From positions 1-64,000 of the forward strand of contig JANYHF010000007.1 in NCBI GenBank assembly GCA_025359185.1: a stretch of 64,000 bases of DNA, read 5' to 3'. The DNA comes from Hyphomicrobiaceae bacterium (GTDB taxonomy: Bacteria > Pseudomonadota > Alphaproteobacteria > Rhizobiales > Hyphomicrobiaceae). Below, piece by piece: positions 1-64,000 of the stretch. The translations under genes and the position numbers were made by a program. The notes below the pieces were generated by a model. The model ran no database searches. It saw only the letters and a list, made by a program, of their open reading frames with translations, and was not told where the DNA came from. Position 1 is the stretch's first letter, and every line of letters begins with the position of its first letter.

Positions 1-435
1 TCGATCTTGACCGCGATCGCCTGGCTTTCCTGCAGCAGCACTTCGAGCCGCTCGGCGCCCATTCGCTGACGCCATGTCGTGCTGGAAGCGCGCATCTTCG
101 ATACGGCTCATCGACGAGCGGTCGAACGGCGCCGTGTGCAAGAAGTGCTCCTCGCCGCAGAAGTGCTGGTAATAAGGGTTCTCGACCCAACGGACACAGA
201 GCATTTCGTCCGACAGATTGTGCGTGTGCTTCAGGATGGCGAGGCCGGCCATCAGCCGGGTCGGCAGCGGCGGCTGGCCGGGCGCGTCGGTGTAAACCTC
301 GCCCAGTTTGCGCCCGATGAGCGGCCAGTCGATCAGACGACCAAGCCGCACCAGTTCGTGCCGCATGTCGATGATCTGGTCGAGCCTCGCCCGGAAGAGA
401 TCATGCTGCCCTCTCGCTTTCTCACGTGGCTGCAT
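1..435 (-). pseudogene. IS5-family transposase, 5' part, frameshifted
   Basis: Read on the minus strand from an ATG at 435, this encodes the N-terminal domain of an IS5-group transposase (MQPREKARGQHDLF, then the family's RLIDWPLI, LPTRLMAGL and ENPYYQHFCGE segments). After FDRSSMSR the frame is lost. The expected continuation WRQRMGAERLEVLLQES resumes in another frame from position 74 downward. The two halves fit exactly if the 28 bases at 75-102 are extra. The element runs off the left edge of the window, so the rest of the transposase cannot be seen. It looks inactive. The same family is represented by another dead fragment near 43.3-43.7 kb. Confidence 0.8.
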
Positions 436-796
436 CGCTCCCCCCGCCGGTGACCTGCAACGACTGAGTCACGTTTCGCGAAGAGAGGGAACCGGCCAGC
501 GCGATTTGCAAGGAAATCGCTAGGCGACCGATGAAATATTGCAACGCCAACGACAGAATTCAGGCCGTTTCGCACGCCGGATCAAAGGTTTGGCAATTCT
601 TCACGGCCGACTATTTAACCGATAGTATAATAGGCCTTCGAGCATAACCCCAGCCCTTCAGCAGCAGTTCAGTGAGGCGGGGCTAAACTATCCAGCAACT
701 CTTTTGGCCAGCCGATACGCTGGCTCCGCAGCAAACAAATTGGCCCGCACCGGCATTCCGATGCGGACCAAGTTCTTTCAGGCGAACCGTCGCACA
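436..796. other. Intergenic stretch, no gene seen
   Basis: This lies between the start of the broken transposase and the stop of the MFS transporter gene. No frame shows convincing protein similarity. The part next to the transposase (436 to about 640) presumably contains the left end of the insertion sequence, but I could not identify its terminal repeat. The rest has no palindrome or repeat that I can defend. Confidence 0.5.
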
Positions 797-2494
797 CTAG
801 TGGAACAACGCAGGCAGTTTCTGCAGTACGTTCCAGACCCCCCAGGCGATGGGAATGAGCACGACGGTCCAAGCCAATCCCGACATGCTGTCCAGGCCGC
901 CCTTGTCGATTCCGAATGAGCCTAATTGGACCGAGGACCCCGACCGCGCCGACTTAGCCCGGGCGCTCTCAACTTCCGCCTCGCTCATGTGCCACTTCTT
1001 GTCCACGGGCTGGATCAGGAAGTTGGCAATGAAGCCAACAATCAGCAGCGCCGCCATGATGTACATGATTGTGTCGTAGAGGTGCGCCGGGGCGATGCCG
1101 CCTTCCTTTCGTGTGTCGTGAATATAGTTAACGATCACCGGGCCGAGGATACCGGCTACCGACCAGGCGGTGAGCAGACGGCCATGGATGGCGCCGACGA
1201 ACTGGGTGCCGAACATGTCGGCCAGATAGGCCGGAATGGTCGCAAAGCCGCCGCCGTACATCGAAGCGATGATGCAGAAGGCAACGACGAAGAGGCCCAG
1301 GCTGCTAGCAGCTGCCAGAGACGGCGTGATGGCGTAACAGAGCAAGCCCAGCGCAAAGAAAACGAAATAGGTCGACTTGCGCCCGATCCAGTCCGAGAGC
1401 GAAGCCCAGAAGAAGCGGCCGGCAATGTTGAACAATGAAAACAGGCCGACGAACACCGTGCCTATGGCTGCCGCCGACACCTTATTTTCCGGCGAGAACT
1501 GACCGAACCCGACTTCCGGGTGACCAAACAACAGGCCGCCAAAGGTTTCTTGCAGCATCGGCGATGCCGCACCGATGATACCGATGCCAGCCGAGACGTT
1601 GAGGCAGAGTACCGCCCAGATGAACCAGAATTGCGGCGTCTTGTGCGCATTCTCAAGATGCACATTGTGCTGCGTGATCATCGAGGATGCATTTTCGGGC
1701 GGCGGGGTCCAGCCTTCCGGGCGCCAGCCCAACGGCGGAATCCGGTAGCTGAGGGCACCGATCATCATGAAGACGAAATAGATGACGGCCATGAGGACAA
1801 AGGTCTGCCAGACACCGGGACCGGCGGGTGACTTGAAGATATTCATCGCTTGCGTGGCCAACGGCGAGCCGATCAGCGCGCCGCCGCCAAACCCCATGAT
1901 GGCCATACCTGTGGCCATGCCGCGCCGGTCCGGGAACCATTTGACCAACGTCGACACGGGCGAGATGTAGCCGAGGCCAAGTCCGATGCCGCCAATGACG
2001 CCCGAGCCGATCCACATCAGCCAGAGCTGATGGCTGTAGACGCCAAGTGCCGAGATCAACAGGCCGCCGCACCAGCAGACGGCCGAGGCGACGCCCGCGC
2101 GGCGGGGACCGACACGCTCCAGCCAACCGCCCCACAGGGCGGCCGAACCACCAAGGAACACGAAGAACAGCGTGTACATCCAGCCGAGGTCAAACTGGCT
2201 CCAGTTGCATCCCGTTGCAAACAGGCCCGAGAACGTGCCGATGGTCTTGGCACCCATGGTCGTTGCGCCCGCCGAGCATTCGGCAAGCGCCTTTCCGTCG
2301 GCGCCGACCAGCGCGGCTTGCAGAGGCTTCCAAAACACGCTGAAACCATAGGCCATGCCGATGCACAAATGGATGGCAAGCGCGGCTGGCGGCACCAGCC
2401 AGCGATTATAACCTGCTCGGGCGATTGTTCGGGCCTTGCTGAGAAAACCGTCGTCGTCCGGCATGGCTTCTGAACCCATGGTCGTGGCACTCAT
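797..2494 (-). CDS. OFA-family MFS transporter
   Basis: A 565-residue polytopic membrane protein of the oxalate/formate antiporter (OFA) branch of the major facilitator superfamily. About twelve hydrophobic segments are visible, with the family's WxGWLERVGPRRAG loop after the third segment and GRxFWASLSDWIGRK between segments eight and nine. A long C-terminal tail ends in one further hydrophobic stretch. The start at 2494 (MSATTMGS) is chosen because GGGGAGAG sits about eight bases upstream; an in-frame ATG further upstream lacks such a site. It lies beside the PQQ alcohol-oxidation genes, so transport of the resulting carboxylate (for example formate or oxalate) is a reasonable inference, but the substrate is not shown by sequence. 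Confidence 0.8.
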   Translation of the reverse strand: MSATTMGSEAMPDDDGFLSKARTIARAGYNRWLVPPAALAIHLCIGMAYGFSVFWKPLQAALVGADGKALAECSAGATTMGAKTIGTFSGLFATGCNWSQFDLGWMYTLFFVFLGGSAALWGGWLERVGPRRAGVASAVCWCGGLLISALGVYSHQLWLMWIGSGVIGGIGLGLGYISPVSTLVKWFPDRRGMATGMAIMGFGGGALIGSPLATQAMNIFKSPAGPGVWQTFVLMAVIYFVFMMIGALSYRIPPLGWRPEGWTPPPENASSMITQHNVHLENAHKTPQFWFIWAVLCLNVSAGIGIIGAASPMLQETFGGLLFGHPEVGFGQFSPENKVSAAAIGTVFVGLFSLFNIAGRFFWASLSDWIGRKSTYFVFFALGLLCYAITPSLAAASSLGLFVVAFCIIASMYGGGFATIPAYLADMFGTQFVGAIHGRLLTAWSVAGILGPVIVNYIHDTRKEGGIAPAHLYDTIMYIMAALLIVGFIANFLIQPVDKKWHMSEAEVESARAKSARSGSSVQLGSFGIDKGGLDSMSGLAWTVVLIPIAWGVWNVLQKLPALFH

Positions 2495-2610
2495 TCTGGC
2501 ATCTCTCCCCTGTTGTGCTGGTTCTGCACATTTCAAAGTCCGGACAAGCGTATCCGACGCAGAAACTTTGCGATCGCTGGGGGGAGGCTATCGTTGCGCT
2601 CGCGGCGCAT

Positions 2611-2628
2611 CAACTGATTTGACAGTTG
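2611..2628. promoter_or_regulatory. Short inverted repeat upstream of the MFS gene
   Basis: CAACTG and CAGTTG are separated by six bases, in the gap between the MFS start (2494) and the stop of the preceding minus-strand gene (2647). The position would suit an operator for the MFS gene. The arms are only 6 bp, so this could be chance. Confidence 0.25.
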
Positions 2629-2646
2629 TGCGACGCAGCAAATCGG

Positions 2647-3831
2647 TCACGGACAGCTGAACTCCGGCTCATCGAGCCCGAGTGTATCCAGAGTGTTGCT
2701 CTGATGCAGTATACCCTCGACCGGGGCGAAACCGACAACGCTTGATTCCGTCGCCAAGAGAATCGGCTGGCGCAGCTGCCGGTTCCAGGGCCGGAACGAC
2801 CCAGCATTGCCTTTGTAAAGTTCTAGCGTCAGGCCGGCGCCGGTGAGGCTGTCGAGCAGGCTCGTCGCGCCGTGATCCTTGCTGCGCACGGTCGATTCAA
2901 TAATGGCGCGGACCGCCGCCCACGCGGCCCAGTCGGTTTCGGTCATTGCCCGCCTGTTGGCTTTGGCAAAACGGCGGTTCAATTGCGGTGCTCCTTGGCG
3001 TTCCCAGAAAGGATGCCAAGCCACGGGCATGAGACCGGCGGCGCCGATCACCGGCCGGGGCAGCATTGTGTTGTAGGGCAGGGAGCGGGCAAATATTCGC
3101 GCAGCGTCGGCGACAAAGACCGCGTCGTAATCGGTGTCGCCGGTCAGCAGCCGCAGGTTGTTGCTCTCGCGCTGGCGCGGGTCGTGGCCGGACACGAAGG
3201 TCTTCACGGCCGCAACGATGAGGCCGAACTTCGCTGCCGAGCGCTGGAAAGCGGCTGAGACAGCCTTGTCCTCAGCTTCGGCGCTTTCCAGCACCAGCAC
3301 CCGCCGCCAATTGCGGACGACCAACCCCTGAGCAAGGGCATCTTCCAGCATGTCCCAGGATGGCAGTGTATGGAAGAGGTTCGAACGGCAGGCCGCTTGC
3401 CGCAGAAGCGTATCGCGATGCCGGGCTTGGAACAACGGCACAGTCACTCCAGATAGGCCGGTAGCGACGGCGGCAGTCTCCGTTAGCGGAAGATCGAGCA
3501 GTACGGCAGCGACAGGCTTTTCTGCCATCAATTTGGTAATGGCAGCGGAGGCGTCCGCATCCGCCGTCAACGTGATGTGCTCTAGCGCGAATGCCACACC
3601 AATGGCTTGGCCCACCAGTTTGGCATCGCTAACCGCGAGCGCTGCGCCCGGAAAGGGCGACGGCAGAGTTGCATCATAGACGCCCTCATAGCCGCGACTC
3701 GATGCATAGGCATCGTCTCCAGCGCGGTCCACATAAGCAATGGTGACCATCCTCGGGCCAGCGGCTTCAGCTGGCCCGGTGGGCAGCAACGCCATGGCAA
3801 TCAGGCCTGCAATCAGCCCCCTAATGATCAT
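2647..3831 (-). CDS. PQQ-dependent alcohol dehydrogenase system ABC substrate-binding protein
   Basis: A 394-residue periplasmic protein of the TIGR03863 type, a type-1 periplasmic-binding-protein fold found next to PQQ alcohol dehydrogenases. The N-terminus MIIRGLIAGLIAMALLPTG with an AEA cleavage region is a clear signal peptide. The start at 3831 overlaps the 3' end of the beta-propeller gene by 11 bases (ATGATCATTAG), so the two are translationally coupled. It presumably works with the ATPase (8522) and permease (9274) genes of the same system, which lie on the other strand. What it binds is unknown; the family is defined by genomic context. Confidence 0.85.
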   Translation of the reverse strand: MIIRGLIAGLIAMALLPTGPAEAAGPRMVTIAYVDRAGDDAYASSRGYEGVYDATLPSPFPGAALAVSDAKLVGQAIGVAFALEHITLTADADASAAITKLMAEKPVAAVLLDLPLTETAAVATGLSGVTVPLFQARHRDTLLRQAACRSNLFHTLPSWDMLEDALAQGLVVRNWRRVLVLESAEAEDKAVSAAFQRSAAKFGLIVAAVKTFVSGHDPRQRESNNLRLLTGDTDYDAVFVADAARIFARSLPYNTMLPRPVIGAAGLMPVAWHPFWERQGAPQLNRRFAKANRRAMTETDWAAWAAVRAIIESTVRSKDHGATSLLDSLTGAGLTLELYKGNAGSFRPWNRQLRQPILLATESSVVGFAPVEGILHQSNTLDTLGLDEPEFSCP

Positions 3832-4810
3832 CGATGTAGATCCCGTAGGGGACTTCGCCGACCGGCACCGAGACGATCGGCTTTTGTGCCGCCGTATCGA
3901 TGATCGTAATGTCGTCAGACAATCCGTTGGCCACATAAAGCCGGCTCTCGTCGTGATTGAGTTGCAATCCCCAGGGGCGCTGGCCGACCAGGATGTAGTC
4001 GACCACCGTGCGGGTAGCAGCATCGATAACCGCAACATGATTGGCGCGGCCCAGCGATACATAAGCGCGCTTGCCGTCGCGGGTCATCACGAGATCGACC
4101 GGCGTCACTTGCTCGCGCCGCATGTTGGGTGGACTGAACTCGATGCGGCCCTTCTGTTCGAAGGTCGTCATGTCGAAGATGTCGACCACGCCGCCGATCT
4201 CGGCCGAGACCCACAGCTCCTTTTCGTCTGGCGTGAGGGCAAAGCGGCGCGGCCTCGTATCCGTCAGCAGGTTCTTAACCACCTCGCCCTTAGCCACGTC
4301 GATGACATGCACCAGATTGGCGGCTTCAGAAGCCACGAACACCAACTTGCCATCACGCGTCATGGCGACGCCCTCGGGCTCGGCGCCGGTCGGGAAATGC
4401 GCGGTGGTCTCGCCGGTTTCGAGGTCGAACACTGTCGCCTCGCTGTCGTCCTCGTTGGAGACATAGAGGTGCTTGCCGTCAGGATGCAGCGCGAAGGTCT
4501 CGGGGTCGGCGACGTCGCGGTAGCGCTTGATCAGCTTCAGCGTCGCGATGTCGTAGATGCCGATGGTGTTGTCGTCGCCACAGGCGATGATGAGGCCGCT
4601 CTGGTCGGCGGTGGGACGCATGCCACGAGGGCGCGCGCAGGTTTTCACCGACTTCACCACCTCATTGGTGGCGTTCAGCACCGTAAGCGTGCTGCTCTTC
4701 TCATTGGTTACGAAAATAAGGCCGGTGTTCTTGGCCTCGGCGGGTGCGCCAAGCGATACCAACATTGTGGCAAGCAACGCCGTGAACCCAAGCGACCGCA
4801 GTACGATCAT
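3821..4810 (-). CDS. PQQ-associated YVTN-type beta-propeller protein
   Basis: A 329-residue secreted protein made of repeats of the YVTN/NHL-like kind (VTNEKSSTLTVLN, YVSNEDDSEATVFD, YVANGLSDDITIID), matching the PQQ-associated propeller family TIGR03866. The start at 4810 (MIVLRSLGFTALLATML) gives a signal peptide ending near AEA and is preceded by AAGGGTAGGG. It is the first gene of a two-gene unit with the substrate-binding protein. Family members recur next to PQQ dehydrogenases, but their role is not established. Scaffold or assembly duties in the periplasm are plausible. Confidence 0.85.
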   Translation of the reverse strand: MIVLRSLGFTALLATMLVSLGAPAEAKNTGLIFVTNEKSSTLTVLNATNEVVKSVKTCARPRGMRPTADQSGLIIACGDDNTIGIYDIATLKLIKRYRDVADPETFALHPDGKHLYVSNEDDSEATVFDLETGETTAHFPTGAEPEGVAMTRDGKLVFVASEAANLVHVIDVAKGEVVKNLLTDTRPRRFALTPDEKELWVSAEIGGVVDIFDMTTFEQKGRIEFSPPNMRREQVTPVDLVMTRDGKRAYVSLGRANHVAVIDAATRTVVDYILVGQRPWGLQLNHDESRLYVANGLSDDITIIDTAAQKPIVSVPVGEVPYGIYIDDH

Positions 4811-4916
4811 ATTAGCCCTACCCTTCAAGAAAAGATTGCCATGACCGCCGCGGACACGTCTAAACTGTAGCGTCCGGGCGTCCGGATAGGCAAGCCTGGG
4901 AGTTTCTTCTTTGCAA

Positions 4917-5840
4917 ATGACGTCAATGTCGAATTGGGTGCGGTTGCTTGCTGCCGCTTGGTCGGTCGGTCTTTTCGCATCGACCGCTCCCGCCAACCCC
5001 AGCGAGTGCGCCGCGCTCGAAGGCAACTATGCGCAGACCAAGACGGGGCTGGTGGAGCTGGAAGTGAACAACTTCATGTTCAAGGCTGCCGATAAGGGCT
5101 GTCTGACGCTGTTGGCGCAACTCTTGGACAACGGCGGGTCTGTGATCATGCGCCAGCGCGGCGGTGAGACGGCGTTGCACCATGCGGCGATGTCGGGAGA
5201 GACTGAGGTCGCCAAGCTGCTGCTGGAGAAAGGCGCAGACATCAACCAGCGCGATCTCAAGGGCTCGACTCCCCTCTATCTCGCGGCGGAGAGCAATCAG
5301 CCTGCAATGGTTGCGTTTCTGCTGGACCATAAGGCCGACGCCGCGATCGAGGGGCGGACCGAAGTCACCCCGCTGGCCGCGGCCGCCTACAATGGAAGCG
5401 ACAAGATCGTTGCGGCGCTACTGGCCCATGGTGTCGATGCCAAGGCGCCTGACCGCACCGGCAAGGCCGCCATTCTTTATGCCGCCAATCGCGGTTTCCA
5501 ACCCGTGGTGGAGCGGCTGTTGAAAGCGGGCGTCGATGTGAATGCGGTTTATGCCGACAATCTCACCGCGCTGATGTGGGCGGCTGGCTTCTCGGACGAT
5601 GTGCCCGAGGACGACGCGGTGAAGCTGGTGACGCTGCTGCTGGACAAGGGCGCCAAGCCGGACCTGCAGGACGACCGCGGGTACACGGCGCTAATGGCGG
5701 CAGCGGAACTCGGGCATGCCGCCGTGGTGAAGTTGCTGATGGCTCGGGGCACGGACAAGGCGCTCAAGAGCAAGGACGGCAAGACGGCGGCAGACCTCGC
5801 GACTGCCGTGGAGCTGAAGGCGATACTGGCTGGGCATTGA
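4917..5840 (+). CDS. Secreted ankyrin-repeat protein
   Basis: About 307 residues. An N-terminal signal peptide (VRLLAAAWSVGLFAS, cleavage near APA) is followed by a short spacer with two Cys residues, then six or so ankyrin repeats with GETALHHAA, GSTPLYLAA, GKAAILYAA and GYTALMAAA cores. Either ATG at 4917 or ATG at 4926 could start it; no strong ribosome site decides. It is divergent from the beta-propeller gene and convergent with the cytochrome c gene. Ankyrin domains bind proteins, and export to the periplasm inside a PQQ cluster suggests a partner among the alcohol-oxidation proteins. That is inference. Confidence 0.8.
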   Translation: MTSMSNWVRLLAAAWSVGLFASTAPANPSECAALEGNYAQTKTGLVELEVNNFMFKAADKGCLTLLAQLLDNGGSVIMRQRGGETALHHAAMSGETEVAKLLLEKGADINQRDLKGSTPLYLAAESNQPAMVAFLLDHKADAAIEGRTEVTPLAAAAYNGSDKIVAALLAHGVDAKAPDRTGKAAILYAANRGFQPVVERLLKAGVDVNAVYADNLTALMWAAGFSDDVPEDDAVKLVTLLLDKGAKPDLQDDRGYTALMAAAELGHAAVVKLLMARGTDKALKSKDGKTAADLATAVELKAILAGH

Positions 5841-5842
5841 TC

Positions 5843-5939
5843 CGTAGGGTGGGCTGAGCAACGTCGCGAAGCCCACCGATTGCACCGTTCGTCGTGGTGG
5901 GCTTCCCCCGGATCAAGTCCGGGGTCAGCCCACCCTACG
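5843..5939. repeat. REP-like nested palindromic element
   Basis: A perfect 15-bp inverted repeat (CGTAGGGTGGGCTGA at 5843-5857, its complement at 5925-5939) encloses a second one (GAAGCCCACC at 5868-5877 with GGTGGGCTTC at 5896-5905). A small CCCGGA-TCAAG-TCCGGG palindrome lies near 5907-5924. It fills the gap between two convergent genes, the usual place for alphaproteobacterial intergenic palindromes. The folded transcript may also stop transcription from both sides. Confidence 0.75.
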
Positions 5940-5942
5940 TTC

Positions 5943-6515
5943 CTACTGCCCTGCCGTGAACCGCGACATCAGCGCGATGTCCGCATCGCTGAACGAGGCC
6001 AGCATGTCGGTCATGAACGCGTTGTTGCCGCGTTCCTTGGTCTTGAAGTCCTTAGTGGTCTTGGTGAGATAGTCGGGGTTTTGGCCTGCGAGTCGAGGCA
6101 CGGCGCTGTCGCCAATATAGCCCTCCAGATGGCAGGCGGTGCACTGACCGGCGACCTCGATGGGATTGGCTTTGGCTGCATCCTCGGCGCTGGCCGAATA
6201 GCCGGTCCTCGGCCACTCCTTGGCCGCGAAATATTCCGCAAACGCGAGCATGTCGTCCTTGCTCATCTCGGCGACAATGGGGGCCATCACCTCGTTCTTG
6301 CGGCGGCCTTCCTTCATGTCTTTCAGCTGGATGAACAGGTAGCCTGTATGCTGGCCCCAGATGTTGGGGAATTTGGGATCGGCGGGGATACCGGCCTCGC
6401 CATGGCAGGCCGCGCAAAGGGCGGCCTTTTCCTCGATCGTTTCGGCGCTTGCTGCACTATTGGCCGAGAGCCCACAAACTAAGGAGACGGTAAGGAGTTT
6501 CAGGAACTGCTGCAT
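5943..6515 (-). CDS. Diheme c-type cytochrome (c4-like)
   Basis: A 190-residue periplasmic protein with a signal peptide (MQQFLKLLTVSLVCGLSA) and two heme-binding motifs, CAACH near residue 33 and CTACH near residue 125. Each sits in a domain of about 80 residues, as in cytochromes c4. The start at 6515 best frames the signal peptide; an in-frame ATG at 6545 is possible. Its place directly downstream of the PQQ dehydrogenase, on the same strand, makes it the likely electron acceptor. Canonical XoxG partners carry one heme, so a diheme acceptor is a departure. Confidence 0.8.
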   Translation of the reverse strand: MQQFLKLLTVSLVCGLSANSAASAETIEEKAALCAACHGEAGIPADPKFPNIWGQHTGYLFIQLKDMKEGRRKNEVMAPIVAEMSKDDMLAFAEYFAAKEWPRTGYSASAEDAAKANPIEVAGQCTACHLEGYIGDSAVPRLAGQNPDYLTKTTKDFKTKERGNNAFMTDMLASFSDADIALMSRFTAGQ

Positions 6516-6565
6516 AAGATCAGAGCTCGCAAGATGACTGGTCATGCTCAAAGGCCACACACAAC

Positions 6566-6599
6566 AAAGGGCGGTGCCAATGACCTGGTACCGCCCTTT
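6566..6599 (-). terminator. Stem-loop terminator after the PQQ dehydrogenase gene
   Basis: Ten-base arms AAAGGGCGGT (6566-6575) and ACCGCCCTTT (6590-6599) are separated by 14 bases. Read on the minus strand the hairpin is followed by TTTGTTGTGTG, an imperfect T-rich tail. It lies between the dehydrogenase stop (6632) and the cytochrome gene start (6515), so it probably reduces readthrough from one to the other. Confidence 0.6.
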
Positions 6600-6631
6600 G
6601 CGTCAATCAAGTGTTTGCAATCGCGCTCGCC

Positions 6632-8350
6632 TTACTCAGCCAGCGAGAACGAGATGATCGTGTTGCCGCGCTTGTAGTTGAGCTGCGTGTTGCCGCCTGC
6701 GCCAACCACAACATACTGCTTGCCTTCGACACTATAGGACGACGGCGGAGCATTAACACCGGCGCCAGCCTGGAAGTTCCAGAGCGTAGAACCCGTTTCA
6801 GCGTCATAGGCCTTGAACTGGCCATTGCCTTCACCGGTGAACACGAGGCCGCCGGCCGTCGCCAGGATGCCGCCGATCATCGGTTGCGGGGTCTTGACCT
6901 GCCAGCGGATCATGCCGGTGTTGTAGTCAACGGCCGTCACATTGCCCCACTGCTCTTCGGTAGGAATGACCTTGAAGGCGCCGCCCAACCACAGCTTACC
7001 GCCAGGATAGGCCGAGTTCTGGACGTGGTACGTCATCGGCTGATGCAGATTGATCGCATAGACGAGGTTCATGTTCGGGTTGATGGCCATCGGTGACCAT
7101 TCAACGCCGCCGTTGGCACCCGGCAACATACGCGCGCCATCCTTGGTCGGCAGCACCCACATATTCTCTTGCGGCACCATGGCCTCGGAGAAGCGGATCA
7201 GGCTGCAATCCTTGGCGTCGTTCACATAGACATGGCCCGTCTTGCCGCCATGCAGCACGCCTTTGACCATCTCGCCCTTGTCATTCTTGACCATGGCGAT
7301 GATCGCGGGTGAGACGGCGTCGAGATCCCAGACGTCATGGGCGACGTACTGGAAGTGGCAGGCATATTTGCCGGTATCGAGATCTACCGATACGAGCGAG
7401 TCGGTGTAGAGATTGTCACCGGGACGGATCGAACCATCGAGGTCGGGCGAGGGATTACCGACGACGAAATAGATACGGTTGGTTGCGAGATCGACGGCTG
7501 GGTTTTGCCAGACGCCGCCGCCAAGAGTCTTGTACGGGTCGCCGTTTTTCTGATAGGCGGCCTTTTCGGCAGCGATGTCGCGATGCATGTCGCGGCCAGT
7601 TGCGTCGTTCACGGCCCAGACGCCTTTCGAATCTTCCGGAATGGTGTTGAAGGTCCAGAGCAGCTTGCCGTCCTTGGCGTCGTAGGCCTTGACGAAGCCG
7701 CGGATGCCGTACTCGCCGCCGTTGGTGCCGATCAGGATTTTGCCATTGACGGCAGTTGGCGCCATCGTTTCGGAATAGCCCTTGTCGGGCTCAGCGATTT
7801 GCACTTCCCAGGCCGATTTGCCAGTCTTGGCATCAAGAGCGACCAGCTTGGCATCGAGCGTGCTCAGATAGACCTTGTCACCATAGACGGCGACGCCGCG
7901 GTTATTCGGGCCGCAGCAGAAAGTCGTAACAGCGCCGAGCTTGTGCTTGTAGTGCCAAAGCTCTTCGCCGGTACGTGCATCGAGCGCATAAACATGGTCG
8001 AACGAGGTCGTAACGTACATCACGCCATTAACGACGATCGGCGATGTTTCGAGCGACTCGCGTACTTCCATCTGGAACATCCAGGCGGGGCGCAGCTTGT
8101 TGACATTGCTGGTGTTGATTTGGCGGTTCGGATAGAAGCGCGACTGCCAGTAATTGCCATTGGTGTGCAGGAAGTTGTTGCCGTCACCCGCAGCACGACT
8201 GAGAAGATCTTGCGACGCCAGCGAAAGATCACCGAATTTCGTGGCGTTCTTGACTTCATCGGCCGATGCGGCTGGGGCTACGAATATGCTAGCAGCAAAG
8301 CCCGCAGCTGCGCCGACCAGGAAAAAAACCTTCCCTGCCTTCTTGAACAT
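6632..8350 (-). CDS. PQQ-dependent methanol/ethanol-type dehydrogenase, lanthanide type
   Basis: A 572-residue periplasmic eight-bladed quinoprotein. The start at 8350 ([10 protein letters not shown]) has AAGGAGA upstream and gives a signal peptide ending at ASA. Vicinal cysteines at 145-146 (FCCGPN) form the family's disulfide ring near [11 protein letters not shown] around residue 213 and GNPSPD around 299 supply the metal-binding Glu and Asn. The catalytic Asp is D342 in HDVWDLD; the residue two places on is Asp344, the extra carboxylate that marks lanthanide-dependent XoxF, ExaF and PedH enzymes, where calcium enzymes have Ala, Ser or Thr. The VWDLDAVSP form and the context fit an alcohol dehydrogenase rather than a classical MxaF. 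The substrate is not determined. Confidence 0.9.
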
Positions 8351-8521
8351 ACGCTGTCTCCTTGTTCGTCCCTCCGGGGGCATCCACTGGAATTGCCACA
8401 CTGTTTTTAGCCCGGTTCTGTCATATCTGCTACGGCCGTGGCATTAGGTCAAGCTGCCACAAATCAGTTCGAAGAAACTCGCCTGCACACATCTCACAGC
8501 ATGGAAGGATTTGCAGATCAT

Positions 8522-9277
8522 ATGGCTAACACCGGCCAGCCCGTGCTGACGCTGCATGGCATCACACACCACTATGGCGCCAAATTAGCCCTCGACGACG
8601 TCAGCTTCGATGTTGCACCCGGGCGCCTCACCGCGCTGCTCGGCTTAAACGGCGCCGGCAAAACGACGATTTTTTCTTTGGTGACGGGGCTATTTTCGGC
8701 CCAGGCGGGGCGTTTCGAGATCACAGGCCGCGATATGCGCACGTCGCCGTCGCAGGCCCTGGAGCCACTTGGCGTCGTATTCCAACAACCGACGTTGGAT
8801 CTGGATCTGACCGTGCGCCAGAACCTCATGTATTTCGCCGGCTTGCGCGGGATGTCCAGGACTGCTGCGAGCGAACGAATCCTATCGACACTGATGGGTC
8901 TCGGTATGGCTGAGCGCCTCGACGAGCGGGTGCGTGCGCTCAACGGCGGCCACCGTCGGCGCGTCGAGATTGCGCGGGCGCTGCTGCACGAGCCGCGCAT
9001 TCTGCTGCTCGATGAGCCGACCGTAGGGCTCGACATTCCGACCCGGCGCGCGATCGTCTCCTATGTCCATGAACTGACCCGAACGCGAGGCTGTGCAGCC
9101 TTGTGGGCAACCCATCTCATCGACGAGATCGAGCCCGGCGACAGGCTGATTGTCATCGACCGTGGGCAGATCAAAGCGTCAGGCGAGGCGAAAGCCGTTA
9201 TGGCGTCGGCGGGCGCTGCATCCTTGGCCGAAGCGTTCGACAAGCTCACTGCCCAATCACCGGAGCTTGCCACGTGA
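8522..9277 (+). CDS. PQQ-dependent alcohol dehydrogenase system ABC transporter ATPase
   Basis: A 251-residue ABC ATPase of the TIGR03864 type. Walker A LNGAGKTT lies near residue 47, the signature region is the unusual LNGGHRRRVEIARAL in place of LSGGQ, and Walker B is ILLLDEPT. The start at 8522 (MANTGQPV) follows GGAAGGA by about a dozen bases; longer in-frame starts lack a better site. Its stop overlaps the GTG of the permease gene by four bases. It is divergent from the dehydrogenase gene. Its cargo is unknown; it may act with the binding protein at 2647. Confidence 0.85.
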   Translation: MANTGQPVLTLHGITHHYGAKLALDDVSFDVAPGRLTALLGLNGAGKTTIFSLVTGLFSAQAGRFEITGRDMRTSPSQALEPLGVVFQQPTLDLDLTVRQNLMYFAGLRGMSRTAASERILSTLMGLGMAERLDERVRALNGGHRRRVEIARALLHEPRILLLDEPTVGLDIPTRRAIVSYVHELTRTRGCAALWATHLIDEIEPGDRLIVIDRGQIKASGEAKAVMASAGAASLAEAFDKLTAQSPELAT

Positions 9278-10083
9278 GCGCTACCCATTACCGCCGCGCC
9301 TTCGGCGCTATCCTGGTTCGCGAAGTGCTGCGCTTCTGGCAACAGCGAGAGCGATTCCTATCCGCACTGGTGCGGCCGCTCCTGTGGTTGTTTATCTTCG
9401 CGGCGGGCTTCCGGGCCGCCTTGGGGGTGTCAATCATTCCGCCCTATGCGACCTATATCACGTATGACGTTTACATGCTGCCCGGGCTCGCCGCTATGAT
9501 CCAGCTCTTCAATGGCATGCAAAACTCGCTGTCGATGGTCTATGACCGCGAGATGGGCTCCATGCGCGTGCTGCTGACGACACCGCTGCCCCGCTGGTAT
9601 CTGCTGCTCAGCCGTCTCTTTGCGGGCGTCTGTGTATCGCTGCTGCAGGTCTATACCTTCTTTGCCATCGCAAAACTCGCAGGCGTTGATGTCCCGCTGG
9701 CTGGCTGGCTGCTGGCGCTGCCCGCCTTGATCGTGACCGGCATGATGCTGGGGGCGCTTGGCATGCTCTTTGCCACGACCATCCGGCAACTTGAGAATTT
9801 CGCCGGTGTGATGAATTTCGTCATCTTCCCGATGTTTTTCGTGTCGTCCGCTTTGTATCCCTTGTGGAAGATCCGGGAGGCCAATATCTGGCTCTATTGG
9901 CTGTGCCAGTTCAACCCGTTCACGCACGCCGTCGAGCTGATCCGTTTTGCTCTTTACCGCCAATTCAACGGCCTGGCCGCCCTGATTGTTTTGGCTTCGC
10001 TGGCAGGCTTCGGCACCGTGGCGGTGGCCGCGTTTGACCCCTCCCGGGGCCTCGCCAAACGCGGGGAACCGGCTGCCGATTGA
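9274..10083 (+). CDS. PQQ-dependent alcohol dehydrogenase system ABC-2 type permease
   Basis: A 269-residue ABC-2 type permease, related to PedC (TIGR03861), with six hydrophobic segments and the family's LYPLWKIREAN and FNPFTHAVELIRF segments in the C-terminal half. The start is a GTG at 9274 that overlaps the ATPase stop (GTGA). ABC-2 permeases usually export, which fits poorly with a paired periplasmic binding protein. The direction of transport in this system is an open question. Confidence 0.85.
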   Translation: MSATHYRRAFGAILVREVLRFWQQRERFLSALVRPLLWLFIFAAGFRAALGVSIIPPYATYITYDVYMLPGLAAMIQLFNGMQNSLSMVYDREMGSMRVLLTTPLPRWYLLLSRLFAGVCVSLLQVYTFFAIAKLAGVDVPLAGWLLALPALIVTGMMLGALGMLFATTIRQLENFAGVMNFVIFPMFFVSSALYPLWKIREANIWLYWLCQFNPFTHAVELIRFALYRQFNGLAALIVLASLAGFGTVAVAAFDPSRGLAKRGEPAAD

Positions 10084-10184
10084 GAGGGAAGGACGATTGT
10101 TATCGCTTCCCTTCTTTGTCAGAATGGCTACACTACTAATGTCGAATAAGCGCCGCATTGGCCGTCAACCTGAGGAGAACGCAC

Positions 10185-10274
10185 ATGAAAACATGGGAAA
10201 CACCAGCCGTGACCGAGCAATCGGTCGGCCTCGAAGTCACCAGCTATTCATCGGCTGAAATCGATCCAGTCTGA
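10185..10274 (+). CDS. pqqA: PQQ precursor peptide PqqA
   Basis: A 29-residue peptide beginning MKTWETPAV. It carries the conserved EVTSY block, with Glu17 and Tyr21 four residues apart; these two side chains are cross-linked to build PQQ. A strong ribosome site TGAGGAG lies ahead of the ATG. The gene is followed by a foldback element (10338-10608) instead of running straight into pqqB, so it may be transcribed separately. Length and spacing match known PqqA peptides. Confidence 0.93.
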   Translation: MKTWETPAVTEQSVGLEVTSYSSAEIDPV

Positions 10275-10337
10275 ACCGCGCAATCGGTTTTGAAAATACA
10301 AAGCGCGACTTGGTGTTGGCACTGCTTCGGCAGCTCA

Positions 10338-10608
10338 CTAGGGCCTGTCGTCAGTTATGGGTTCGGGCTGGATGAGGTCAAAACTGGCTGAACGCAAGGC
10401 GATTTGCGCCGCCAATACACTCGTATTGGCAAGCAAAGCGACGCCGCAGTCAGACAGTTTTCACCTCACCGCTTCGCGGCGTGGCGATTTTGGCCGATGA
10501 GTGCGTTGCTCTTCCTAGCAAGCCATTTGGCTTGCGTCGTCGAGCGCCTACTCCTCGGCCAAAATCGCTCACGTCCAGCCCGAACCCATAACTGACGACA
10601 GGCCCTAG
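10338..10608. mobile_element. Foldback (MITE-like) element between pqqA and pqqB
   Basis: A 271-bp element is bounded by perfect 35-bp terminal inverted repeats (10338-10372 and 10574-10608) that begin and end in CTAG. Inside lie a second perfect 14-bp inverted repeat (10484-10497 with 10555-10568) and small hairpins (GCCAATAC at 10411-10418 with GTATTGGC at 10423-10430; GCAAGCC/GGCTTGC around 10517-10535). No transposase frame is present. The TA next to GGGCC at each end resembles the TA target of IS630/Tc1-type elements, so a non-autonomous IS630-like element is my best reading. The family assignment is inferred. Confidence 0.75.
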
Positions 10609-10665
10609 ACCTTGGCGCGTTTTTTTGTTTTTCATCCAGGCCTGCCTCTTTCATCCTTTTGGCGC

Positions 10666-11595
10666 ATGATCATTCATGTACTGGGTTCCGCCGCGGGCGG
10701 CGGCGTGCCGCAATGGAACTGCAATGGCCGCATTTCTGCTGCTGCCCGGAGCGGCAGCGGGGAGGTCTTTGCCCGCACTCAGTCTTCTTTGACGGTTAGT
10801 GCCGACGGCAAGCGCTGGGTGCTTCTGAATGCGTCGCCGGACCTGCGCCATCAAATGGCCGCAACGCCAGCGTTACATCCGCACGCAGACGGCCCGCTGC
10901 GCAACAGTGCGATCGCAGCCGTCGTACTCACCAATGCCGATGTGGACCACATCACCGGCCTGCTGACATTGCGTGAAGGCCACGCTTTCAACGTTTACGC
11001 TACCTCCCGCGTGCTCCAGGTTCTGGCGTCCAACTCGATTTTCAATGTGCTTGACGGTGAAAAAGTCTGTCGGCTGCCCATCGAGATGGACCGTTGGATC
11101 GAGGTGCTGAAGCCTCAAGATGGGTTTGGCCCTCTCGACATCAGACCCTTTCTGGTGCCTGGCAAAGTCGCGCTCTATCTTGAAGACGCATCGGCCGGTC
11201 CAGGGCTGGGGACCAGCGACGGCGATACGGTTGGTCTTGAGATTTCAGATGGTCATCGGCGACTGCACTATATTCCTGGCTGCGCACGTGTCGATGACAC
11301 GCTGAGGGCGAGATTGGCTGGCGCAGAACTCGTCCTTTTCGACGGTACACTGTTCACGGATGATGAGATGATCGCCCAAGGGCTGTCGCAGAAAACCGGC
11401 AAGCGGATGGGTCATATCAGCATGTCGGGGCCAGAGGGATCGATGGCGGCGCTTGCCGGTCTCGGCATCCAACGGCGCGTGTATATTCATATCAACAACT
11501 CAAACCCTGTGTTGCGCGAGGGATCGGCCGAACGTAGCCTGGTCGAGGCTGCGGGCTGGCAGATCGCCCATGACGGCATGGAGATCACGCTGTGA
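10666..11595 (+). CDS. pqqB: PQQ biosynthesis protein PqqB
   Basis: A 309-residue metallo-beta-lactamase-fold protein. The start MIIHVLGSAAGGGVPQWNC is the typical PqqB N-terminus, and the TNADVDHITGLLTLREGH segment supplies the metal-binding Asp/His region. PqqB hydroxylates the cross-linked PqqA-derived Glu-Tyr intermediate. The ATG at 10666 lies only 57 bases after the foldback element. The 3' end overlaps pqqC by four bases (GTGA). Confidence 0.92.
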   Translation: MIIHVLGSAAGGGVPQWNCNGRISAAARSGSGEVFARTQSSLTVSADGKRWVLLNASPDLRHQMAATPALHPHADGPLRNSAIAAVVLTNADVDHITGLLTLREGHAFNVYATSRVLQVLASNSIFNVLDGEKVCRLPIEMDRWIEVLKPQDGFGPLDIRPFLVPGKVALYLEDASAGPGLGTSDGDTVGLEISDGHRRLHYIPGCARVDDTLRARLAGAELVLFDGTLFTDDEMIAQGLSQKTGKRMGHISMSGPEGSMAALAGLGIQRRVYIHINNSNPVLREGSAERSLVEAAGWQIAHDGMEITL

Positions 11596-12338
11596 GCGCC
11601 GGCCTGCTCAGCGCCGATGCCCTTGAGGCTGCGATCCGCGCGGTCGGTGCCGGCCGCTATCATGACAAGCACCCGTTCCATCAGCTGCTGCATGGTGGCA
11701 AGCTCAATAAGGGGCAGGTGCAGGCCTGGGCGCTCAACCGCTATTGCTACCAATCGGCCGTGCCGCGCAAGGACGCAGCGCTGCTGTCGCGCGTCGAAGA
11801 CCGTGCGCTGCGCCGCGAATGGATCCTCCGCATTCTCGATCATGATGGTACGGAGACGGAGCAGGGCGGCATCGACCGCTGGCTGGCGCTGACAGATGGG
11901 CTTGGCCTCGACCGGGCCATGGTGGTTTCGATGCGATCAGCGCTCCCGGCCACCCGCTTTGCCGTCGAGGCCTATGTGCGCTTCGTTCGGGAGCAGCCGC
12001 TGGTGGAAGCCGTGGCCTCTTCGCTCACCGAACTGTTCGCGCCGAAAATCCACCGTGAACGGATTTCCGGCATGCTGGAGCATTATGACTTCATCGACGA
12101 CACGGTCATGGCCTATTTTAAGCGCCGCCTTGACCAGGCGCCGCGCGATGCCGATTTCGCGCTCGCCTTTGTCCGCCGGCACGCAACCACACCAGAGCTG
12201 CAACAGGGCGCCATCGACGCCGTGCGCTTCAAGTGCAGCGTGCTCTGGACCATGCTCGATGCCCTGCACCATGCCTATGTAGCGCCGGGCAACGTCCCGC
12301 CGGGAGCCTTCACGCCGGAGCCGTCAGATGGCGAATGA
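11592..12338 (+). CDS. pqqC: PQQ synthase PqqC
   Basis: A 248-residue all-helical oxidase that performs the last ring closure and eight-electron oxidation to PQQ without a metal. Characteristic segments are present: RYHDKHPFHQLLHGG, WALNRYCYQ, ILDHDGTE and FKCSVLWTMLDALHHAY. The GTG start at 11592 overlaps the pqqB stop, and the 3' end overlaps pqqD by 11 bases. Length and motifs are normal, so it should be functional. Confidence 0.93.
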   Translation: MSAGLLSADALEAAIRAVGAGRYHDKHPFHQLLHGGKLNKGQVQAWALNRYCYQSAVPRKDAALLSRVEDRALRREWILRILDHDGTETEQGGIDRWLALTDGLGLDRAMVVSMRSALPATRFAVEAYVRFVREQPLVEAVASSLTELFAPKIHRERISGMLEHYDFIDDTVMAYFKRRLDQAPRDADFALAFVRRHATTPELQQGAIDAVRFKCSVLWTMLDALHHAYVAPGNVPPGAFTPEPSDGE

Positions 12339-12624
12339 AACACCGCCGCTGCATATCGGCCCGGCTTCTCGACCGAAGCTGCCGCGCAGCGTGAAACTGC
12401 GCCACGATGCCAGCCGCAACCGGTGGGTTGTGCTCGCTCCCGAAAAAGTGTTATCGCCAAATGACGTCGCCCTCGACATCCTGAAACTCTGTGACGGCAA
12501 CCGGGACGTGGCTGCCATCGCTGGGGAGCTTGCCGAAACCTATGACGCGCCCAAAGAGCAGATCCTGGCTCAGGTCTTGGTGCTGCTGCGTGACCTCGCA
12601 GACAAAGGTGTGGTGACGGCGTGA
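12328..12624 (+). CDS. pqqD: PqqA-binding chaperone PqqD
   Basis: A 98-residue RiPP recognition element. PKLPRSVKLRHDASRNRWVVLAPEK followed by a winged-helix core (VALDILKLCDGNRDVAAIAGELAETY) is typical PqqD. It binds the PqqA leader and presents it to the radical SAM enzyme PqqE. The gene is translationally coupled to pqqC and its stop overlaps the GTG of the decayed pqqE. With pqqE dead here, it needs a partner encoded elsewhere. Confidence 0.9.
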   Translation: MANETPPLHIGPASRPKLPRSVKLRHDASRNRWVVLAPEKVLSPNDVALDILKLCDGNRDVAAIAGELAETYDAPKEQILAQVLVLLRDLADKGVVTA

Positions 12625-13146
12625 GCGAGCCTTACTGCTCGAACCCGCAGCAGCTGGAAAAGACGGCCACAGATCTTCCAGCGGAAATCTGACTCGACGT
12701 CATGCGGCAGGCGGCCGATCCGGGCGTCCTGCAATTGCACCTGTCCGGCGGCGAACCCTTGCTGCGGACGGATCTTGAACAGATTGGAGAAACCGCCGCC
12801 ACGTCGGGCCTGTACACCAACCTCATTACCTCCGCCGCTACACGCACAAGGGTGCGGCTCGGGGAACTTTCTGAACGCGGCCTGGACCACGTGTAGATCT
12901 CATTTCAGGACGCCGCAGCCGCCAACGCAGACCGCATCGGCGGGGCCAAAACGGCCATGCCCGTATACTCCACGCCGCCGCCTGGGTGCGAGAATTGGGA
13001 CTGGCGCCGCTCAAAGACTGATGGCAGGAATTGAGACGGTCACTGCCAACCCGCTGTTGCACACGCCCGATTTGGGCGGGACGGCGAGCACGGCTGATGT
13101 AACACGGCCCGTATGCGCTGCTTTGGCAAATGGGTCAGCGAGCTAA
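12621..13146 (+). pseudogene. pqqE: Decayed radical SAM gene pqqE
   Basis: A GTG at 12621 overlaps the pqqD stop exactly where pqqE should start. The product opens SEPYCSNPQ, so the first about 15 residues and two of the three Cys of the radical SAM CxxxCxxC cluster are missing. Frame-preserved PqqE segments follow (GVLQLHLSGGEPL, SGLYTNLITS, GLDHV.ISFQDA). They are interrupted by TGA at 12690-12692, probably a former Trp, and TAG at 12894-12896, a former Gln in LDHVQISFQD. After 12960 only a shifted C-terminal scrap near 13080-13125 (ADVTRPVCA) is recognisable; the middle and the auxiliary cluster cysteines are deleted. The gene cannot make an active PqqE. Confidence 0.88.
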
Positions 13147-13182
13147 TCTACGATGCTGCCCAATCTCTTCCTCGAGCCCGTC

Positions 13183-13821
13183 TTACGTTGCAAACCGAGC
13201 CCGCAAGTCTGACACCTGGTCTGGTGTGAGAGTTCGAATGGCCGTTCCACGGAGCATCAAAAAAAGTTTGGCCGTCTCTTCTAGTTCTTCAATTGCGAAC
13301 ATGGCCTGATCGAGACTTGTTCCCGCGACGACCGGGCCATGATTGGCGAGCAGAACTGCATGATGATCACCGGCCAGCTTATCGACAGCCAAGGCAAGTG
13401 ATTCATCCCCTGGCGGATGATAGGGCACGAGAGGTAAGCGCCCGACACGCATCACATAGTAGGCGGTTATTGGCGGTAAACAGTCGTGTTCGTCAATCCC
13501 GTGCAGGCAGGAAACGGCCACCGAATGAGTCGAGTGCAGATGGACGACGGCTTGGCAAGATCGCCTGCGGGTGTACATCACGCGATGCAGAAAGGCTTCC
13601 TTGGTCGGCTTATCGCCGCTGACATGGTTACCGGCCACACAGATCTTGGCCAGTTTTGCGGGGTCGAGTTCACCCAGCGAGGCATTGGTTGGCGTCATCA
13701 GCCAGCCTCCATCGGGCAGGCTGACCGATATATTGCCGCTGGATCCAAAGGTCAGCCCACGTCTGAAAAGCGATGCCCCGCAATTGCAAATCTGTTCGCG
13801 AAGCCGGGTTTCGAGGGTCAT
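13183..13821 (-). CDS. otnC: 3-oxo-tetronate 4-phosphate decarboxylase (class II aldolase family)
   Basis: A 212-residue member of the class II aldolase/adducin family. FGSSGNISVSLPDGGWLMTPT is the substrate-phosphate region, and the HLHSTH motif (Zn ligands), AYYVMRVGRLPLVPYHPPG and LLANHGPVVAG follow. Adjacent to otnK, it is assigned as OtnC, which turns 3-oxo-tetronate 4-phosphate into dihydroxyacetone phosphate and CO2. The start at 13821 overlaps the otnK stop (ATGA), and an alternative ATG lies 18 bases upstream. It is the last gene of a three-gene minus-strand operon. Confidence 0.85.
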   Translation of the reverse strand: MTLETRLREQICNCGASLFRRGLTFGSSGNISVSLPDGGWLMTPTNASLGELDPAKLAKICVAGNHVSGDKPTKEAFLHRVMYTRRRSCQAVVHLHSTHSVAVSCLHGIDEHDCLPPITAYYVMRVGRLPLVPYHPPGDESLALAVDKLAGDHHAVLLANHGPVVAGTSLDQAMFAIEELEETAKLFLMLRGTAIRTLTPDQVSDLRARFAT

Positions 13822-15086
13822 TTCAACAACTTCCAACATTTAACAAAGAAATCTGGCGTACCAAAATTACCCGATTTCAGCGCGAGGGCTAGTTTGGGCC
13901 CAGAGCGGCTCAAGGTCCAAGGCACGCCAGGGTCAATCTCGGGGCCGATTTCCAAGGCCTGGACGCCCAAAGCGGCGACAACAGCACCAGATGTCTCGCC
14001 TCCGGCCACGATAAGCCGTGTAAACCCTTTCCCTGTCAGTCCCTTGGCAACGGTGGCGAGTAAATCTTCAACGAGATGCCCGGCTCTCTCACGGCCGAGC
14101 TTTGCCTGTACGGCCGTTACCTGGACGGGATCATCGCTCGAATAAATGAGCGGGATGGCCGCCTCGTCACAATTGGACAGCCAGCTGAGGATTGTCGCGG
14201 CGGTTACCGTCCCTTCGGCAACGGCGAGTGGATCGACGCGAAACGCAGGCAATCCTGATGCAATAGCAACGCCGATCTGCGCGCGTGTCGCCGCTGAACA
14301 GGAGCCGGCTAAGATTGCTCCACGGCCGGGCGGGGCGGCAATCGAGGACGGCGCGGGTTCGAGGTGTTCGATCCAGCCCGCCTTTTGATAAGCCGAGGGC
14401 AGGCCGATTGCTATGCCGGACCCGCCCGTGATCAGGGCAAAGTCCGAAGCGGCCGCGCCGATGTCGCGTAAATGACGATCTGTCAGTGCATCGACGATCG
14501 CGATACGCCGGCCTGCAGTTCGTTCGCGCTCAAAAGCATGCGCTATCGACGCCTGTCCGCCTTCGAGGTCGCCGAAGCCGACATGGCCCACCTCGCTGCG
14601 AGTTTGGCGGCGCAACACCCGGCGCAAATCGGAGTCGCGCATCGGCGTCAGCGGATGATCGCGCATCGGGCTTTCAGCCAGTGGCGTCCCGTTGACGAAA
14701 AGATTGCCCATGTAAATCGAGCGGCCAGCGGCAGGGAACGCGGGGCAGGCAATTGTAAATTGGGCACCGATCCGCTCCAACAGCGCCTCGGCAACCGGGC
14801 CTATGTTGCCTTGGTCTGTCGAATCGAACGTCGAGCAATATTTGAAGAAAAACCGCTTGGCGCCTTTCTGTGCGAGCCAGTCGTAAGCTGCCAAGGACTG
14901 TTCGACCGCGTCCTTTGCGGCAATCGTGCGCGACTTCAGCGCAACGACCACGGCGCAGGCCCCAGTAAGATCCAGGTCATCACCAGGCAGTCCATTTGTT
15001 TGCAGCGTGCGCAGTCCCTCGCGCGTCAGCATCAGGGCGAGGTCCGTGGCGCCCGTCAGATCGTCGGCAATGCATCCAAGTAACAT
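13818..15086 (-). CDS. otnK: 3-oxo-tetronate kinase
   Basis: A 422-residue kinase of the four-carbon acid sugar kinase family (formerly DUF1537). CIADDLTGATDLALML is the N-terminal substrate-binding motif, FKYCSTFDSTDQGNIGP is highly conserved, and the C-terminal nucleotide domain carries GGETSGAVVAALG. It phosphorylates 3-oxo-tetronate at C4. The ATG at 15086 has GGAGACGCC just upstream. It lies between the SDR gene (33-bp gap) and otnC (overlap), so the three are one operon. Confidence 0.9.
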   Translation of the reverse strand: MLLGCIADDLTGATDLALMLTREGLRTLQTNGLPGDDLDLTGACAVVVALKSRTIAAKDAVEQSLAAYDWLAQKGAKRFFFKYCSTFDSTDQGNIGPVAEALLERIGAQFTIACPAFPAAGRSIYMGNLFVNGTPLAESPMRDHPLTPMRDSDLRRVLRRQTRSEVGHVGFGDLEGGQASIAHAFERERTAGRRIAIVDALTDRHLRDIGAAASDFALITGGSGIAIGLPSAYQKAGWIEHLEPAPSSIAAPPGRGAILAGSCSAATRAQIGVAIASGLPAFRVDPLAVAEGTVTAATILSWLSNCDEAAIPLIYSSDDPVQVTAVQAKLGRERAGHLVEDLLATVAKGLTGKGFTRLIVAGGETSGAVVAALGVQALEIGPEIDPGVPWTLSRSGPKLALALKSGNFGTPDFFVKCWKLLK

Positions 15087-15119
15087 GGCTGGCGTCTCCT
15101 GGCAGCCAAAGCGCAGTAT

Positions 15120-15956
15120 TCAACGCTTCACGAATTCAGCGAATCGCGCAGCGTAGTCGGGGTGCCATCGCGATAGCGGCGGCCGGTTTTCGATTATGTC
15201 CCCGGCAGCCCAGGCGATGCGCCGCTCGTCCAGCGATCTGTTGACATCGTTATCGGGACAAAGAATATAAAAATCGTCCTTCGCGACGGCGTCCATCATG
15301 AATGCGACAGTCTGGGTTGGAGTCCAGGCTCCGGCGGGCTTTTCGATCCGGCCGTTAAATGTCAGCGGCGTCCAAACAAAGCCGGGCACCAGCAAATGCG
15401 CTGAGACTTTGCAGCTTGGTGTATTTCGCAACTCATGCTGCAACGCCTCGGCGAAAACTTTGACGCCCGCTTTGGCCACATTGTAGGCAGGGTCCCCTGG
15501 CGGCGTCGTAATGCCTTGCTTGGAACCTGTAATAATGATGACGCCGCGATCGCCGCTGGCGATCATTTCTGGAGCAAAACTGCGGGCGCAATGGATGACG
15601 CCCCAAAGATTGACGGCAATTGTGCGCTGCCAGTTCTCATCGGCACCAAAGATACTGCTGCCGGGCTGAACGCCTGCGTTGGCCATAAGGACAGCGATTG
15701 GACCAAATTGCGCGTAGACAGACCGTTTAAGTTCGCTGACGGCGTTGAGGTCGCTCACGTCAGCGGGAAACGCATGTGCTTGGCCCACACCTTGAAATGT
15801 GCCAAGCGCGGCGTCGAGCCGTTCGCCGGGCACATCCACCAGAATGACCTTCATGCCGCGGGCCGCAAACCCGTGAGCCGCAGCAAGGCCGATTCCCGAC
15901 GCCCCGCCCGTCACGACAGCCAAAGACCCCGACTGAAAGGCAGTTTGCAAAGTCAT
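15120..15956 (-). CDS. SDR-family oxidoreductase
   Basis: A 278-residue short-chain dehydrogenase. The TGGASGIG cofactor loop lies near residue 17, followed by NAG (MANAGV), a catalytic Ser in TGSKQG and YNVAK for Tyr and Lys. The start at 15956 follows CGGAGTG. First gene of the operon with otnK and otnC, it could oxidise or reduce an acid sugar feeding the threonate route, for example converting an epimer into L-threonate. The substrate cannot be read from the sequence. The divergent operon starts about 240 bases away. Confidence 0.8.
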   Translation of the reverse strand: MTLQTAFQSGSLAVVTGGASGIGLAAAHGFAARGMKVILVDVPGERLDAALGTFQGVGQAHAFPADVSDLNAVSELKRSVYAQFGPIAVLMANAGVQPGSSIFGADENWQRTIAVNLWGVIHCARSFAPEMIASGDRGVIIITGSKQGITTPPGDPAYNVAKAGVKVFAEALQHELRNTPSCKVSAHLLVPGFVWTPLTFNGRIEKPAGAWTPTQTVAFMMDAVAKDDFYILCPDNDVNRSLDERRIAWAAGDIIENRPPLSRWHPDYAARFAEFVKR

Positions 15957-16056
15957 GGCGCACTCCGTTTCGACGCTAAGGCTGTCATGGACATGCAAAC
16001 TCTACTTTTGGGCTGGCTTCAACGGTATAGCGTTAGCCTCGGGCACATGATTTGTA

Positions 16057-16070
16057 TGGTAGCGCTACCA
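16057..16070. promoter_or_regulatory. LacI-type operator palindrome between the threonate operons
   Basis: TGGTAGCGCTACCA is a perfect 14-bp palindrome with the central CG typical of LacI/GalR-family operators. It is centred between the divergent SDR-otnK-otnC and ltnD-otnI operons. It lies 100 bases from the SDR start and 123 bases from the ltnD start, so it can control both. No LacI-type regulator gene is present in the window. Confidence 0.65.
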
Positions 16071-16192
16071 CAACTGAGAGCACCATGGCACAAACGGCTC
16101 CATCGTCGCTCGCAATCTAAAAGCTGACGAGGGACAGCACCAAATTCGCTGGCAAATAAGCTAGCCTTAGAACCCAGGGATGGAAAGCAACA

Positions 16193-17113
16193 ATGATAAC
16201 CGAAGCACCCATGGCCGTCGCCGTCATTGGATTGGGATCCATGGGCCTGGGCATGGCCAAATCCATTGCGCGCAGCAAGCTTCCCGTGTCCGGCTTTGAC
16301 CTTGACGTCAAAGCCATGGCCGCCTTGGCGCAAATTGGGCGGGTCGGGGTAAGCCCGGCCGATGCGGTCAAGGGTTGCCGCATAGCCATTGTCGTCGTCG
16401 TCAATGCGGCCCAGACCCGGTCGGTGCTTTTTGGCGACAATGGAGCTGCTAAGGCGATCACGCCTGGCAGCGTGATCATGTCTTGCGCGACGATGTCACC
16501 TGATGACGCCCGGGCTCTGGCGCGCGATGCCGAGGCCTTGGGCCTGCTATATCTCGATGCGCCGATCAGCGGCGGTGCTGCAAAGGCGGCGGAAGGTCAA
16601 CTCACAGTCATGGCCTCTGGCAGTGCAGCCGCCTTCGCACGGGCACGCCCGGCTCTTGATGTTTTGGCGGCCAAGGTTTACGAACTGGGCGACGAAGCCG
16701 GGCTTGGCGCATCCTTCAAAATGGTCAATCAATTGCTCGCTGGCGTCCATATCGCTGCGGCGTGTGAGGCCATGACCTTTGCTGCCAAACTTGGGCTTGA
16801 TCTGTCCAGGGTCCATGAGGTCATCAAAGCCTCGGCCGGCAATTCATGGATGTTCGAAAATCGTGGTCAACATATCGTCGACGGCGACTACCAGCCGCGC
16901 AGCGCTGTATCTATTTTCACCAAGGATCTGGGGATCGTCAGTGATATGGCCCGGCAGCAAAAATTTCCAACCCAAATGGCATCGACCGCCTTGCAGCTGT
17001 TTCTCATGACGGCGGCAGCGGGCATGGAGCAGGACGATGATGCCTCCGTGGCCAGAATGATTGCTGATTTGACGGGAGTTTCCATTCCCCGCCGTCGTAT
17101 GGAAGGCTCGTGA
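16193..17113 (+). CDS. ltnD: L-threonate dehydrogenase (beta-hydroxyacid dehydrogenase family)
   Basis: A 306-residue NAD-dependent 3-hydroxyacid dehydrogenase-type protein. GLGSMGLGMAKS is the Rossmann glycine loop, DAPISGGAAKAAEGQLTVMASG is the substrate-binding signature, and KMVNQLLAGVHIAAACEAM carries the catalytic Lys. With otnI, otnK and otnC present, the role of LtnD, oxidising L-threonate to 2-oxo-tetronate, is the best fit. The ATG at 16193 follows GGAAAG. The otnI gene starts one base after its stop. Confidence 0.87.
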   Translation: MITEAPMAVAVIGLGSMGLGMAKSIARSKLPVSGFDLDVKAMAALAQIGRVGVSPADAVKGCRIAIVVVVNAAQTRSVLFGDNGAAKAITPGSVIMSCATMSPDDARALARDAEALGLLYLDAPISGGAAKAAEGQLTVMASGSAAAFARARPALDVLAAKVYELGDEAGLGASFKMVNQLLAGVHIAAACEAMTFAAKLGLDLSRVHEVIKASAGNSWMFENRGQHIVDGDYQPRSAVSIFTKDLGIVSDMARQQKFPTQMASTALQLFLMTAAAGMEQDDDASVARMIADLTGVSIPRRRMEGS

Positions 17114-17114
17114 C

Positions 17115-17903
17115 ATGCCGCGTCTTGCCGCAAATTTGACCATGATGTTCACCGAGTGGAGCTTTCTCGATCGCTTTGCTGCGGCTGCCGATGCCGACTT
17201 CGACGCTGTCGAATTCCTGTTCCCTTATGAGTATCCCGCTGCCGAAATCGCCGGGCGGCTCCAGCGGCATGGCTTGAAGCAGGTCTTGTTCAATCTACCG
17301 CCAGGCCATTGGGCGGCCGGTGAGCGCGGCTTGGCGGCCTTACCCGAGCGCCGCGACGAATTTTGCGCCTCGGTCGCAACGGCGCTGTCCTATGCGCAGG
17401 ATTTAGGTGTTGAACGGCTTCACCTGATGAGCGGCCTTGCCGATCGCGCAAACGCGGCGGCGCTGGCCGCCTATCGCGATGCTGTCAGCTTTGCTTGTGC
17501 TGCGGCGGCCAAACATCAGATTACGATTGTGATCGAACCTATCAATGGCCGCGATATGCCAGGCTATTTCCTCAATAGTTTTGATTTTGCTGTCGAAATT
17601 ATTCGGGACATTGGCGCGCCAAACTTGAAGCTGCAATACGATATTTACCACCGCCAAATCCTGCACGGCGACGTCATGAAAAGCCTGGAGGCGCTGATGC
17701 CTCTGATCGGCCACGTGCAAATCGCCGCCGTACCTTTGCGGCACGAACCGTTCAGCGGCGAACTTGATGATGGGCGTGTGCTTGGACACCTCGATGCCCT
17801 GGATTATGGCGGCTATGTCGGCCTCGAATACCGGCCCGCCAAGGGCACATTAGCTGGCCTGTCTTGGCGCGACAGACTTAAAAGCGCTCAGCCCGGTTCA
17901 TAA
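17115..17903 (+). CDS. otnI: 2-oxo-tetronate isomerase (hydroxypyruvate isomerase family)
   Basis: A 262-residue TIM-barrel isomerase of the Hyi/OtnI type. PRLAANLTMMFTEWSFLDRFAAAA is the family N-terminus, VIEPINGRDMPGYFL holds the metal-binding Glu, and LQYDIYHRQILHGD and GLEYRPAKGT complete the site. It interconverts 2-oxo- and 3-oxo-tetronate between LtnD and OtnK. It is the second gene of the plus-strand operon and ends just before a shared terminator. Confidence 0.88.
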   Translation: MPRLAANLTMMFTEWSFLDRFAAAADADFDAVEFLFPYEYPAAEIAGRLQRHGLKQVLFNLPPGHWAAGERGLAALPERRDEFCASVATALSYAQDLGVERLHLMSGLADRANAAALAAYRDAVSFACAAAAKHQITIVIEPINGRDMPGYFLNSFDFAVEIIRDIGAPNLKLQYDIYHRQILHGDVMKSLEALMPLIGHVQIAAVPLRHEPFSGELDDGRVLGHLDALDYGGYVGLEYRPAKGTLAGLSWRDRLKSAQPGS

Positions 17904-17904
17904 A

Positions 17905-17931
17905 AAGCGCCCAGAGTCAGTCCGGGCGCTT
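17905..17931. terminator. Bidirectional hairpin terminator
   Basis: AAGCGCCC (17905-17912) pairs with GGGCGCTT (17924-17931). Read on the minus strand the stem runs into TTTTT, so it terminates the epimerase-like gene that ends at 17960. On the plus strand it follows otnI directly but lacks a T tract. Confidence 0.65.
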
Positions 17932-17959
17932 GCGTATCCTGCCGGCAAAGCCCAGCGGC

Positions 17960-18850
17960 TTATTTTACATATTGGCGCCAATTGTGCGCCTCTTTGAAGC
18001 CGAGAACCTCACGTGCTTTCCGGTTGGAGAGCGGGGCTTCAAATTCGCCCATCTTGCGGGTAATCCTGGTATTGGGACACGCCTTGGCGAGGAACGGCGC
18101 AGTCGGCTCATTGAGCGTAACTGTGTCGTTGACCGCGTTGAAGACCTGATAGCCGAGGCCATCCTTCTGCAAGCACAGATGGACGATTTCGCCCAGATCG
18201 CGCGCATCGATGTAGCTCCAGGCGTTGCGTTTGCGCGACATGGGCTTAGCAATAAAGCCCGGGAACATGGCATATTCATTGGGCTCGATGACATTGCCGA
18301 TCCGCAATGCATAAATGTCGGCACGGTAACGCATGGCAAAGGCGCGGGCCGTCTTTTCGTTGACGACCTTGGACAGGCCATAGGAATCCATCGGGTCGGA
18401 GTCGTAATCCTCTTCGAGTGGAAAGCTGTGATAGTCTTTGTCGCCTTCGGCAAAACAAACGCCATAGGTTGTTTCGCTCGAAGCAATGATCACCTTGCGC
18501 ACGCCCAACTTCATGGCGGCTTCGATCACATTGTACGTACTGACGACGTTGGCCGTGAAGGTGACATTGTCAGGTTCAATCAGTACACGTGGTATAGCGG
18601 CGAAATGGACTACGGCATCTGGCGCGCTGGGTGCCTTGCCTTGGTCGTAACCCTCAAAGCCGAAATGCGATGTCAAAGCATTGAAGGCTTGTCCGCTGTC
18701 GGTGAGGTCAGCAATGATCGTATTCACGCCGGACAGATTGAGCGGTTTCAGGTCAACATTCAGGATGGAATAGCCTTTGGACAGAAGATGCGGTACGGAG
18801 TGGCGTCCCGCTTTGCCAGTGCCGCCTGTGAAAACGATGCGTTTGGTCAT
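17960..18850 (-). CDS. NAD-dependent epimerase/dehydratase family protein
   Basis: A 296-residue extended SDR protein. [10 protein letters not shown] is the cofactor loop, VVHFAAIPR follows, Ser is in ASSETTYG, and the catalytic pair is YGLSK. The start at 18850 has GGAGACCACC upstream. It is adjacent to the threonate genes but separated by a terminator, so any role in acid-sugar metabolism is inference. Family members include sugar epimerases and uronate or erythronate dehydrogenases. The first 40 bases upstream run into the remnant of a 2-oxoacid dehydrogenase gene, so its promoter may have been replaced. Confidence 0.8.
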
Positions 18851-18889
18851 GGTGGTCTCCATCTTTCTTGATAAACAAATCCAAAGTCA

Positions 18890-19412
18890 GCAGCAACCCC
18901 TTGGCGTCATGCGGCGTGGACGGCTGAACGACTTTCAGGCCCGGCACGTGGCCGAACCTGGCTTCGAGGCTTTGGCTGTGCTGGGCAGCAGCGCCCGCGC
19001 CGGTGCCGGCGGGAAAACGCATCACCACCGACACCGCACGGCCAAGCATGTAGCGGATCTTGGCCGCCTGGTTGACGAACTGCTCCATAGCGAGCGTGGC
19101 GAAGTCGGAGAATTGGAATTCGTAGATGGGTCTCAGGCCGGTGAGGGCCGCGCCAACGGCAACGCCCGCGCCGCCGAGTTTGGCGATCGGGGTGTCTATC
19201 ACGCGGTCGGCGCCGTATTTGTGCACGAGGTCGTCCGTAACCTGGAAGGCGCCGCCATAGACGCCAATTTCCTCGCCCATCAGGATCACGCGCTCGTCCG
19301 TGGAGAGAGCGATATCGAGGGCCTCGCGGATGCCCGCCATGTTCAGCGACTCGTGGAACGAGCCTTCATTGTTGGCGCCATCGCCAAAGAAGCAAACGAC
19401 AACCGCGCCCGT
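18890..19412 (-). pseudogene. Chimeric remnant of 2-oxoacid dehydrogenase E1-alpha and E1-beta
   Basis: On the minus strand the reading frame opens with an E1-alpha piece, [22 protein letters not shown] (the thiamine diphosphate GDG motif; 19338-19412). It passes without a break into the N-terminal half of an E1-beta subunit from [20 protein letters not shown] through [14 protein letters not shown], where similarity stops near 18891. Everything between the E1-alpha motif and the E1-beta start is deleted. Closest in kind are pyruvate or acetoin dehydrogenase E1 components. It has no start codon of its own and is not functional. Confidence 0.8.
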
Positions 19413-19610
19413 TTACAGCCGCTTGGCGGACCACGCCGCTCCGATCGCAACTTTGATCTCGGCAGTCTGCCGCAAGTCTGTGCGACTTGTGGCAACCGAA
19501 GAATTGTACTCTTCCAGAGAGCCCATCTGGCGCAGGCCGAATAACGCCGCACCGGCCCCGGCGAGCACCACGGCACCGCCGCCAACAACGATGCCTCGCC
19601 TGTCGATCAT
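19413..19610 (-). pseudogene. N-terminal fragment of an Acg-like nitroreductase
   Basis: A 65-codon frame begins MIDRRGIVVGGGAVVLAGAG, a Tat-like or membrane-anchor leader seen on Acg-type nitroreductases. It continues into the family's LEEYNSSV and EIK segments before ending in unrelated residues and a TAA at 19413-19415. Functional members run to more than 300 residues with the flavin-binding domain, all of which is missing. It abuts the E1 remnant in the same frame, which points to a deletion join. Confidence 0.6.
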
Positions 19611-19727
19611 ATTTCACCGCGCTTATTTGCCTTCAGCGACCAAGGCGTGGCTATTTTAAGCTCGGTTGTGTCCGATGTTGTGGCCCGAGAACGTATCCCT
19701 TGCTATCTCGCCATGGGGTGGTCAGTC

Positions 19728-19741
19728 TTGATCCAGATCAA
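19728..19741. promoter_or_regulatory. FNR/FixK box, perfect (copy 1)
   Basis: TTGATCCAGATCAA matches the consensus TTGAT-N4-ATCAA exactly. It is followed 14 bases later by a second perfect box. The exporter operon begins at 19850, so this pair is well placed to switch the exporter, and possibly the arc genes behind it, on under low oxygen. Confidence 0.75.
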
Positions 19742-19755
19742 GCCCTCTGGACGCC

Positions 19756-19769
19756 TTGATCCCGATCAA
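19756..19769. promoter_or_regulatory. FNR/FixK box, perfect (copy 2)
   Basis: TTGATCCCGATCAA is the second exact match, centred 28 bases after the first. It lies 80 bases ahead of the ATG at 19850, leaving room for a promoter in which the box occupies about -41. Confidence 0.75.
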
Positions 19770-19849
19770 TGCGTCATTCGGACCGTTTGCCAATTATCGC
19801 CTTTGGCTACTGCCGCTCGAACGGCTGGACGAAAGGACGACTCCTAGGC

Positions 19850-21127
19850 ATGGCTACCCAAGTTCCGGCCGTACAAGCCGCGCAACTGCCATCTTCCAAC
19901 CGACTCGCGACTCAGGCGATCGGCCGGTTGCGGAGCAAGTTGTGGTGGATCGTGGGTATCGTTGGCGCAGCCGCGCTGGTGGGATATTTCGCGCCGTCCT
20001 ATCTGTTCGGACCGATCGTTCCCGTATCAGCCGTGACGCGCCAGGACATCGTGCAAACCGTCGTCGCCAGCGGCCAGGTCCAGACGCCGTTTCGCATTTC
20101 GGTCAGTAGTCAGATTACGGGCAGCGTCGTTGATGTACCGGCGGCCGAGGGTCAGCAGGTCAAGGCTGGCGAACTGCTCATTCAACTGAGCTATGATGAG
20201 GCTCAAGCTGCCGTGGGATTGGCTGAAGGGTCAGCGGCTCAGGCCCGTGCCAAACTCAACCAATTGACCGGGGTAGCTGCACGTTCTGCGGCTGAGACCC
20301 TGCGGCAGGCGCGTGCGACGGCCCTCAATGCGCGAAAGACGTATGAACGAGCCGCGACATTGAGGAACAAGGGCTTCGGCACCATGCCGGTGCTTGACCA
20401 GGCCCGTCAAGCTCTCGATGTGGCAGAGTCTCAAGTCAGCGCGGCAGAAGTGCAGGCTGCAACGAACAAGCCCGGCGGCGCGGACTATCTTGTGGCCGAG
20501 ACGCAACTGGCTCAAGCCGAAGCAAGCCTTCAATCTGCCAGAGTACGCCAGACCTACACGGCCATCCGGGCACCGCGTGACGGGTTGTTGATCGCGGTCA
20601 GTGTCCAGAAGGGTGACGTGGTTCAACCAGGCAAGACGCTGATGTCGCTGTCACCGGCCGGGGAGACCCAACTGCTGGTCCGTATCGACGAACAGAACCT
20701 CAGCCTCCTGCATATCGGGGAACCTGCAACTGCTTCGGCGGATGCGTTTCCCAAGCGGACCTTCCCTGCGGTCGTCACCTACATCACGCCCGCCATCGAT
20801 CCGGTGCGAGGCTCAGTGGATGTCAAACTGACTGTGGCAAACCCGCCCGACTATTTGCGTCAGGATATGACGGTCTCTATCGAGATCGAAGTCGCCCGGC
20901 ATACAAATGCGATCGTGGTCGCCAACACCACACTGCATGATTTGCGCAGTGCCAAGCCCTGGGTGTCTGTCGTTGCCGATGGCAAGGCGCAGCACCGCGA
21001 CGTGACCATTGGTGCCGTCGGCGACACAACAGTCGAGATCCTCACGGGGCTGACGGTTGGCGATCAGGTTGTCGCCGGTCCGGCTGTGCTCACAGACGGT
21101 CAACGGGTCCGGATGAGCGGCGGATGA
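19850..21127 (+). CDS. HlyD/MacA-type periplasmic adaptor subunit
   Basis: A 425-residue membrane-fusion protein with one N-terminal transmembrane segment (WWIVGIVGAAALVGYFA). A split biotinyl-lipoyl domain follows (GSVVDVPAAEGQQVKAGELLIQL and RAPRDGLLIAVSVQKGDVVQPGKTL), with a coiled-coil hairpin between the halves. The start at 19850 (MATQVPAV) is preferred to an upstream ATG because the extra residues show no leader character. Its stop overlaps the permease start (ATGA). It bridges the inner-membrane ABC exporter to the outer membrane; the cargo is unknown. Confidence 0.85.
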   Translation: MATQVPAVQAAQLPSSNRLATQAIGRLRSKLWWIVGIVGAAALVGYFAPSYLFGPIVPVSAVTRQDIVQTVVASGQVQTPFRISVSSQITGSVVDVPAAEGQQVKAGELLIQLSYDEAQAAVGLAEGSAAQARAKLNQLTGVAARSAAETLRQARATALNARKTYERAATLRNKGFGTMPVLDQARQALDVAESQVSAAEVQAATNKPGGADYLVAETQLAQAEASLQSARVRQTYTAIRAPRDGLLIAVSVQKGDVVQPGKTLMSLSPAGETQLLVRIDEQNLSLLHIGEPATASADAFPKRTFPAVVTYITPAIDPVRGSVDVKLTVANPPDYLRQDMTVSIEIEVARHTNAIVVANTTLHDLRSAKPWVSVVADGKAQHRDVTIGAVGDTTVEILTGLTVGDQVVAGPAVLTDGQRVRMSGG

Positions 21128-22350
21128 ACAGCAACATCCCCTTTGAGGTGACGGCGGCCGTCCGCTTCCTGCGCGAGGGCATCTTGCAAACACTCTTGAT
21201 CGTCGTCGGGGTGGCTGTGGGCGTCAGCGTCATCGTCTTCATGTCGGCGCTGATCAATAGCTTGCAAAGCAACCTCATGGCACGCGTCCTCAGCGGCCAG
21301 GCGCAAATTGTTCTGTCGCCGCCGAAACAATCGGCAAGACCGATGTTGCAATTGGGCCCAAACAGCGTCGTCCGGGTTGTGCAGACGAGAGTTCAGCAGC
21401 AAACCTCAATTGATCAGTGGATCAAGCTGCGGACCATTCTCAGTCAGATGCCCGAAATCAACGCTGTGTCGCCGATGGCGTCAGGCGCCGCACTGATTAC
21501 CCGCGGTAGCGCTACACGATCGATCAGCCTCTTAGGGATCGACCCCGATAACTACTACCGTATCGTGAATATTCCAGCCGACATGGTCGAAGGCACATCG
21601 CGCATCAGCGGACAGGACGCGCTGATCGGCAAAGATCTGGCCGAGGATATTGGACTGAGAACGGGCGACAAACTTCATGTCAGCAATGCCTCAGGTACCA
21701 ACCGTACTCTGACGATTTCTGGCATCTTTGATCTCGGCAACAAAGGCGCAAACCTGCGCAATGTCATCGTAACGCTGAACACCGCGCAAGGGCTGGTCGA
21801 TCTTGTGGGCGGCGTCTCAAGCATCGATGTCAATCTCAATGACGCTTACGCAGCCGATGCCGTCGCCGATAGGATCGTGAGCGCCCACGCCGTCAAGGCG
21901 GACAGTTGGATCAAGACCAACGCACAGTTCTTCACGGCCATGAATGCGCAGACCATTTCCATGACCACCATACGTCTTTCAGTCGCCCTGTCTGTGGCGC
22001 TCGGTATTGCCAGTGTCTTGGTCGTTTCGGTAGTGCAGCGAACCAAGGAGATCGGTATCTTGCGGGCGATGGGTGCATCGCAAGGGCAAGTCCTGCGGCT
22101 GTTCCTCGTGCAAGGCGGCATCGTCGGGTTGCTGGGGTCGATCGGCGGCGTGCTGCTGGCGCGGCTCATGCTTGTGTTTTGGGTGTTGCTCGCCCGCAAT
22201 CCCGACGGAACGAACTTCTTTGCGATTGACATCACGCCGGCGATCTATGCCTGGACAGCCGTGCTGGCAACCGCCGCTGGAATCCTCGCGGCTGCCGTGC
22301 CCGCCATCAATGCCGCAAGGCTCGATCCGGTGGTGGCCATCCGTGGCTGA
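21124..22350 (+). CDS. MacB/FtsX-type ABC transporter permease
   Basis: A 408-residue permease with one N-terminal transmembrane helix, a large periplasmic domain (MacB core), and three C-terminal helices containing [20 protein letters not shown], the FtsX-family coupling segment. Together with the adaptor and ATPase it forms a MacAB- or DevBCA-like exporter. The ATPase gene overlaps its last eight bases. Confidence 0.87.
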
Positions 22351-23032
22351 CCAGGTCCTCAACCTCAAGGACATCCGCAAAGCCTACAATATCGACACGG
22401 AGGTCGAGACCGAGATCTTGCACGGTATCGATTTGAACCTCAACAAAGGCGAATTCTGTGCCCTCATCGGCCCATCAGGTTCGGGTAAGAGCACGCTACT
22501 GAACATCATTGGGCTGCTGGATCGGCCCACATCGGGAACACTCGCTATCGAGGGCCGTGACACCGGTGCGCTGAACGACACCGAATTGACCAAGCTGCGG
22601 GGCCAGCGGATCGGCTTCGTGTTTCAGTATCATCACTTGATTGCAGCGTTCACGGCGCTGGAAAACGTGATGATGCCGATGCTCGTGCAACGCGGGTTTG
22701 CCGACGCGGCGATGCAGCAGCGCGCCGAGTATTTGCTGGCCCAGGTCGGGTTGACCAAATGGCAGAACAACAGCTCGCAGAACATGTCCGGCGGCCAGCA
22801 GCAGCGTGTGGCTATTGCGCGGGCGCTGGCAGTGAACCCTGCGCTGGTGCTGGCCGATGAGCCAACCGGCAATCTCGACACCAAGTCCGCCGAAACCGCG
22901 TTCGACCTAATGCGCGAGGTCAACACGACCAATGGCACGACGTTCCTGATCGTCACCCACAATATGAGCCTCGCGAAACGATGTGATCGCACCATCGAGG
23001 TGATCGACGGCGCGATTCACGGCGCGGTTTGA
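22343..23032 (+). CDS. LolD/MacB-type ABC transporter ATPase
   Basis: A 229-residue ATPase. Walker A is GPSGSGKST, the signature is [15 protein letters not shown], and Walker B is [11 protein letters not shown], the LolD/MacB group form. The start is a GTG at 22343 overlapping the permease stop by eight bases; this gives the usual length, whereas longer frames extend into the permease gene. It powers the exporter made with the two preceding genes. Confidence 0.87.
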
Positions 23033-23118
23033 TTTGGCTCAAGGCGCGAGCATCGGGCGAGGTGTTCGCTCCTCGACAGAAACGGCCGTTGCCGGTCATG
23101 CACCAACAGGAGCCCCCC

Positions 23119-24618
23119 ATGTCGAGCATCAATACCTCCCTCCCGGTATCGGCGGCTCGATCGGCCGTGGTCCCGAGCCGTAAGCTTGGCGTCGGTCTTC
23201 TCACGGCCTTGGTTGTCGGATCGATGGTCGGCTCCGGAGTGTTCAGCCTACCCCAGAATATGGCCGCGGGTGCCGGCGCAACGGCGATCACCATCGGCTG
23301 GGCCATCACTGGACTGGGCATGATCGCCCTGGCTTTGGTGTTCCAGGGCCTTGCTGTCCGCGTGCCAGCACTCGACTCGGGCCCCTATGCCTACGCCAAG
23401 GCCGGTTTCGGCGACTTTGTCGGCTTCAACAGCGCCTGGGGCTATTGGCTGTCGGCCTGGATCGGCAATGTCTCCTATGTCGTGATATTGTTCAGCGCAC
23501 TATCCTATTTCTACCCAGCCTTTGGCGACGGTAACACTTGGCAGGCCATTGTCGCGGCATCCGTCGTGGTGTGGACCGTGCATGTCCTCGCGCTCAACGG
23601 CGTGCGTGAAGCCGCCATCGTCAACGCGGTGACCACGATCGCCAAGGTCGCACCGATCCTGCTGTTCATTGGCCTTGTCATCGCAGCCTTCAAAATGGCG
23701 ATGTTTTCGGGCGTGGAGGTGCCAACTGTGACAACGGGAGCTACCGCACCGACGGCGGGCCCCTCCCTCGGAAGTCTGTTCGAACAAGTCAAAAGCACGA
23801 TGCTGGTGACGCTTTGGGCCTTCATCGGTATCGAAGGAGCAAGCGTCGTCTCGGCCAGAGCCTCCAACCGGAGGGATGTTGGTACGGCGACAATCACTGG
23901 ACTGCTTGTCTGCCTCGCGCTCTATGTGTCCGTATCGCTCCTCTCTTTGGGCATCCTGCCCCGGGCTACACTCGCCGCGCTTAAGAACCCGTCGATGGCC
24001 GGCGTTCTGGAAACGGCCGCAGGCCCCTGGGGCGCAGGCTTCATCAACGCCGCCGTCGTGATTTCAGTGCTGGGCGCCTATCTCAGCTGGACGTTGCTGG
24101 CCGCCGAAGTGCCGTTCGTCGCGGCCAAGGACGGCACGATGCCCAAGGCCTTCGCCACCAGCAATGCCGCCGGATCGCCCACCATGTCGCTCTGGATCAC
24201 AAACGGCTTTGTACAGTTGGTCTTGATCGCCACGTTCTATGCGTCGGCCACCTACAACGCGCTGTTCTTGATCGCCTCGGCAGCAATCATGGTGCCCTAC
24301 GTCCTATCTGGCGGTTATGCGCTCAAACTGGCGCTGACGGGCGAGGGCTACAATACCGGCGAGAACCGGACGCGCGACATCATCATCGGCCTGGTCGCGA
24401 CCACCTACGGTGTTTGGCTGCTCTATGCCGCCGGATTCAAGTACTTGTTCCTGTGCGCTATTCTCTACGCGATCGGCATACTCGTTCACCTATGGGTCCG
24501 CTCGGAGCGCGGTGAGAAGGCCTTTAATAACAGCATGGAATTAGCGCTGGCCGTGGCACTTGCAGTCGCAGGCCTCGCGGCGGCCTATCTCCTATGGACC
24601 GGTGGACTGACGACTTGA
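23119..24618 (+). CDS. arcD: Arginine/ornithine antiporter-type APC transporter
   Basis: A 499-residue APC-superfamily transporter with about thirteen hydrophobic segments and the basic amino acid antiporter signature GSMVGSGVFSLPQNM at the first helix, then GPYAYAKAGFG. The start at 23119 (MSSINTS) follows AGGAG. It lies directly ahead of arcA, arcB and arcC, which supports exchange of arginine for ornithine. It is 86 bases behind the exporter ATPase gene, so co-transcription with the exporter is possible. Confidence 0.88.
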   Translation: MSSINTSLPVSAARSAVVPSRKLGVGLLTALVVGSMVGSGVFSLPQNMAAGAGATAITIGWAITGLGMIALALVFQGLAVRVPALDSGPYAYAKAGFGDFVGFNSAWGYWLSAWIGNVSYVVILFSALSYFYPAFGDGNTWQAIVAASVVVWTVHVLALNGVREAAIVNAVTTIAKVAPILLFIGLVIAAFKMAMFSGVEVPTVTTGATAPTAGPSLGSLFEQVKSTMLVTLWAFIGIEGASVVSARASNRRDVGTATITGLLVCLALYVSVSLLSLGILPRATLAALKNPSMAGVLETAAGPWGAGFINAAVVISVLGAYLSWTLLAAEVPFVAAKDGTMPKAFATSNAAGSPTMSLWITNGFVQLVLIATFYASATYNALFLIASAAIMVPYVLSGGYALKLALTGEGYNTGENRTRDIIIGLVATTYGVWLLYAAGFKYLFLCAILYAIGILVHLWVRSERGEKAFNNSMELALAVALAVAGLAAAYLLWTGGLTT

Positions 24619-24657
24619 CGTGTACGCTTCAGTTCTTTGCTAAAACAGGAACTCATC

Positions 24658-25881
24658 ATGACCGATTTGGGCGTACATTCAGAAGCCGGCAAGCTGCGCG
24701 GCGTCATCGTGCATCGGCCCGATCTCGCTCTGCAGCGGTTGACGCCAGCGAACTGCCACGAACTCTTGTTTGACGATGTCTTGTGGGTCCGCAAGGCGCA
24801 GGAAGAACACGACGGTTTCGTTGCAATCCTGCGGTCGCGCGGCACCGAGGTTCTGCTGTTCAATGAGTTGCTGGCCGAAACACTCGCGCTGCCCGAAGCC
24901 AAGGCCTGGCTGCTTGATCGCCGCGTCAATGACGGCACTGCGGGTGTGTTCCTGAAACCGCAGTTGCGCGCCTGGTTGGACACTTTGCCGCCCGCTGCGA
25001 TTGCCACCTACATGACCGGCGGCATCGTGCGCGAAGATCTGCCGTTCGACCCAACGGGGCTGCTTGGCCATATGCTGGGAGCGGGCGAATTCGTGCTACC
25101 GCCGTTGCCCAATCAGCTGTTCACGCGCGATACCGCGGCCTGGCTCTATGGCGGTGTCACGCTCAACCCGATGCACTGGCAGGCAAGGCAGGACGAGACG
25201 GCCAACGTCGCCTGCGTCTACAAGTTCCATCCTCGCTTCACCAAAGCGAAATTCCAGGTCTGGTACGGCGATGTTGACGTCATGCACGGACGCGCCACGC
25301 TCGAAGGCGGCGATCTCATGGCGGTGGGGCGCGGCACCGTGCTGGTGGGTATGGGTGAGCGCACCACGTCGCAAGGCGTTGGCGCCCTTGCCCGCGGATT
25401 GTTCGACAAAGGCGGCGCCGAATGCCTGATCGTTGCGCAATTCCCACCCGACCGCAGCGCCATGCATCTCGATACGGTGTTCACGTTCTGCGACCGCGAT
25501 CTCGTGACAGTCTACCCAAAGGTTGTGGATGCCATTCGTACCGTGACCGTCCGTCCAGGCCGCAATAGGCACACGCTGGATGTGCGCGAAGAGAGACGCC
25601 CCTTCCTCGATGTCGTGGCCGAGGCCATCGGCGTCTACAAGTTGCGCGTGGTGCCCACCGGCGGTGACGCCTACGAGGCGGAACGCGAGCAATGGGACGA
25701 CGGTAATAACGTGCTCGCGCTCGCGCCTGGCGTCGTCGTTGGCTACGACCGCAATGTGGACACCAATACCAAGTTACGCGCGGCCGGAGTTGAGGTCCTG
25801 GAAGTTGAGGGCGCCGAGCTCTCGCGCGGACGCGGCGGCGGCCATTGCATGAGCTGCCCGATCGCGCGCGACGCCACCTGA
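24658..25881 (+). CDS. arcA: Arginine deiminase
   Basis: A 407-residue enzyme that hydrolyses arginine to citrulline and ammonia. [19 protein letters not shown] is the family N-terminus, FTRDTAAW and LEGGDLM form active-site loops, [10 protein letters not shown] carries the catalytic His, and the nucleophile is Cys397 in GGHCMSCP. The start at 24658 (MTDLGVHS) has ACAGGAA upstream. It is the first enzyme of the fermentative arginine pathway. Its end nearly abuts arcB (20-bp gap). Confidence 0.95.
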
Positions 25882-25901
25882 CCCCATCGCTGGAGCCTAT
25901 G

Positions 25902-26903
25902 ATGACCATTGCCCTCAAAGGCCGCTCGCTCCTGAGCCTTGAAGATATGTCTCCCGAAGAGATCCGCTATCTGTTGACTCTGGCGGTTGAGCTCCGGGCA
26001 GAAAAGCGCGCCGGCACCGAAAAGCGGCGGCTGACCGGCAAATCCATCGCGCTGATTTTCGAAAAGGACTCCACCCGTACAAGGACCAGTTTCGAGGTCG
26101 CCGCCTATGATCAAGGCGCCCACGTTACATATCTGGGGCCAACAGGTTCCCAGCTGGGCAAGAAGGAAAGCGTAAAGGACACAGCGCGTGTCCTTGGCCG
26201 GATCTATGACGCCATCGAGTTCCGGGGCTCGCAGCAACACCATGTCGAGATCCTGGCGCAGTTCTCAGGCAAGCCCGTCTATAACGGCCTCACTGACGAG
26301 GCGCATCCGACGCAAGTGCTGGCTGACTTCATGACGATACAGGCTCACACGAGTGCCCAACCACACGAGACGGCGCTCGTTTTCATGGGAGACACGCACA
26401 ATAATGTCGCGCGGTCGCTGGCCGATGGCGCCATGAAACTCGGGGCAGACATGCGGCTTTGCGGTCCAAAGTCGCTCTGGCCCGATACAGCGACACTCGA
26501 ACGCTGGCGAGGCATTGGCCTTGAAACCGGGGGCCGGCTTATGGTCAGTGACGACGTCAATGTTGCGGTGAAGGGTGCCGATTTTGTCTATACGGACGTT
26601 TGGCTGTCGATGGGTGAGCCCACGGAGCAATGGGCCGAACGGATCAAGCTGCTGAGCCCCTATCGCGTCACCAGCGAATTGATGCGGACGACGGGACGGC
26701 CAAACGCCAAGTTCCTGCATTGCCTGCCGGCCTTCCACAATCTTGAGACGGGAGTCGGCGCCGAGATCGGCAAGCAATTCGGTATCGATTGCATGGAAGT
26801 CACTGACGAGGTGTTCGAGAGCGGCGCCTCCATTGTCTTTGACCAATCGGAGAACCGTATGCATACGATCAAGGCGCTTCTCATAGCCACATTGGGAGGC
26901 TGA
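25902..26903 (+). CDS. arcB: Catabolic ornithine carbamoyltransferase
   Basis: A 333-residue enzyme. The carbamoyl phosphate loop is STRTR at 57-61, HPTQVLADF follows, and HCLP at 273-276 with [10 protein letters not shown] completes the site. In the arginine deiminase pathway it runs in the phosphorolytic direction, splitting citrulline to ornithine and carbamoyl phosphate. Two adjacent ATGs (25899 and 25902) are possible; the second is better spaced from GGAG. Position between arcA and arcC supports the catabolic role. Confidence 0.93.
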
Positions 26904-26908
26904 GCACC

Positions 26909-27889
26909 ATGCGGCTCGTGATCGCCCTCGGCGGCAATGCCTTGGCTCGCCGCGGCGAGCCGATCAGTGCAGAGGTGCAGCGCTCCAGTACCAGGCGGGC
27001 CGTGACGGCCCTGGTGCCCCTGATCAGCGCGGCAAATCAGGTCGTTATCACCCATGGCAATGGACCCCAGGTCGGCATGCTGGCTCTGCAAGCTGCGGCC
27101 GGGCCGAAAGATGGTGCGTACCCGTTGGACATACTGGGCGCAGAAAGCGAAGGTCTGATCGGCTATCTGATCGAGCAGGAATTGCGCAATGCGCTGCCTA
27201 CATCTAATCTCACTGCAGTGATCCTGACGCAAACCCTTGTCGATGCCGCCGACCCTGCCTTTACACAGCCCACCAAGCCGGTAGGCCCAGTCTATTCACG
27301 CCAAGATGCCGAGCGGCTGGCCAAGGAACGCGGATGGCACGTCGCGCCGGATGGCCAACACTATCGCCGCGTGGTTGCCTCGCCCGCTCCCAAGTCCATT
27401 CTTGAAGCGGGCGTCATCGCACTTTTGGTCAACCATGGCGTGACGGTCATCTGCGCGGGCGGCGGCGGCATCCCCGTTGTCGAGGTCCGGGACGGCGTGC
27501 TGCTAGGCATCGAAGCCGTCATCGACAAGGATGCTGCCAGCGCACTGTTGGCACGTAACCTCAATGCGGACCGACTCATTCTGCTCACGGACGTTGACGC
27601 CGCCTATCTCGATTGGGGCAAGCCTGAGGCCCGGGCGATCAAAAGGGCGCGCCCATCCATGTTGGACCTCAAGACGTTTCCGGCAGGATCGATGCGTCCA
27701 AAGATCGAGGCCGCCATGGACTTTGCCACCCGCACCGGCAAGCCCGCCTCCATTGGCGCTCTTGAAAACGTTGTGACTGTTCTCGCGGGCACATCGGGAA
27801 CCACAATTGATACCGCCTGCCTCCTGCTGGAGTTGTATCCTGCTGGCGTAATTGCTCACCCCCATTTGAGGCTCAGTGCGACGGACTGA
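26909..27889 (+). CDS. arcC: Carbamate kinase
   Basis: A 326-residue amino acid kinase-fold enzyme that makes ATP from carbamoyl phosphate, releasing ammonia and CO2. VIALGGNAL, THGNGPQVG, VICAGGGGIPV and DKDAASALLA are diagnostic. It starts five bases after the arcB stop and is the last arc gene. An IS66 remnant follows, which may mark a past insertion at the operon end. Confidence 0.94.
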   Translation: MRLVIALGGNALARRGEPISAEVQRSSTRRAVTALVPLISAANQVVITHGNGPQVGMLALQAAAGPKDGAYPLDILGAESEGLIGYLIEQELRNALPTSNLTAVILTQTLVDAADPAFTQPTKPVGPVYSRQDAERLAKERGWHVAPDGQHYRRVVASPAPKSILEAGVIALLVNHGVTVICAGGGGIPVVEVRDGVLLGIEAVIDKDAASALLARNLNADRLILLTDVDAAYLDWGKPEARAIKRARPSMLDLKTFPAGSMRPKIEAAMDFATRTGKPASIGALENVVTVLAGTSGTTIDTACLLLELYPAGVIAHPHLRLSATD

Positions 27890-27939
27890 CTCGGGCAAGG
27901 GGGCTTGATCTGGCGTGAAAGGGTTGATTCAAGCTCAGG

Positions 27940-28580
27940 ATGGACACCGGGTCGCTTGGCACACTCGACAAGTCTGAGCCGATTGCGCTGATCGTGGCGC
28001 TGGCCGCCCGGGTCGCCGCGCTCGAGGCCAAACTGAACATTGCGCCCAAGACGCCGGACAACTCTTCGTTGCCGCCCTCGACCGGCCAGAAGGCCAACCG
28101 GCCCTAGACGGCCAAGACGCCCCGCAAGGGCTGGCCGGGTGTTTCGCGCAACCTCGAGCCAAACCCCGACCACGTGTGCGAGGTCTATGCCAAGGCCTGC
28201 AACGGCTGCGGCACCAGGCTCTCGGAGACCAGCCAGCCGGACGTGCACGCCTACTATCATATCGACCTGCCGCCCGTTCGGCCGGCGACAACGCGCGTCA
28301 ACCTGCACCGGGGCTGCTGTCCTGGGTCATTGCCGACTGCAGGGCCAAGCTGTTCGTGTTCGTCACGCAGCGCGATGTTCCAGCCACCAACAATGTCTCG
28401 GAGCGGGCGCTGCGACCGTCCGTGATCTTCCGAAAAGTGACCAATGGCTTCCGTTCGGCCTGGGGAGCGGAGGTCTACGCAGATATCTGTTCGATTGTCG
28501 CAACCGGCCGCCTCAACGGCCGGACCGCCCTGGCAGCCATCACCGAAGCCCTCGCCGCCGGCGCCCTTGCCGCAGCGTGA
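27940..28580 (+). pseudogene. IS66-family transposase (TnpC) remnant
   Basis: The N-terminal part (EPIALIVALAARVAALEAKL, then NSSLPPSTGQKANRP and the zinc-ribbon region CNGCGT) is interrupted by an in-frame TAG at 28105-28107. Near 28320 it jumps in another frame straight to the C-terminal end (PATNNVSERALRPSVIFRKV), so the catalytic core is deleted. The flanking bases up to arcC (27890) and to about 28612 presumably include its ends, but I did not recognise intact terminal repeats. Confidence 0.85.
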
Positions 28581-28637
28581 TCAGGCCGCATGGGGTGAGC
28601 AGTTACACGTTAATGCTCAAATCCGTGCATGGAAGGC

Positions 28638-30485
28638 TCACACCGCCAGTGTTACCTTCACGCGCTCAACGACAGCGCCGACAGTTGCCTGTTTCCGCAA
28701 ATCGTCGAGGTCAGCCTCGTTCAACGTCTCCTTTTCGAGCAGCTGAGCCGCACCTTCGTCCAATATCCGTTTGCGGATTTTGAGCACCGCGCTCGCTTGC
28801 GCAAAGGCTGCCTCCACAAACTCCCGGATCGCCCGGTCAATCTTGCTCGCCGTTTCCTCGCTGACGTTCTTGCGCTCCATCGCCATAGATTGCTGCCCGA
28901 GAAACGGCGATTGTTCGGCCGCAAACACCGCTTGTCCGACCCCAGCATCCATACCGTAGCGCACGACCATGGCCCGCGCGATGTCCGTTGCCTTTTGCAG
29001 ATCGTCGGACGCGCCGGTTGAGACAACTCCAAAGCTCAGGAGTTCGGCGGCACGGCCTCCTAGCAGCACCGCCATCTTGCTTTCCAATTCCGGCTTGGTC
29101 ATCAGATACCGGTCTTCGATGGGTCTTTGAATGGTATAGCCCAGGGCACCGATGCCGCGCGGGATGATCGAAATCTTCAGCACCGGATCGCTGCCCGGCA
29201 GTGCCATCGCGACAATCGCATGGCCCATCTCGTGTGCCGCGACGGTCTTGCGCTCCTGCACGTTAAGGAGCCGGTTGCGCTTCTCAGGCCCCGCAATGAT
29301 GCGCTCGATGGCGCGCGTGAAATGGTCCAATGTCACGGCCGCCTCGTTGCGCCGCGTCGCCAGCATGGCCGCCTCGTTGACGAGATTGGCCAGATCAGCG
29401 CCCGTAAAGCCAGGTGTCATCGCCGCGATAGCCGCCGGATCGATATCAGGTGCCAGAGTAATCTTCTTCAGATGCACCTTGAGAATAGCGACCCGGCCCA
29501 GCTTGTCGGGCCGGTCAACGACAATGTGGCGGTCGAAACGGCCCGCTCTCAGCAGCGCCGGATCAAGGATCTCAGGCCGGTTGGTGGCTGCCAGCAATAC
29601 GACGCCGACCGCCGGATTAAAGCCGTCCAGTTCGCTCAAGAGCTGATTGAGCGTCTGCTCCTTTTCATCGTTCGATCCGCCCGCGCCGGTCAGACCACGG
29701 GCTTTCCCGAGTGCATCCAACTCATCAATGAAGATGATGCAAGGTGCCGCCAGCCTAGCTTGTTCGAACAAATCGCGCACGCGGGCAGCACCCATGCCGA
29801 CAAAGAGCTCAACAAACTCCGAGCCATTGATCGAGAAGAACGGCACGCCCGACTCTCCGGCCACGGCTCGCGCGAGCAGCGTCTTGCCGGTGCCAGGCGG
29901 TCCAACGAGCAGAATGCCTTTGGGCACATGCGCGCCCAGACGGCCAAAGGTCTTTGGGTCTTTCAGGAACGATACAACTTCCTGCAATTCGTCCTTGGCC
30001 TCGTCGACGCCAGCGGCATCCGCGAACGTAACTTTTATGTCCTTCTCGACATAGACCTTGGCCTTGCTGCGCCCAAGCGACATGAGCCCACCCCGCTTGT
30101 TGACGGCGGGCGATAGAACGAACTGCCAGAGCCCAACAAAAAGAAGTGTTGGCACGACCCATGAGAGAACATCCCAAATCCAGGTGCTTTCGGCGATTTG
30201 CGAATATTTGACGCCGGCCCCTGTGAGGTCCTTGGCAATTTCAGGGTCAACCCGCTCGGTGAAGATCTTGCTTACCCCGTTTGCCTCAGGGCTCTTCAAG
30301 GTGGCCGTGATCGACCTGTTGGCGACGCCAACTTCCGAAATCTTGCCATCGCGTAGCAGCGTCTGAAATTCGCTGTACGGAACGATCGACGTCTTGGTTT
30401 GCACGGGCCAAAAGACTTGGGCCAGCAGCAAAGCTGCAAACGGGATGACCACGTACCATACGGCATAGGGATGTTGCTTGATCAA
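28638..30485 (-). CDS. ftsH: Membrane-bound AAA+ zinc protease, FtsH family
   Basis: A 615-residue protein. There are two transmembrane helices (near 9-27 and 105-125) around a periplasmic domain, an AAA+ module with Walker A GPPGTGKT at 195-202 and [10 protein letters not shown], and the protease site HEMGH at 418-422. It degrades membrane and short-lived cytosolic proteins. The start is a TTG at 30485, with AAAGG a few bases upstream. Placement in a stress and low-oxygen cluster and the divergent FNR-like site suggest an auxiliary FtsH rather than the housekeeping copy; this cannot be proved from the window. Confidence 0.9.
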
Positions 30486-30559
30486 AGCCGGGCCTTTGAA
30501 ATATCAGCAAAAAGTCGGGTCAGGAAAAGAGACGCTAAGCTGCCAGGGCGCGGCCAGCC

Positions 30560-30573
30560 ATGACCTAGGTCAA
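30560..30573. promoter_or_regulatory. Degenerate FNR/FixK-like box
   Basis: ATGACCTAGGTCAA, or TTGACCTAGGTCAT on the other strand, keeps the TGA-N6-TCA core but differs from TTGAT-N4-ATCAA at three positions. It sits between the divergent ftsH-like gene (start 30485) and the small membrane protein gene (start 30628), 55-75 bases from each. Confidence 0.4.
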
Positions 30574-30627
30574 CTGACCAAGGCGGCCTGCATGGTAGGC
30601 GATGGTGACCTTGGCAAGGAGGGATCA

Positions 30628-31011
30628 ATGCCGATCGTGCTGGCCGCAACGCTCTACGCTGCGATCGTCTTTGGCACCGGACTGGTGCTTGGGCCGATCC
30701 GGGTGCTGTGGCTGGAACCCCGGATCGGCAAGTTGGCTGCCATACTGTGCGAGACGCCATTGCTCCTGCTGTCGATAATCTTTGCGGCGCGTTGGGCGCC
30801 GCATTTTTCGGGCGCTGGTGGCGACGCGGCGTCGCTGATCGCAATCGGATTGGGTGCCTTTGTCCTCGGGCAGATCGCGGAATATGTTGTGGGCAGCTGG
30901 CTCCGTGGCATACCGCTGTCCGAGCAACTGGCACAATTCACGACGCCAGCTGGGTGTGTCTCCGCCGCGGCGTTGGTCGCCTTTGCGGCCATGCCGTATC
31001 TGGTTCGTTGA
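30628..31011 (+). CDS. Small four-helix membrane protein, unknown function
   Basis: A 127-residue protein that is almost entirely hydrophobic, with four predicted transmembrane segments (starting near residues 5, 37, 70 and 107). I recognise no family. The start at 30628 follows AAGGAGGGATCA, a strong ribosome site. It is 48 bases ahead of the P1B-5 ATPase gene and in the same direction, so the two are probably co-transcribed. An accessory role for metal transport is possible but not shown. Confidence 0.7.
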   Translation: MPIVLAATLYAAIVFGTGLVLGPIRVLWLEPRIGKLAAILCETPLLLLSIIFAARWAPHFSGAGGDAASLIAIGLGAFVLGQIAEYVVGSWLRGIPLSEQLAQFTTPAGCVSAAALVAFAAMPYLVR

Positions 31012-31059
31012 CGGATTGAAAAGGGCAAGCTGAACTCAGCTGGTCAAGGAACTTTGCCG

Positions 31060-33345
31060 ATGCTCGATGAACGTCTGGTGCGACGAAGTCTCGCCATCAT
31101 CGCCTTGTCTGGGCTGGCAGCGGGCATCTTGCTCGCCATCACCGGCTATCCCGCAACGGCGCACTGGGTCTGGATCGCCGGCACGATCCCTGTTGTCGCC
31201 GGTCTCGCGATCTCGATGACCCGCGACCTGCTGTCGGGCCGCTTGGGCGTGGACGCCGTCGCCCTGCTATCGATGACGGGCGCACTGGCCCTCGGTGAGT
31301 CGCTGGCAGCAGCAGTGGTCGCCGTCATGTACGCAGGCGGAAGCATCCTCGAAGACTTTGCCGTCGACCGGGCCGAGCGTGATTTGAGAGCGCTCGTAGA
31401 CCGCGCGCCCAGAATCGCCCATCGGCGCAATGCCAGCGAGATCGAGGATCTGCCGGTCGATGCCGTCAAGATCCAAGACGTCCTCGTCATCCGGGCGGGT
31501 GAGGTCATTCCTGTGGATGGGATTATCACTGCCGCCGCTGCCACTATTGATGAATCGGCGTTGACCGGCGAGCCCATGCCAGTCAACCGGGGCAAGGGCG
31601 AGCATGTGTGTAGCGGCACTCTGAATGCCGGCGAGACGTTCGAGATCACGGCCTCGGCCATTGCCGGTGACAGCACATATGCCGGAATCGTCCGCATGGT
31701 GACCACCGCGCAAACTGCCAAGTCGCCCTTCATCCGGCTGGCGGATCGCTACGCCTTGATGCTGTTGCCGGTCACACTCGCTGTGGCGGGTGCCGCCTGG
31801 GGGCTGTCGGGCGATGTCATCCGGGGGCTCGCCGTGCTGGTCGCCGCAACGCCCTGTCCACTGATCATTGCCGCACCGGTAGCCTTCATTGCGGGCGTCG
31901 CCCAGGCCGCGCGCAAGGGCATTCTCATTAAAGGCGGCGGTCCTCTAGAGGCGCTGGCTCGTGCCCATACTGTCATGTTCGATAAGACGGGTACGCTGAC
32001 TGTTGGCGGCGCCCGGCTGGTGGCGATTGAGACGGCAGCGGACGAAAGCGCCGACAGCGTTTTGCAACTTGCCGCCTCACTCGAACAGGCGTCGCATCAT
32101 GTGATGGCGGCGGCGATTGTCGCCGCAGCGGTGGCCAAAGGGTTGCCGCTGAAAATGGCTGAGATTGTGAAGGAGACGATGGGAGCTGGCCTGGAAGGGA
32201 CGCTCGATGGCCGGCTGATCCGGGCCGGTTCGTACCCTCTCGTGTTTGGCGCCAAACGCCCCGAGCCCTGGGCCCAACGGACCATCCGCCGTGCCTCTTG
32301 GCGCTCAGCTTTGACCGTGTTCGTCAGTGCTGATGGCAAGCCGATGGGTGCGCTGCTCCTGGCCGATGAACTCAGGCAAGAGACGCCGCAAACTGTCGCT
32401 GCGCTGCGGCATGCTGGAATTTCGCGCATCGTCATGGTCACAGGCGACCGCGCCGACACCGCCGAAACCATCGCGGCGGCCCTGGATCTCGACGCCGTTC
32501 TTGCCGACCGCGCGCCAGCCGACAAAGTTGCGGCCGTGTCTGCCGAGCAGAAGCAGCATCCCACGATCATGGTCGGCGATGGCATCAACGATGCTCCTGC
32601 CCTGGCTGCAGCCGATGCCGGCATCGCCATGGGGGCTCGCGGCGCCAGTGCGTCGTCGGAAGCTGCCGACGTGGTTATCCTGGTGGATCGGCTGGACCGG
32701 GTCGCCGACGCTGTCACGATTGCCCGGCGGGCCCGCCGCATTGCCGTCCAAAGTATTGTCGTTGGGCTATCGTTGTCGGGAGTAGCGATGGTGTTGGCTG
32801 CCTTCGGCTGGTTGACGCCGGTCGCTGGTGCGCTGTCCCAGGAGGCAATCGATGTTGCCGTCATACTCAATGCTTTACGTGCGCTCAGTCCTGGTCGCAG
32901 CTCAATCAAGCCATCCTTGAGCGAAAGCTCAGTGCGCGTTCTGCATGACGAGCACCGGGCCATGCAAGACAGCCTCGACCGGCTCCGAGCCATTGCGGAT
33001 GCCCTGGACGACGCCAAGCCGGACATGGCTGTCGCTTTGATAGCGGAAGCCAACGGTATCGTCAGCAAGCGCATCGTTACGCACGAGCGCGGCGATGAAA
33101 TCACAGTCTATCCGCGCCTCGCCAAGGACCTGACCCAGATCAATGGTCTCTCGGCCATGAGCCGCGCGCATCGCGAGATTCTGCATTCGGCTCGGCTGCT
33201 GTCGCGATTGGCCAATGGATTGATGCCAGACGATGCGGACCGGTATCTGGTGCGCGATGCACAGCGTGTCATTGAATCCATCGAAGCGTTGGTGCGCCTG
33301 CATAATGCGCAGGAAGAAGACATTTATGATCGCGCCGCGGCCTGA
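31060..33345 (+). CDS. P1B-5-type metal ATPase with C-terminal hemerythrin domain
   Basis: A 761-residue P-type ATPase. ESALTGEPMP is the actuator motif, the membrane metal site is TPC at 264-266 (ATPCPLII), the phosphorylated Asp is 308 in DKTGTLT, and VGDGINDAP follows. From about residue 625 a hemerythrin-like helical bundle is appended (LHDEHRAM, THERGDE, SRAHREIL, LHNAQEEDIY) with His and Glu in diiron-ligand spacing. TPC plus a hemerythrin tail defines the P1B-5 subgroup, whose characterised member Nia of Sinorhizobium meliloti exports nickel and ferrous iron. The ATG at 31060 is preferred to a TTG six bases upstream because of AAGGAA. Confidence 0.9.
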   Translation: MLDERLVRRSLAIIALSGLAAGILLAITGYPATAHWVWIAGTIPVVAGLAISMTRDLLSGRLGVDAVALLSMTGALALGESLAAAVVAVMYAGGSILEDFAVDRAERDLRALVDRAPRIAHRRNASEIEDLPVDAVKIQDVLVIRAGEVIPVDGIITAAAATIDESALTGEPMPVNRGKGEHVCSGTLNAGETFEITASAIAGDSTYAGIVRMVTTAQTAKSPFIRLADRYALMLLPVTLAVAGAAWGLSGDVIRGLAVLVAATPCPLIIAAPVAFIAGVAQAARKGILIKGGGPLEALARAHTVMFDKTGTLTVGGARLVAIETAADESADSVLQLAASLEQASHHVMAAAIVAAAVAKGLPLKMAEIVKETMGAGLEGTLDGRLIRAGSYPLVFGAKRPEPWAQRTIRRASWRSALTVFVSADGKPMGALLLADELRQETPQTVAALRHAGISRIVMVTGDRADTAETIAAALDLDAVLADRAPADKVAAVSAEQKQHPTIMVGDGINDAPALAAADAGIAMGARGASASSEAADVVILVDRLDRVADAVTIARRARRIAVQSIVVGLSLSGVAMVLAAFGWLTPVAGALSQEAIDVAVILNALRALSPGRSSIKPSLSESSVRVLHDEHRAMQDSLDRLRAIADALDDAKPDMAVALIAEANGIVSKRIVTHERGDEITVYPRLAKDLTQINGLSAMSRAHREILHSARLLSRLANGLMPDDADRYLVRDAQRVIESIEALVRLHNAQEEDIYDRAAA

Positions 33346-33366
33346 CGGCATCTGGAAGGAAACACA

Positions 33367-36054
33367 ATGAGCCTGCGCCATCTAGGACAGTTCTTTGCGC
33401 CAAAATCCGTCGCCCTGATCGGCGCCAGCACCAGGGCCGGCTCGGTCGGTCACACGGTCCTTGCCAACATGATGGGCAGCGGCTTTGCCGGGGCGATTTG
33501 GCCGGTGAACCCGAAATATCGGCAAATCGCAGATCTGCACTGCTATCCATCCGCTAACGCCCTGCCCGCCGCCCCAGACCTCGCCGTCCTGATGACGCCG
33601 CCAGCGACCATCCCTGATCTTACGGCAGATCTTGTCGCCAAAGGAACCAAGGCGGCCATTGTCATCACCGGCGGCCTCGATCAGCCGGCGACGGAGCGTA
33701 TGCTGGCAAACGCGCGTGCGGGCGGCCTCAGGCTGGTCGGGCCCAACTGCCTCGGCGTTCTGGCGCCGCCAGTGGGCCTCAATGCCAGCTTTTCAGAAGG
33801 GGCGCCGTTGCTCGGCAATCTGGCGCTTGTCTCCCAATCCGGCGCCATCGTCGCTGCCATGCTCGATTGGGCCAAGGGGCGCGGTATCGGCTTTTCGTAT
33901 GTGGTCTCGGTTGGCAATATGCTTGATGTCGATGTCGATGACCTGCTCGACTATTTGGCGGGCGATCCTAAGTCCAAGGCAATTCTGCTCTATCTCGAAT
34001 CGATCACGGAGGGTGCGCGCTTCATGTCGGCGGCCCGCAGTGCCGCGCGGGCAAAGCCGGTGATCGTCATCAAGGCCGGCCGGCATCCAGAAGCCGCAAA
34101 GGCCGCCACGTCCCACACCGGAGCCATGACGGGGTCGGACGACGTGTACGACGCGGCCTTCGAGCGCGCCGGGCTTGTCCGCGTGACCGAGCTTGAGCAT
34201 CTGTTCTCGGCCGCCGAAGTGCTGGCGCATGGCGGCCGTTTAAGCGGTGAAAGGATCGCCATTGTCACCAATGGTGGCGGCGCGGGCGTGCTGGCGGTGG
34301 ATCGCTTGCAGGATTTAGGTGGCACGCTGGCGGCGGTGTCGCCAGAGACACTGGCCGTCCTTGAGCGGACAATGCCGGTGGGTTGGTCGCATGGCAATCC
34401 AGTCGATATCATTGGCGATGCGGGGCCGGATCGCTACCGCACTGCAATGGCCGCCGTGCTCGACGATCCACAATGTGACGCCCTTCTTGTTTTCAACTGC
34501 CCCCTTGGCATTGCCTCCAGCACGGACGCCGCCAGTGCTGTGGTCCAAGCTGTTGCCAACGCAAGCACGCGCAAACCTGTGTTCGCCGCCTGGCTCGGGG
34601 CGGGCGCCGTTGCAGAGGGACGCAAGATCCTCACCGAAGCCAGCATTCCAACCTTCGAAACACCGGCTTCTGCGGTCGATGGCGTGATGCACCTTGTCCG
34701 CTACGAGCGGGCCCAAAGGTCGTTGCAACGGGTACCCCCCGTCGGCGCCGGCGACCAATTGGCGGACAGTCAGGCGGCCAAACGTGTTATTGTTGCAGCG
34801 TTGGCGGACGGCCGCGCGCTGTTGTCGGAGGCCGAGGCCAAGGCCGTTCTGGCAGCTTACGCAATACCTGTCGCAGAAACGCTCATTGCCAAGACGCCCG
34901 ATGACGTGGCGGTGATGACGGACCGCATGCTTAAGGGTCTCAAACCGGGCGCGCGGGCCGTCCTTAAAATCTGGTCGCGCGATGTTTCGCACAAATCCGA
35001 TGTTGGCGGCGTCCGGTTGAATATTTTGAGCGGCGCGGAGGCGAAGGCGGTTGCGCAATCCATGCTGTTCAATGTCGAGCGTTTGCGGCCGGGGACCAAG
35101 CTCGACGGCTTCATGGTCCAGCCGATGATCGAAAAAGCGGACGCCATTGAACTCATTGTCGGCCTGGCCGAGGATCCGGTGTTCGGCCCCATCGTCTTGT
35201 TTGGCGCCGGGGGGACTGGGGTCGAAGTGATCAAGGACAAGGTTTTGGCGCTGCCTCCGTTGGACGCCGTCCTCGCCCGGTCGATGATCGAGCGCACAAG
35301 GATCTATCGCCAGCTGCGAGGCTACCGCGACCGGCCAGCCTGTGATCTCGATGCGATTGTTCAAACGCTGATCCGCATTGCTGAATTGGCGGCTGACCGG
35401 CCGGAAATCCAGGAGTTGGACATCAATCCGCTGCTTGCCGACGCCAATGGGGTGATCGCGCTCGATGCCCGCATCGTCATCCGTGCGGTGCCAGCGCAAC
35501 TGCGGCGTGGCCAGCGCTTTGCCATCCGGCCCTACCCTAAGGATCTCGAAAAGCAACTGACGCTCTCCGATGGGAGAGTTGTCTCGCTGCGCCCCGTTAA
35601 ACCCGTGGATGAGCGGCTCTATACGGAGTTTCTTGCCCAAATGTCAGCCGAAGACATGCGCCTGCGGTTCTTTAGTCCGATCAAGGAACTCTCACACGCC
35701 TTTGTCGCGCGGCTGACCCAGATCGACTACGCGCGGCAGATGGCTCTGATCGCCCTTGATCCCAAGACCGGTGAATTGCTCGGAGTGTCGCGCTTTTCCG
35801 CCGATCCGGATCTGCTGGCGGCCGAATATGCGGTGCTGGTCCGTACTGACTTGCACGGTCTTGGGTTGGGATGGCAGCTTATGCAACACTTGATCGATCA
35901 TGCCCTCGCGCTTGGCGTCGCTGAACTCTATGGTCACGTTCTGCGCGAGAACGTGACCATGCTGGCGATGGCAATGGAACTCGGTTTCAACGTTGAGTCC
36001 AATCCCGAAGATCACGGCGTGTTCCGCGTCTCACTCAAGCTAGCCAAAGCCTAA
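33367..36054 (+). CDS. NDP-forming acyl-CoA synthetase fused to GNAT acetyltransferase
   Basis: An 895-residue multidomain protein. It opens with a CoA-binding Rossmann domain (SVALIGASTRAGSVG), then succinyl-CoA-ligase-like domains with His in ATSHTGAMTGSDDVYDAAF, then an ATP-grasp domain from about 470 to 690. A C-terminal GNAT domain follows from about 735 (LRPVKPVDERLY, RTDLHGLGLGWQLMQHLI). The layout is that of Pat/YfiQ protein acetyltransferases. The SHTG His, which is phosphorylated in ADP-forming acetyl-CoA synthetases, is present. It could therefore both make ATP from acetyl-CoA and acetylate proteins. It starts 21 bases after the ATPase gene, with AAGGAAA upstream, so it belongs to that operon. 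Confidence 0.88.
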   Translation: MSLRHLGQFFAPKSVALIGASTRAGSVGHTVLANMMGSGFAGAIWPVNPKYRQIADLHCYPSANALPAAPDLAVLMTPPATIPDLTADLVAKGTKAAIVITGGLDQPATERMLANARAGGLRLVGPNCLGVLAPPVGLNASFSEGAPLLGNLALVSQSGAIVAAMLDWAKGRGIGFSYVVSVGNMLDVDVDDLLDYLAGDPKSKAILLYLESITEGARFMSAARSAARAKPVIVIKAGRHPEAAKAATSHTGAMTGSDDVYDAAFERAGLVRVTELEHLFSAAEVLAHGGRLSGERIAIVTNGGGAGVLAVDRLQDLGGTLAAVSPETLAVLERTMPVGWSHGNPVDIIGDAGPDRYRTAMAAVLDDPQCDALLVFNCPLGIASSTDAASAVVQAVANASTRKPVFAAWLGAGAVAEGRKILTEASIPTFETPASAVDGVMHLVRYERAQRSLQRVPPVGAGDQLADSQAAKRVIVAALADGRALLSEAEAKAVLAAYAIPVAETLIAKTPDDVAVMTDRMLKGLKPGARAVLKIWSRDVSHKSDVGGVRLNILSGAEAKAVAQSMLFNVERLRPGTKLDGFMVQPMIEKADAIELIVGLAEDPVFGPIVLFGAGGTGVEVIKDKVLALPPLDAVLARSMIERTRIYRQLRGYRDRPACDLDAIVQTLIRIAELAADRPEIQELDINPLLADANGVIALDARIVIRAVPAQLRRGQRFAIRPYPKDLEKQLTLSDGRVVSLRPVKPVDERLYTEFLAQMSAEDMRLRFFSPIKELSHAFVARLTQIDYARQMALIALDPKTGELLGVSRFSADPDLLAAEYAVLVRTDLHGLGLGWQLMQHLIDHALALGVAELYGHVLRENVTMLAMAMELGFNVESNPEDHGVFRVSLKLAKA

Positions 36055-36059
36055 AGACG

Positions 36060-36431
36060 TTAAATATCGGTCACGGAGACGACCCGAAAGGTTCGCATGT
36101 GGTCCTTGTGCTCACGGATTGATACATATTCACCAATCCGGATGAGGTGCTGGCTGAACCGATAGCCGGCCTCCTCATCGTCTGCGGCATCGGGATCGTC
36201 ATAATGGAACGCCCACGAACCACCGGGCTTATGGACGAGGAGGCCGCGTTCGTCGATCTCGCCTTTCCAGAAGCGGCGAACGGCACATCGCTCGCGGTGG
36301 GTCTTCCAGGCTGCGGCGTCAAGGTGATCATCCGGCGTTAGTGGCGCGACGAATTCGTAGCCGCGCTCATTGCTGCCTTCTGGGAAGTCATGATCGCGGG
36401 CCAATTCGAGGCGAATTTTCTTGAGGTGCAT
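36060..36431 (-). CDS. Conserved hypothetical protein
   Basis: A 123-residue soluble, charged protein starting MHLKKIRLELARDHDFPEGS. The start at 36431 is fixed by GGGAGGATCGAC just upstream; a longer frame begins upstream but lacks a site. No known domain is recognised. Acidic and His-rich stretches (HYDDPDAADDEE) and a beta-rich C-terminus (YVSIREHKDHMRTFRVVSV) are visible. It is convergent with the acyl-CoA synthetase gene and preceded by a degenerate FNR-like box, so it probably belongs to the same low-oxygen regulon. Confidence 0.75.
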   Translation of the reverse strand: MHLKKIRLELARDHDFPEGSNERGYEFVAPLTPDDHLDAAAWKTHRERCAVRRFWKGEIDERGLLVHKPGGSWAFHYDDPDAADDEEAGYRFSQHLIRIGEYVSIREHKDHMRTFRVVSVTDI

Positions 36432-36487
36432 GTCGATCCTCCCAACGGGTCTCATCTATTTCGTGAACCCAACAGGCCAAAGAGACC

Positions 36488-36501
36488 ATGATCCAAGTCA
36501 A
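36488..36501. promoter_or_regulatory. Degenerate FNR/FixK-like box
   Basis: ATGATCCAAGTCAA differs from TTGAT-N4-ATCAA at two positions. It is 57 bases upstream of the conserved hypothetical gene that starts at 36431 on the minus strand, a normal distance for an activator site. Confidence 0.4.
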
Positions 36502-36525
36502 GTGGCTGATTTCGTCGCTAGGGCG

Positions 36526-39189
36526 TTAGTTTAGCCCAAACCTGGCGATGAACCAGGACTTGGCAATATGAGTGAGAGCTGCGTAACCCGCCAAAATTGC
36601 AAGCAGCCAAAGCCAATAGGATGGAGGCAGGGGAACAAAGCCCAGTGCGCTGCCGACCCCACTGTAGGGCAGTGCAATGCCGATCCCGGCCACAATCAGG
36701 CTGGTGGCGATCAGAGCGGCGCTTGGCCAACTCTCCAGAAACGGGACCTTCGCTGTACGGATGATGTGGATGATCAAGGTTTGCGTCAGCAGCGATTCGA
36801 CGAACCAGCCGGTCTGGAACAAGGCGGGATTGCCCCAGGCGTTGAACACGACCAGCATCAGCGCATAAGTCGCGTAGTCAAAGATTGAGCTAATAGGACC
36901 AATCAGCAGAACAAACTTCTCGATGTTACCGATATCCCATCGCCGTGGAACCGCCAGATACTCCGTATCAACAGTGTCAGTGGGGATCGCGGTCTGTGAT
37001 AGATCATAGAGGAGATTGTTCGTCAGCACCTGGATCGGCGCCATCGGCAGAAACGGCAGAAACACACTTGCGCCAAGCACGCTGAACATGTTTCCGAAAC
37101 TCGAACTGGCACCCATCTTGAGATACTTGGTGATGTTGCCAAACACTTTTCGCCCTTCAAGTACGGCATCACTGAGGACGCCCAGGTTCTTTTCCAGCAA
37201 AATAATGTCGGCTGATTCCTTGGCGATATCGACTGCGCTGTCGACCGAAATCCCGACATCGGCGGCTTTCAGGGCAGGACCGTCATTGATACCGTCGCCA
37301 AGAAAGCCGACGACGTGATCCTTCAGTTGCAAGGCATGAATGATTGCCGCCTTCTGAGCTGGTGACACTTTGGCAAAAACCGAGACGGACTCGGCGAGGC
37401 CGGCGAGTTGTAGCGGCGTCAAGGTGTCGATCTCGGAGCCGAGCACGATCCGGTCGACGGCCAAGCCAACATCACGGCAGATTTTTCTCGATACAATGTC
37501 ATTGTCGCCGGTGAGGATCTTCACCGTGACGCCACGTGCCTTCAGGGCCGCAATCGCTGGCGCAGCTGACTCCTTTGGCGGGTCCAGAAACGCAATGTAG
37601 CCCAGCAATGTCAGGCCACTCTCGTCAATGATCGAGCAGCCAGGCTGTTCCGCCGGAATGGTCTTATGGGCGACGGCAACAACACGAAAACCGTCGGCGT
37701 TCAGGGCTGCTGTGGTTGCTTTGGCGGAATCATGATGGCTTGCGTCCAATGCCCCACTTTTGCCATCGCTTTCGAACTGCGTGCAGACTGAAAGAATCTC
37801 TTCGACCGCGCCCTTGCAGATGAGAAGGTGTTTGTTGTCGTCGCCTGCAAGCAGGACCGACATCCGCCGGCGTTCGAAATCAAAGGGAATTTCGTCAATC
37901 TTGTGGAATCTTGTGGCGACATCAAGTGTCTCTTCCAACTCCACATGCTTCAAGACGGCGACGTCCAGAAGGTTTGTCAGGCCCGACTGGAAGTAGCTAT
38001 TCAGATAGGCATATTCGAGCACGCGCCTTGACTCGTGGCCGGCAATATCCAGATGCCGCTTCAAGATGATCCGGTCCTGCGTCAGGGTTCCGGTTTTGTC
38101 GGTGCACAACACGTCCATGGCACCGAAATTCTGGATGGCATTCAGTCGCTTGACGATGACCTTTTTCTTCGACATCGCTAAGGCGCCCTTAGCAAGGTTG
38201 ACGGTCACGATCATCGGCAGCATTTCAGGGGTCAGCCCAACGCCGACCGCGACGGCGAACAACAAGGCTTCGAGCCAATTGCCCCGGACGACGCCGTTGA
38301 TGACGAACACCAGCGGCACCATGATGGCGATGAAGCCGATCATCAGCCACGTGAAGCGGGCGATGCCCTTGTCGAAACTCGTCAGCACCCGTTGTTCTGA
38401 GATCTTGCCTGCGACCTGGCCGAAGGCTGTGTTGGCGCCAGTGAGGACGACGACGCCGGTACCGATGCCGCTGACGACAGCACTGCCCATGAAGCAAATG
38501 TTGGGCAAATCGAATGCAGTCGCCGACGCGGTTTGAGCTGGAGGCACATGCTTTTCGAGAGGCATCGCCTCGCCGGTGAGTACGGATTGATTGATGAAGA
38601 GATCCTTGGTGGTGATGAGCCGCAAATCGGCAGGAATCATAGCGCCTGCGGACAGCAGGACGATGTCGCCGGGCACAACGTGATCTATCAGGATATCGAA
38701 TGGCTTCGGCGCGCCAGTCGCATCACGCCGGCGCACTGTCACTTTGGTGGTAACCATCTGCTGCAGTTTGGCGGCGGCCTGGTTTGAGCGGTGTTCCTGC
38801 AAGAAGGTGAGCGTGACACTGAGGACCACCATGATGGCGATCACGATGGCGGCGCGGGCATCACCAAGAAAGTAGGACACGACGGCGAGACCAATGAGGA
38901 GCAGGTTGAGGGGATTGATCGCTCCACTGACAATCTCGGCAAGTGCCGTTTGCTGGTCCCCGTGTGCGACACGGTTTGGCCCGGCCGAGCGCAAGCGGTT
39001 GTCTGCCTCATTGGCCGCGAGGCCTTCAGACGAACTGTTCAGACTGAGGAGGGCTTGATCTATGGTGAGATGGGAAATATCTCCCAGAACCGCCTCGCCT
39101 TGCGAGGCTGCGGGGGTCACGTGGCCGGCTTCAGGTGATATCTGCCAAGGCCACAGCTTGGCGAACTGCGCCGATGCAAAGTTAGTCAT
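36526..39189 (-). CDS. mgtA: MgtA-type magnesium-translocating P-type ATPase
   Basis: An 887-residue P3B-type ATPase. An N-terminal cation ATPase domain (GLAANEADNRLRSAGPN) leads into NQSVLTGEAMPLEK, the membrane motif VGLTPEMLPMIVTVNLAKGA, the phosphorylated Asp364 in CTDKTGTLT, then GDGINDGPALKAADVGIS and six C-terminal membrane segments. MgtA enzymes import Mg2+ down its gradient at the cost of ATP. An FNR/FixK box with one mismatch lies 36-49 bases upstream, so oxygen control in place of, or beside, Mg2+ control is likely. Confidence 0.9.
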   Translation of the reverse strand: MTNFASAQFAKLWPWQISPEAGHVTPAASQGEAVLGDISHLTIDQALLSLNSSSEGLAANEADNRLRSAGPNRVAHGDQQTALAEIVSGAINPLNLLLIGLAVVSYFLGDARAAIVIAIMVVLSVTLTFLQEHRSNQAAAKLQQMVTTKVTVRRRDATGAPKPFDILIDHVVPGDIVLLSAGAMIPADLRLITTKDLFINQSVLTGEAMPLEKHVPPAQTASATAFDLPNICFMGSAVVSGIGTGVVVLTGANTAFGQVAGKISEQRVLTSFDKGIARFTWLMIGFIAIMVPLVFVINGVVRGNWLEALLFAVAVGVGLTPEMLPMIVTVNLAKGALAMSKKKVIVKRLNAIQNFGAMDVLCTDKTGTLTQDRIILKRHLDIAGHESRRVLEYAYLNSYFQSGLTNLLDVAVLKHVELEETLDVATRFHKIDEIPFDFERRRMSVLLAGDDNKHLLICKGAVEEILSVCTQFESDGKSGALDASHHDSAKATTAALNADGFRVVAVAHKTIPAEQPGCSIIDESGLTLLGYIAFLDPPKESAAPAIAALKARGVTVKILTGDNDIVSRKICRDVGLAVDRIVLGSEIDTLTPLQLAGLAESVSVFAKVSPAQKAAIIHALQLKDHVVGFLGDGINDGPALKAADVGISVDSAVDIAKESADIILLEKNLGVLSDAVLEGRKVFGNITKYLKMGASSSFGNMFSVLGASVFLPFLPMAPIQVLTNNLLYDLSQTAIPTDTVDTEYLAVPRRWDIGNIEKFVLLIGPISSIFDYATYALMLVVFNAWGNPALFQTGWFVESLLTQTLIIHIIRTAKVPFLESWPSAALIATSLIVAGIGIALPYSGVGSALGFVPLPPSYWLWLLAILAGYAALTHIAKSWFIARFGLN

Positions 39190-39224
39190 GGACGCTACAT
39201 TCGAGGCAATGCGATCCGGTGACC

Positions 39225-39238
39225 TTGATCATGGTCAA
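39225..39238. promoter_or_regulatory. FNR/FixK box, one mismatch, upstream of mgtA
   Basis: TTGATCATGGTCAA differs from the consensus at a single base. It lies 36-49 bases ahead of the mgtA start codon on the minus strand, after the stop of the preceding gene at 39254, so mgtA is the likely target. Confidence 0.65.
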
Positions 39239-39253
39239 GTCCGCCGCGTGAAT

Positions 39254-40837
39254 TCAACCCAGGGCCGATCTGGCGTTGGCGAGCGTATCTTCGGCGGTGC
39301 CGTCAGCCTCAATATGCGTCCAGCTCACGTGGCCGGTTCCGTTGGCGAACTGCGCTTCGACAACGGGCGTCGTCGCGTCCGAGGCGTCACCCTGGCGCAA
39401 GCTCACACGATGCGTTGCTATAGCTTTGCCGGCGGTTAGCCAGACACCGGAGAACGGTACTCCGGAGCGCCGCGCTACGGCCTCGATGTTTGTCCGCTCG
39501 GCAGGTAACAGGAATGCGGCGTCCACAACCACCGAACAGCCGCTTCGCAGAACCTGCCGGGCTCTGCGCAGCAATCGGTCGTACACCTTGCTGTTGGTCT
39601 CAGGAGTGTAGGCGTTCGACGCCAACCGCTCGGTCTCGCGTGCCCCGGACATGGCCTTGCGTTCGATATCGCTGCGCAAGTGAATGGCACCCGGGAATGC
39701 GCCGATTTCTGATGCGAGTGAGCTGGCCAAAGTCGATTTGCCCGTGCCCGAATAGCCGCCGATGGCAACTAGCTGACTGTGTCTCGGCGCAAGATAGCCC
39801 ATCGCCTTTTCGACATAGCGCCGGGCTTCCGCATCGGCCTTTTCATGTGCGGTGCCAGTCAGGCCTTGCCCACGCTCCACCGCGACCATGGCCCTGATCC
39901 CGGCGCGCAGTGCAAGGAACAACGGCAGGGCGCGAAGTCCATGGATGTCGAGATCCCGTTGCCCGATCTGGAGATAACGGTTCAGCAACAGATTGGCTGC
40001 GGGTGCAAAGCCGCGAACGTCCAGGTCCATGATCAGAAAGGCGAGATCGTAGAGAACATCGATGGTTGCAAGCGTTTCGTCGAATTCAAGGGCATCAAAC
40101 AAAACCGGCTTATCATCGATCAGTACAATGTTGCCAAGGTGCAGATCACCGTGGCAGCGGCGGACACAACCCTGGCGCCCACGGAGCTTCAGGCAGAAGC
40201 GGATCGCATGGAGTTCGTGTTGCATCCGGCCGATCAGTGTGTCGATGATGTGTTGCGGCAGCGTGCTTGGTGTTGCGGCAAAAACCGTCCGCAGTTCGTC
40301 GACTATGCCGCCGATCCGCGCAGCTCCGGCCAGGGTGATAAGCCGCGCAGCTTGATCATGCTGCGCCAAAATCCTTGTCGCCAAACGTCCAATGAGGTCA
40401 GCTGATGGCGGTGTTCGCTCGAACCTGGCGCTGAGAATGTTCGTCGACGGGAAACGCCGCATATGCAACGCCCATTCCAACACCTCGCCATGTCCGTCTA
40501 TCGCAAGTTGGCCAGTACTGTCGCGGGTGATCGGGACAACGCCGAGATAGATATCGGGAGCATTGATGCGGTTAACCGCAAGTTCGTGCAGGCAGATCCG
40601 GCGCCGCTTCTCCAGCGCCGAGAAATCGAGATAAGCGTAGGTTACGGCGCGCTTGATCTTGTAGGCATGAGAACCGGCCAGAAAGACAATGGCCGCATGG
40701 GTTTGAATGCGTTCGACGTGGCCGGGTCCGCTGCCGTCTTGAGCCGGGTACGCATTTGGGTCCGAGAGGAAAGCGACGACGTCGACCTGCTCGTCCTGAC
40801 TATCGACATGCAATGGCGCGGTGCTGCTGTTCGACAT
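39254..40837 (-). CDS. Aminoglycoside phosphotransferase-like/AAA ATPase fusion protein
   Basis: A 527-residue protein. The N-terminal 340 residues are a protein-kinase-like fold of the aminoglycoside phosphotransferase type, with AYKIKRAVTYAYLDF as the nucleotide Lys region, CHGDLHLGNIV as catalytic loop and FDALEFDE for the metal Asp. From about 365 there is a P-loop kinase domain (AIGGYSGTGKSTLASSL, then HLRSDIERK). This fused pair recurs in stress clusters of Proteobacteria; the substrate is unknown and antibiotic resistance is not implied. The start at 40837 follows AGGAGACG. A shared FNR-like box lies upstream. Confidence 0.85.
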   Translation of the reverse strand: MSNSSTAPLHVDSQDEQVDVVAFLSDPNAYPAQDGSGPGHVERIQTHAAIVFLAGSHAYKIKRAVTYAYLDFSALEKRRRICLHELAVNRINAPDIYLGVVPITRDSTGQLAIDGHGEVLEWALHMRRFPSTNILSARFERTPPSADLIGRLATRILAQHDQAARLITLAGAARIGGIVDELRTVFAATPSTLPQHIIDTLIGRMQHELHAIRFCLKLRGRQGCVRRCHGDLHLGNIVLIDDKPVLFDALEFDETLATIDVLYDLAFLIMDLDVRGFAPAANLLLNRYLQIGQRDLDIHGLRALPLFLALRAGIRAMVAVERGQGLTGTAHEKADAEARRYVEKAMGYLAPRHSQLVAIGGYSGTGKSTLASSLASEIGAFPGAIHLRSDIERKAMSGARETERLASNAYTPETNSKVYDRLLRRARQVLRSGCSVVVDAAFLLPAERTNIEAVARRSGVPFSGVWLTAGKAIATHRVSLRQGDASDATTPVVEAQFANGTGHVSWTHIEADGTAEDTLANARSALG

Positions 40838-40890
40838 GGTAGACGTCTCCTGTCTCGTGCGCAGTCTGCCCTTAGCGTCACTTCGCCCTT

Positions 40891-40904
40891 TTGATCTGCG
40901 TCAA
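40891..40904. promoter_or_regulatory. FNR/FixK box, one mismatch, between divergent genes
   Basis: TTGATCTGCGTCAA deviates at one position from TTGAT-N4-ATCAA. It lies 54 bases from the phosphotransferase fusion gene start (40837, minus) and 70 bases from the cbpA start (40974, plus), so it may serve both. Confidence 0.6.
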
Positions 40905-40973
40905 TGCCGGCGGGGACTCGATCTGCCCCTTTGAAATTGGAACTTTTGCAGGCCGCATCCCGGAACGAGCCGC

Positions 40974-41921
40974 ATGGAGTACAAAGACTACTACAAGGTG
41001 CTGGGGCTTGAGCGAGACGTCGCTCAGGACGAGATCAAGCGCACTTACCGTAAACTTGCCCGCAAGTTTCATCCGGACGTCAACAAGGAGCCTGCGGCTG
41101 AGGCGAGGTTCAAGGAGATCGGCGAGGCCTACGCGGTGCTCAAGGAAGTGGAGAAACGCGCGGCGTATGATCACCTGGGCCAGGGTTGGCAACCCGGACA
41201 GGACTTCCAGGCCCCAGAGAATTGGGACGCCGGATTTGAGTTTTCCGGTGGCGAGCCGAATGGATCGGGTGGCGGTTTCAGCGACTTCTTCGAGACATTG
41301 TTCGGCAGACTGCATCAAGGCGGGTCTACACCTCGAGGCCAAACTGCCTTTCGGGCGCGAGGCGAGGATCACCATGCCAAGGTACTGATCGATATCAGCG
41401 ATAGCTTTAAGGGCGCCGAACGCTCAATCTCGCTACGGGTTCCCGATATCGACGAGACTGGCCATATACGGCTCCGCGACCGGACGCTGAAAGTGCAGGT
41501 TCCCAAAGGGATCATGGATGGTCAGCATGTGCGGCTCAAAGGTCAGGGTGCGCCGGGTCTCGGCGGAATGCCGGCGGGCGATCTCTATCTCGAAGTTCAG
41601 TTCAAGCCGGACAAATTCTATCGTGCCGATGGGCGCAATCTTTACATGAAGCTGCCGGTCACGCCTTGGGAGGCGGCTCTCGGCGCCAGTGTGCAACTTT
41701 CAACGCCGCAAGGGCCCATCATGCTAAAGATTCCGGCCGGATCGGCTCAGGGCCGTGAACTGCGGATCAAGGGGCGCGGTATTCCGGCGGCAGAACCGGG
41801 CAATCTCTATGCCGTTCTCAATATCGTCCTGCCGCTGGCGAACACAGACAAGGCGAAGAAGGCCTACGAGGACATGGCGCGTGGCCTAGCATTTGATCCG
41901 CGGGCAGAATTAGGAGCTTGA
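40974..41921 (+). CDS. cbpA: DnaJ-class co-chaperone CbpA
   Basis: A 315-residue J-domain protein. The J domain (MEYKDYYKVLGLERD, HPD in KFHPDVNKE, YDHLGQGW) is followed by a Gly/Phe-rich linker and two C-terminal beta-sandwich domains with a dimerisation tail. No zinc-finger CxxCxGxG repeats are present, so it is CbpA and not DnaJ. It stimulates DnaK, and E. coli CbpA also binds DNA. cbpM follows six bases later. Confidence 0.92.
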   Translation: MEYKDYYKVLGLERDVAQDEIKRTYRKLARKFHPDVNKEPAAEARFKEIGEAYAVLKEVEKRAAYDHLGQGWQPGQDFQAPENWDAGFEFSGGEPNGSGGGFSDFFETLFGRLHQGGSTPRGQTAFRARGEDHHAKVLIDISDSFKGAERSISLRVPDIDETGHIRLRDRTLKVQVPKGIMDGQHVRLKGQGAPGLGGMPAGDLYLEVQFKPDKFYRADGRNLYMKLPVTPWEAALGASVQLSTPQGPIMLKIPAGSAQGRELRIKGRGIPAAEPGNLYAVLNIVLPLANTDKAKKAYEDMARGLAFDPRAELGA

Positions 41922-41927
41922 TGGCCG

Positions 41928-42236
41928 ATGACCGCCTCCGTGATCCAGCCGTTCGATACAGAGATCGTAGACGCGCAAGCCATCTATACGCTTGAGGAAC
42001 TGTGTGCCGTCTGCCTTGTGGAGGCCGCCTGGGTCGTCGATTTGATCGAGTTCGGCGTCATAGACACCAATGGCCGGCCAAGGCCAGAGTGGCAGTTTGC
42101 CGGCCTCAGCGTCGTTCGAGTGGCCAAGGCCAAGCGGCTGGAACGAGATCTAAGCCTGAACCCGCCTGGAATAGCGCTGGTGTTGGATTTGCTGGAACGG
42201 ATTGACATGCTGCAAGCGCAACTTGGACCCGTGTGA
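41928..42236 (+). CDS. cbpM: Chaperone modulator CbpM
   Basis: A 102-residue MerR-like single-domain protein (YTLEELCAVCLVEAAWVVDLIEFGVI, then the short helix LSVVRVAKAKRLERDL). CbpM binds the J domain of CbpA and blocks its activity. Its place directly after cbpA is the usual arrangement and supports the call. Confidence 0.85.
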   Translation: MTASVIQPFDTEIVDAQAIYTLEELCAVCLVEAAWVVDLIEFGVIDTNGRPRPEWQFAGLSVVRVAKAKRLERDLSLNPPGIALVLDLLERIDMLQAQLGPV

Positions 42237-42256
42237 AATGCGTTCCAATGAGGAAC

Positions 42257-42276
42257 TGGCCCCCGATTGCGGGCCA
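42257..42276. terminator. Possible bidirectional hairpin
   Basis: TGGCCC (42257-42262) pairs with GGGCCA (42271-42276) around an eight-base loop, in the 60-bp gap between the convergent cbpM and baeRF-like genes. No T tract follows on either strand, so termination is only a guess. Confidence 0.3.
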
Positions 42277-42296
42277 AGTCCACCGCCAGACAGTCC

Positions 42297-42728
42297 TCAC
42301 GCGCCTTCCGTATCCACCGGCGCATTGCGTTGGAACGCGCGAGGCTTCATCTCGTGGTCGGCTCTGAAATAGTCGCGGGCGTGCGCTACCAATTGTTTAT
42401 CTGTAGGGTGATCAATCGTCTCGACCCCAGCGATGTGCTCGACCAGCCTCGGTTCGTGCCGATGCATGTGCTTGACCAATTCGGTCTTGGCATTTGCCGG
42501 GCCCGTGATGAGGATCGCTGTCGATCCGGCAAGGGCGGCAGTCACGCGCTCATAGTAATGCTTGTCCTCGGCCGCGTGTCCGGCGCCGATCGTATTGGCT
42601 TTATGATGAAGGCGGATCGACGGATTGTCTGGGTGCAGCACCAGCTGCTCGACGCCGTCGCGGTCGAAGTAGAACACGCGGGCCTCGTGATGATCGATCC
42701 AGACAACCGCGTGATAGTGGCCGGTCAT
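42297..42728 (-). CDS. baeRF-like (eRF1 domain-related) small protein
   Basis: A 143-residue protein beginning MTGHYHAVVWIDHHEARVFYF. Its segments (YYERVTAALAGSTAILITGPANAKTELVKHM and VETIDHPTDKQLVAHARDYF) match the bacterial archaeo-eukaryotic release factor-like family, often labelled translational machinery or host attachment protein. AAGGAAACAAC precedes the ATG. A perfect FNR/FixK box lies 63 bases upstream. Such proteins may rescue or silence ribosomes; the function is not established. Confidence 0.7.
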   Translation of the reverse strand: MTGHYHAVVWIDHHEARVFYFDRDGVEQLVLHPDNPSIRLHHKANTIGAGHAAEDKHYYERVTAALAGSTAILITGPANAKTELVKHMHRHEPRLVEHIAGVETIDHPTDKQLVAHARDYFRADHEMKPRAFQRNAPVDTEGA

Positions 42729-42790
42729 GTTGTTTCCTTCGGATTATCCAGTGGTGCGCGCAAAGATGCCACCGAGCCGCGATCCTCTGT

Positions 42791-42804
42791 TTGATCGAGA
42801 TCAA
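42791..42804. promoter_or_regulatory. FNR/FixK box, perfect, upstream of baeRF-like gene
   Basis: TTGATCGAGATCAA is an exact TTGAT-N4-ATCAA match, 63 bases upstream of the baeRF-like start codon at 42728 on the minus strand. It marks the right border of the island of such boxes. Confidence 0.75.
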
Positions 42805-42920
42805 ACCGAACGAGGAGCCTGTCGATAACTGAATAGTTTTTGACTTTCACGGGCGCAACCGCAGGCAGCATAGGATCGCGCCAATCGTCCCCATATAGAT
42901 AAAATTGATAAGGAACCCTG

Positions 42921-43183
42921 TGCACCGGCATGCAATTTTGACCCCTCTATCGGGGTAATCGGCGTCGAATTGTGACCCCACCCCGGAAGGCTCAAGTTTG
43001 CCGCTCGAAGTGATTCGCGAGCGGGGGCACAGCAGGGGGATGATCACGGTGGATACGATTGGGAAAGTGCGTCGGGCGTTTTTCGTCCAGGGGCGCAAGG
43101 TCAAAGCGAACGCTCGCGAGCAGCGGCTGTCGCGCAATACGGTTCGCGATATTGGCTGGTTGCTTCCGCGGCAAGCGGCTTAA
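42921..43183 (+). pseudogene. IS21-family left end with truncated istA
   Basis: AATTTTGACCCC (near 42934) and AATTGTGACCCC (near 42969) resemble the repeated transposase-binding sites at IS21 ends. From an ATG at 43040 the first about 35 residues of IstA are legible (VDTIGKVRRAFFVQGRKVKA, then the helix-turn-helix LSRNTVRDI). The frame then ends at 43181-43183. The rest of istA and all of istB are missing. Confidence 0.65.
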
Positions 43184-43269
43184 GCAATGTGCGGGCCGGG
43201 GTGGCGCCGGAGGCGACCGCGCGGCGTGATCTTGCGTTCGTGCGCTAAAATCGTGCGCGGTCGTTCACG

Positions 43270-43700
43270 ACTTCCGACGCGATGCCGGCCAAGATACTGG
43301 CAAGCTCGCCAAGAAACATGAGTTAAGGTTGCGGCAGTACTATCCAAGTCTAGGCAAGCAGGAGTTGATGAAACTTCAGTGATCCGCGCACGCCAAACAG
43401 TCCAAGCGCGCGCCGCCTCAAGACCTATCTCGGCAGAGTCATCCGCGAAATCAGACGTCAAGTTGCAGACAATCTGTTTCTCGACAAAATCCTCCGCCCA
43501 AAGCTGGATCTCGTCCAACGTAGGCATGATCAGGAGCACGGACAGCGCGGTCAGAAGGTCTACTCCATCCTCGCGCCAGAGGTCGAATGCAGCCGCAAAT
43601 GCAAGGCGCACTAGCTTTATAAGTTCGGCGTCAAGGTATCGGTGGCCAAGACCGTGAACGGCTCGCCCGAACTCTGGGCGCTGAGCCCACACTGGGGCTT
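43270..43700 (+). pseudogene. IS5-family transposase, degenerate central part
   Basis: Discontinuous similarity to the C-terminal half of an IS5-group transposase is visible in the forward direction. The pieces are KLAKKHELRLRQYYPSLGKQ, a stop at 43379-43381, AHAKQSKRA, a frameshift, then LKTYLGRVIREIRRQV, HGQRGQKVYSILAPEVECS, a TAG near 43611, and FGVKVSVAKTVN. The nonsense codons and shift rule out function. It is the same broad family as the broken copy at the left edge, but covers a different part, so it is not a duplicate piece. Confidence 0.75.
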
Positions 43701-43749
43701 TATACAGCCCTGTCTGATGAGTAATCGCGCCTGGATCTGCACCTCGGTG

Positions 43750-45225
43750 TCAGTTATCAGGGTCGATGATAGCTTCTGCTTCGATTTCGACATCGTAGCT
43801 GCCGACGAGATTGCTGACTTCAACAAGCGTGTTGGCTGGTTGAATGTCGCCAAAGACGCGGCCATGCACGAAAGCGACAGCCTCCCATTGCGACACGTCG
43901 CGCATGAAGATACGAGTGCGCACAACATCGGTCATGGATGCGCCTAAGGCCGACAGGCTGGCGGCGATTTTATCGAGGATGTATACGGTCTGCCCTGCGG
44001 GATCGCCTGGGCAAATAATCTCCCCGCTGCCGTGGGTCGCGGTGGTGCCGCTGACCAGGACCCGATCGCGGATGCGGACGGCGCGACTGTAGCCGCAGAT
44101 TTTCTCCCATTGGCTGCCCGTATCGACGCGCAAACGGCCGGGGCGGCCAGGGACAGGTACGGATTTGTAGACCTTTTCAACGCCCGCCAAGTGATGAGAC
44201 AGGTCGCCAGACGCGGTCAGAAAAGGAGGCTTGCGGTATTCATCGCCGCAATCGCCAGGCGGTGGTGTAGAACCTGCGAAGGCAGCGTCGAGGCGGGCGT
44301 GGTCGCCGGCATCGAGCTCAAACGAGAAGGCACTCAAATTGTCAACGGAATGGTCGCGCTCGCTCGGCCGGCAACCGACGATCACGGCGGCGACGGCGGG
44401 CTGTTCCAACACCCAACGCGTCGCGACATTGGCGATGGAGACCTGGTGGCGTTTGGCGATGGCATCGAGCGCCGCAAGAATAGTCTGAAAGGCACCCCAA
44501 CCGCCTATAGCGGCGACAAACCGGCGGTATTTCATCTTGCTCCAGTCGGCGATGTCTCCGGCGGCGGGTTCAGGCGCGCCGAGCCATTTTGCCGACAGCA
44601 GGCCGCCTGCCAATGTGCCATAGGCCAGTAGCCGCACACCGTGGGTCCGGCAGAACGTACTCATGTCACCGGCCGCGCGCCGGTCCAGCACGGAGAATGA
44701 CACCTGATTGGTGCGCACCGGGAAACCATGCTTGATCAGAACCCGTAAGTGATCCGTATTGAAGTTGGTGACGCCCAGTTCACGGATCATCCCTTCGCTG
44801 CGTAGGGTGACAAGTTCGCGCATCGCATCGATGTAAGCTGGATGTTCGTACACCCACCAATGCAGTTGCAGAAGGTCTATGCGAGGCACGCTGAGCCGGT
44901 CGAGGCTGCGTTGGATACCGGTGCGCACAACGTCCCGTGTCATGGCGCCGGGCGCCGGGCACCATTTGGTGAAGGCCTGTCCGGCCCCCGGACGCTGCTT
45001 CAAGAGCAGTCCTGTGATGACTTCGGCGCTGCCGTAATGATCAGCCATGTCGAGCGTGTCGAAACCAGTATCGGCATAGGCGGCAAGCGCAGTAGCGGCG
45101 GCGTTCCGGTCGATTGTCCGCCCATCGCGCTCCAAGTCCGCCACCTGCCACAGGCCCATGATCATACGGCTGATGTTGAGGCCGGGCGCGAGCTCAACGC
45201 GGTCAGGCAGGAATGGGTTGAGCAT
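43750..45225 (-). CDS. Aldo/keto reductase fused to a RidA domain
   Basis: A 491-residue fusion. Residues 1 to about 330 form an aldo/keto reductase TIM barrel with the catalytic pair in DTLDMADHYG, LLQLHWW, GVTNFNTDHL and IVGCRPSE. Residues from about 375 form a RidA/YjgF domain (VLVSGTTATHGSGEI, VVRTRIFMRDVSQWEAV with the substrate-binding Arg, VEIEAEAI with the Glu). RidA proteins hydrolyse reactive enamines/imines, so the fusion suggests a redox step whose product is deaminated. It is last in a four-gene minus-strand series with a binding protein and a second aldo/keto reductase. Confidence 0.87.
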   Translation of the reverse strand: MLNPFLPDRVELAPGLNISRMIMGLWQVADLERDGRTIDRNAAATALAAYADTGFDTLDMADHYGSAEVITGLLLKQRPGAGQAFTKWCPAPGAMTRDVVRTGIQRSLDRLSVPRIDLLQLHWWVYEHPAYIDAMRELVTLRSEGMIRELGVTNFNTDHLRVLIKHGFPVRTNQVSFSVLDRRAAGDMSTFCRTHGVRLLAYGTLAGGLLSAKWLGAPEPAAGDIADWSKMKYRRFVAAIGGWGAFQTILAALDAIAKRHQVSIANVATRWVLEQPAVAAVIVGCRPSERDHSVDNLSAFSFELDAGDHARLDAAFAGSTPPPGDCGDEYRKPPFLTASGDLSHHLAGVEKVYKSVPVPGRPGRLRVDTGSQWEKICGYSRAVRIRDRVLVSGTTATHGSGEIICPGDPAGQTVYILDKIAASLSALGASMTDVVRTRIFMRDVSQWEAVAFVHGRVFGDIQPANTLVEVSNLVGSYDVEIEAEAIIDPDN

Positions 45226-45301
45226 ATTTTCCTCGCATGATCAAACACGTCGGGCGCCGCGTGGGCGCCCGATGGAGAGTTACGTGGCGGCAAACTGCAG
45301 C

Positions 45302-46564
45302 CTACTTCGCCAGCTTCAATTTGATGCCATCGACATCTGCTGTCGACATCTCGCCGACAGTCGTGATCTCGCCGTCCTTGATCTTCCACAGACGGAACGG
45401 CCCGGTGATGTCGCCGAACTGATCGAAGAACACCGGCCCGATGACGCCTTCATACTTGATTGGCTTGCCGTCCTTAATCAGGCCGAGTGCCTTGGCGAAC
45501 TCGTCCTTGCCTGCATGGATCGGCGTGCCCTTAGGATCGAGCACCTTGTTGATGGCGTCCTTAATGGCGGCGCTGTCGGCTTTGCCGGCCTGGGCGATGG
45601 CGAGGCCGACGATGGCTCCGGCGTCATAAGAGCGGTCAGCGGCCGGGTTGGTGGGTTCAATGTTCGAGAACGCCTTGTATGTCTTGTTGAAATACTCAGT
45701 CGACGCTGTCGGGCTGGTGCCGGAAGATGTGCCGTAAGCGTCGTTGAGATATTTCGGGCCGACATTCTTGACGAAGTCGGCGCTGTTCATGCCGTCGTTG
45801 AGCAAGAACTTGGCCGGGCCACCCTTCGAGATCCAACTGCGGGCGATGGTGGTGCCGTCGACCGGGTAGCTCACCAGATAGAGCGCATCCGGCGCGCCTA
45901 CCATGCCTGCCGTGACCTCGGCATCGTAACTCGCCTGCTTCTCATTATACGGCGTAACTGAAACGATCTCGCCGCCGAGCGCTTTGTAGGCGGCAGTGAA
46001 CTCCTTCACCATGTTGACGCCAAAATCGTTGTTGACGTGGATGATCGACAGTTTTTTCAGGCCTTGGTCTAGGGCGTATTTGGCGGCGGCGACGCCCTGC
46101 AGGGCATCCGAAGTGATGGTACGGAAGAACATGCCATTGGTCTTGCCTTCGCGGCCGAGATTGGTGAGCGTCGGCGAGGACGAGGCGGGCGACACCTGCA
46201 CCACTTTGGCGGGACCGGTCACCGAGGTAAGGATCGGGATCGATACGGACGAAATGATGCCGCCGATGATCACCGGCACATGCTTGATTTCGACCAACTG
46301 CTTGGCGGCATCGACCGCGCCCGTGCCCGTGCTCTGGCTGTCGCGCGTATCGGCGACGACCTTGCAGCCGCCGTTGACGCCGCCGGCGTCATTGATGTCG
46401 CGGAAAGCCATCTCCACGGACTTGGCGCCAGCCTGGCCGTATTCGCCGGCAGGGCCAGTCAGTTCCATGACGACGCCGACAGTCACCGAGCAATCGGCGG
46501 CGAAGGCTGGGGTTGCGGCTGCCGTGGCAAGTACGGCAAGCGAGGCGATTAGAGTTGTCTTCAA
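45302..46564 (-). CDS. Branched-chain amino acid-type ABC substrate-binding protein
   Basis: A 420-residue periplasmic binding protein of the Leu/Ile/Val (type 1) family. The leader LKTTLIASLAVLATAAA ends at AFA, and the mature protein begins ADCSVTVGVVMELTGPAGEYG. A TTG at 46564 is chosen as start because GGGAGG lies five bases before it; a TTG 21 bases further upstream has no site. It should deliver its ligand to the permeases and ATPases at 48-51 kb. The ligand is unknown; this family binds amino acids, amides and many aromatic acids. Confidence 0.87.
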   Translation of the reverse strand: MKTTLIASLAVLATAAATPAFAADCSVTVGVVMELTGPAGEYGQAGAKSVEMAFRDINDAGGVNGGCKVVADTRDSQSTGTGAVDAAKQLVEIKHVPVIIGGIISSVSIPILTSVTGPAKVVQVSPASSSPTLTNLGREGKTNGMFFRTITSDALQGVAAAKYALDQGLKKLSIIHVNNDFGVNMVKEFTAAYKALGGEIVSVTPYNEKQASYDAEVTAGMVGAPDALYLVSYPVDGTTIARSWISKGGPAKFLLNDGMNSADFVKNVGPKYLNDAYGTSSGTSPTASTEYFNKTYKAFSNIEPTNPAADRSYDAGAIVGLAIAQAGKADSAAIKDAINKVLDPKGTPIHAGKDEFAKALGLIKDGKPIKYEGVIGPVFFDQFGDITGPFRLWKIKDGEITTVGEMSTADVDGIKLKLAK

Positions 46565-46586
46565 CGTGTCCTCCCGTTTTTCCAAG

Positions 46587-47630
46587 TCATTGCGCAGTGC
46601 TGAGATTGTATTTCATGATCGAGCCGTGCCGCCCGGTGCGGTCCCGTTCAAGGTCGTAGACGTCACCGCTAAGGGGCCGAAGCTGAGCCAGAAGGGCGGC
46701 AATTTGCGACCGGTCGCTTTGGTCAAGCTGATCGTTTGACAGGCTCACATTGGCACGGAGATGCGCGCCGGTGGTGGCTCCGACGATCACAGCGGCAACT
46801 TGAGGCTGGTCCAGAACAAATCGGCTCGCGATCTGGGCGATACCGGTATCTTTCCGTTGGGCGATGGCGCTGAGGCCGGCGAGCAAGTGTTGCAACGCGG
46901 CCCATCCGCCCACGTCGTCGATGATCAGTTTGTATTTCACCAGCGAGCGGTTCGGCAACGGATGATCCGGTTCGGGCATGCCCAGCCAGCGATCTGACAG
47001 GAAGCCGCCGGCAAGTGAGCCGTAGCACAAGAGGCTCACGCCCAACTCAGCAAGGTGGCGAGCGGGACGGCGGTCAAGTAGAGAGTACTGCACTTGCGCG
47101 CTGGTGAGCGGCACGCCCGCGTCCAGAAACGCCCGCACACCTTCGGTGCTGAAATTAGTCACGCCAATCCTGTCGATTTTTCCGGCTTGCTGCAACTCCT
47201 GCAACCATAGCGCCGTCTGCACGGCCCCTGGAATCGCCAAATCCCACCAATGAAATTGGACCAGATCGAGCCGCGCCATGCCGAGCCGCTTCAGGGAACG
47301 GTCAATGATTGCCTCAACATCGGCCTTGCGGATGCGTGGCAGGAGTTCGAGGTCGGGAACGAATTTGGTGTGGATTTTCAGGCGTTCCAAAGCCGAGGCG
47401 CCCGCGAACTTCGCAAGCTGGACACGCAAGGCACCATAGAGGTCTTCGACACCGGTATAGATATCCGCGCAGTCAAACGTCGTGATGCCCGCCAAAAACG
47501 CCGAGACAAGATCCGCCACCGCCCGGCCGGGCGTGACCTCGCCATGCCCGCCTGCCAGTTGCCATCCGCCGCGAATGACGCGCGAGATTTGGTAAACCGG
47601 CGCCAGTTCCACCCTTTCCATGGCAACCAT
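46587..47630 (-). CDS. Aldo/keto reductase
   Basis: A 347-residue aldo/keto reductase of the same subgroup as the fused enzyme at 43750 (ITTFDCADIYTGVEDLYG, LVQFHWWDL, IGVTNFSTEGV, YSLLDRRPARH), without a RidA domain. The start at 47630 overlaps the stop of the TIGR04076-type gene (TGATG) with GGGGG upstream. Two related reductases in one operon may be paralogues acting on successive intermediates. Confidence 0.85.
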   Translation of the reverse strand: MVAMERVELAPVYQISRVIRGGWQLAGGHGEVTPGRAVADLVSAFLAGITTFDCADIYTGVEDLYGALRVQLAKFAGASALERLKIHTKFVPDLELLPRIRKADVEAIIDRSLKRLGMARLDLVQFHWWDLAIPGAVQTALWLQELQQAGKIDRIGVTNFSTEGVRAFLDAGVPLTSAQVQYSLLDRRPARHLAELGVSLLCYGSLAGGFLSDRWLGMPEPDHPLPNRSLVKYKLIIDDVGGWAALQHLLAGLSAIAQRKDTGIAQIASRFVLDQPQVAAVIVGATTGAHLRANVSLSNDQLDQSDRSQIAALLAQLRPLSGDVYDLERDRTGRHGSIMKYNLSTAQ

Positions 47631-47974
47631 CAACTGGCCCCCTTCGGCAGGGTAACGGCAGTCACTGCGGCATGCGAGAACTTGCGCTTGCCTTGCCGCG
47701 TAATGCGGAACCGCGACGGGCAGTTGGGGTCCGGGCAGGCGACCTCGCCGTCGCTCGACATCCAGTCATTGGCGTGAGTCACCCGCTGTTTGGCGGGCAA
47801 CAGCGGCAACAGCGCGGCAAGCGAATAAATAGAAAAGCCCTGGCCCGGCGGCAATTTCAGCATCTCGCCGTGCAGCTCGAAGTAGTCGCCAACTTTGGCA
47901 CCGCAATACAGCTTGGCGCCCGCCGGGGCCACCACGTCGACGCGCAAATCATACAACTCGAACTCGTCGTCCAC
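47630..47974 (-). CDS. TIGR04076-family protein
   Basis: A 114-residue protein with the family's pattern: DLRVDVVAPAG, KVGDYFELHG, LPPGQGFSIYSLAALLPLLPAKQR, and DGEVACPDPNCPSRFRI with Cys residues that might bind a metal. The function is unknown. It is first in the aldo/keto reductase operon and translationally coupled to the second gene, so it probably assists that pathway. Confidence 0.75.
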   Translation of the reverse strand: MDDEFELYDLRVDVVAPAGAKLYCGAKVGDYFELHGEMLKLPPGQGFSIYSLAALLPLLPAKQRVTHANDWMSSDGEVACPDPNCPSRFRITRQGKRKFSHAAVTAVTLPKGAS

Positions 47975-48106
47975 GGCGCGTCATCCTTAACGAGGCGTGC
48001 CGCAGTGTGGCGTCTTGTCAGCCCATGTTCTTGTCATTAAGCTCGCAATTGCAAGCTGAAAATCAAGACCACGAGCGCGCGCTCGCGGGTGGGGGCCGTC
48101 GTTCGA

Positions 48107-48865
48107 ATGTTGCGCGTAGAGGCTGTCACAAAGGGCTTTGGCGGCGCACCGGTTGTCGATGGCGTGTCGTTCGCCGTTGCCGAAGGCGAAATTGCCGGGC
48201 TGATCGGGCCGAACGGCGCTGGCAAGACGACCATGTTCAATCTGATTGCCGGAAGCCTGACACCGGATGCCGGACAAATCCTGCTGAACGGCGTTCGCAT
48301 CGATGGCCAGCCACAGCACGCACGCGCCGGGCATGGCCTCAGCCGCACATACCAAACACCAAAACCGTTTCCAGGCATGACCGTGATCGAGAACATTATG
48401 GTGGCGGCGCGCGGCCAGGTGGGCGAGGGCATCCTGCCCAATTTCTTGCAGCCTGCGCGCGTCAGGGCCGAAGACCGCCGGACGCTTGAGCGGGCGAAGG
48501 AGGTGGCCGAGTTCGTCGGCCTCACGCGTCTGGCGCATGAGCCGGCCCGCGTCTTGTCGGGCGGACAGCGCAAGCTGCTGGAGCTTGCCCGTGTACTGAT
48601 GACCGGGCCACGGCTGGTGCTACTCGATGAGCCCGCTGCCGGGGTCAATCCGGCACTGCTTGAAACAATCGCAGGCAAAATCCTGGAATTGAACGGTCAA
48701 GGGATCACCATCTGCATCATCGAGCACAATATGGGGCTGGTGGCGCGGCTGTGCCAGCGCGTTCTCGTTATGGCGGCGGGTCAGTTGATTGCGCAAGGCA
48801 AGCCCGCTCACGTGTTGCGCGATCCCGCCGTTATCGAGACTTATCTGGGCGGAGTAGCCGTGTGA
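48107..48865 (+). CDS. livG: Branched-chain-type ABC transporter ATPase (LivG)
   Basis: A 252-residue ATPase. Walker A is GPNGAGKTT, the Q-loop region is GLSRTYQTPKPF, the signature is LSGGQRKLLELARVL, and Walker B is LVLLDEPAAGVNP. The ATG at 48107 (MLRVEAVTKGFGG) gives the usual LivG start; a GTG at 48089 is possible. It is first of four tightly overlapping genes, divergent from the TIGR04076-type gene. Confidence 0.87.
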   Translation: MLRVEAVTKGFGGAPVVDGVSFAVAEGEIAGLIGPNGAGKTTMFNLIAGSLTPDAGQILLNGVRIDGQPQHARAGHGLSRTYQTPKPFPGMTVIENIMVAARGQVGEGILPNFLQPARVRAEDRRTLERAKEVAEFVGLTRLAHEPARVLSGGQRKLLELARVLMTGPRLVLLDEPAAGVNPALLETIAGKILELNGQGITICIIEHNMGLVARLCQRVLVMAAGQLIAQGKPAHVLRDPAVIETYLGGVAV

Positions 48866-49596
48866 CAGCGCCCATCCTCGAAGCAACCCGGATCGTGGCT
48901 GGCTACGAGCCAGGACTGCCGATCGTGCGTGGCGCGAGCATTGCCGCCAAGGCGGGTGAGATCACCGCCATTCTAGGCCCCAACGGCGCGGGCAAGTCCA
49001 CACTGATCAAGGCCATTGCCGGTCTGGTCTTGGTGTCATCAGGGAAAATCACGCTGGCTGATGCCGATATCACTGAGACGCCTGCACATCAACATATCCG
49101 CCAAGGCCTCGCCTTTGTACCGCAAACGGAGAATGTGTTTGCGGGCATGAGCGTCGAGGAGAATCTGAAGATCGCTGTGCACATTCTGCCGAAGGCGGCG
49201 CGGGCGGACCGGCTGGAAAAGACTTTTGCGCTGTTTCCAGATCTCGCCCGGCAGCGGCAACTGCTGGCGGGCCGCCTTTCGGGCGGACAACGGCAAATGT
49301 TAGCGGCGGCGCGGGCGTTGGTGGTCGAGCCCCGGGTGCTCATGCTGGACGAACCCTCGGCAGGCCTGTCGCCCAAATTCGTTGCCAGCGTATTCGCCAA
49401 ACTGGTGGAGATCCGGCAGATCGGTGTCGCCATCGTGCTGGTCGAGCAGAACGTGCGCGCCGCGCTTGCGATCGCCGACAGGGCCTATGTGTTGGTCGAG
49501 GGTGAGAATCGCCATGAGGGCACAGCCCGCGATCTCGCGAACGATCCGAATGTTGCTGCGCTTTATTTTGGTGCTCATACGGAGCGTGCAGCGTGA
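48862..49596 (+). CDS. livF: Branched-chain-type ABC transporter ATPase (LivF)
   Basis: A 244-residue ATPase. Walker A is GPNGAGKST, AFVPQTENVFAGMSVEENL is typical LivF, the signature is LSGGQRQMLAAARAL, and Walker B is VLMLDEPSAGLSP. The GTG at 48862 overlaps the livG stop (GTGA), and its own stop overlaps the next GTG. It is the second ATPase of the heterodimer. Confidence 0.88.
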   Translation: MTAPILEATRIVAGYEPGLPIVRGASIAAKAGEITAILGPNGAGKSTLIKAIAGLVLVSSGKITLADADITETPAHQHIRQGLAFVPQTENVFAGMSVEENLKIAVHILPKAARADRLEKTFALFPDLARQRQLLAGRLSGGQRQMLAAARALVVEPRVLMLDEPSAGLSPKFVASVFAKLVEIRQIGVAIVLVEQNVRAALAIADRAYVLVEGENRHEGTARDLANDPNVAALYFGAHTERAA

Positions 49597-50498
49597 ATTT
49601 GCAGTTCGTTGCTGACGGTCTCGCGATGGGTGCCATGATCGGTCTGGGCGCTATCGGTCTCACCTTGACCTATTCGATCCTGCGCTTTGCCAATTTCGTG
49701 CATGGCGAGTTCATCGCCTGGGGCGCCTACACCGGGCTCGTTGTGGCCAACGGACTGATAGTTCTGTCGCCGAAATCCGGATCGTTCGGCCCCTTCTCTT
49801 TCGGTTGGGCGTTGCTGATTGGTCTTTTTGCCGCAATGCTGTGCGGAGTGGCACTGGCCCTGCTGGTTGACAAGTTCGCGTTCAAGCAGCTGCGCATGCA
49901 ATCGAACACCATCGTCCTGGTCATCGCCAGTTTTGGTCTGTCGCTCGCGCTACGCAGCCTGCTCGAATTCTTCGTCACGTCGCAGCCCGCCTATTACTCG
50001 CGCGATATCCAGATGGCGGTACCGCTCGGGCTCGGTGTCCGCGTTACGCCCGATCAGCTTCTCGTTCTGGCCCTTGCTGCGGGGCTGCTCGTGGTGGTGC
50101 ACGTCATCCTGACGCGCACCCATGCGGGCCGTGCGATGCGTGCCTTTTCGGAGAACCCGTTGCTGGCTGAAGTCGCCGGAATTGATGGGGCCGCAGTTGT
50201 GCGGATGACCTGGGCCCTTGGCGGCGCGCTGGCGGCGGCGTCCGGTGTCATGCTCGGGATCACGGTACAGATCCGCCCGACCATGGGATTTGACATGCTG
50301 TTACCTTTGTTTGCGGCGGCCATTCTTGGTGGCATTGGCAGTGTTCCAGGCGCGGTTATGGGCGGCCTTATTATCGGGCTGGCCGAAGCTGGCGGTGTGC
50401 AACTCTTCGGGGGCAGCTATCGCGCCGCCGTCGCCTTCCTCATCCTCATCGCGGTGCTCTTGGTGCGCCCCAACGGCTTGTTCGGGCGGCGCCCATGA
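49593..50498 (+). CDS. livH: Branched-chain-type ABC transporter permease (LivH)
   Basis: A 301-residue permease with about eight hydrophobic segments and family signatures (GLTLTYSILRFANFVHGEF near the N-terminus, TRTHAGRAMRAFSENPLLAEVAGID as the ATPase-coupling loop, AAILGGIGSVPGAVMGG). It has a GTG start coupled to livF. Confidence 0.88.
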   Translation: MNLQFVADGLAMGAMIGLGAIGLTLTYSILRFANFVHGEFIAWGAYTGLVVANGLIVLSPKSGSFGPFSFGWALLIGLFAAMLCGVALALLVDKFAFKQLRMQSNTIVLVIASFGLSLALRSLLEFFVTSQPAYYSRDIQMAVPLGLGVRVTPDQLLVLALAAGLLVVVHVILTRTHAGRAMRAFSENPLLAEVAGIDGAAVVRMTWALGGALAAASGVMLGITVQIRPTMGFDMLLPLFAAAILGGIGSVPGAVMGGLIIGLAEAGGVQLFGGSYRAAVAFLILIAVLLVRPNGLFGRRP

Positions 50499-51415
50499 TC
50501 CTGGACATCTTCGCCTATGGCACGTTTTTTCTTGCGACGGCGCTCACCTATGCCATCGTCTGCCTGGGGCTCAATCTACAATGGGGGCAGACCGGGCTGT
50601 TCAATGTCGGCGTCGCTGGCTTCGTTGCCATCGGGGCCTATACGTCGGCGCTGCTCACAACGCCTGCAACCCCCGGACGTTTCGGCGGCTACGGTCTGCC
50701 GATTGCCGTGGGCTGGATCCTTGCAATCGTGGTTGCTGCGGCAGCGTCCTGGTGCGTCGGTAAGATTACACTGCGCCTGCGGGCCGACTATCTCGCCATC
50801 ACAACCTTTGGCGTCGCCGTAGTCATCCAGCTTGTTGCTCTCAACGCTGAGCCGCTGACGGGCGGCCCCTTCGGCATTGGCTTCATTCCACGCCCATTCG
50901 CTAGTCTGGCTGAACAGGTGGCGCTGTATGACGTCCTGCATCTCCTGCTCGTTGCCGCCGTGCTTGCCGCAGTTTATCTCGTCTTGGAGCGCCTTGCCGG
51001 CAGTCCCTGGGGCCGCGTGCTAGGTGCTATCCGGGAGGACGAAGAGGCTGCAGTCTCACTAGGCAAAGACGCCAATGGCTTCCGCCTGCAAGCTTTCGTG
51101 CTTGGTGGTGCCATCATGGGGCTTGCCGGTGCCATACAGGCCCATTTCATTGGCTTCATTGCGCCCGAGAACTATCTGCCTGCGCTGACCTTTCAGGTCT
51201 GGGCGATGCTGATCATCGGCGGTTCAGGCAACAATCGCGGCGCCATACTTGGCGCCATTCTCGTTTGGGGCCTTTGGAGTTTCTCTGGCGCCGCTATCGG
51301 CTCGCTCGTACCCGCCGATTTTCAAGCGCGCGCCGCCACATTGCGCATCGTCGTCGTTGGTCTGGCCCTAGTCTCCATCCTCCTCTGGCGGCCGCGTGGA
51401 TTGTTGCCAGAATAG
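50495..51415 (+). CDS. livM: Branched-chain-type ABC transporter permease (LivM)
   Basis: A 306-residue permease. IVCLGLNLQWGQTGLFNVGVAGF, LRADYLAITTFGVAVVIQ, GAIREDEEAAVSLGKD as the coupling loop, and LIIGGSGNNRGAILGAI identify the LivM group. The ATG overlaps the livH stop (ATGA). It is the last gene of the transporter operon; no terminator hairpin was evident in the 255 bases that follow. Confidence 0.88.
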   Translation: MILDIFAYGTFFLATALTYAIVCLGLNLQWGQTGLFNVGVAGFVAIGAYTSALLTTPATPGRFGGYGLPIAVGWILAIVVAAAASWCVGKITLRLRADYLAITTFGVAVVIQLVALNAEPLTGGPFGIGFIPRPFASLAEQVALYDVLHLLLVAAVLAAVYLVLERLAGSPWGRVLGAIREDEEAAVSLGKDANGFRLQAFVLGGAIMGLAGAIQAHFIGFIAPENYLPALTFQVWAMLIIGGSGNNRGAILGAILVWGLWSFSGAAIGSLVPADFQARAATLRIVVVGLALVSILLWRPRGLLPE

Positions 51416-51670
51416 AACACGGTTTCGCACCATGTAACGTCGATTCGGCAATGACGCTGCTATTTACAAGATCTTGTTTCCTTCTGCTCTGATTGAGTTG
51501 AACTGCCATCAACGTAACCTACCCAAAGCAAACCGATCAGATCGTTCGCGGCGTAACCAAACAGGGGAAGGTGCACAATCAATCTGACCGCAACGGGACT
51601 TGATGCGTTCAGAAGTCAGTGTGACTGATATCGGGTGCCCCGGCGATGTCCTGTGTTGCGGGGCAGACCG

Positions 51671-54600
51671 TCAAGCCGGCACCAGGGCGAGTACCCGCAA
51701 GGGGCTGCCCGAGCCGTTCTCGATTTTTAGGGGGGCCGTGATAAGAACGCTGCCGGTGGGCGGCAGTTGGTCGAGATTGGTCAAGCTCGCCAATCCGAAC
51801 TTGTTGTTGCCATGCATGAGATGATGCGCGGGAAACGCCGGTTCAAAGGCAAAGGCCTGACCTGCATCTGTACCCACCGCTTCAACACCAAACCCATTAA
51901 CATCGCGCTCGGTTACCAGGAACTGCACCGCAGCCGCACTTGGCCCCGGGACATGCGGACCATCTTCTTTGGCGTTCAGAAAGCGTGCTGGATCGCTACG
52001 CTTGGACCAGTCGGTGCGCATGAGGACCCAGGCACCTTTCGGGATGAGGCCGTGCTTGGCCTCCCAGGCCTGAATATGGGCTGGCTCCAGCAAGAACTTC
52101 TCGTTGGCCGCAGACTCTTTAGAACAGTCGATCACACAGGCTGGCGCAATCATCCGTTTGACTGGCACCGTATCGGTTGCCCCGGCCTTGTTGTCCTTGC
52201 CCGTAACCCAATGGATCGGCGCATCGAAATGGGTGCCGGTGTGTTCGCCCATGGCCAGGTTATTCCAATACCAGCCCGGACCCCTGTCGTCGTAACGCGA
52301 GATCAGAGTGGCGGAAAACGGGTTGGACTGCGCGAATGGCGGCGGCAGATGGATAACGGGCGTAGATGCCCGCAAAGTCTGCGTGAGATCGAGTACTCTG
52401 ATCGAACCTGACGCGATGGCGGCCGCGAAATCCTGAAGCATTGAGGAACCTCCTGTGTGAGACAGTGCTGATGGCAAGACGGTACCAAATCCAGAACCCG
52501 GCGATGTGCCGTCGGCGAGTGGCAAGCCCTCGCTCTTGGCCCAGTTCGGCATGATAGCGTTGGAAGGCAGTGTTTCGTCGATCATCTTTTTGGCTGTCGC
52601 GCTTCCCGCGACCGGCAGGCCCTTGGCATCGATCACGCCAATCTGGGCAAGCACCGAGGCCTGGTCCCAGTAAATATGCTCGCTCTTGAGCTTGTCGCCC
52701 CTGAAATGGATGACCGCAACGAGCGGCACCTCGACGAATTTGCCCGTCGGCGCTAGACCCGGCAGCATCCAGTCGATTTCGCGCGTGTGCGTGAAACTGA
52801 AGATCATCTCGTCGACAATCCGGTCGGTGCCGATAGTGCGCGACAACGGGATGATCTTGGTGTCTTCGGGGTTAGAGGGGATGAAGTGGTATTTGTAAAA
52901 GCGCTTCAACTGGTCGTGGCCGACACCGCCGGTCATGGTCGGCACGTGATTGACGTAGGGGTCCGCAACCATGGTTTTCATGGTGTCATCGACATTCTTG
53001 GTGCCGAACTCGGTGGTGACATGCTCTTCCCAAACCTCAGCGAGGCTGAAATAGGGGCCCATGACGCGGCGCAGTTGCGTGATCGTGCGGGTGGCAGACA
53101 TCAGCGCTGCGGGGCGATCCCAACTGTCCCGGCCCGGCGTGGCAAAGCCGTTGTCTGTTCCTGGATAGATGTAAACCTCGACATCGGGGCGTGAGCGGAA
53201 AGTCTGGGCAATCTGGGCTTGCTGCTCGGGGCTGCAATGATGGTCCGCCCCTGCAAGATGCACCGTCATCGGGCACTGAACGCGGCGGGCTTCAACAAGA
53301 TGGTCTGCCAGGCCGACGCCGTAATAAGACACAGCACAATCGACATCCGTGCGGGCGGCCGCAAGGTAGGCCAGGGTGCCGCCAAAGGTGTGGCCAAGCA
53401 CGCCGACCTTGCCGCGATGCTCTGGCCGGCGGCGCAAGGCCTGCACGGTTGCCTCGATATCCTGGATGCCGGTGTCGAGATCGAAATGCTCATGGAATTC
53501 CAGGGCTCGCGGACGGTCTGCCTCGCTATAGCCGAGCGTGACGCCGGGCTGCATCCGCCAGAACAGATCCGGCGCCAGCACCGTGTAACCTTCCTCCGCA
53601 TAGTGATCAGCCAATTGCTTGACGCTATCGGTGACGCCGAAAATATCCTGCAGCAGGACCAGGCCCGGCCCTGTGCCGGATGCTGGCTTGGCGAAATAGG
53701 CGTTGAACGAACGGCCGTCTCCCGAATGCACTTCCACATATCTGCCCACGGTTCGTCTCCCTCGAATTTGGCGCAGCCTGAAGCCAGGTATGGGTTCTGG
53801 CCGCGGCAGTGCTGGTGTTGGACTTAGCGGCGCGCTGATAGGTGACGCGGCGACCGTCGGCGAGGGTGGCGCCGGCGGCCCCGACGACCGGTTCAACCAG
53901 CCAGCGTCAATCTCGGGCAATGCTATGGCATCGATCAGCCGCCGAGTGTAAGCGTGCCGCGGATTGCTGAAGAGCTGCGCGCAAGACCCTTCCTCCACGA
54001 TCTTGCCTTGCAGCATGACCACCACCCGCTCACAGAGGACCCGCACGACGGCGAGGTCATGGGCGATGAAGGCCAGGGCCAGGCCGGTATCACGCTGCAG
54101 CTCCTTGAGCAGCATAAGAATTTGCGCTTGGGTCGACACATCGAGGCCCGAAACGATCTCGTCGGCCAGGATGACGTCGGGGCTCATGACAATCGCGCGC
54201 GCGATCCCCACGCGTTGACGCTGGCCGCCCGACAGCTCGTGGGGGTAGCGGGTAGCAAACCGGCGTGGCAGGCCCGCCCGCTCCAGCGCCGTCAGCGCAA
54301 GCTTGCGAGCGCGCGCGGTCTCACCGGCCGCCACCGCGGGCAGGGCGATGGACTCTATAATGGTGCGCCGCGGATTAAGGCTGGAGAGTGAGTTTTGAAA
54401 AATCATCTGCATTCGGGCGCGCATCGGGCGCAGACCTGTCTCCTGGCTATGCGTGATGTCTTGGCCTTGAAAGGTCAAACGGCCACTTGTTGGTTCGATC
54501 AGCCGAACCAGCGCCCGCCCGAGCGTGGTCTTACCGGAGCCCGATTCACCCACGATGCCAACCGTTTCGCCGCGGGCCAGGGAGAAATTGACACCCCGAA

Positions 54601-54697
54601 GTATTTCCGTCAGCGGGGCGCGGACAAACCATGTTTTGCGCGACCTGTCGGGCAGGGCAACGTGCAGATTTTCGGCGCTGAGGAGAGCGGTGTTCAT
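51671..54697 (-). CDS. Four-module ORF: DppF-type ATPase, DLH-like, NTF2-like, cyclase
   Basis: One stop-free frame of 1008 codons. Residues 1-270 are a dipeptide-type ABC ATPase (GESGSGKTT, LSGGQRQRVGIARAI, ILADEIVSGLD). A Pro/Ala/Ser-rich linker runs to about 310. Residues 317-550 are a dienelactone-hydrolase-like alpha/beta fold; 553-740 look like an NTF2/SnoaL fold; 753-1008 are a cyclase (isatin hydrolase/kynurenine formamidase family) with the metal motif HTGTHFDAPIH. GAGGGAG precedes an internal GTG at 53749 and AGGAGG precedes an internal ATG at 52441, so two or three separate proteins may be made. In the DLH module the nucleophile position is Thr (GHTFGG) and the His position is Asn (DNGF). 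It is the last gene of the ABC operon. Confidence 0.8.
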   Translation of the reverse strand: MNTALLSAENLHVALPDRSRKTWFVRAPLTEILRGVNFSLARGETVGIVGESGSGKTTLGRALVRLIEPTSGRLTFQGQDITHSQETGLRPMRARMQMIFQNSLSSLNPRRTIIESIALPAVAAGETARARKLALTALERAGLPRRFATRYPHELSGGQRQRVGIARAIVMSPDVILADEIVSGLDVSTQAQILMLLKELQRDTGLALAFIAHDLAVVRVLCERVVVMLQGKIVEEGSCAQLFSNPRHAYTRRLIDAIALPEIDAGWLNRSSGPPAPPSPTVAASPISAPLSPTPALPRPEPIPGFRLRQIRGRRTVGRYVEVHSGDGRSFNAYFAKPASGTGPGLVLLQDIFGVTDSVKQLADHYAEEGYTVLAPDLFWRMQPGVTLGYSEADRPRALEFHEHFDLDTGIQDIEATVQALRRRPEHRGKVGVLGHTFGGTLAYLAAARTDVDCAVSYYGVGLADHLVEARRVQCPMTVHLAGADHHCSPEQQAQIAQTFRSRPDVEVYIYPGTDNGFATPGRDSWDRPAALMSATRTITQLRRVMGPYFSLAEVWEEHVTTEFGTKNVDDTMKTMVADPYVNHVPTMTGGVGHDQLKRFYKYHFIPSNPEDTKIIPLSRTIGTDRIVDEMIFSFTHTREIDWMLPGLAPTGKFVEVPLVAVIHFRGDKLKSEHIYWDQASVLAQIGVIDAKGLPVAGSATAKKMIDETLPSNAIMPNWAKSEGLPLADGTSPGSGFGTVLPSALSHTGGSSMLQDFAAAIASGSIRVLDLTQTLRASTPVIHLPPPFAQSNPFSATLISRYDDRGPGWYWNNLAMGEHTGTHFDAPIHWVTGKDNKAGATDTVPVKRMIAPACVIDCSKESAANEKFLLEPAHIQAWEAKHGLIPKGAWVLMRTDWSKRSDPARFLNAKEDGPHVPGPSAAAVQFLVTERDVNGFGVEAVGTDAGQAFAFEPAFPAHHLMHGNNKFGLASLTNLDQLPPTGSVLITAPLKIENGSGSPLRVLALVPA
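52449..52454 (-). promoter_or_regulatory. Internal Shine-Dalgarno before the cyclase module
   Basis: AGGAGG on the minus strand ends seven bases before the ATG at 52441. This near-perfect site in the middle of an open frame argues that the cyclase (51671-52441, 256 residues, the normal length of the family) is also, or only, translated on its own. Confidence 0.7.
53757..53763 (-). promoter_or_regulatory. Internal Shine-Dalgarno before the DLH-like module
   Basis: GAGGGAG on the minus strand ends seven bases before a GTG at 53749 (VGRYVEVHSGDG), exactly where free-standing dienelactone hydrolase-like proteins begin. It supports an internal start inside the long frame. Confidence 0.55.
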
Positions 54698-55545
54698 CAG
54701 GTTGAAGCCTCCGCCACCGCACGCTGCATGGCGTCCGGCACCGGCCGCAACTCATGATCGGGCCGGTCGTGCCGTGGGGTGGCCGCGAACAAGGCGCGGG
54801 TGAAGGGATGGGCCGGCGCCGCTATGACGTCAGCAACCGCGCCCTGTTCGACGATCACGCCCGCGTGCATCACACTCAAGCTGTCGCAGATTTTCGCCAC
54901 CACACCGAGATCGTGAGTGACCAGCAAGATCGCCGTGCCGTGTTTGCTGCGCAACTCATGAATGAGCCGCAGGATCTGCTTTTGCACAGTGACGTCGAGC
55001 GCGGTGGTCGGCTCGTCAGCAACGATGAGTTTTGGATTGCAAGCAAACGCGATGGCGATCAGCACACGCTGGCGCTGGCCGCCGGAAATCTCGTGCGGAA
55101 AGCGGCGCAGCACCGAAGCGGGTTCACGTATCTGCACCTCTTCCAACAGCGAGAGCGCGCGCAGCCTCGCGGCCTTGGCGTCAAGGCCAAGCCGGGCGCG
55201 CATCACGTCCGTCATCTGAGCTTCGATCCGCCGCGTTGGATTGAGCGCTGTCAGCGGATCTTGCGGGATCAGCGCGATACCGCGAGCCAGCAATTCGCGC
55301 ATCCCCAAACGCGACAAGCCGACGATCTCGGTGCCTGAAAAACGGATGCTGCCCGAGGTCACGCGTACCGCCGGTGGCAGCACGCCTAGTACCGCCTTGG
55401 CGATCATGGATTTGCCCGCACCTGACATCCCGACAAGGCCGTGAACCTCGCCCGCCGCCACGCCCAGCGATATGTTGGAGAGCAGGCGTGCGCCATTGGC
55501 TGTAAGCTTGGCGCAGAGACGATCGATGGTCAGGACTGCGTTCAT
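54697..55545 (-). CDS. Dipeptide/oligopeptide-type ABC transporter ATPase (DppD-like)
   Basis: A 282-residue ATPase. Walker A GMSGAGKSM lies near residue 40, ALIPQDPLTALNPTRRI is the Q-loop region typical of peptide transporters, the signature is ISGGQRQRVLIAIAF, and Walker B is LIVADEPTTALD. The C-terminal HPFTRALF segment is typical of the family. The start at 55545 overlaps the upstream permease stop (ATGA), and its stop shares a base with the next ATG (TGATG). Confidence 0.87.
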   Translation of the reverse strand: MNAVLTIDRLCAKLTANGARLLSNISLGVAAGEVHGLVGMSGAGKSMIAKAVLGVLPPAVRVTSGSIRFSGTEIVGLSRLGMRELLARGIALIPQDPLTALNPTRRIEAQMTDVMRARLGLDAKAARLRALSLLEEVQIREPASVLRRFPHEISGGQRQRVLIAIAFACNPKLIVADEPTTALDVTVQKQILRLIHELRSKHGTAILLVTHDLGVVAKICDSLSVMHAGVIVEQGAVADVIAAPAHPFTRALFAATPRHDRPDHELRPVPDAMQRAVAEAST

Positions 55546-56414
55546 CGCAGCACCGGATCGAGTTCGGCTTTGAGGCCGTCGCCGAGCATATTCAGCGCCA
55601 GCACCGTCACCAGCAGCGCCAGCATCGGAAACGCCATGATCCACGGGGCCTGGTGAACGACCGTGCGCCCTTCGGCGATCATGCCACCCCACGTGGGCGT
55701 ATCGCTTGAGACGGATAAGCCGACGAAAGATAAAATCGCCTCAACAGTGATCGCAATGCCCATCTCCAGTGTCAAAAGAACCACCGCGAGAGGCAGTACA
55801 TTGGGCACGATCTCGCGCCAGAGTATGGTCAACGGCCTAAGTCCCGCGACCACAGCGGCGTCTACATAGTCCATGTGGCGCTGTTTCACGGTCTCGGCCC
55901 GGATGACACGGCAGAACCGCGTCCAGTCTATCACAATTATAGCGATGACCACCGAGGACAGCCCCGTGCCGATCAGGGCGACCAGGATAATTGACAACAG
56001 CACTGGCGGGAACGACGTCCACACATCGACCAGGCGAGAGATGATAGCATCCAGCACACCGCCATAATATCCTGCAATCAGGCCAAGCGCAGTGCCCAGA
56101 ATGGCTGTCGGCATGGCGGCGAACACGGCGACTTCGAGCGCGATGCGGGTGCCGTAAATTAATCGCGACAGCAGGTCGCGGCCGAGACTATCCGCGCCTA
56201 GCCAGTGGCTGCCGGTGCCCGCGCTAAACACCGGTGGCTGCATCTGAGCAGCGAGATCCTGGTCCAGCGGATCGAAGGGCGCAATCCATGTGGCCGTCAG
56301 CGCAACCAGCACCAGGAGAGCGAGCACACTGCCACCGGCCAGCACGCGCGTGTTGCCAGCCAGCCGGAACAGGCGGCGTTGGGGCGCCAAGCTAGGCATA
56401 GACACGTCAACCAT
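55542..56414 (-). CDS. Dipeptide-type ABC transporter permease (DppC-like)
   Basis: A 290-residue permease. The N-terminal helix (GGSVLALLVLVALTATWIAPFDP), HWLGADSLGRDLLSRLIYGTRIAL, and the coupling loop DAAVVAGLRPLTILWREIVPN mark DppC/OppC. The start at 56414 overlaps the upstream permease stop by eight bases. Confidence 0.87.
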   Translation of the reverse strand: MVDVSMPSLAPQRRLFRLAGNTRVLAGGSVLALLVLVALTATWIAPFDPLDQDLAAQMQPPVFSAGTGSHWLGADSLGRDLLSRLIYGTRIALEVAVFAAMPTAILGTALGLIAGYYGGVLDAIISRLVDVWTSFPPVLLSIILVALIGTGLSSVVIAIIVIDWTRFCRVIRAETVKQRHMDYVDAAVVAGLRPLTILWREIVPNVLPLAVVLLTLEMGIAITVEAILSFVGLSVSSDTPTWGGMIAEGRTVVHQAPWIMAFPMLALLVTVLALNMLGDGLKAELDPVLR

Positions 56415-57414
56415 GGCTGAGTTTTGGGTTGAGGGCGACGGTCGCAAAATCCAACAGCAGATTGATTGTGATAAACAGGACTGCAAATACCAGCACCAAA
56501 CCCTGGATCAGCGGCAAATCACGGTTGAGAACAGCGTCAATGGCCAAATTGCCAATACCGGGATAGGAGAAGATCCGCTCCACCAGCACGGTGCCGCCGA
56601 TCAAAAAGGTAAACTGCACGCCGGTCAGTATCACCGTGGGGATGGCGGCATTGCGCAGCGCTTCGCCGACAATGACACGCCATTCGGAGAAGCCCTTGAC
56701 TCGCGCTAGCAGCACATAGTCCTGTGTCATTTCCTCGGCGAGGGAGGACTTCAAGACACGTGCCACGATAGCGGCGAATGGCAGGGCAAGCGCGAGGGCT
56801 GGCATGATCATGTGGCGAAATATATCGAAGAATGCGCGGGCATCGAGGCGGACGAGGCTTTCTGTAAGCTGAAAAGGCGTCGCGTAGTTCAGGCCGATTC
56901 TGGGGTCGGACCGGCCTGAAATGGGCAGCACCGGAAACAGTACCCCCAGCACCAGAATCAGTGCCAACGACCAGATGAAATCGGGAACCGATTGCACAAA
57001 GCCGGTCAAGCCATCGATGACGGCTTCGGGCCATTCCGATTGGAATCGAGTACCAACGACAGCGAGGCTCACGCCCAGAGATACCGCCACCATTGTCGCC
57101 AACAGGACTAGCTCCAGGGTCGCAGGCAGCTTTGAAAACACGAGCCCCATAACGCTTTGCCGCAAGCTGATCGAGATTCCGAAATCGCCAAACAGCGCAT
57201 GCGATGTCCAAATGAGAAACTGCTCAGCAATACTCTTGTCAAAGCCGTAAAGCGCCTTCAGGCGTTCGATGTCGGCTTGGGTCGCGCCCGGCGGCAGCAT
57301 CATAGCTATCGGGTTGCCTGGCACCACCCGGACCAGCACGAAGACGATGACAGCCACGCCCGCCAGGGTGGGAATGGCCTGCAAGAGCCGTGAAAGAATG
57401 CGGTCAACTAGCAA
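56407..57414 (-). CDS. Dipeptide-type ABC transporter permease (DppB-like)
   Basis: A 335-residue permease. VDRILSRLLQAIPTLAGVAVIVFVLVRVVPGNP is the typical DppB start, and the coupling loop is YVLLARVKGFSEWRVIVGEALRNA. A TTG at 57414 is taken as start because AGGACGACG precedes it; an ATG 45 bases upstream would add residues that do not look like the family. The gene lies 109 bases downstream of the binding protein gene. Confidence 0.82.
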   Translation of the reverse strand: MLVDRILSRLLQAIPTLAGVAVIVFVLVRVVPGNPIAMMLPPGATQADIERLKALYGFDKSIAEQFLIWTSHALFGDFGISISLRQSVMGLVFSKLPATLELVLLATMVAVSLGVSLAVVGTRFQSEWPEAVIDGLTGFVQSVPDFIWSLALILVLGVLFPVLPISGRSDPRIGLNYATPFQLTESLVRLDARAFFDIFRHMIMPALALALPFAAIVARVLKSSLAEEMTQDYVLLARVKGFSEWRVIVGEALRNAAIPTVILTGVQFTFLIGGTVLVERIFSYPGIGNLAIDAVLNRDLPLIQGLVLVFAVLFITINLLLDFATVALNPKLSHG

Positions 57415-57523
57415 TGACGTCGTCCTGAAGTGGCAGCAACCTGAAATGGCATCGGGCAATCGGCTGTGAACATCGGGAAGCCTGCATTACTTCCAAATGC
57501 CTACCGCTGATTGCCCGCGCTCT

Positions 57524-59047
57524 TTACGTCATCATTCCTGGCAGCAGTGCGCCCGACACATGCGGCGTAACCTTGACCGTATCCTTGAACAGGATGGGCT
57601 GCACATACTGCAACAACGGGATCACCTCGCCATTGTCGGCGATGTATTTATCGACGGCTTTGTATCCGGCGATGCGTTTGGCTTCGTCTTTCTCGCCCCA
57701 AAGCGGCCCGATCATGTCTTGGGTATCCTTGCCATGCCAGGCGCAATGAGGCGACAGGCCGAACATGGAAAAGCCGGTGGAAGTCGAGGGATCGCCAATC
57801 GAGTTGCCCCAATTGTAGAAGGCCGCGGGGGCTAGCTTGTGGGTTGCGCGCAACTCGTAATGCTTGGCGATTTCGTAAACTTCGATTTCGGCTTCGGCCC
57901 CAATCTTGCGCCACATTCCGGCGATGGCCTGCACCATCTCATAGTCCTTCGGTTTGAAGCCGCGCGTCGTCTGGATGCGGAATTTTACCGGCTTGTCTTT
58001 CGAGTAGCCACTGGCTGCCATCAGCTCGGCAGCCTTTTTGGGATCATAGGGCACGACGATCGAAGCGTCATAGGCGCTATACTGCGGAGCTTGCAGTGTA
58101 TTGAGCGGCACGCCGTAGCCGTGCAGCAGCTGATCGACGATGGCCTTTTTATCAATGCTCATCGAAAGGGCGAGGCGGACATTCTTGTCCAGCATAGGCT
58201 CAACGTCAGTTATGAAGATCATGCCGATATCCGAGATCGGCGTTGTTATGCCCTGCAAACCAGCCTTGCCCTTCAAACGGTCGAATTCCTCATAGGGAAT
58301 TTCCAGTGTCACATCAGACGAACCGCTCTCGATTTCGGCGACCCGAGACGACGCATCGGTGACAAATTTGAAGATCACCGTGTCGATGGCCGGCTTGCCC
58401 TTCCAATAGTTTGGGTTGGCCTTCAACCGCAGGAAGGCATTGCGGTCGAATTGATCGACCATATAAGGACCCGACCCTACCGGTTTGGCTTCGAAACCTT
58501 CGGCGCCAACCTTCGTATAATAGGCCTTGGGCAAAATATAACCGGTGAGAAAACTCATCCATTTGAAATAGGTGGGCTCGTATTCCTTCATATCGGCGGT
58601 CACTTTCTGGCCGTCGATTTTGAAGTTGCTGGCTTTGGACCAGATGAACTGGATTGGGTTGCCGCTATCCTTGTTGCCAGCGCGCTCCAATGACCAAACT
58701 ACGTCCTCAGGCGTCAGCGGCGATCCGTCATGCCAGACGACGCCCTTTCGGACTTGCATCCAGATTTGCGATTTGTCGTCGCTATAGCCCCATTTTTCTA
58801 TGATGCCCGGCGCCTGAGCCAGATCGGGGGCTTGATCAATAAACAAATCGAACACCGACTGGTAGATCGACTGGATGGTCGGGTTCACCGCCGACGGGCC
58901 GGTCGTCGGATCGAAGCTGGGTAAGCTGACGTGATAGGCAATCGTGAGCTTATCGGTACCGGCAAAGGCCTGGTCGAAACGGAATGCCGGAGCGACTACA
59001 GCAGCAGCGGCGCTCCCAATCATCAATCCACGGCGGGTAAGTTGCAT
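57524..59047 (-). CDS. ABC transporter solute-binding protein, family 5 (peptide/nickel type)
   Basis: A 507-residue periplasmic binding protein with a twin-arginine leader (LTRRGLMIGSAAAAVVAPAF). The family 5 landmarks are present (QIWMQVRKGVVWHDGSPLTPEDVVWSLER, GSGPYMV, RLKANPNYWKGKPAIDTV, VRLALSMSIDKKAIV). First gene of the five-gene transporter operon. The ligand is unknown; hydrolases fused to the last gene hint at an aromatic or amide compound rather than a peptide. Confidence 0.88.
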   Translation of the reverse strand: MQLTRRGLMIGSAAAAVVAPAFRFDQAFAGTDKLTIAYHVSLPSFDPTTGPSAVNPTIQSIYQSVFDLFIDQAPDLAQAPGIIEKWGYSDDKSQIWMQVRKGVVWHDGSPLTPEDVVWSLERAGNKDSGNPIQFIWSKASNFKIDGQKVTADMKEYEPTYFKWMSFLTGYILPKAYYTKVGAEGFEAKPVGSGPYMVDQFDRNAFLRLKANPNYWKGKPAIDTVIFKFVTDASSRVAEIESGSSDVTLEIPYEEFDRLKGKAGLQGITTPISDIGMIFITDVEPMLDKNVRLALSMSIDKKAIVDQLLHGYGVPLNTLQAPQYSAYDASIVVPYDPKKAAELMAASGYSKDKPVKFRIQTTRGFKPKDYEMVQAIAGMWRKIGAEAEIEVYEIAKHYELRATHKLAPAAFYNWGNSIGDPSTSTGFSMFGLSPHCAWHGKDTQDMIGPLWGEKDEAKRIAGYKAVDKYIADNGEVIPLLQYVQPILFKDTVKVTPHVSGALLPGMMT

Positions 59048-59153
59048 GTTCTTTATCTCCCTGGTCAGTTTTGGGTATCAACCCCACTATTGATTACGTG
59101 CTTGCAGGCAACCCGATGCAGGCCCATTAGGTAAACGAATGACCGAAACAGTG

Positions 59154-59771
59154 TTAGTGCTTGTTTGCCTCCAATTCATGTTTTGCGGCAGCCAGGTGGT
59201 CGTGCAAGCCGCGTTTCAGAGGTGTTGGCAGTTTGCCGAGCAGTTCGATCACCCAGTCCTCATGCCGGTCCGCCATTTTGAGGAAGTTGCGGCGGCCGTG
59301 CGTCGTTAATTTCACCAGCATAGCGCGGCGATCGGCCGGGTGGGACTGCCGGCGCACCAAGCCTTCTGCGGCCAACTTATCGACCAGCCCGGTAATCGCA
59401 CCATTAGTAATCATGACCTTGGCAGACAGTTCGGACATGCTCAACCCGCAGTCGCTGCGATGCAACTGGGACAGCAGATCAAAGCGGGACATCGACGTCT
59501 TGAACTCCCGGCGCAGGCGCTGCGCAAGTGACCGCTCAATCTTCGTCGCAATGCCAAACAAGCGCAACCAGATGCGCAATTCGATATGCGTCTCCGGCGG
59601 TTGCCGGCGCGCGGCCTTGCCGGAGGCAGACCGAATTGGGGTAGATTGTGCGGAATTGGATTGAGACGCAGCCGGTTGACGGCGCGTGGTGGCGGCGCGC
59701 GACCGGACCACGGCGGCTCCCGGCTGGCCGGCCCATTGCGTAAACGCCGCTTTTGATCGTCCCTTATCCAT
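59154..59771 (-). CDS. MarR-family transcriptional regulator
   Basis: A 205-residue protein. An unusually long N-terminal tail rich in Ala, Ser, Arg and Gln (to about residue 60) precedes a MarR winged helix (SRFDLLSQLHRSDCGLSMSELSAKVMITNGAITGLVDKLAAEGLVRRQSHPADRRA). Its ATG overlaps the stop of the iorB-like gene, so it is the third gene of that operon and probably regulates it in response to an aromatic ligand. The gene is also adjacent to the promoter-distal side of the ABC operon. Confidence 0.87.
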   Translation of the reverse strand: MDKGRSKAAFTQWAGQPGAAVVRSRAATTRRQPAASQSNSAQSTPIRSASGKAARRQPPETHIELRIWLRLFGIATKIERSLAQRLRREFKTSMSRFDLLSQLHRSDCGLSMSELSAKVMITNGAITGLVDKLAAEGLVRRQSHPADRRAMLVKLTTHGRRNFLKMADRHEDWVIELLGKLPTPLKRGLHDHLAAAKHELEANKH

Positions 59772-61350
59772 TGAGAAAACTTTCAACGGTTCTGAGCGTG
59801 TCACCGAGCGCCGTTCCGTCTTCATCGGCCAGCGCGGCGATCCGCAAACGGCGAACCCAGTCAGCCGCGTCGGGGCGGTCCGCCAGTTTGTCCGCAGCCG
59901 CCATGACCTTGTCGAATTTCGAAATTCCACGGGCGTGGGTGTCGCTGTAGCCTTTGATAAGGCGGCGATTTTCGATGATCTCAACGGCCAGCGCGTAGTT
60001 GTGTAAGGCGGTGGCAGCGATCTTTGCCAGCCAAGCGCTGAGATGGGCTTGCTCGCGTGCGTGGCGCAGGGTGCGGCGCCGCGTCTTCTTCATGCCTGCG
60101 ATGGCATACAGCGGCAGGAACCATCGGATTGTGGCGGTCTGCACACGGCGTGGTCTGTCAATGAGCGGACGTAATAGCAGTTGCGCACCGGCAGAGGACT
60201 CAAGCCAAAGTCCGAGCTTCTCCGGCAGGGCGCCTGCAACCTCGTCCAGACGGGGATGCATAAATTCGGTGGTCCCGAGTACATCGTCAACGCGCGCGGC
60301 CACTTCGCTGCGGACACGCAAGAAGCGGGATGACCGCGTTTTCAACTCGGCGACGCGGAAAACATCGTCGTAAGCCATGGCGCGGGCAATGTGTCTTGCT
60401 GCTGCTGCGGTCAGCCGGTAGCCCCGCGCCCCGCTGTCGAGCGCTGCGATAGCGCAGAGCCGTTGCAGATACTCTCCTGCGTAGGCGTCATCCTGAAAAT
60501 CAAAAGTCCGGCGCAGGCCCGCCGCGACCATGCCATGAACGGCCTCTGGAAATTCAGCAGATGCGCGCACAACCAAAATATCGAAGGCGGGGATGCCAAT
60601 AGGCATCAGCTCCGGGAGCTTTTTGACCGCCGTGCCAGCCTTGGCTCGTGGTGGCGGCCCGCCTGATGCGCGCTGAGCAGCGGATTGTTCGTAGCCAAGC
60701 CCAAAGGCACGCAGCGAGTGTTGGACGCCGACACCACTTTGTCTGACCGCCACTTCGAAACTCTCGCGGCTGAACGGCAGCGCGCCTGAACCGGCTAGCG
60801 CGCCGAAAAGCACCGCAGAAATCACGCTGCCGGACCTGTCGGCAATTTCGGCCATGTCGAAAGCGATGAAGCGCTTGGCCGAGGCAGCAGCCGCCTCGTA
60901 GACTTTGGTGCCGTCGGCTATGCCATCGCCGGGAACGGACTTTTCAGATACCGCAAGGGCGCGATGAGCCGAAGCAATCAAGGTTGTGCGGCCGGGCGTC
61001 ACCAAGCCCCGCTGGATGGCGCGTCCGGCCTCCATGAGTTCAGCGCCGATCACCACGTCAACCTCGCCGGGTGCCGGCATCATGGCCAGCACAGGCTTGC
61101 GGCCAAGCCAGCCTTCGATGGGTGGGGCCAGCATCTCCACATAGTAGACAGTCGCACCGGTACGCTGGGCAACGCCGGCAACTGAGGTGGCCTGAATTGC
61201 AAATTTATGTGCTCCAGCGACCGCGATCAACCAATCGATCAGTACACCACCGCCTTGGCCGCCCATGGCATGGACAGACAAGGTGATTGGCCTGGGGGAG
61301 GCCACCGGTTGGCTGGCAGGCAGGTCGCTGAAGGGTTGGGTAAGGTTCAT
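59764..61350 (-). CDS. iorB: Indolepyruvate ferredoxin oxidoreductase, beta subunit family (large form)
   Basis: A 528-residue protein. The first 200 residues are the pyruvate ferredoxin oxidoreductase gamma-type domain (LSVHAMGGQGGGVLIDWLI, TSVAGVAQRTGATVYYVEM, APGEVDVVIGAELMEAGRAI). The remainder is a C-terminal extension found only in the large IorB forms. With IorA it oxidises aryl pyruvates such as indolepyruvate to aryl-acetyl-CoA. It starts four bases after the iorA stop and overlaps the MarR gene. Confidence 0.87.
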   Translation of the reverse strand: MNLTQPFSDLPASQPVASPRPITLSVHAMGGQGGGVLIDWLIAVAGAHKFAIQATSVAGVAQRTGATVYYVEMLAPPIEGWLGRKPVLAMMPAPGEVDVVIGAELMEAGRAIQRGLVTPGRTTLIASAHRALAVSEKSVPGDGIADGTKVYEAAAASAKRFIAFDMAEIADRSGSVISAVLFGALAGSGALPFSRESFEVAVRQSGVGVQHSLRAFGLGYEQSAAQRASGGPPPRAKAGTAVKKLPELMPIGIPAFDILVVRASAEFPEAVHGMVAAGLRRTFDFQDDAYAGEYLQRLCAIAALDSGARGYRLTAAAARHIARAMAYDDVFRVAELKTRSSRFLRVRSEVAARVDDVLGTTEFMHPRLDEVAGALPEKLGLWLESSAGAQLLLRPLIDRPRRVQTATIRWFLPLYAIAGMKKTRRRTLRHAREQAHLSAWLAKIAATALHNYALAVEIIENRRLIKGYSDTHARGISKFDKVMAAADKLADRPDAADWVRRLRIAALADEDGTALGDTLRTVESFLNG

Positions 61351-61354
61351 CAGC

Positions 61355-63505
61355 TCAGCTCAACGCGGGCGAAGAGCGCTCGCGGCGGACTTGCAGCCAG
61401 CCGATTACGCGGGCCTGCAGGCGTGCTATCCAGCGATCACGCGCCGTCGGGTTTTGGATAATATCGGCCCGATAAAAGCTCGGACACAGCACTGCGGCTT
61501 CGGCGACCTCGCCACAATTGCCGCAACCTACACAGGACTGGTCAATAGCGGCGACTGGGTCATCTTTCAGCGGATCATCAGATGGTTTGACCGACAGCGA
61601 CGGACAACCCGATAGACGAATACACGCATGATCTCCGGTGCAGATATCCTCGTCTATGCCGAAGCGCTGCCGCACCACCCTCTTGCCGTCTTTCACTGCC
61701 TTTGCGATCACCGGCTTTTCGCGCCGCTGCTTATTCAGCATACATTCGGACGACGCGACGATGATTTTGGGACCGGGTTCCGAACTGGCGAGCGCTTCCT
61801 TCAGGGTGGTGCGCATTTTGGCGACGTCGTAGGTATGATCCAATTGGCGCACCCAAGTCGCGCCCACGCCCTCAACGGCGCGTGTGATCCGATGCTTGGT
61901 CGAGCGCGAGCGGTTGTTGGCACGCGACGACAAGATGTCCTGACCGCCGGTCGCAGCGGAATAAAAATTGTCGACAATCAGGATAACGCCGTTGGACTTG
62001 TTGAACACGGCATTGCCGATTCCGCTCGTCAGTCCATTGTGCCAGAAACCGCCGTCGCCCATGATTGAAATGGGCTTTTTGTTAGCCTTGACGTTGAAGG
62101 CGGCCGCCGAGCTGGCACCTAGGCCATAACCCATCGTCGTTGCGCCGATGTTAAATGGTGCGTTGATCGAAAACAAATGGCAGCCGATGTCGGCTGACAC
62201 ATGATGCGGGCCAAGCTCCCGTTCGACCAGTTTCATGGCGGAAAATATTGGCCGCTCTGGGCAGCCCGTGCAAAAACTGGGCGGACGCTGCGGTACCACG
62301 GCGGCCAGCGCCTTGACACTCTCGTCTTCGAGCACCGATGGCTGGTTGGGTGCGCGCAAGTGATCTGGCAACGCCTCAGCCGAATATTTTGTTAAGAACT
62401 TGCACAATCCACCTGACAGGACGGCGGCGGTATATTCGCCTGCCATTGGCAGCGTGTCTTTCCCTGCCAGTTTGGTTTGCACATTGGCCCGGCGCAGAAT
62501 CGTGTTGAGAGCGTGCTCAATGAATTCCGGCTGGCCTTCTTCGACAACCAGCACCGCGTCTTTGCCGGTGGCAAATGAGACCACCTCGTCGTCGATCAGT
62601 GGATAGGTAACATTCAGCACGTAAAGCGGCACCCGGCTGTTGCCCCAAATATCGGCAAGACCGAGGTTCTGCAGGGCGCGGATTACGCCGTTATACATGC
62701 CGCCCTGCATGATGATGCCAACGCGCAGCAGATCTCCCGCAAAAACTTCGTTGAGACTGTTGTCCGTAATGAATTTGACGGCGGCAGGCCAGCGCTTCTC
62801 GATCTTTTCCCTCTCGTGGAGGTAAGAGGCTGGCGGTAGGACGATGCGGCTGGTGTCACGTTTGGGGTTTTCCAGCGCCTGTTGCAACGTGAACGGTGGC
62901 CGCTTGTTGGCTTTGGTTTTGAACGTGCCATGCAAATGGCAGCAGCGGATCCGGACTTCCAGCATCACAGGTGTGTTGGAGGCTTCCGATAGTTCAAAGC
63001 CTTTCTCCACAGCGTCGACGATGGAGGGTAGATTTGGTCGGGGATCGAGCAGCCAAATTTGCGACTTCATCGCGAAAGCGTGGCTCCGCTCCTGCATGAT
63101 TGAGGAGCCCTCACCGTAGTCCTCGCCAACAATAATCATTGCGCCGCCAGTGACACCGCCGGAGGCAAGATTTGCCAGGGCATCGGAGGCGACGTTGGTA
63201 CCCACAGTTGCCTTGAAGGCAACCGCACCCCGAATAGGATACATTACCGACGCTGAGAGTGCCGACGCGGCGGAGGCCTCGGACGCGCTGGCCTCGAAAC
63301 GCACACCGAGGTTCTCAAGGATGTCCTGCGCGTCTGCCAACACATCCATCAGATGCGAGATCGGCGCACCCTGGTAGCCAGCCACATAGCCGACGCCTGA
63401 CTGCAACAGCGCTTTGGTAATGGCCAGAATGCCTTCGCCGTGAAATTCATCGCCATCGCCGAGCTTCAGGTCCTCAACTTCGCGGACAAACGAGCGTTCG
63501 GCCAT
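61355..63505 (-). CDS. iorA: Indolepyruvate ferredoxin oxidoreductase, alpha subunit
   Basis: A 716-residue subunit. An N-terminal pyrimidine domain (GEGILAITKALLQSGVGYVAGYQGAP), a thiamine-diphosphate domain (FCTGCPERPIFSAM, IMGDGGFWHNGL), and a C-terminal ferredoxin-like region with two cysteine sets (CTGDHACIRLSGCPSL and CVGCGNCGEVAEAAVLCPSF). The first cluster departs from the plain CxxCxxC pattern, as is common in this family. It is the first gene of the iorA-iorB-marR operon, divergent from the flavin monooxygenase. Confidence 0.9.
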   Translation of the reverse strand: MAERSFVREVEDLKLGDGDEFHGEGILAITKALLQSGVGYVAGYQGAPISHLMDVLADAQDILENLGVRFEASASEASAASALSASVMYPIRGAVAFKATVGTNVASDALANLASGGVTGGAMIIVGEDYGEGSSIMQERSHAFAMKSQIWLLDPRPNLPSIVDAVEKGFELSEASNTPVMLEVRIRCCHLHGTFKTKANKRPPFTLQQALENPKRDTSRIVLPPASYLHEREKIEKRWPAAVKFITDNSLNEVFAGDLLRVGIIMQGGMYNGVIRALQNLGLADIWGNSRVPLYVLNVTYPLIDDEVVSFATGKDAVLVVEEGQPEFIEHALNTILRRANVQTKLAGKDTLPMAGEYTAAVLSGGLCKFLTKYSAEALPDHLRAPNQPSVLEDESVKALAAVVPQRPPSFCTGCPERPIFSAMKLVERELGPHHVSADIGCHLFSINAPFNIGATTMGYGLGASSAAAFNVKANKKPISIMGDGGFWHNGLTSGIGNAVFNKSNGVILIVDNFYSAATGGQDILSSRANNRSRSTKHRITRAVEGVGATWVRQLDHTYDVAKMRTTLKEALASSEPGPKIIVASSECMLNKQRREKPVIAKAVKDGKRVVRQRFGIDEDICTGDHACIRLSGCPSLSVKPSDDPLKDDPVAAIDQSCVGCGNCGEVAEAAVLCPSFYRADIIQNPTARDRWIARLQARVIGWLQVRRERSSPALS

Positions 63506-63623
63506 GGCGGCGAACCTTCACAAGACATGACGGCGTGGTGATAAAATTTATATGCCTCGGCCGCACCGCCCGTCAAGGCAGACGCGATTGACGAATGCTT
63601 TAGTTGTGAAATAATCTGCGGTC

Positions 63624-64000
63624 ATGAACATCGTGTGCATAGGTGGCGGACCCGCGGGGCTGTATTTCGCGCTTCTGATGAAGAAGGCGAACCCTACGCA
63701 CGAAATCACAGTGATCGAGCGCAACAAGCCCTATGACACGTTCGGCTGGGGTGTGGTGTTCTCGGATGCCACCATGGAAAATATGCGCATCTGGGATCCC
63801 GAGACCGCGCGGGACATCGAGGCAGCGTTCAACCATTGGGACGACATAGAGGTGCGCGTTCATGGCCGCGCCATGCGCACAACCGGCCACGGGTTTGTCG
63901 GCATAGGCCGCAAGCGTATGCTTAATATCCTGCAAGCCCGCTGCGAAGAGCTAGACGTTAAGCTGGTTTTCGAGCGCGAAGTTGAGAGCGATACGGAATT
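63624..64000 (+). CDS. Salicylyl-CoA/2-aminobenzoyl-CoA-type flavin monooxygenase (5' part)
   Basis: The first 125 residues of a flavin hydroxylase. [20 protein letters not shown] is the FAD-binding GxGxxG start; [32 protein letters not shown] and [23 protein letters not shown] match the N-terminal domain of bifunctional salicylyl-CoA 5-hydroxylases and of 2-aminobenzoyl-CoA monooxygenase/reductase. The frame is open to the window edge, so the C-terminal reductase half is not seen. It is divergent from iorA, with a 118-base shared promoter region. Confidence 0.85.

Follow-up and report, generated by a model that had tools for sequence, protein, structure and literature searches.

In the 64,000-nt stretch of Hyphomicrobiaceae DNA analyzed here (the window), pqqA and pqqB are separated by a segment that folds back on itself, which raises the question of whether this segment is mobile DNA or a resident RNA structure, and what it means for the pqq genes. 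The foldback put forward in the original prediction is real: positions 10338-10372 and 10574-10608 form a perfect inverted repeat of 35 bp (100% identity), complementarity amounts to 75% over arms of 75 nt, and a nested 19-nt pair reaches 95%. Folding of the segment with 8 nt on either side yields -185.6 kcal/mol, compared with -98.7 ± 5.1 kcal/mol for 200 shuffled sequences (z -17.2), none of which folds equally well. Its placement between pqqA and the ATG of pqqB was likewise confirmed. The proposed span of 271 bp is self-complementary, but includes a C or G plus a TA duplication on each side; alignment of copies and the TA duplication confine the element proper, a MITE as detailed below, to the 265 bp between two TA dinucleotides. 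The locus comprises the following features:

10185..10274, plus strand: pqqA, 29 aa (from sequence)
10275..10338, plus strand: left half of the native spacer, holding the 5' arm of a split T-tract hairpin (~10291-10338; from the rejoined empty site)
10339..10340, no strand: left TA target duplication, CTAG context (from sequence and junctions of copies)
10341..10605, plus strand: MITE, 265 bp, foldback over its whole length (from alignment of copies, TA duplication and copies in its own genome)
10341..10356, plus strand: left terminal inverted repeat, with a 16-bp core common to IS5-family elements (from end comparison)
10590..10605, minus strand: right terminal inverted repeat, sharing the 16-bp core of the left one (from end comparison)
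10606..10607, no strand: right TA target duplication (from sequence and junctions of copies)
10608..10665, plus strand: right half of the native spacer, with the 3' arm GACCTTGGCGCG and a T7GT5 tract (from the rejoined empty site)
10666..11595, plus strand: pqqB, ATG at 10666 (from sequence and ORF)
12621..12959, plus strand: disrupted remnant of pqqE following pqqD, carrying two stops ahead of a frame change (from comparison with intact pqqE)

Further copies, which the original prediction had proposed to look for, are abundant. In its own genome (G000; 4.04 Mb on 125 contigs), the MITE matches 27 places in full or in part, five of them over the full length. Most copies in this draft assembly lie at contig ends, suggesting that the assembly breaks on the repeat, and hence both flanks are visible in four copies only. 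Insertions were judged by distinct outward flanks of at least 50 bases, leaving aside two flanks that repeat one already counted (L054 and L063), two that stop at the TA (the right flank of L002, and L014) and the copy on contig C75. This yielded 29 usable flanks (13 left, 15 right and one solo end) and therefore at least 15, at most ~25 insertions. All 29 flanks start with TA, followed by G in 19, A in nine and C in one case; insertion sites are TA, mostly within YTAR, and TA is duplicated, the duplication matching in each of the four copies with both flanks visible. The right arm reads alike in 15/15 right junctions. The left arm of other copies deviates from it by a few bases, and the perfect 35-bp left arm is confined to one of 13 left junctions, that of the window's own copy, where 10341-10375 and the right arm agree at all 35 bp, as though one arm had been corrected to the other.

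The element is narrowly distributed. When G000 and 59 relatives (60 genomes in total) were searched, three matched: G000 itself, G017, from one other genus of the family, with 74% identity over the whole MITE, and G047, with 33 bases at a marginal E-value. A 22-base pattern of TA plus end, allowing up to two mismatches, was present in 3/103 family genomes (G000, G017 and G005). The Hyphomicrobium genome contains another relative of the MITE, with greater divergence, at G017:C39:17150-17470. Solo MITE-like ends without transposase occur at L056 and L027, the former (1499-1521) close to where a long ORF begins, presumably one for a metal-ion transporter. No viral contig matched a 21-base MITE end, a plasmid search with the entire MITE returned end matches and chance matches and nothing further, and Rfam had no match in the window.

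Elements sharing the ends were found by searching plasmids with the 35-bp end, which identified IS5-family elements in Rhizobium, Azospirillum and Acetobacter (the Azospirillum locus is unannotated, and a single end was found at the Rhizobium locus). Their ends read GGGCCTGTCGTCAGTT, the first 16 bp of the MITE, or deviate by 1-2 bases, and adjoin TA. In G000, DDE_Tnp_1 matches were obtained at four loci, among them L079, a 908-bp element with the ends GGGCCTGTCGTCAGTT and GGACCTGTCGTCAGTT beside TA, of which the left agrees with the 16-bp MITE end at 16/16 positions and the right at all but one. Its OrfA carries DUF4096 and its OrfB DDE_Tnp_1, both above Pfam cut-offs, and both also exceed the NCBI cut-off for NF033580 (transpos_IS5_3); the two frames overlap at AAAAAAAG, where a run of A7 is located. 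The right end of this insertion sequence recurs at another site, on contig C20, identical over 136 bp. Relative G005 harbors two segments (L118 and L121; lengths 930 and 908 bp), which were compared by their ends and show 16/16 matches at both, together with TA. As judged by sequence comparison, the MITE shares its ends and TA duplication with IS5-family (IS427-type) insertion sequences, and the L079 element, or a sister of it, is most likely the candidate partner that would move the MITE in trans.

The MITE is short, is bounded by inverted repeats, contains no ORF of at least 80 aa and no transposase, duplicates TA on insertion, and exists in dispersed copies alongside an autonomous element with the same ends. 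The copies, the TA duplication and the absence from relatives all bear out the earlier reading as a non-autonomous transposon; the IS630-like label given to it does not hold. An IS630/Tc1-mariner origin would account for the TA duplication, and G000 has nine matches to DDE_3, the IS630-type domain. However, the 16-bp end beside TA (up to three mismatches) was detected at 0/9 of these fetched loci, whereas IS5-family elements, L079 of G000 among them, match the MITE ends. We therefore reject this origin, which we consider very improbable. One DDE_3 locus (L074) shows a single three-mismatch match to the 16-bp end without TA, and L069, alone among the nine in showing clear ends when scanned for inverted repeats, starts with CTAGAGCATTTTCC. 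Against the IS5 assignment stands that the MITE holds no IS sequence beyond the ends: blastn of the MITE against the IS5-family elements gave end matches only and no common internal sequence. Simple descent from the insertion sequence by deletion is thus not supported, and the MITE is classified by its ends and not as a deletion product.

The alternative offered originally, in which a structured RNA native to the locus determines the ratio of PqqA to the enzymes, draws on the very stable fold and on a conserved hairpin in the spacer of relatives. We fetched 30 pqqB loci, the window's own and 29 from relatives, which a motif rule divided into 19 with both genes, four without upstream pqqA and six without a motif match. 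The pqqA-pqqB spacer in the 19 readable relatives measures 111-183 nt and shares a GC-rich hairpin, for which RNAalifold predicts 11 pairs, two of which have both partners altered in one or more sequences. Its sequence, however, differs from the MITE and is shorter, the window's native hairpin being different again, and MITE ends (up to three mismatches) are present in 0/19 of these spacers, whereas the same 265 bp sit at many unrelated sites with TA duplications. The original prediction had taken a lack of other copies in related genomes together with a spacer sequence conserved in relatives as pointing to a resident structure; the many copies and 0/19 relatives with the ends speak against one. 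As the origin of the segment a resident RNA is rejected and scarcely credible, and structure behind pqqA is more plausibly a property of the native spacer: the hairpin in relatives implies that such structure probably predates the MITE. Searched at the gathering threshold, Rfam had no match in 19 sources, 18 of which are pqq loci of relatives; within the relatives' spacers (L089-L117), the conserved hairpin often occurs twice in succession. This family-wide hairpin could help explain the excess of PqqA peptide over enzyme.

A milder version, in which the mobile element now also serves as attenuator or 3'-end stabilizer for pqqA, may be entertained but appears doubtful. Rejoined without the MITE, the window spacer comprises 125 nt and contains a hairpin built from an A-rich arm, GCGCG, a stem with TTCG loop, CGCG and T7GT5, with the target TA inside it. 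The MITE thus lies within a T-tract hairpin, and the fold predicted with the MITE in place keeps the base of that hairpin, in favor of such a role. On the other hand, the core of the native hairpin, taken alone, has no significant stability and is only modestly better than shuffled sequences (z -1.6, with 39/500 shuffles equally good), and a strict terminator scan at the insertion site finds none, so that "terminator" stays a putative label here. Nor did the available text of publications retrieved by literature search describe a pqqA-pqqB terminator.

The original prediction had further linked arrival of the element to loss of pqqE. The piece behind pqqD is indeed broken, sharing 78% identity with intact pqqE over 108 residues, interrupted by two stops and continuing in another frame. 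However, an intact pqqE of 382 aa is encoded on contig C110 (544 bits, above cut-off); hence pqqE is not lost from the genome, and we discard this scenario. The intact gene (L076, 13640-14788) adjoins an IS630-type element with CTAGAGCATTTTCC ends.

Whether T-tract hairpins are favored targets is a tentative lead. In 3/29 MITE flanks (L001, L006 and L019), T7 occurs in the first 46 nt counted outward, compared with 4/2568 TA flanks of the window, a mostly coding background that probably includes the insertion site itself; the test was post hoc. Two of the three T7 flanks share the 14-mer GGCGCGTTTTTTTG, which occurs twice in the genome, both times within ~10 bp of a MITE right TA. Next to the insertion on contig C46 lies a gene that we take to encode a prephenate dehydratase. 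That the MITE prefers terminator-like hairpins, inserting beside or inside them, seems unlikely on this evidence, and the T7 excess may reflect a preference for intergenic sites alone. If the preference were true, a foldback that lengthens a hairpin without destroying it could sit cheaply in operons such as pqqA-pqqB.

We conclude that the foldback is a MITE copy, very probably one mobilized in trans by the transposase of an IS5-family (IS427-type) element, and that it landed in the native pqqA-pqqB hairpin. The transposase would act on the 16-bp ends GGGCCTGTCGTCAGTT. The MITE inserts at TA, mostly YTAR, and duplicates it; between pqqA and pqqB it entered the T-tract hairpin, lengthening it by 265 bp. 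We expect the hairpin base and T-tract to remain usable after insertion, in which case pqqA should still receive more transcript than pqqBCD. The MITE family has a candidate partner within the same genome, and the IS630 and pqqE-loss readings are corrected. It is a new family of a known, ordinary kind, IS5-type by its ends, at a site that is interesting but not special; the publications retrieved by literature search, in their available text, hold no description of it.

Among known systems, IS427-group elements of Paracoccus are described as 832-865 bp long, with inverted repeats of ~13-21 bp and mostly 2-bp duplications, several members possessing an overlapping ORF pair that carries a frameshift motif (PMC3281130). 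The L079 element resembles them in its 16-bp inverted repeats, TA, OrfA/OrfB organization and A7 at the overlap; at 908 bp it is somewhat longer, and its group label follows this published description and not ISfinder (PMC3281130). The MITE, in contrast, lacks both transposase and internal IS sequence. Chunjie of Geobacter uraniireducens is reported as a multi-copy foldback MITE of 178-235 bp within an operon (PMC10969869). Compared by description only, the window MITE is likewise short, multi-copy, folded back and inside an operon, but differs in host, in its location in the pqqA-pqqB spacer and in its IS5-type ends (PMC10969869). MITEPye1 of Paracoccus yeei, as reported, is also alphaproteobacterial and gives a long stem-loop RNA fold, yet carries IS1182-type ends and exists in 1-3 copies per chromosome (PMC11578231).
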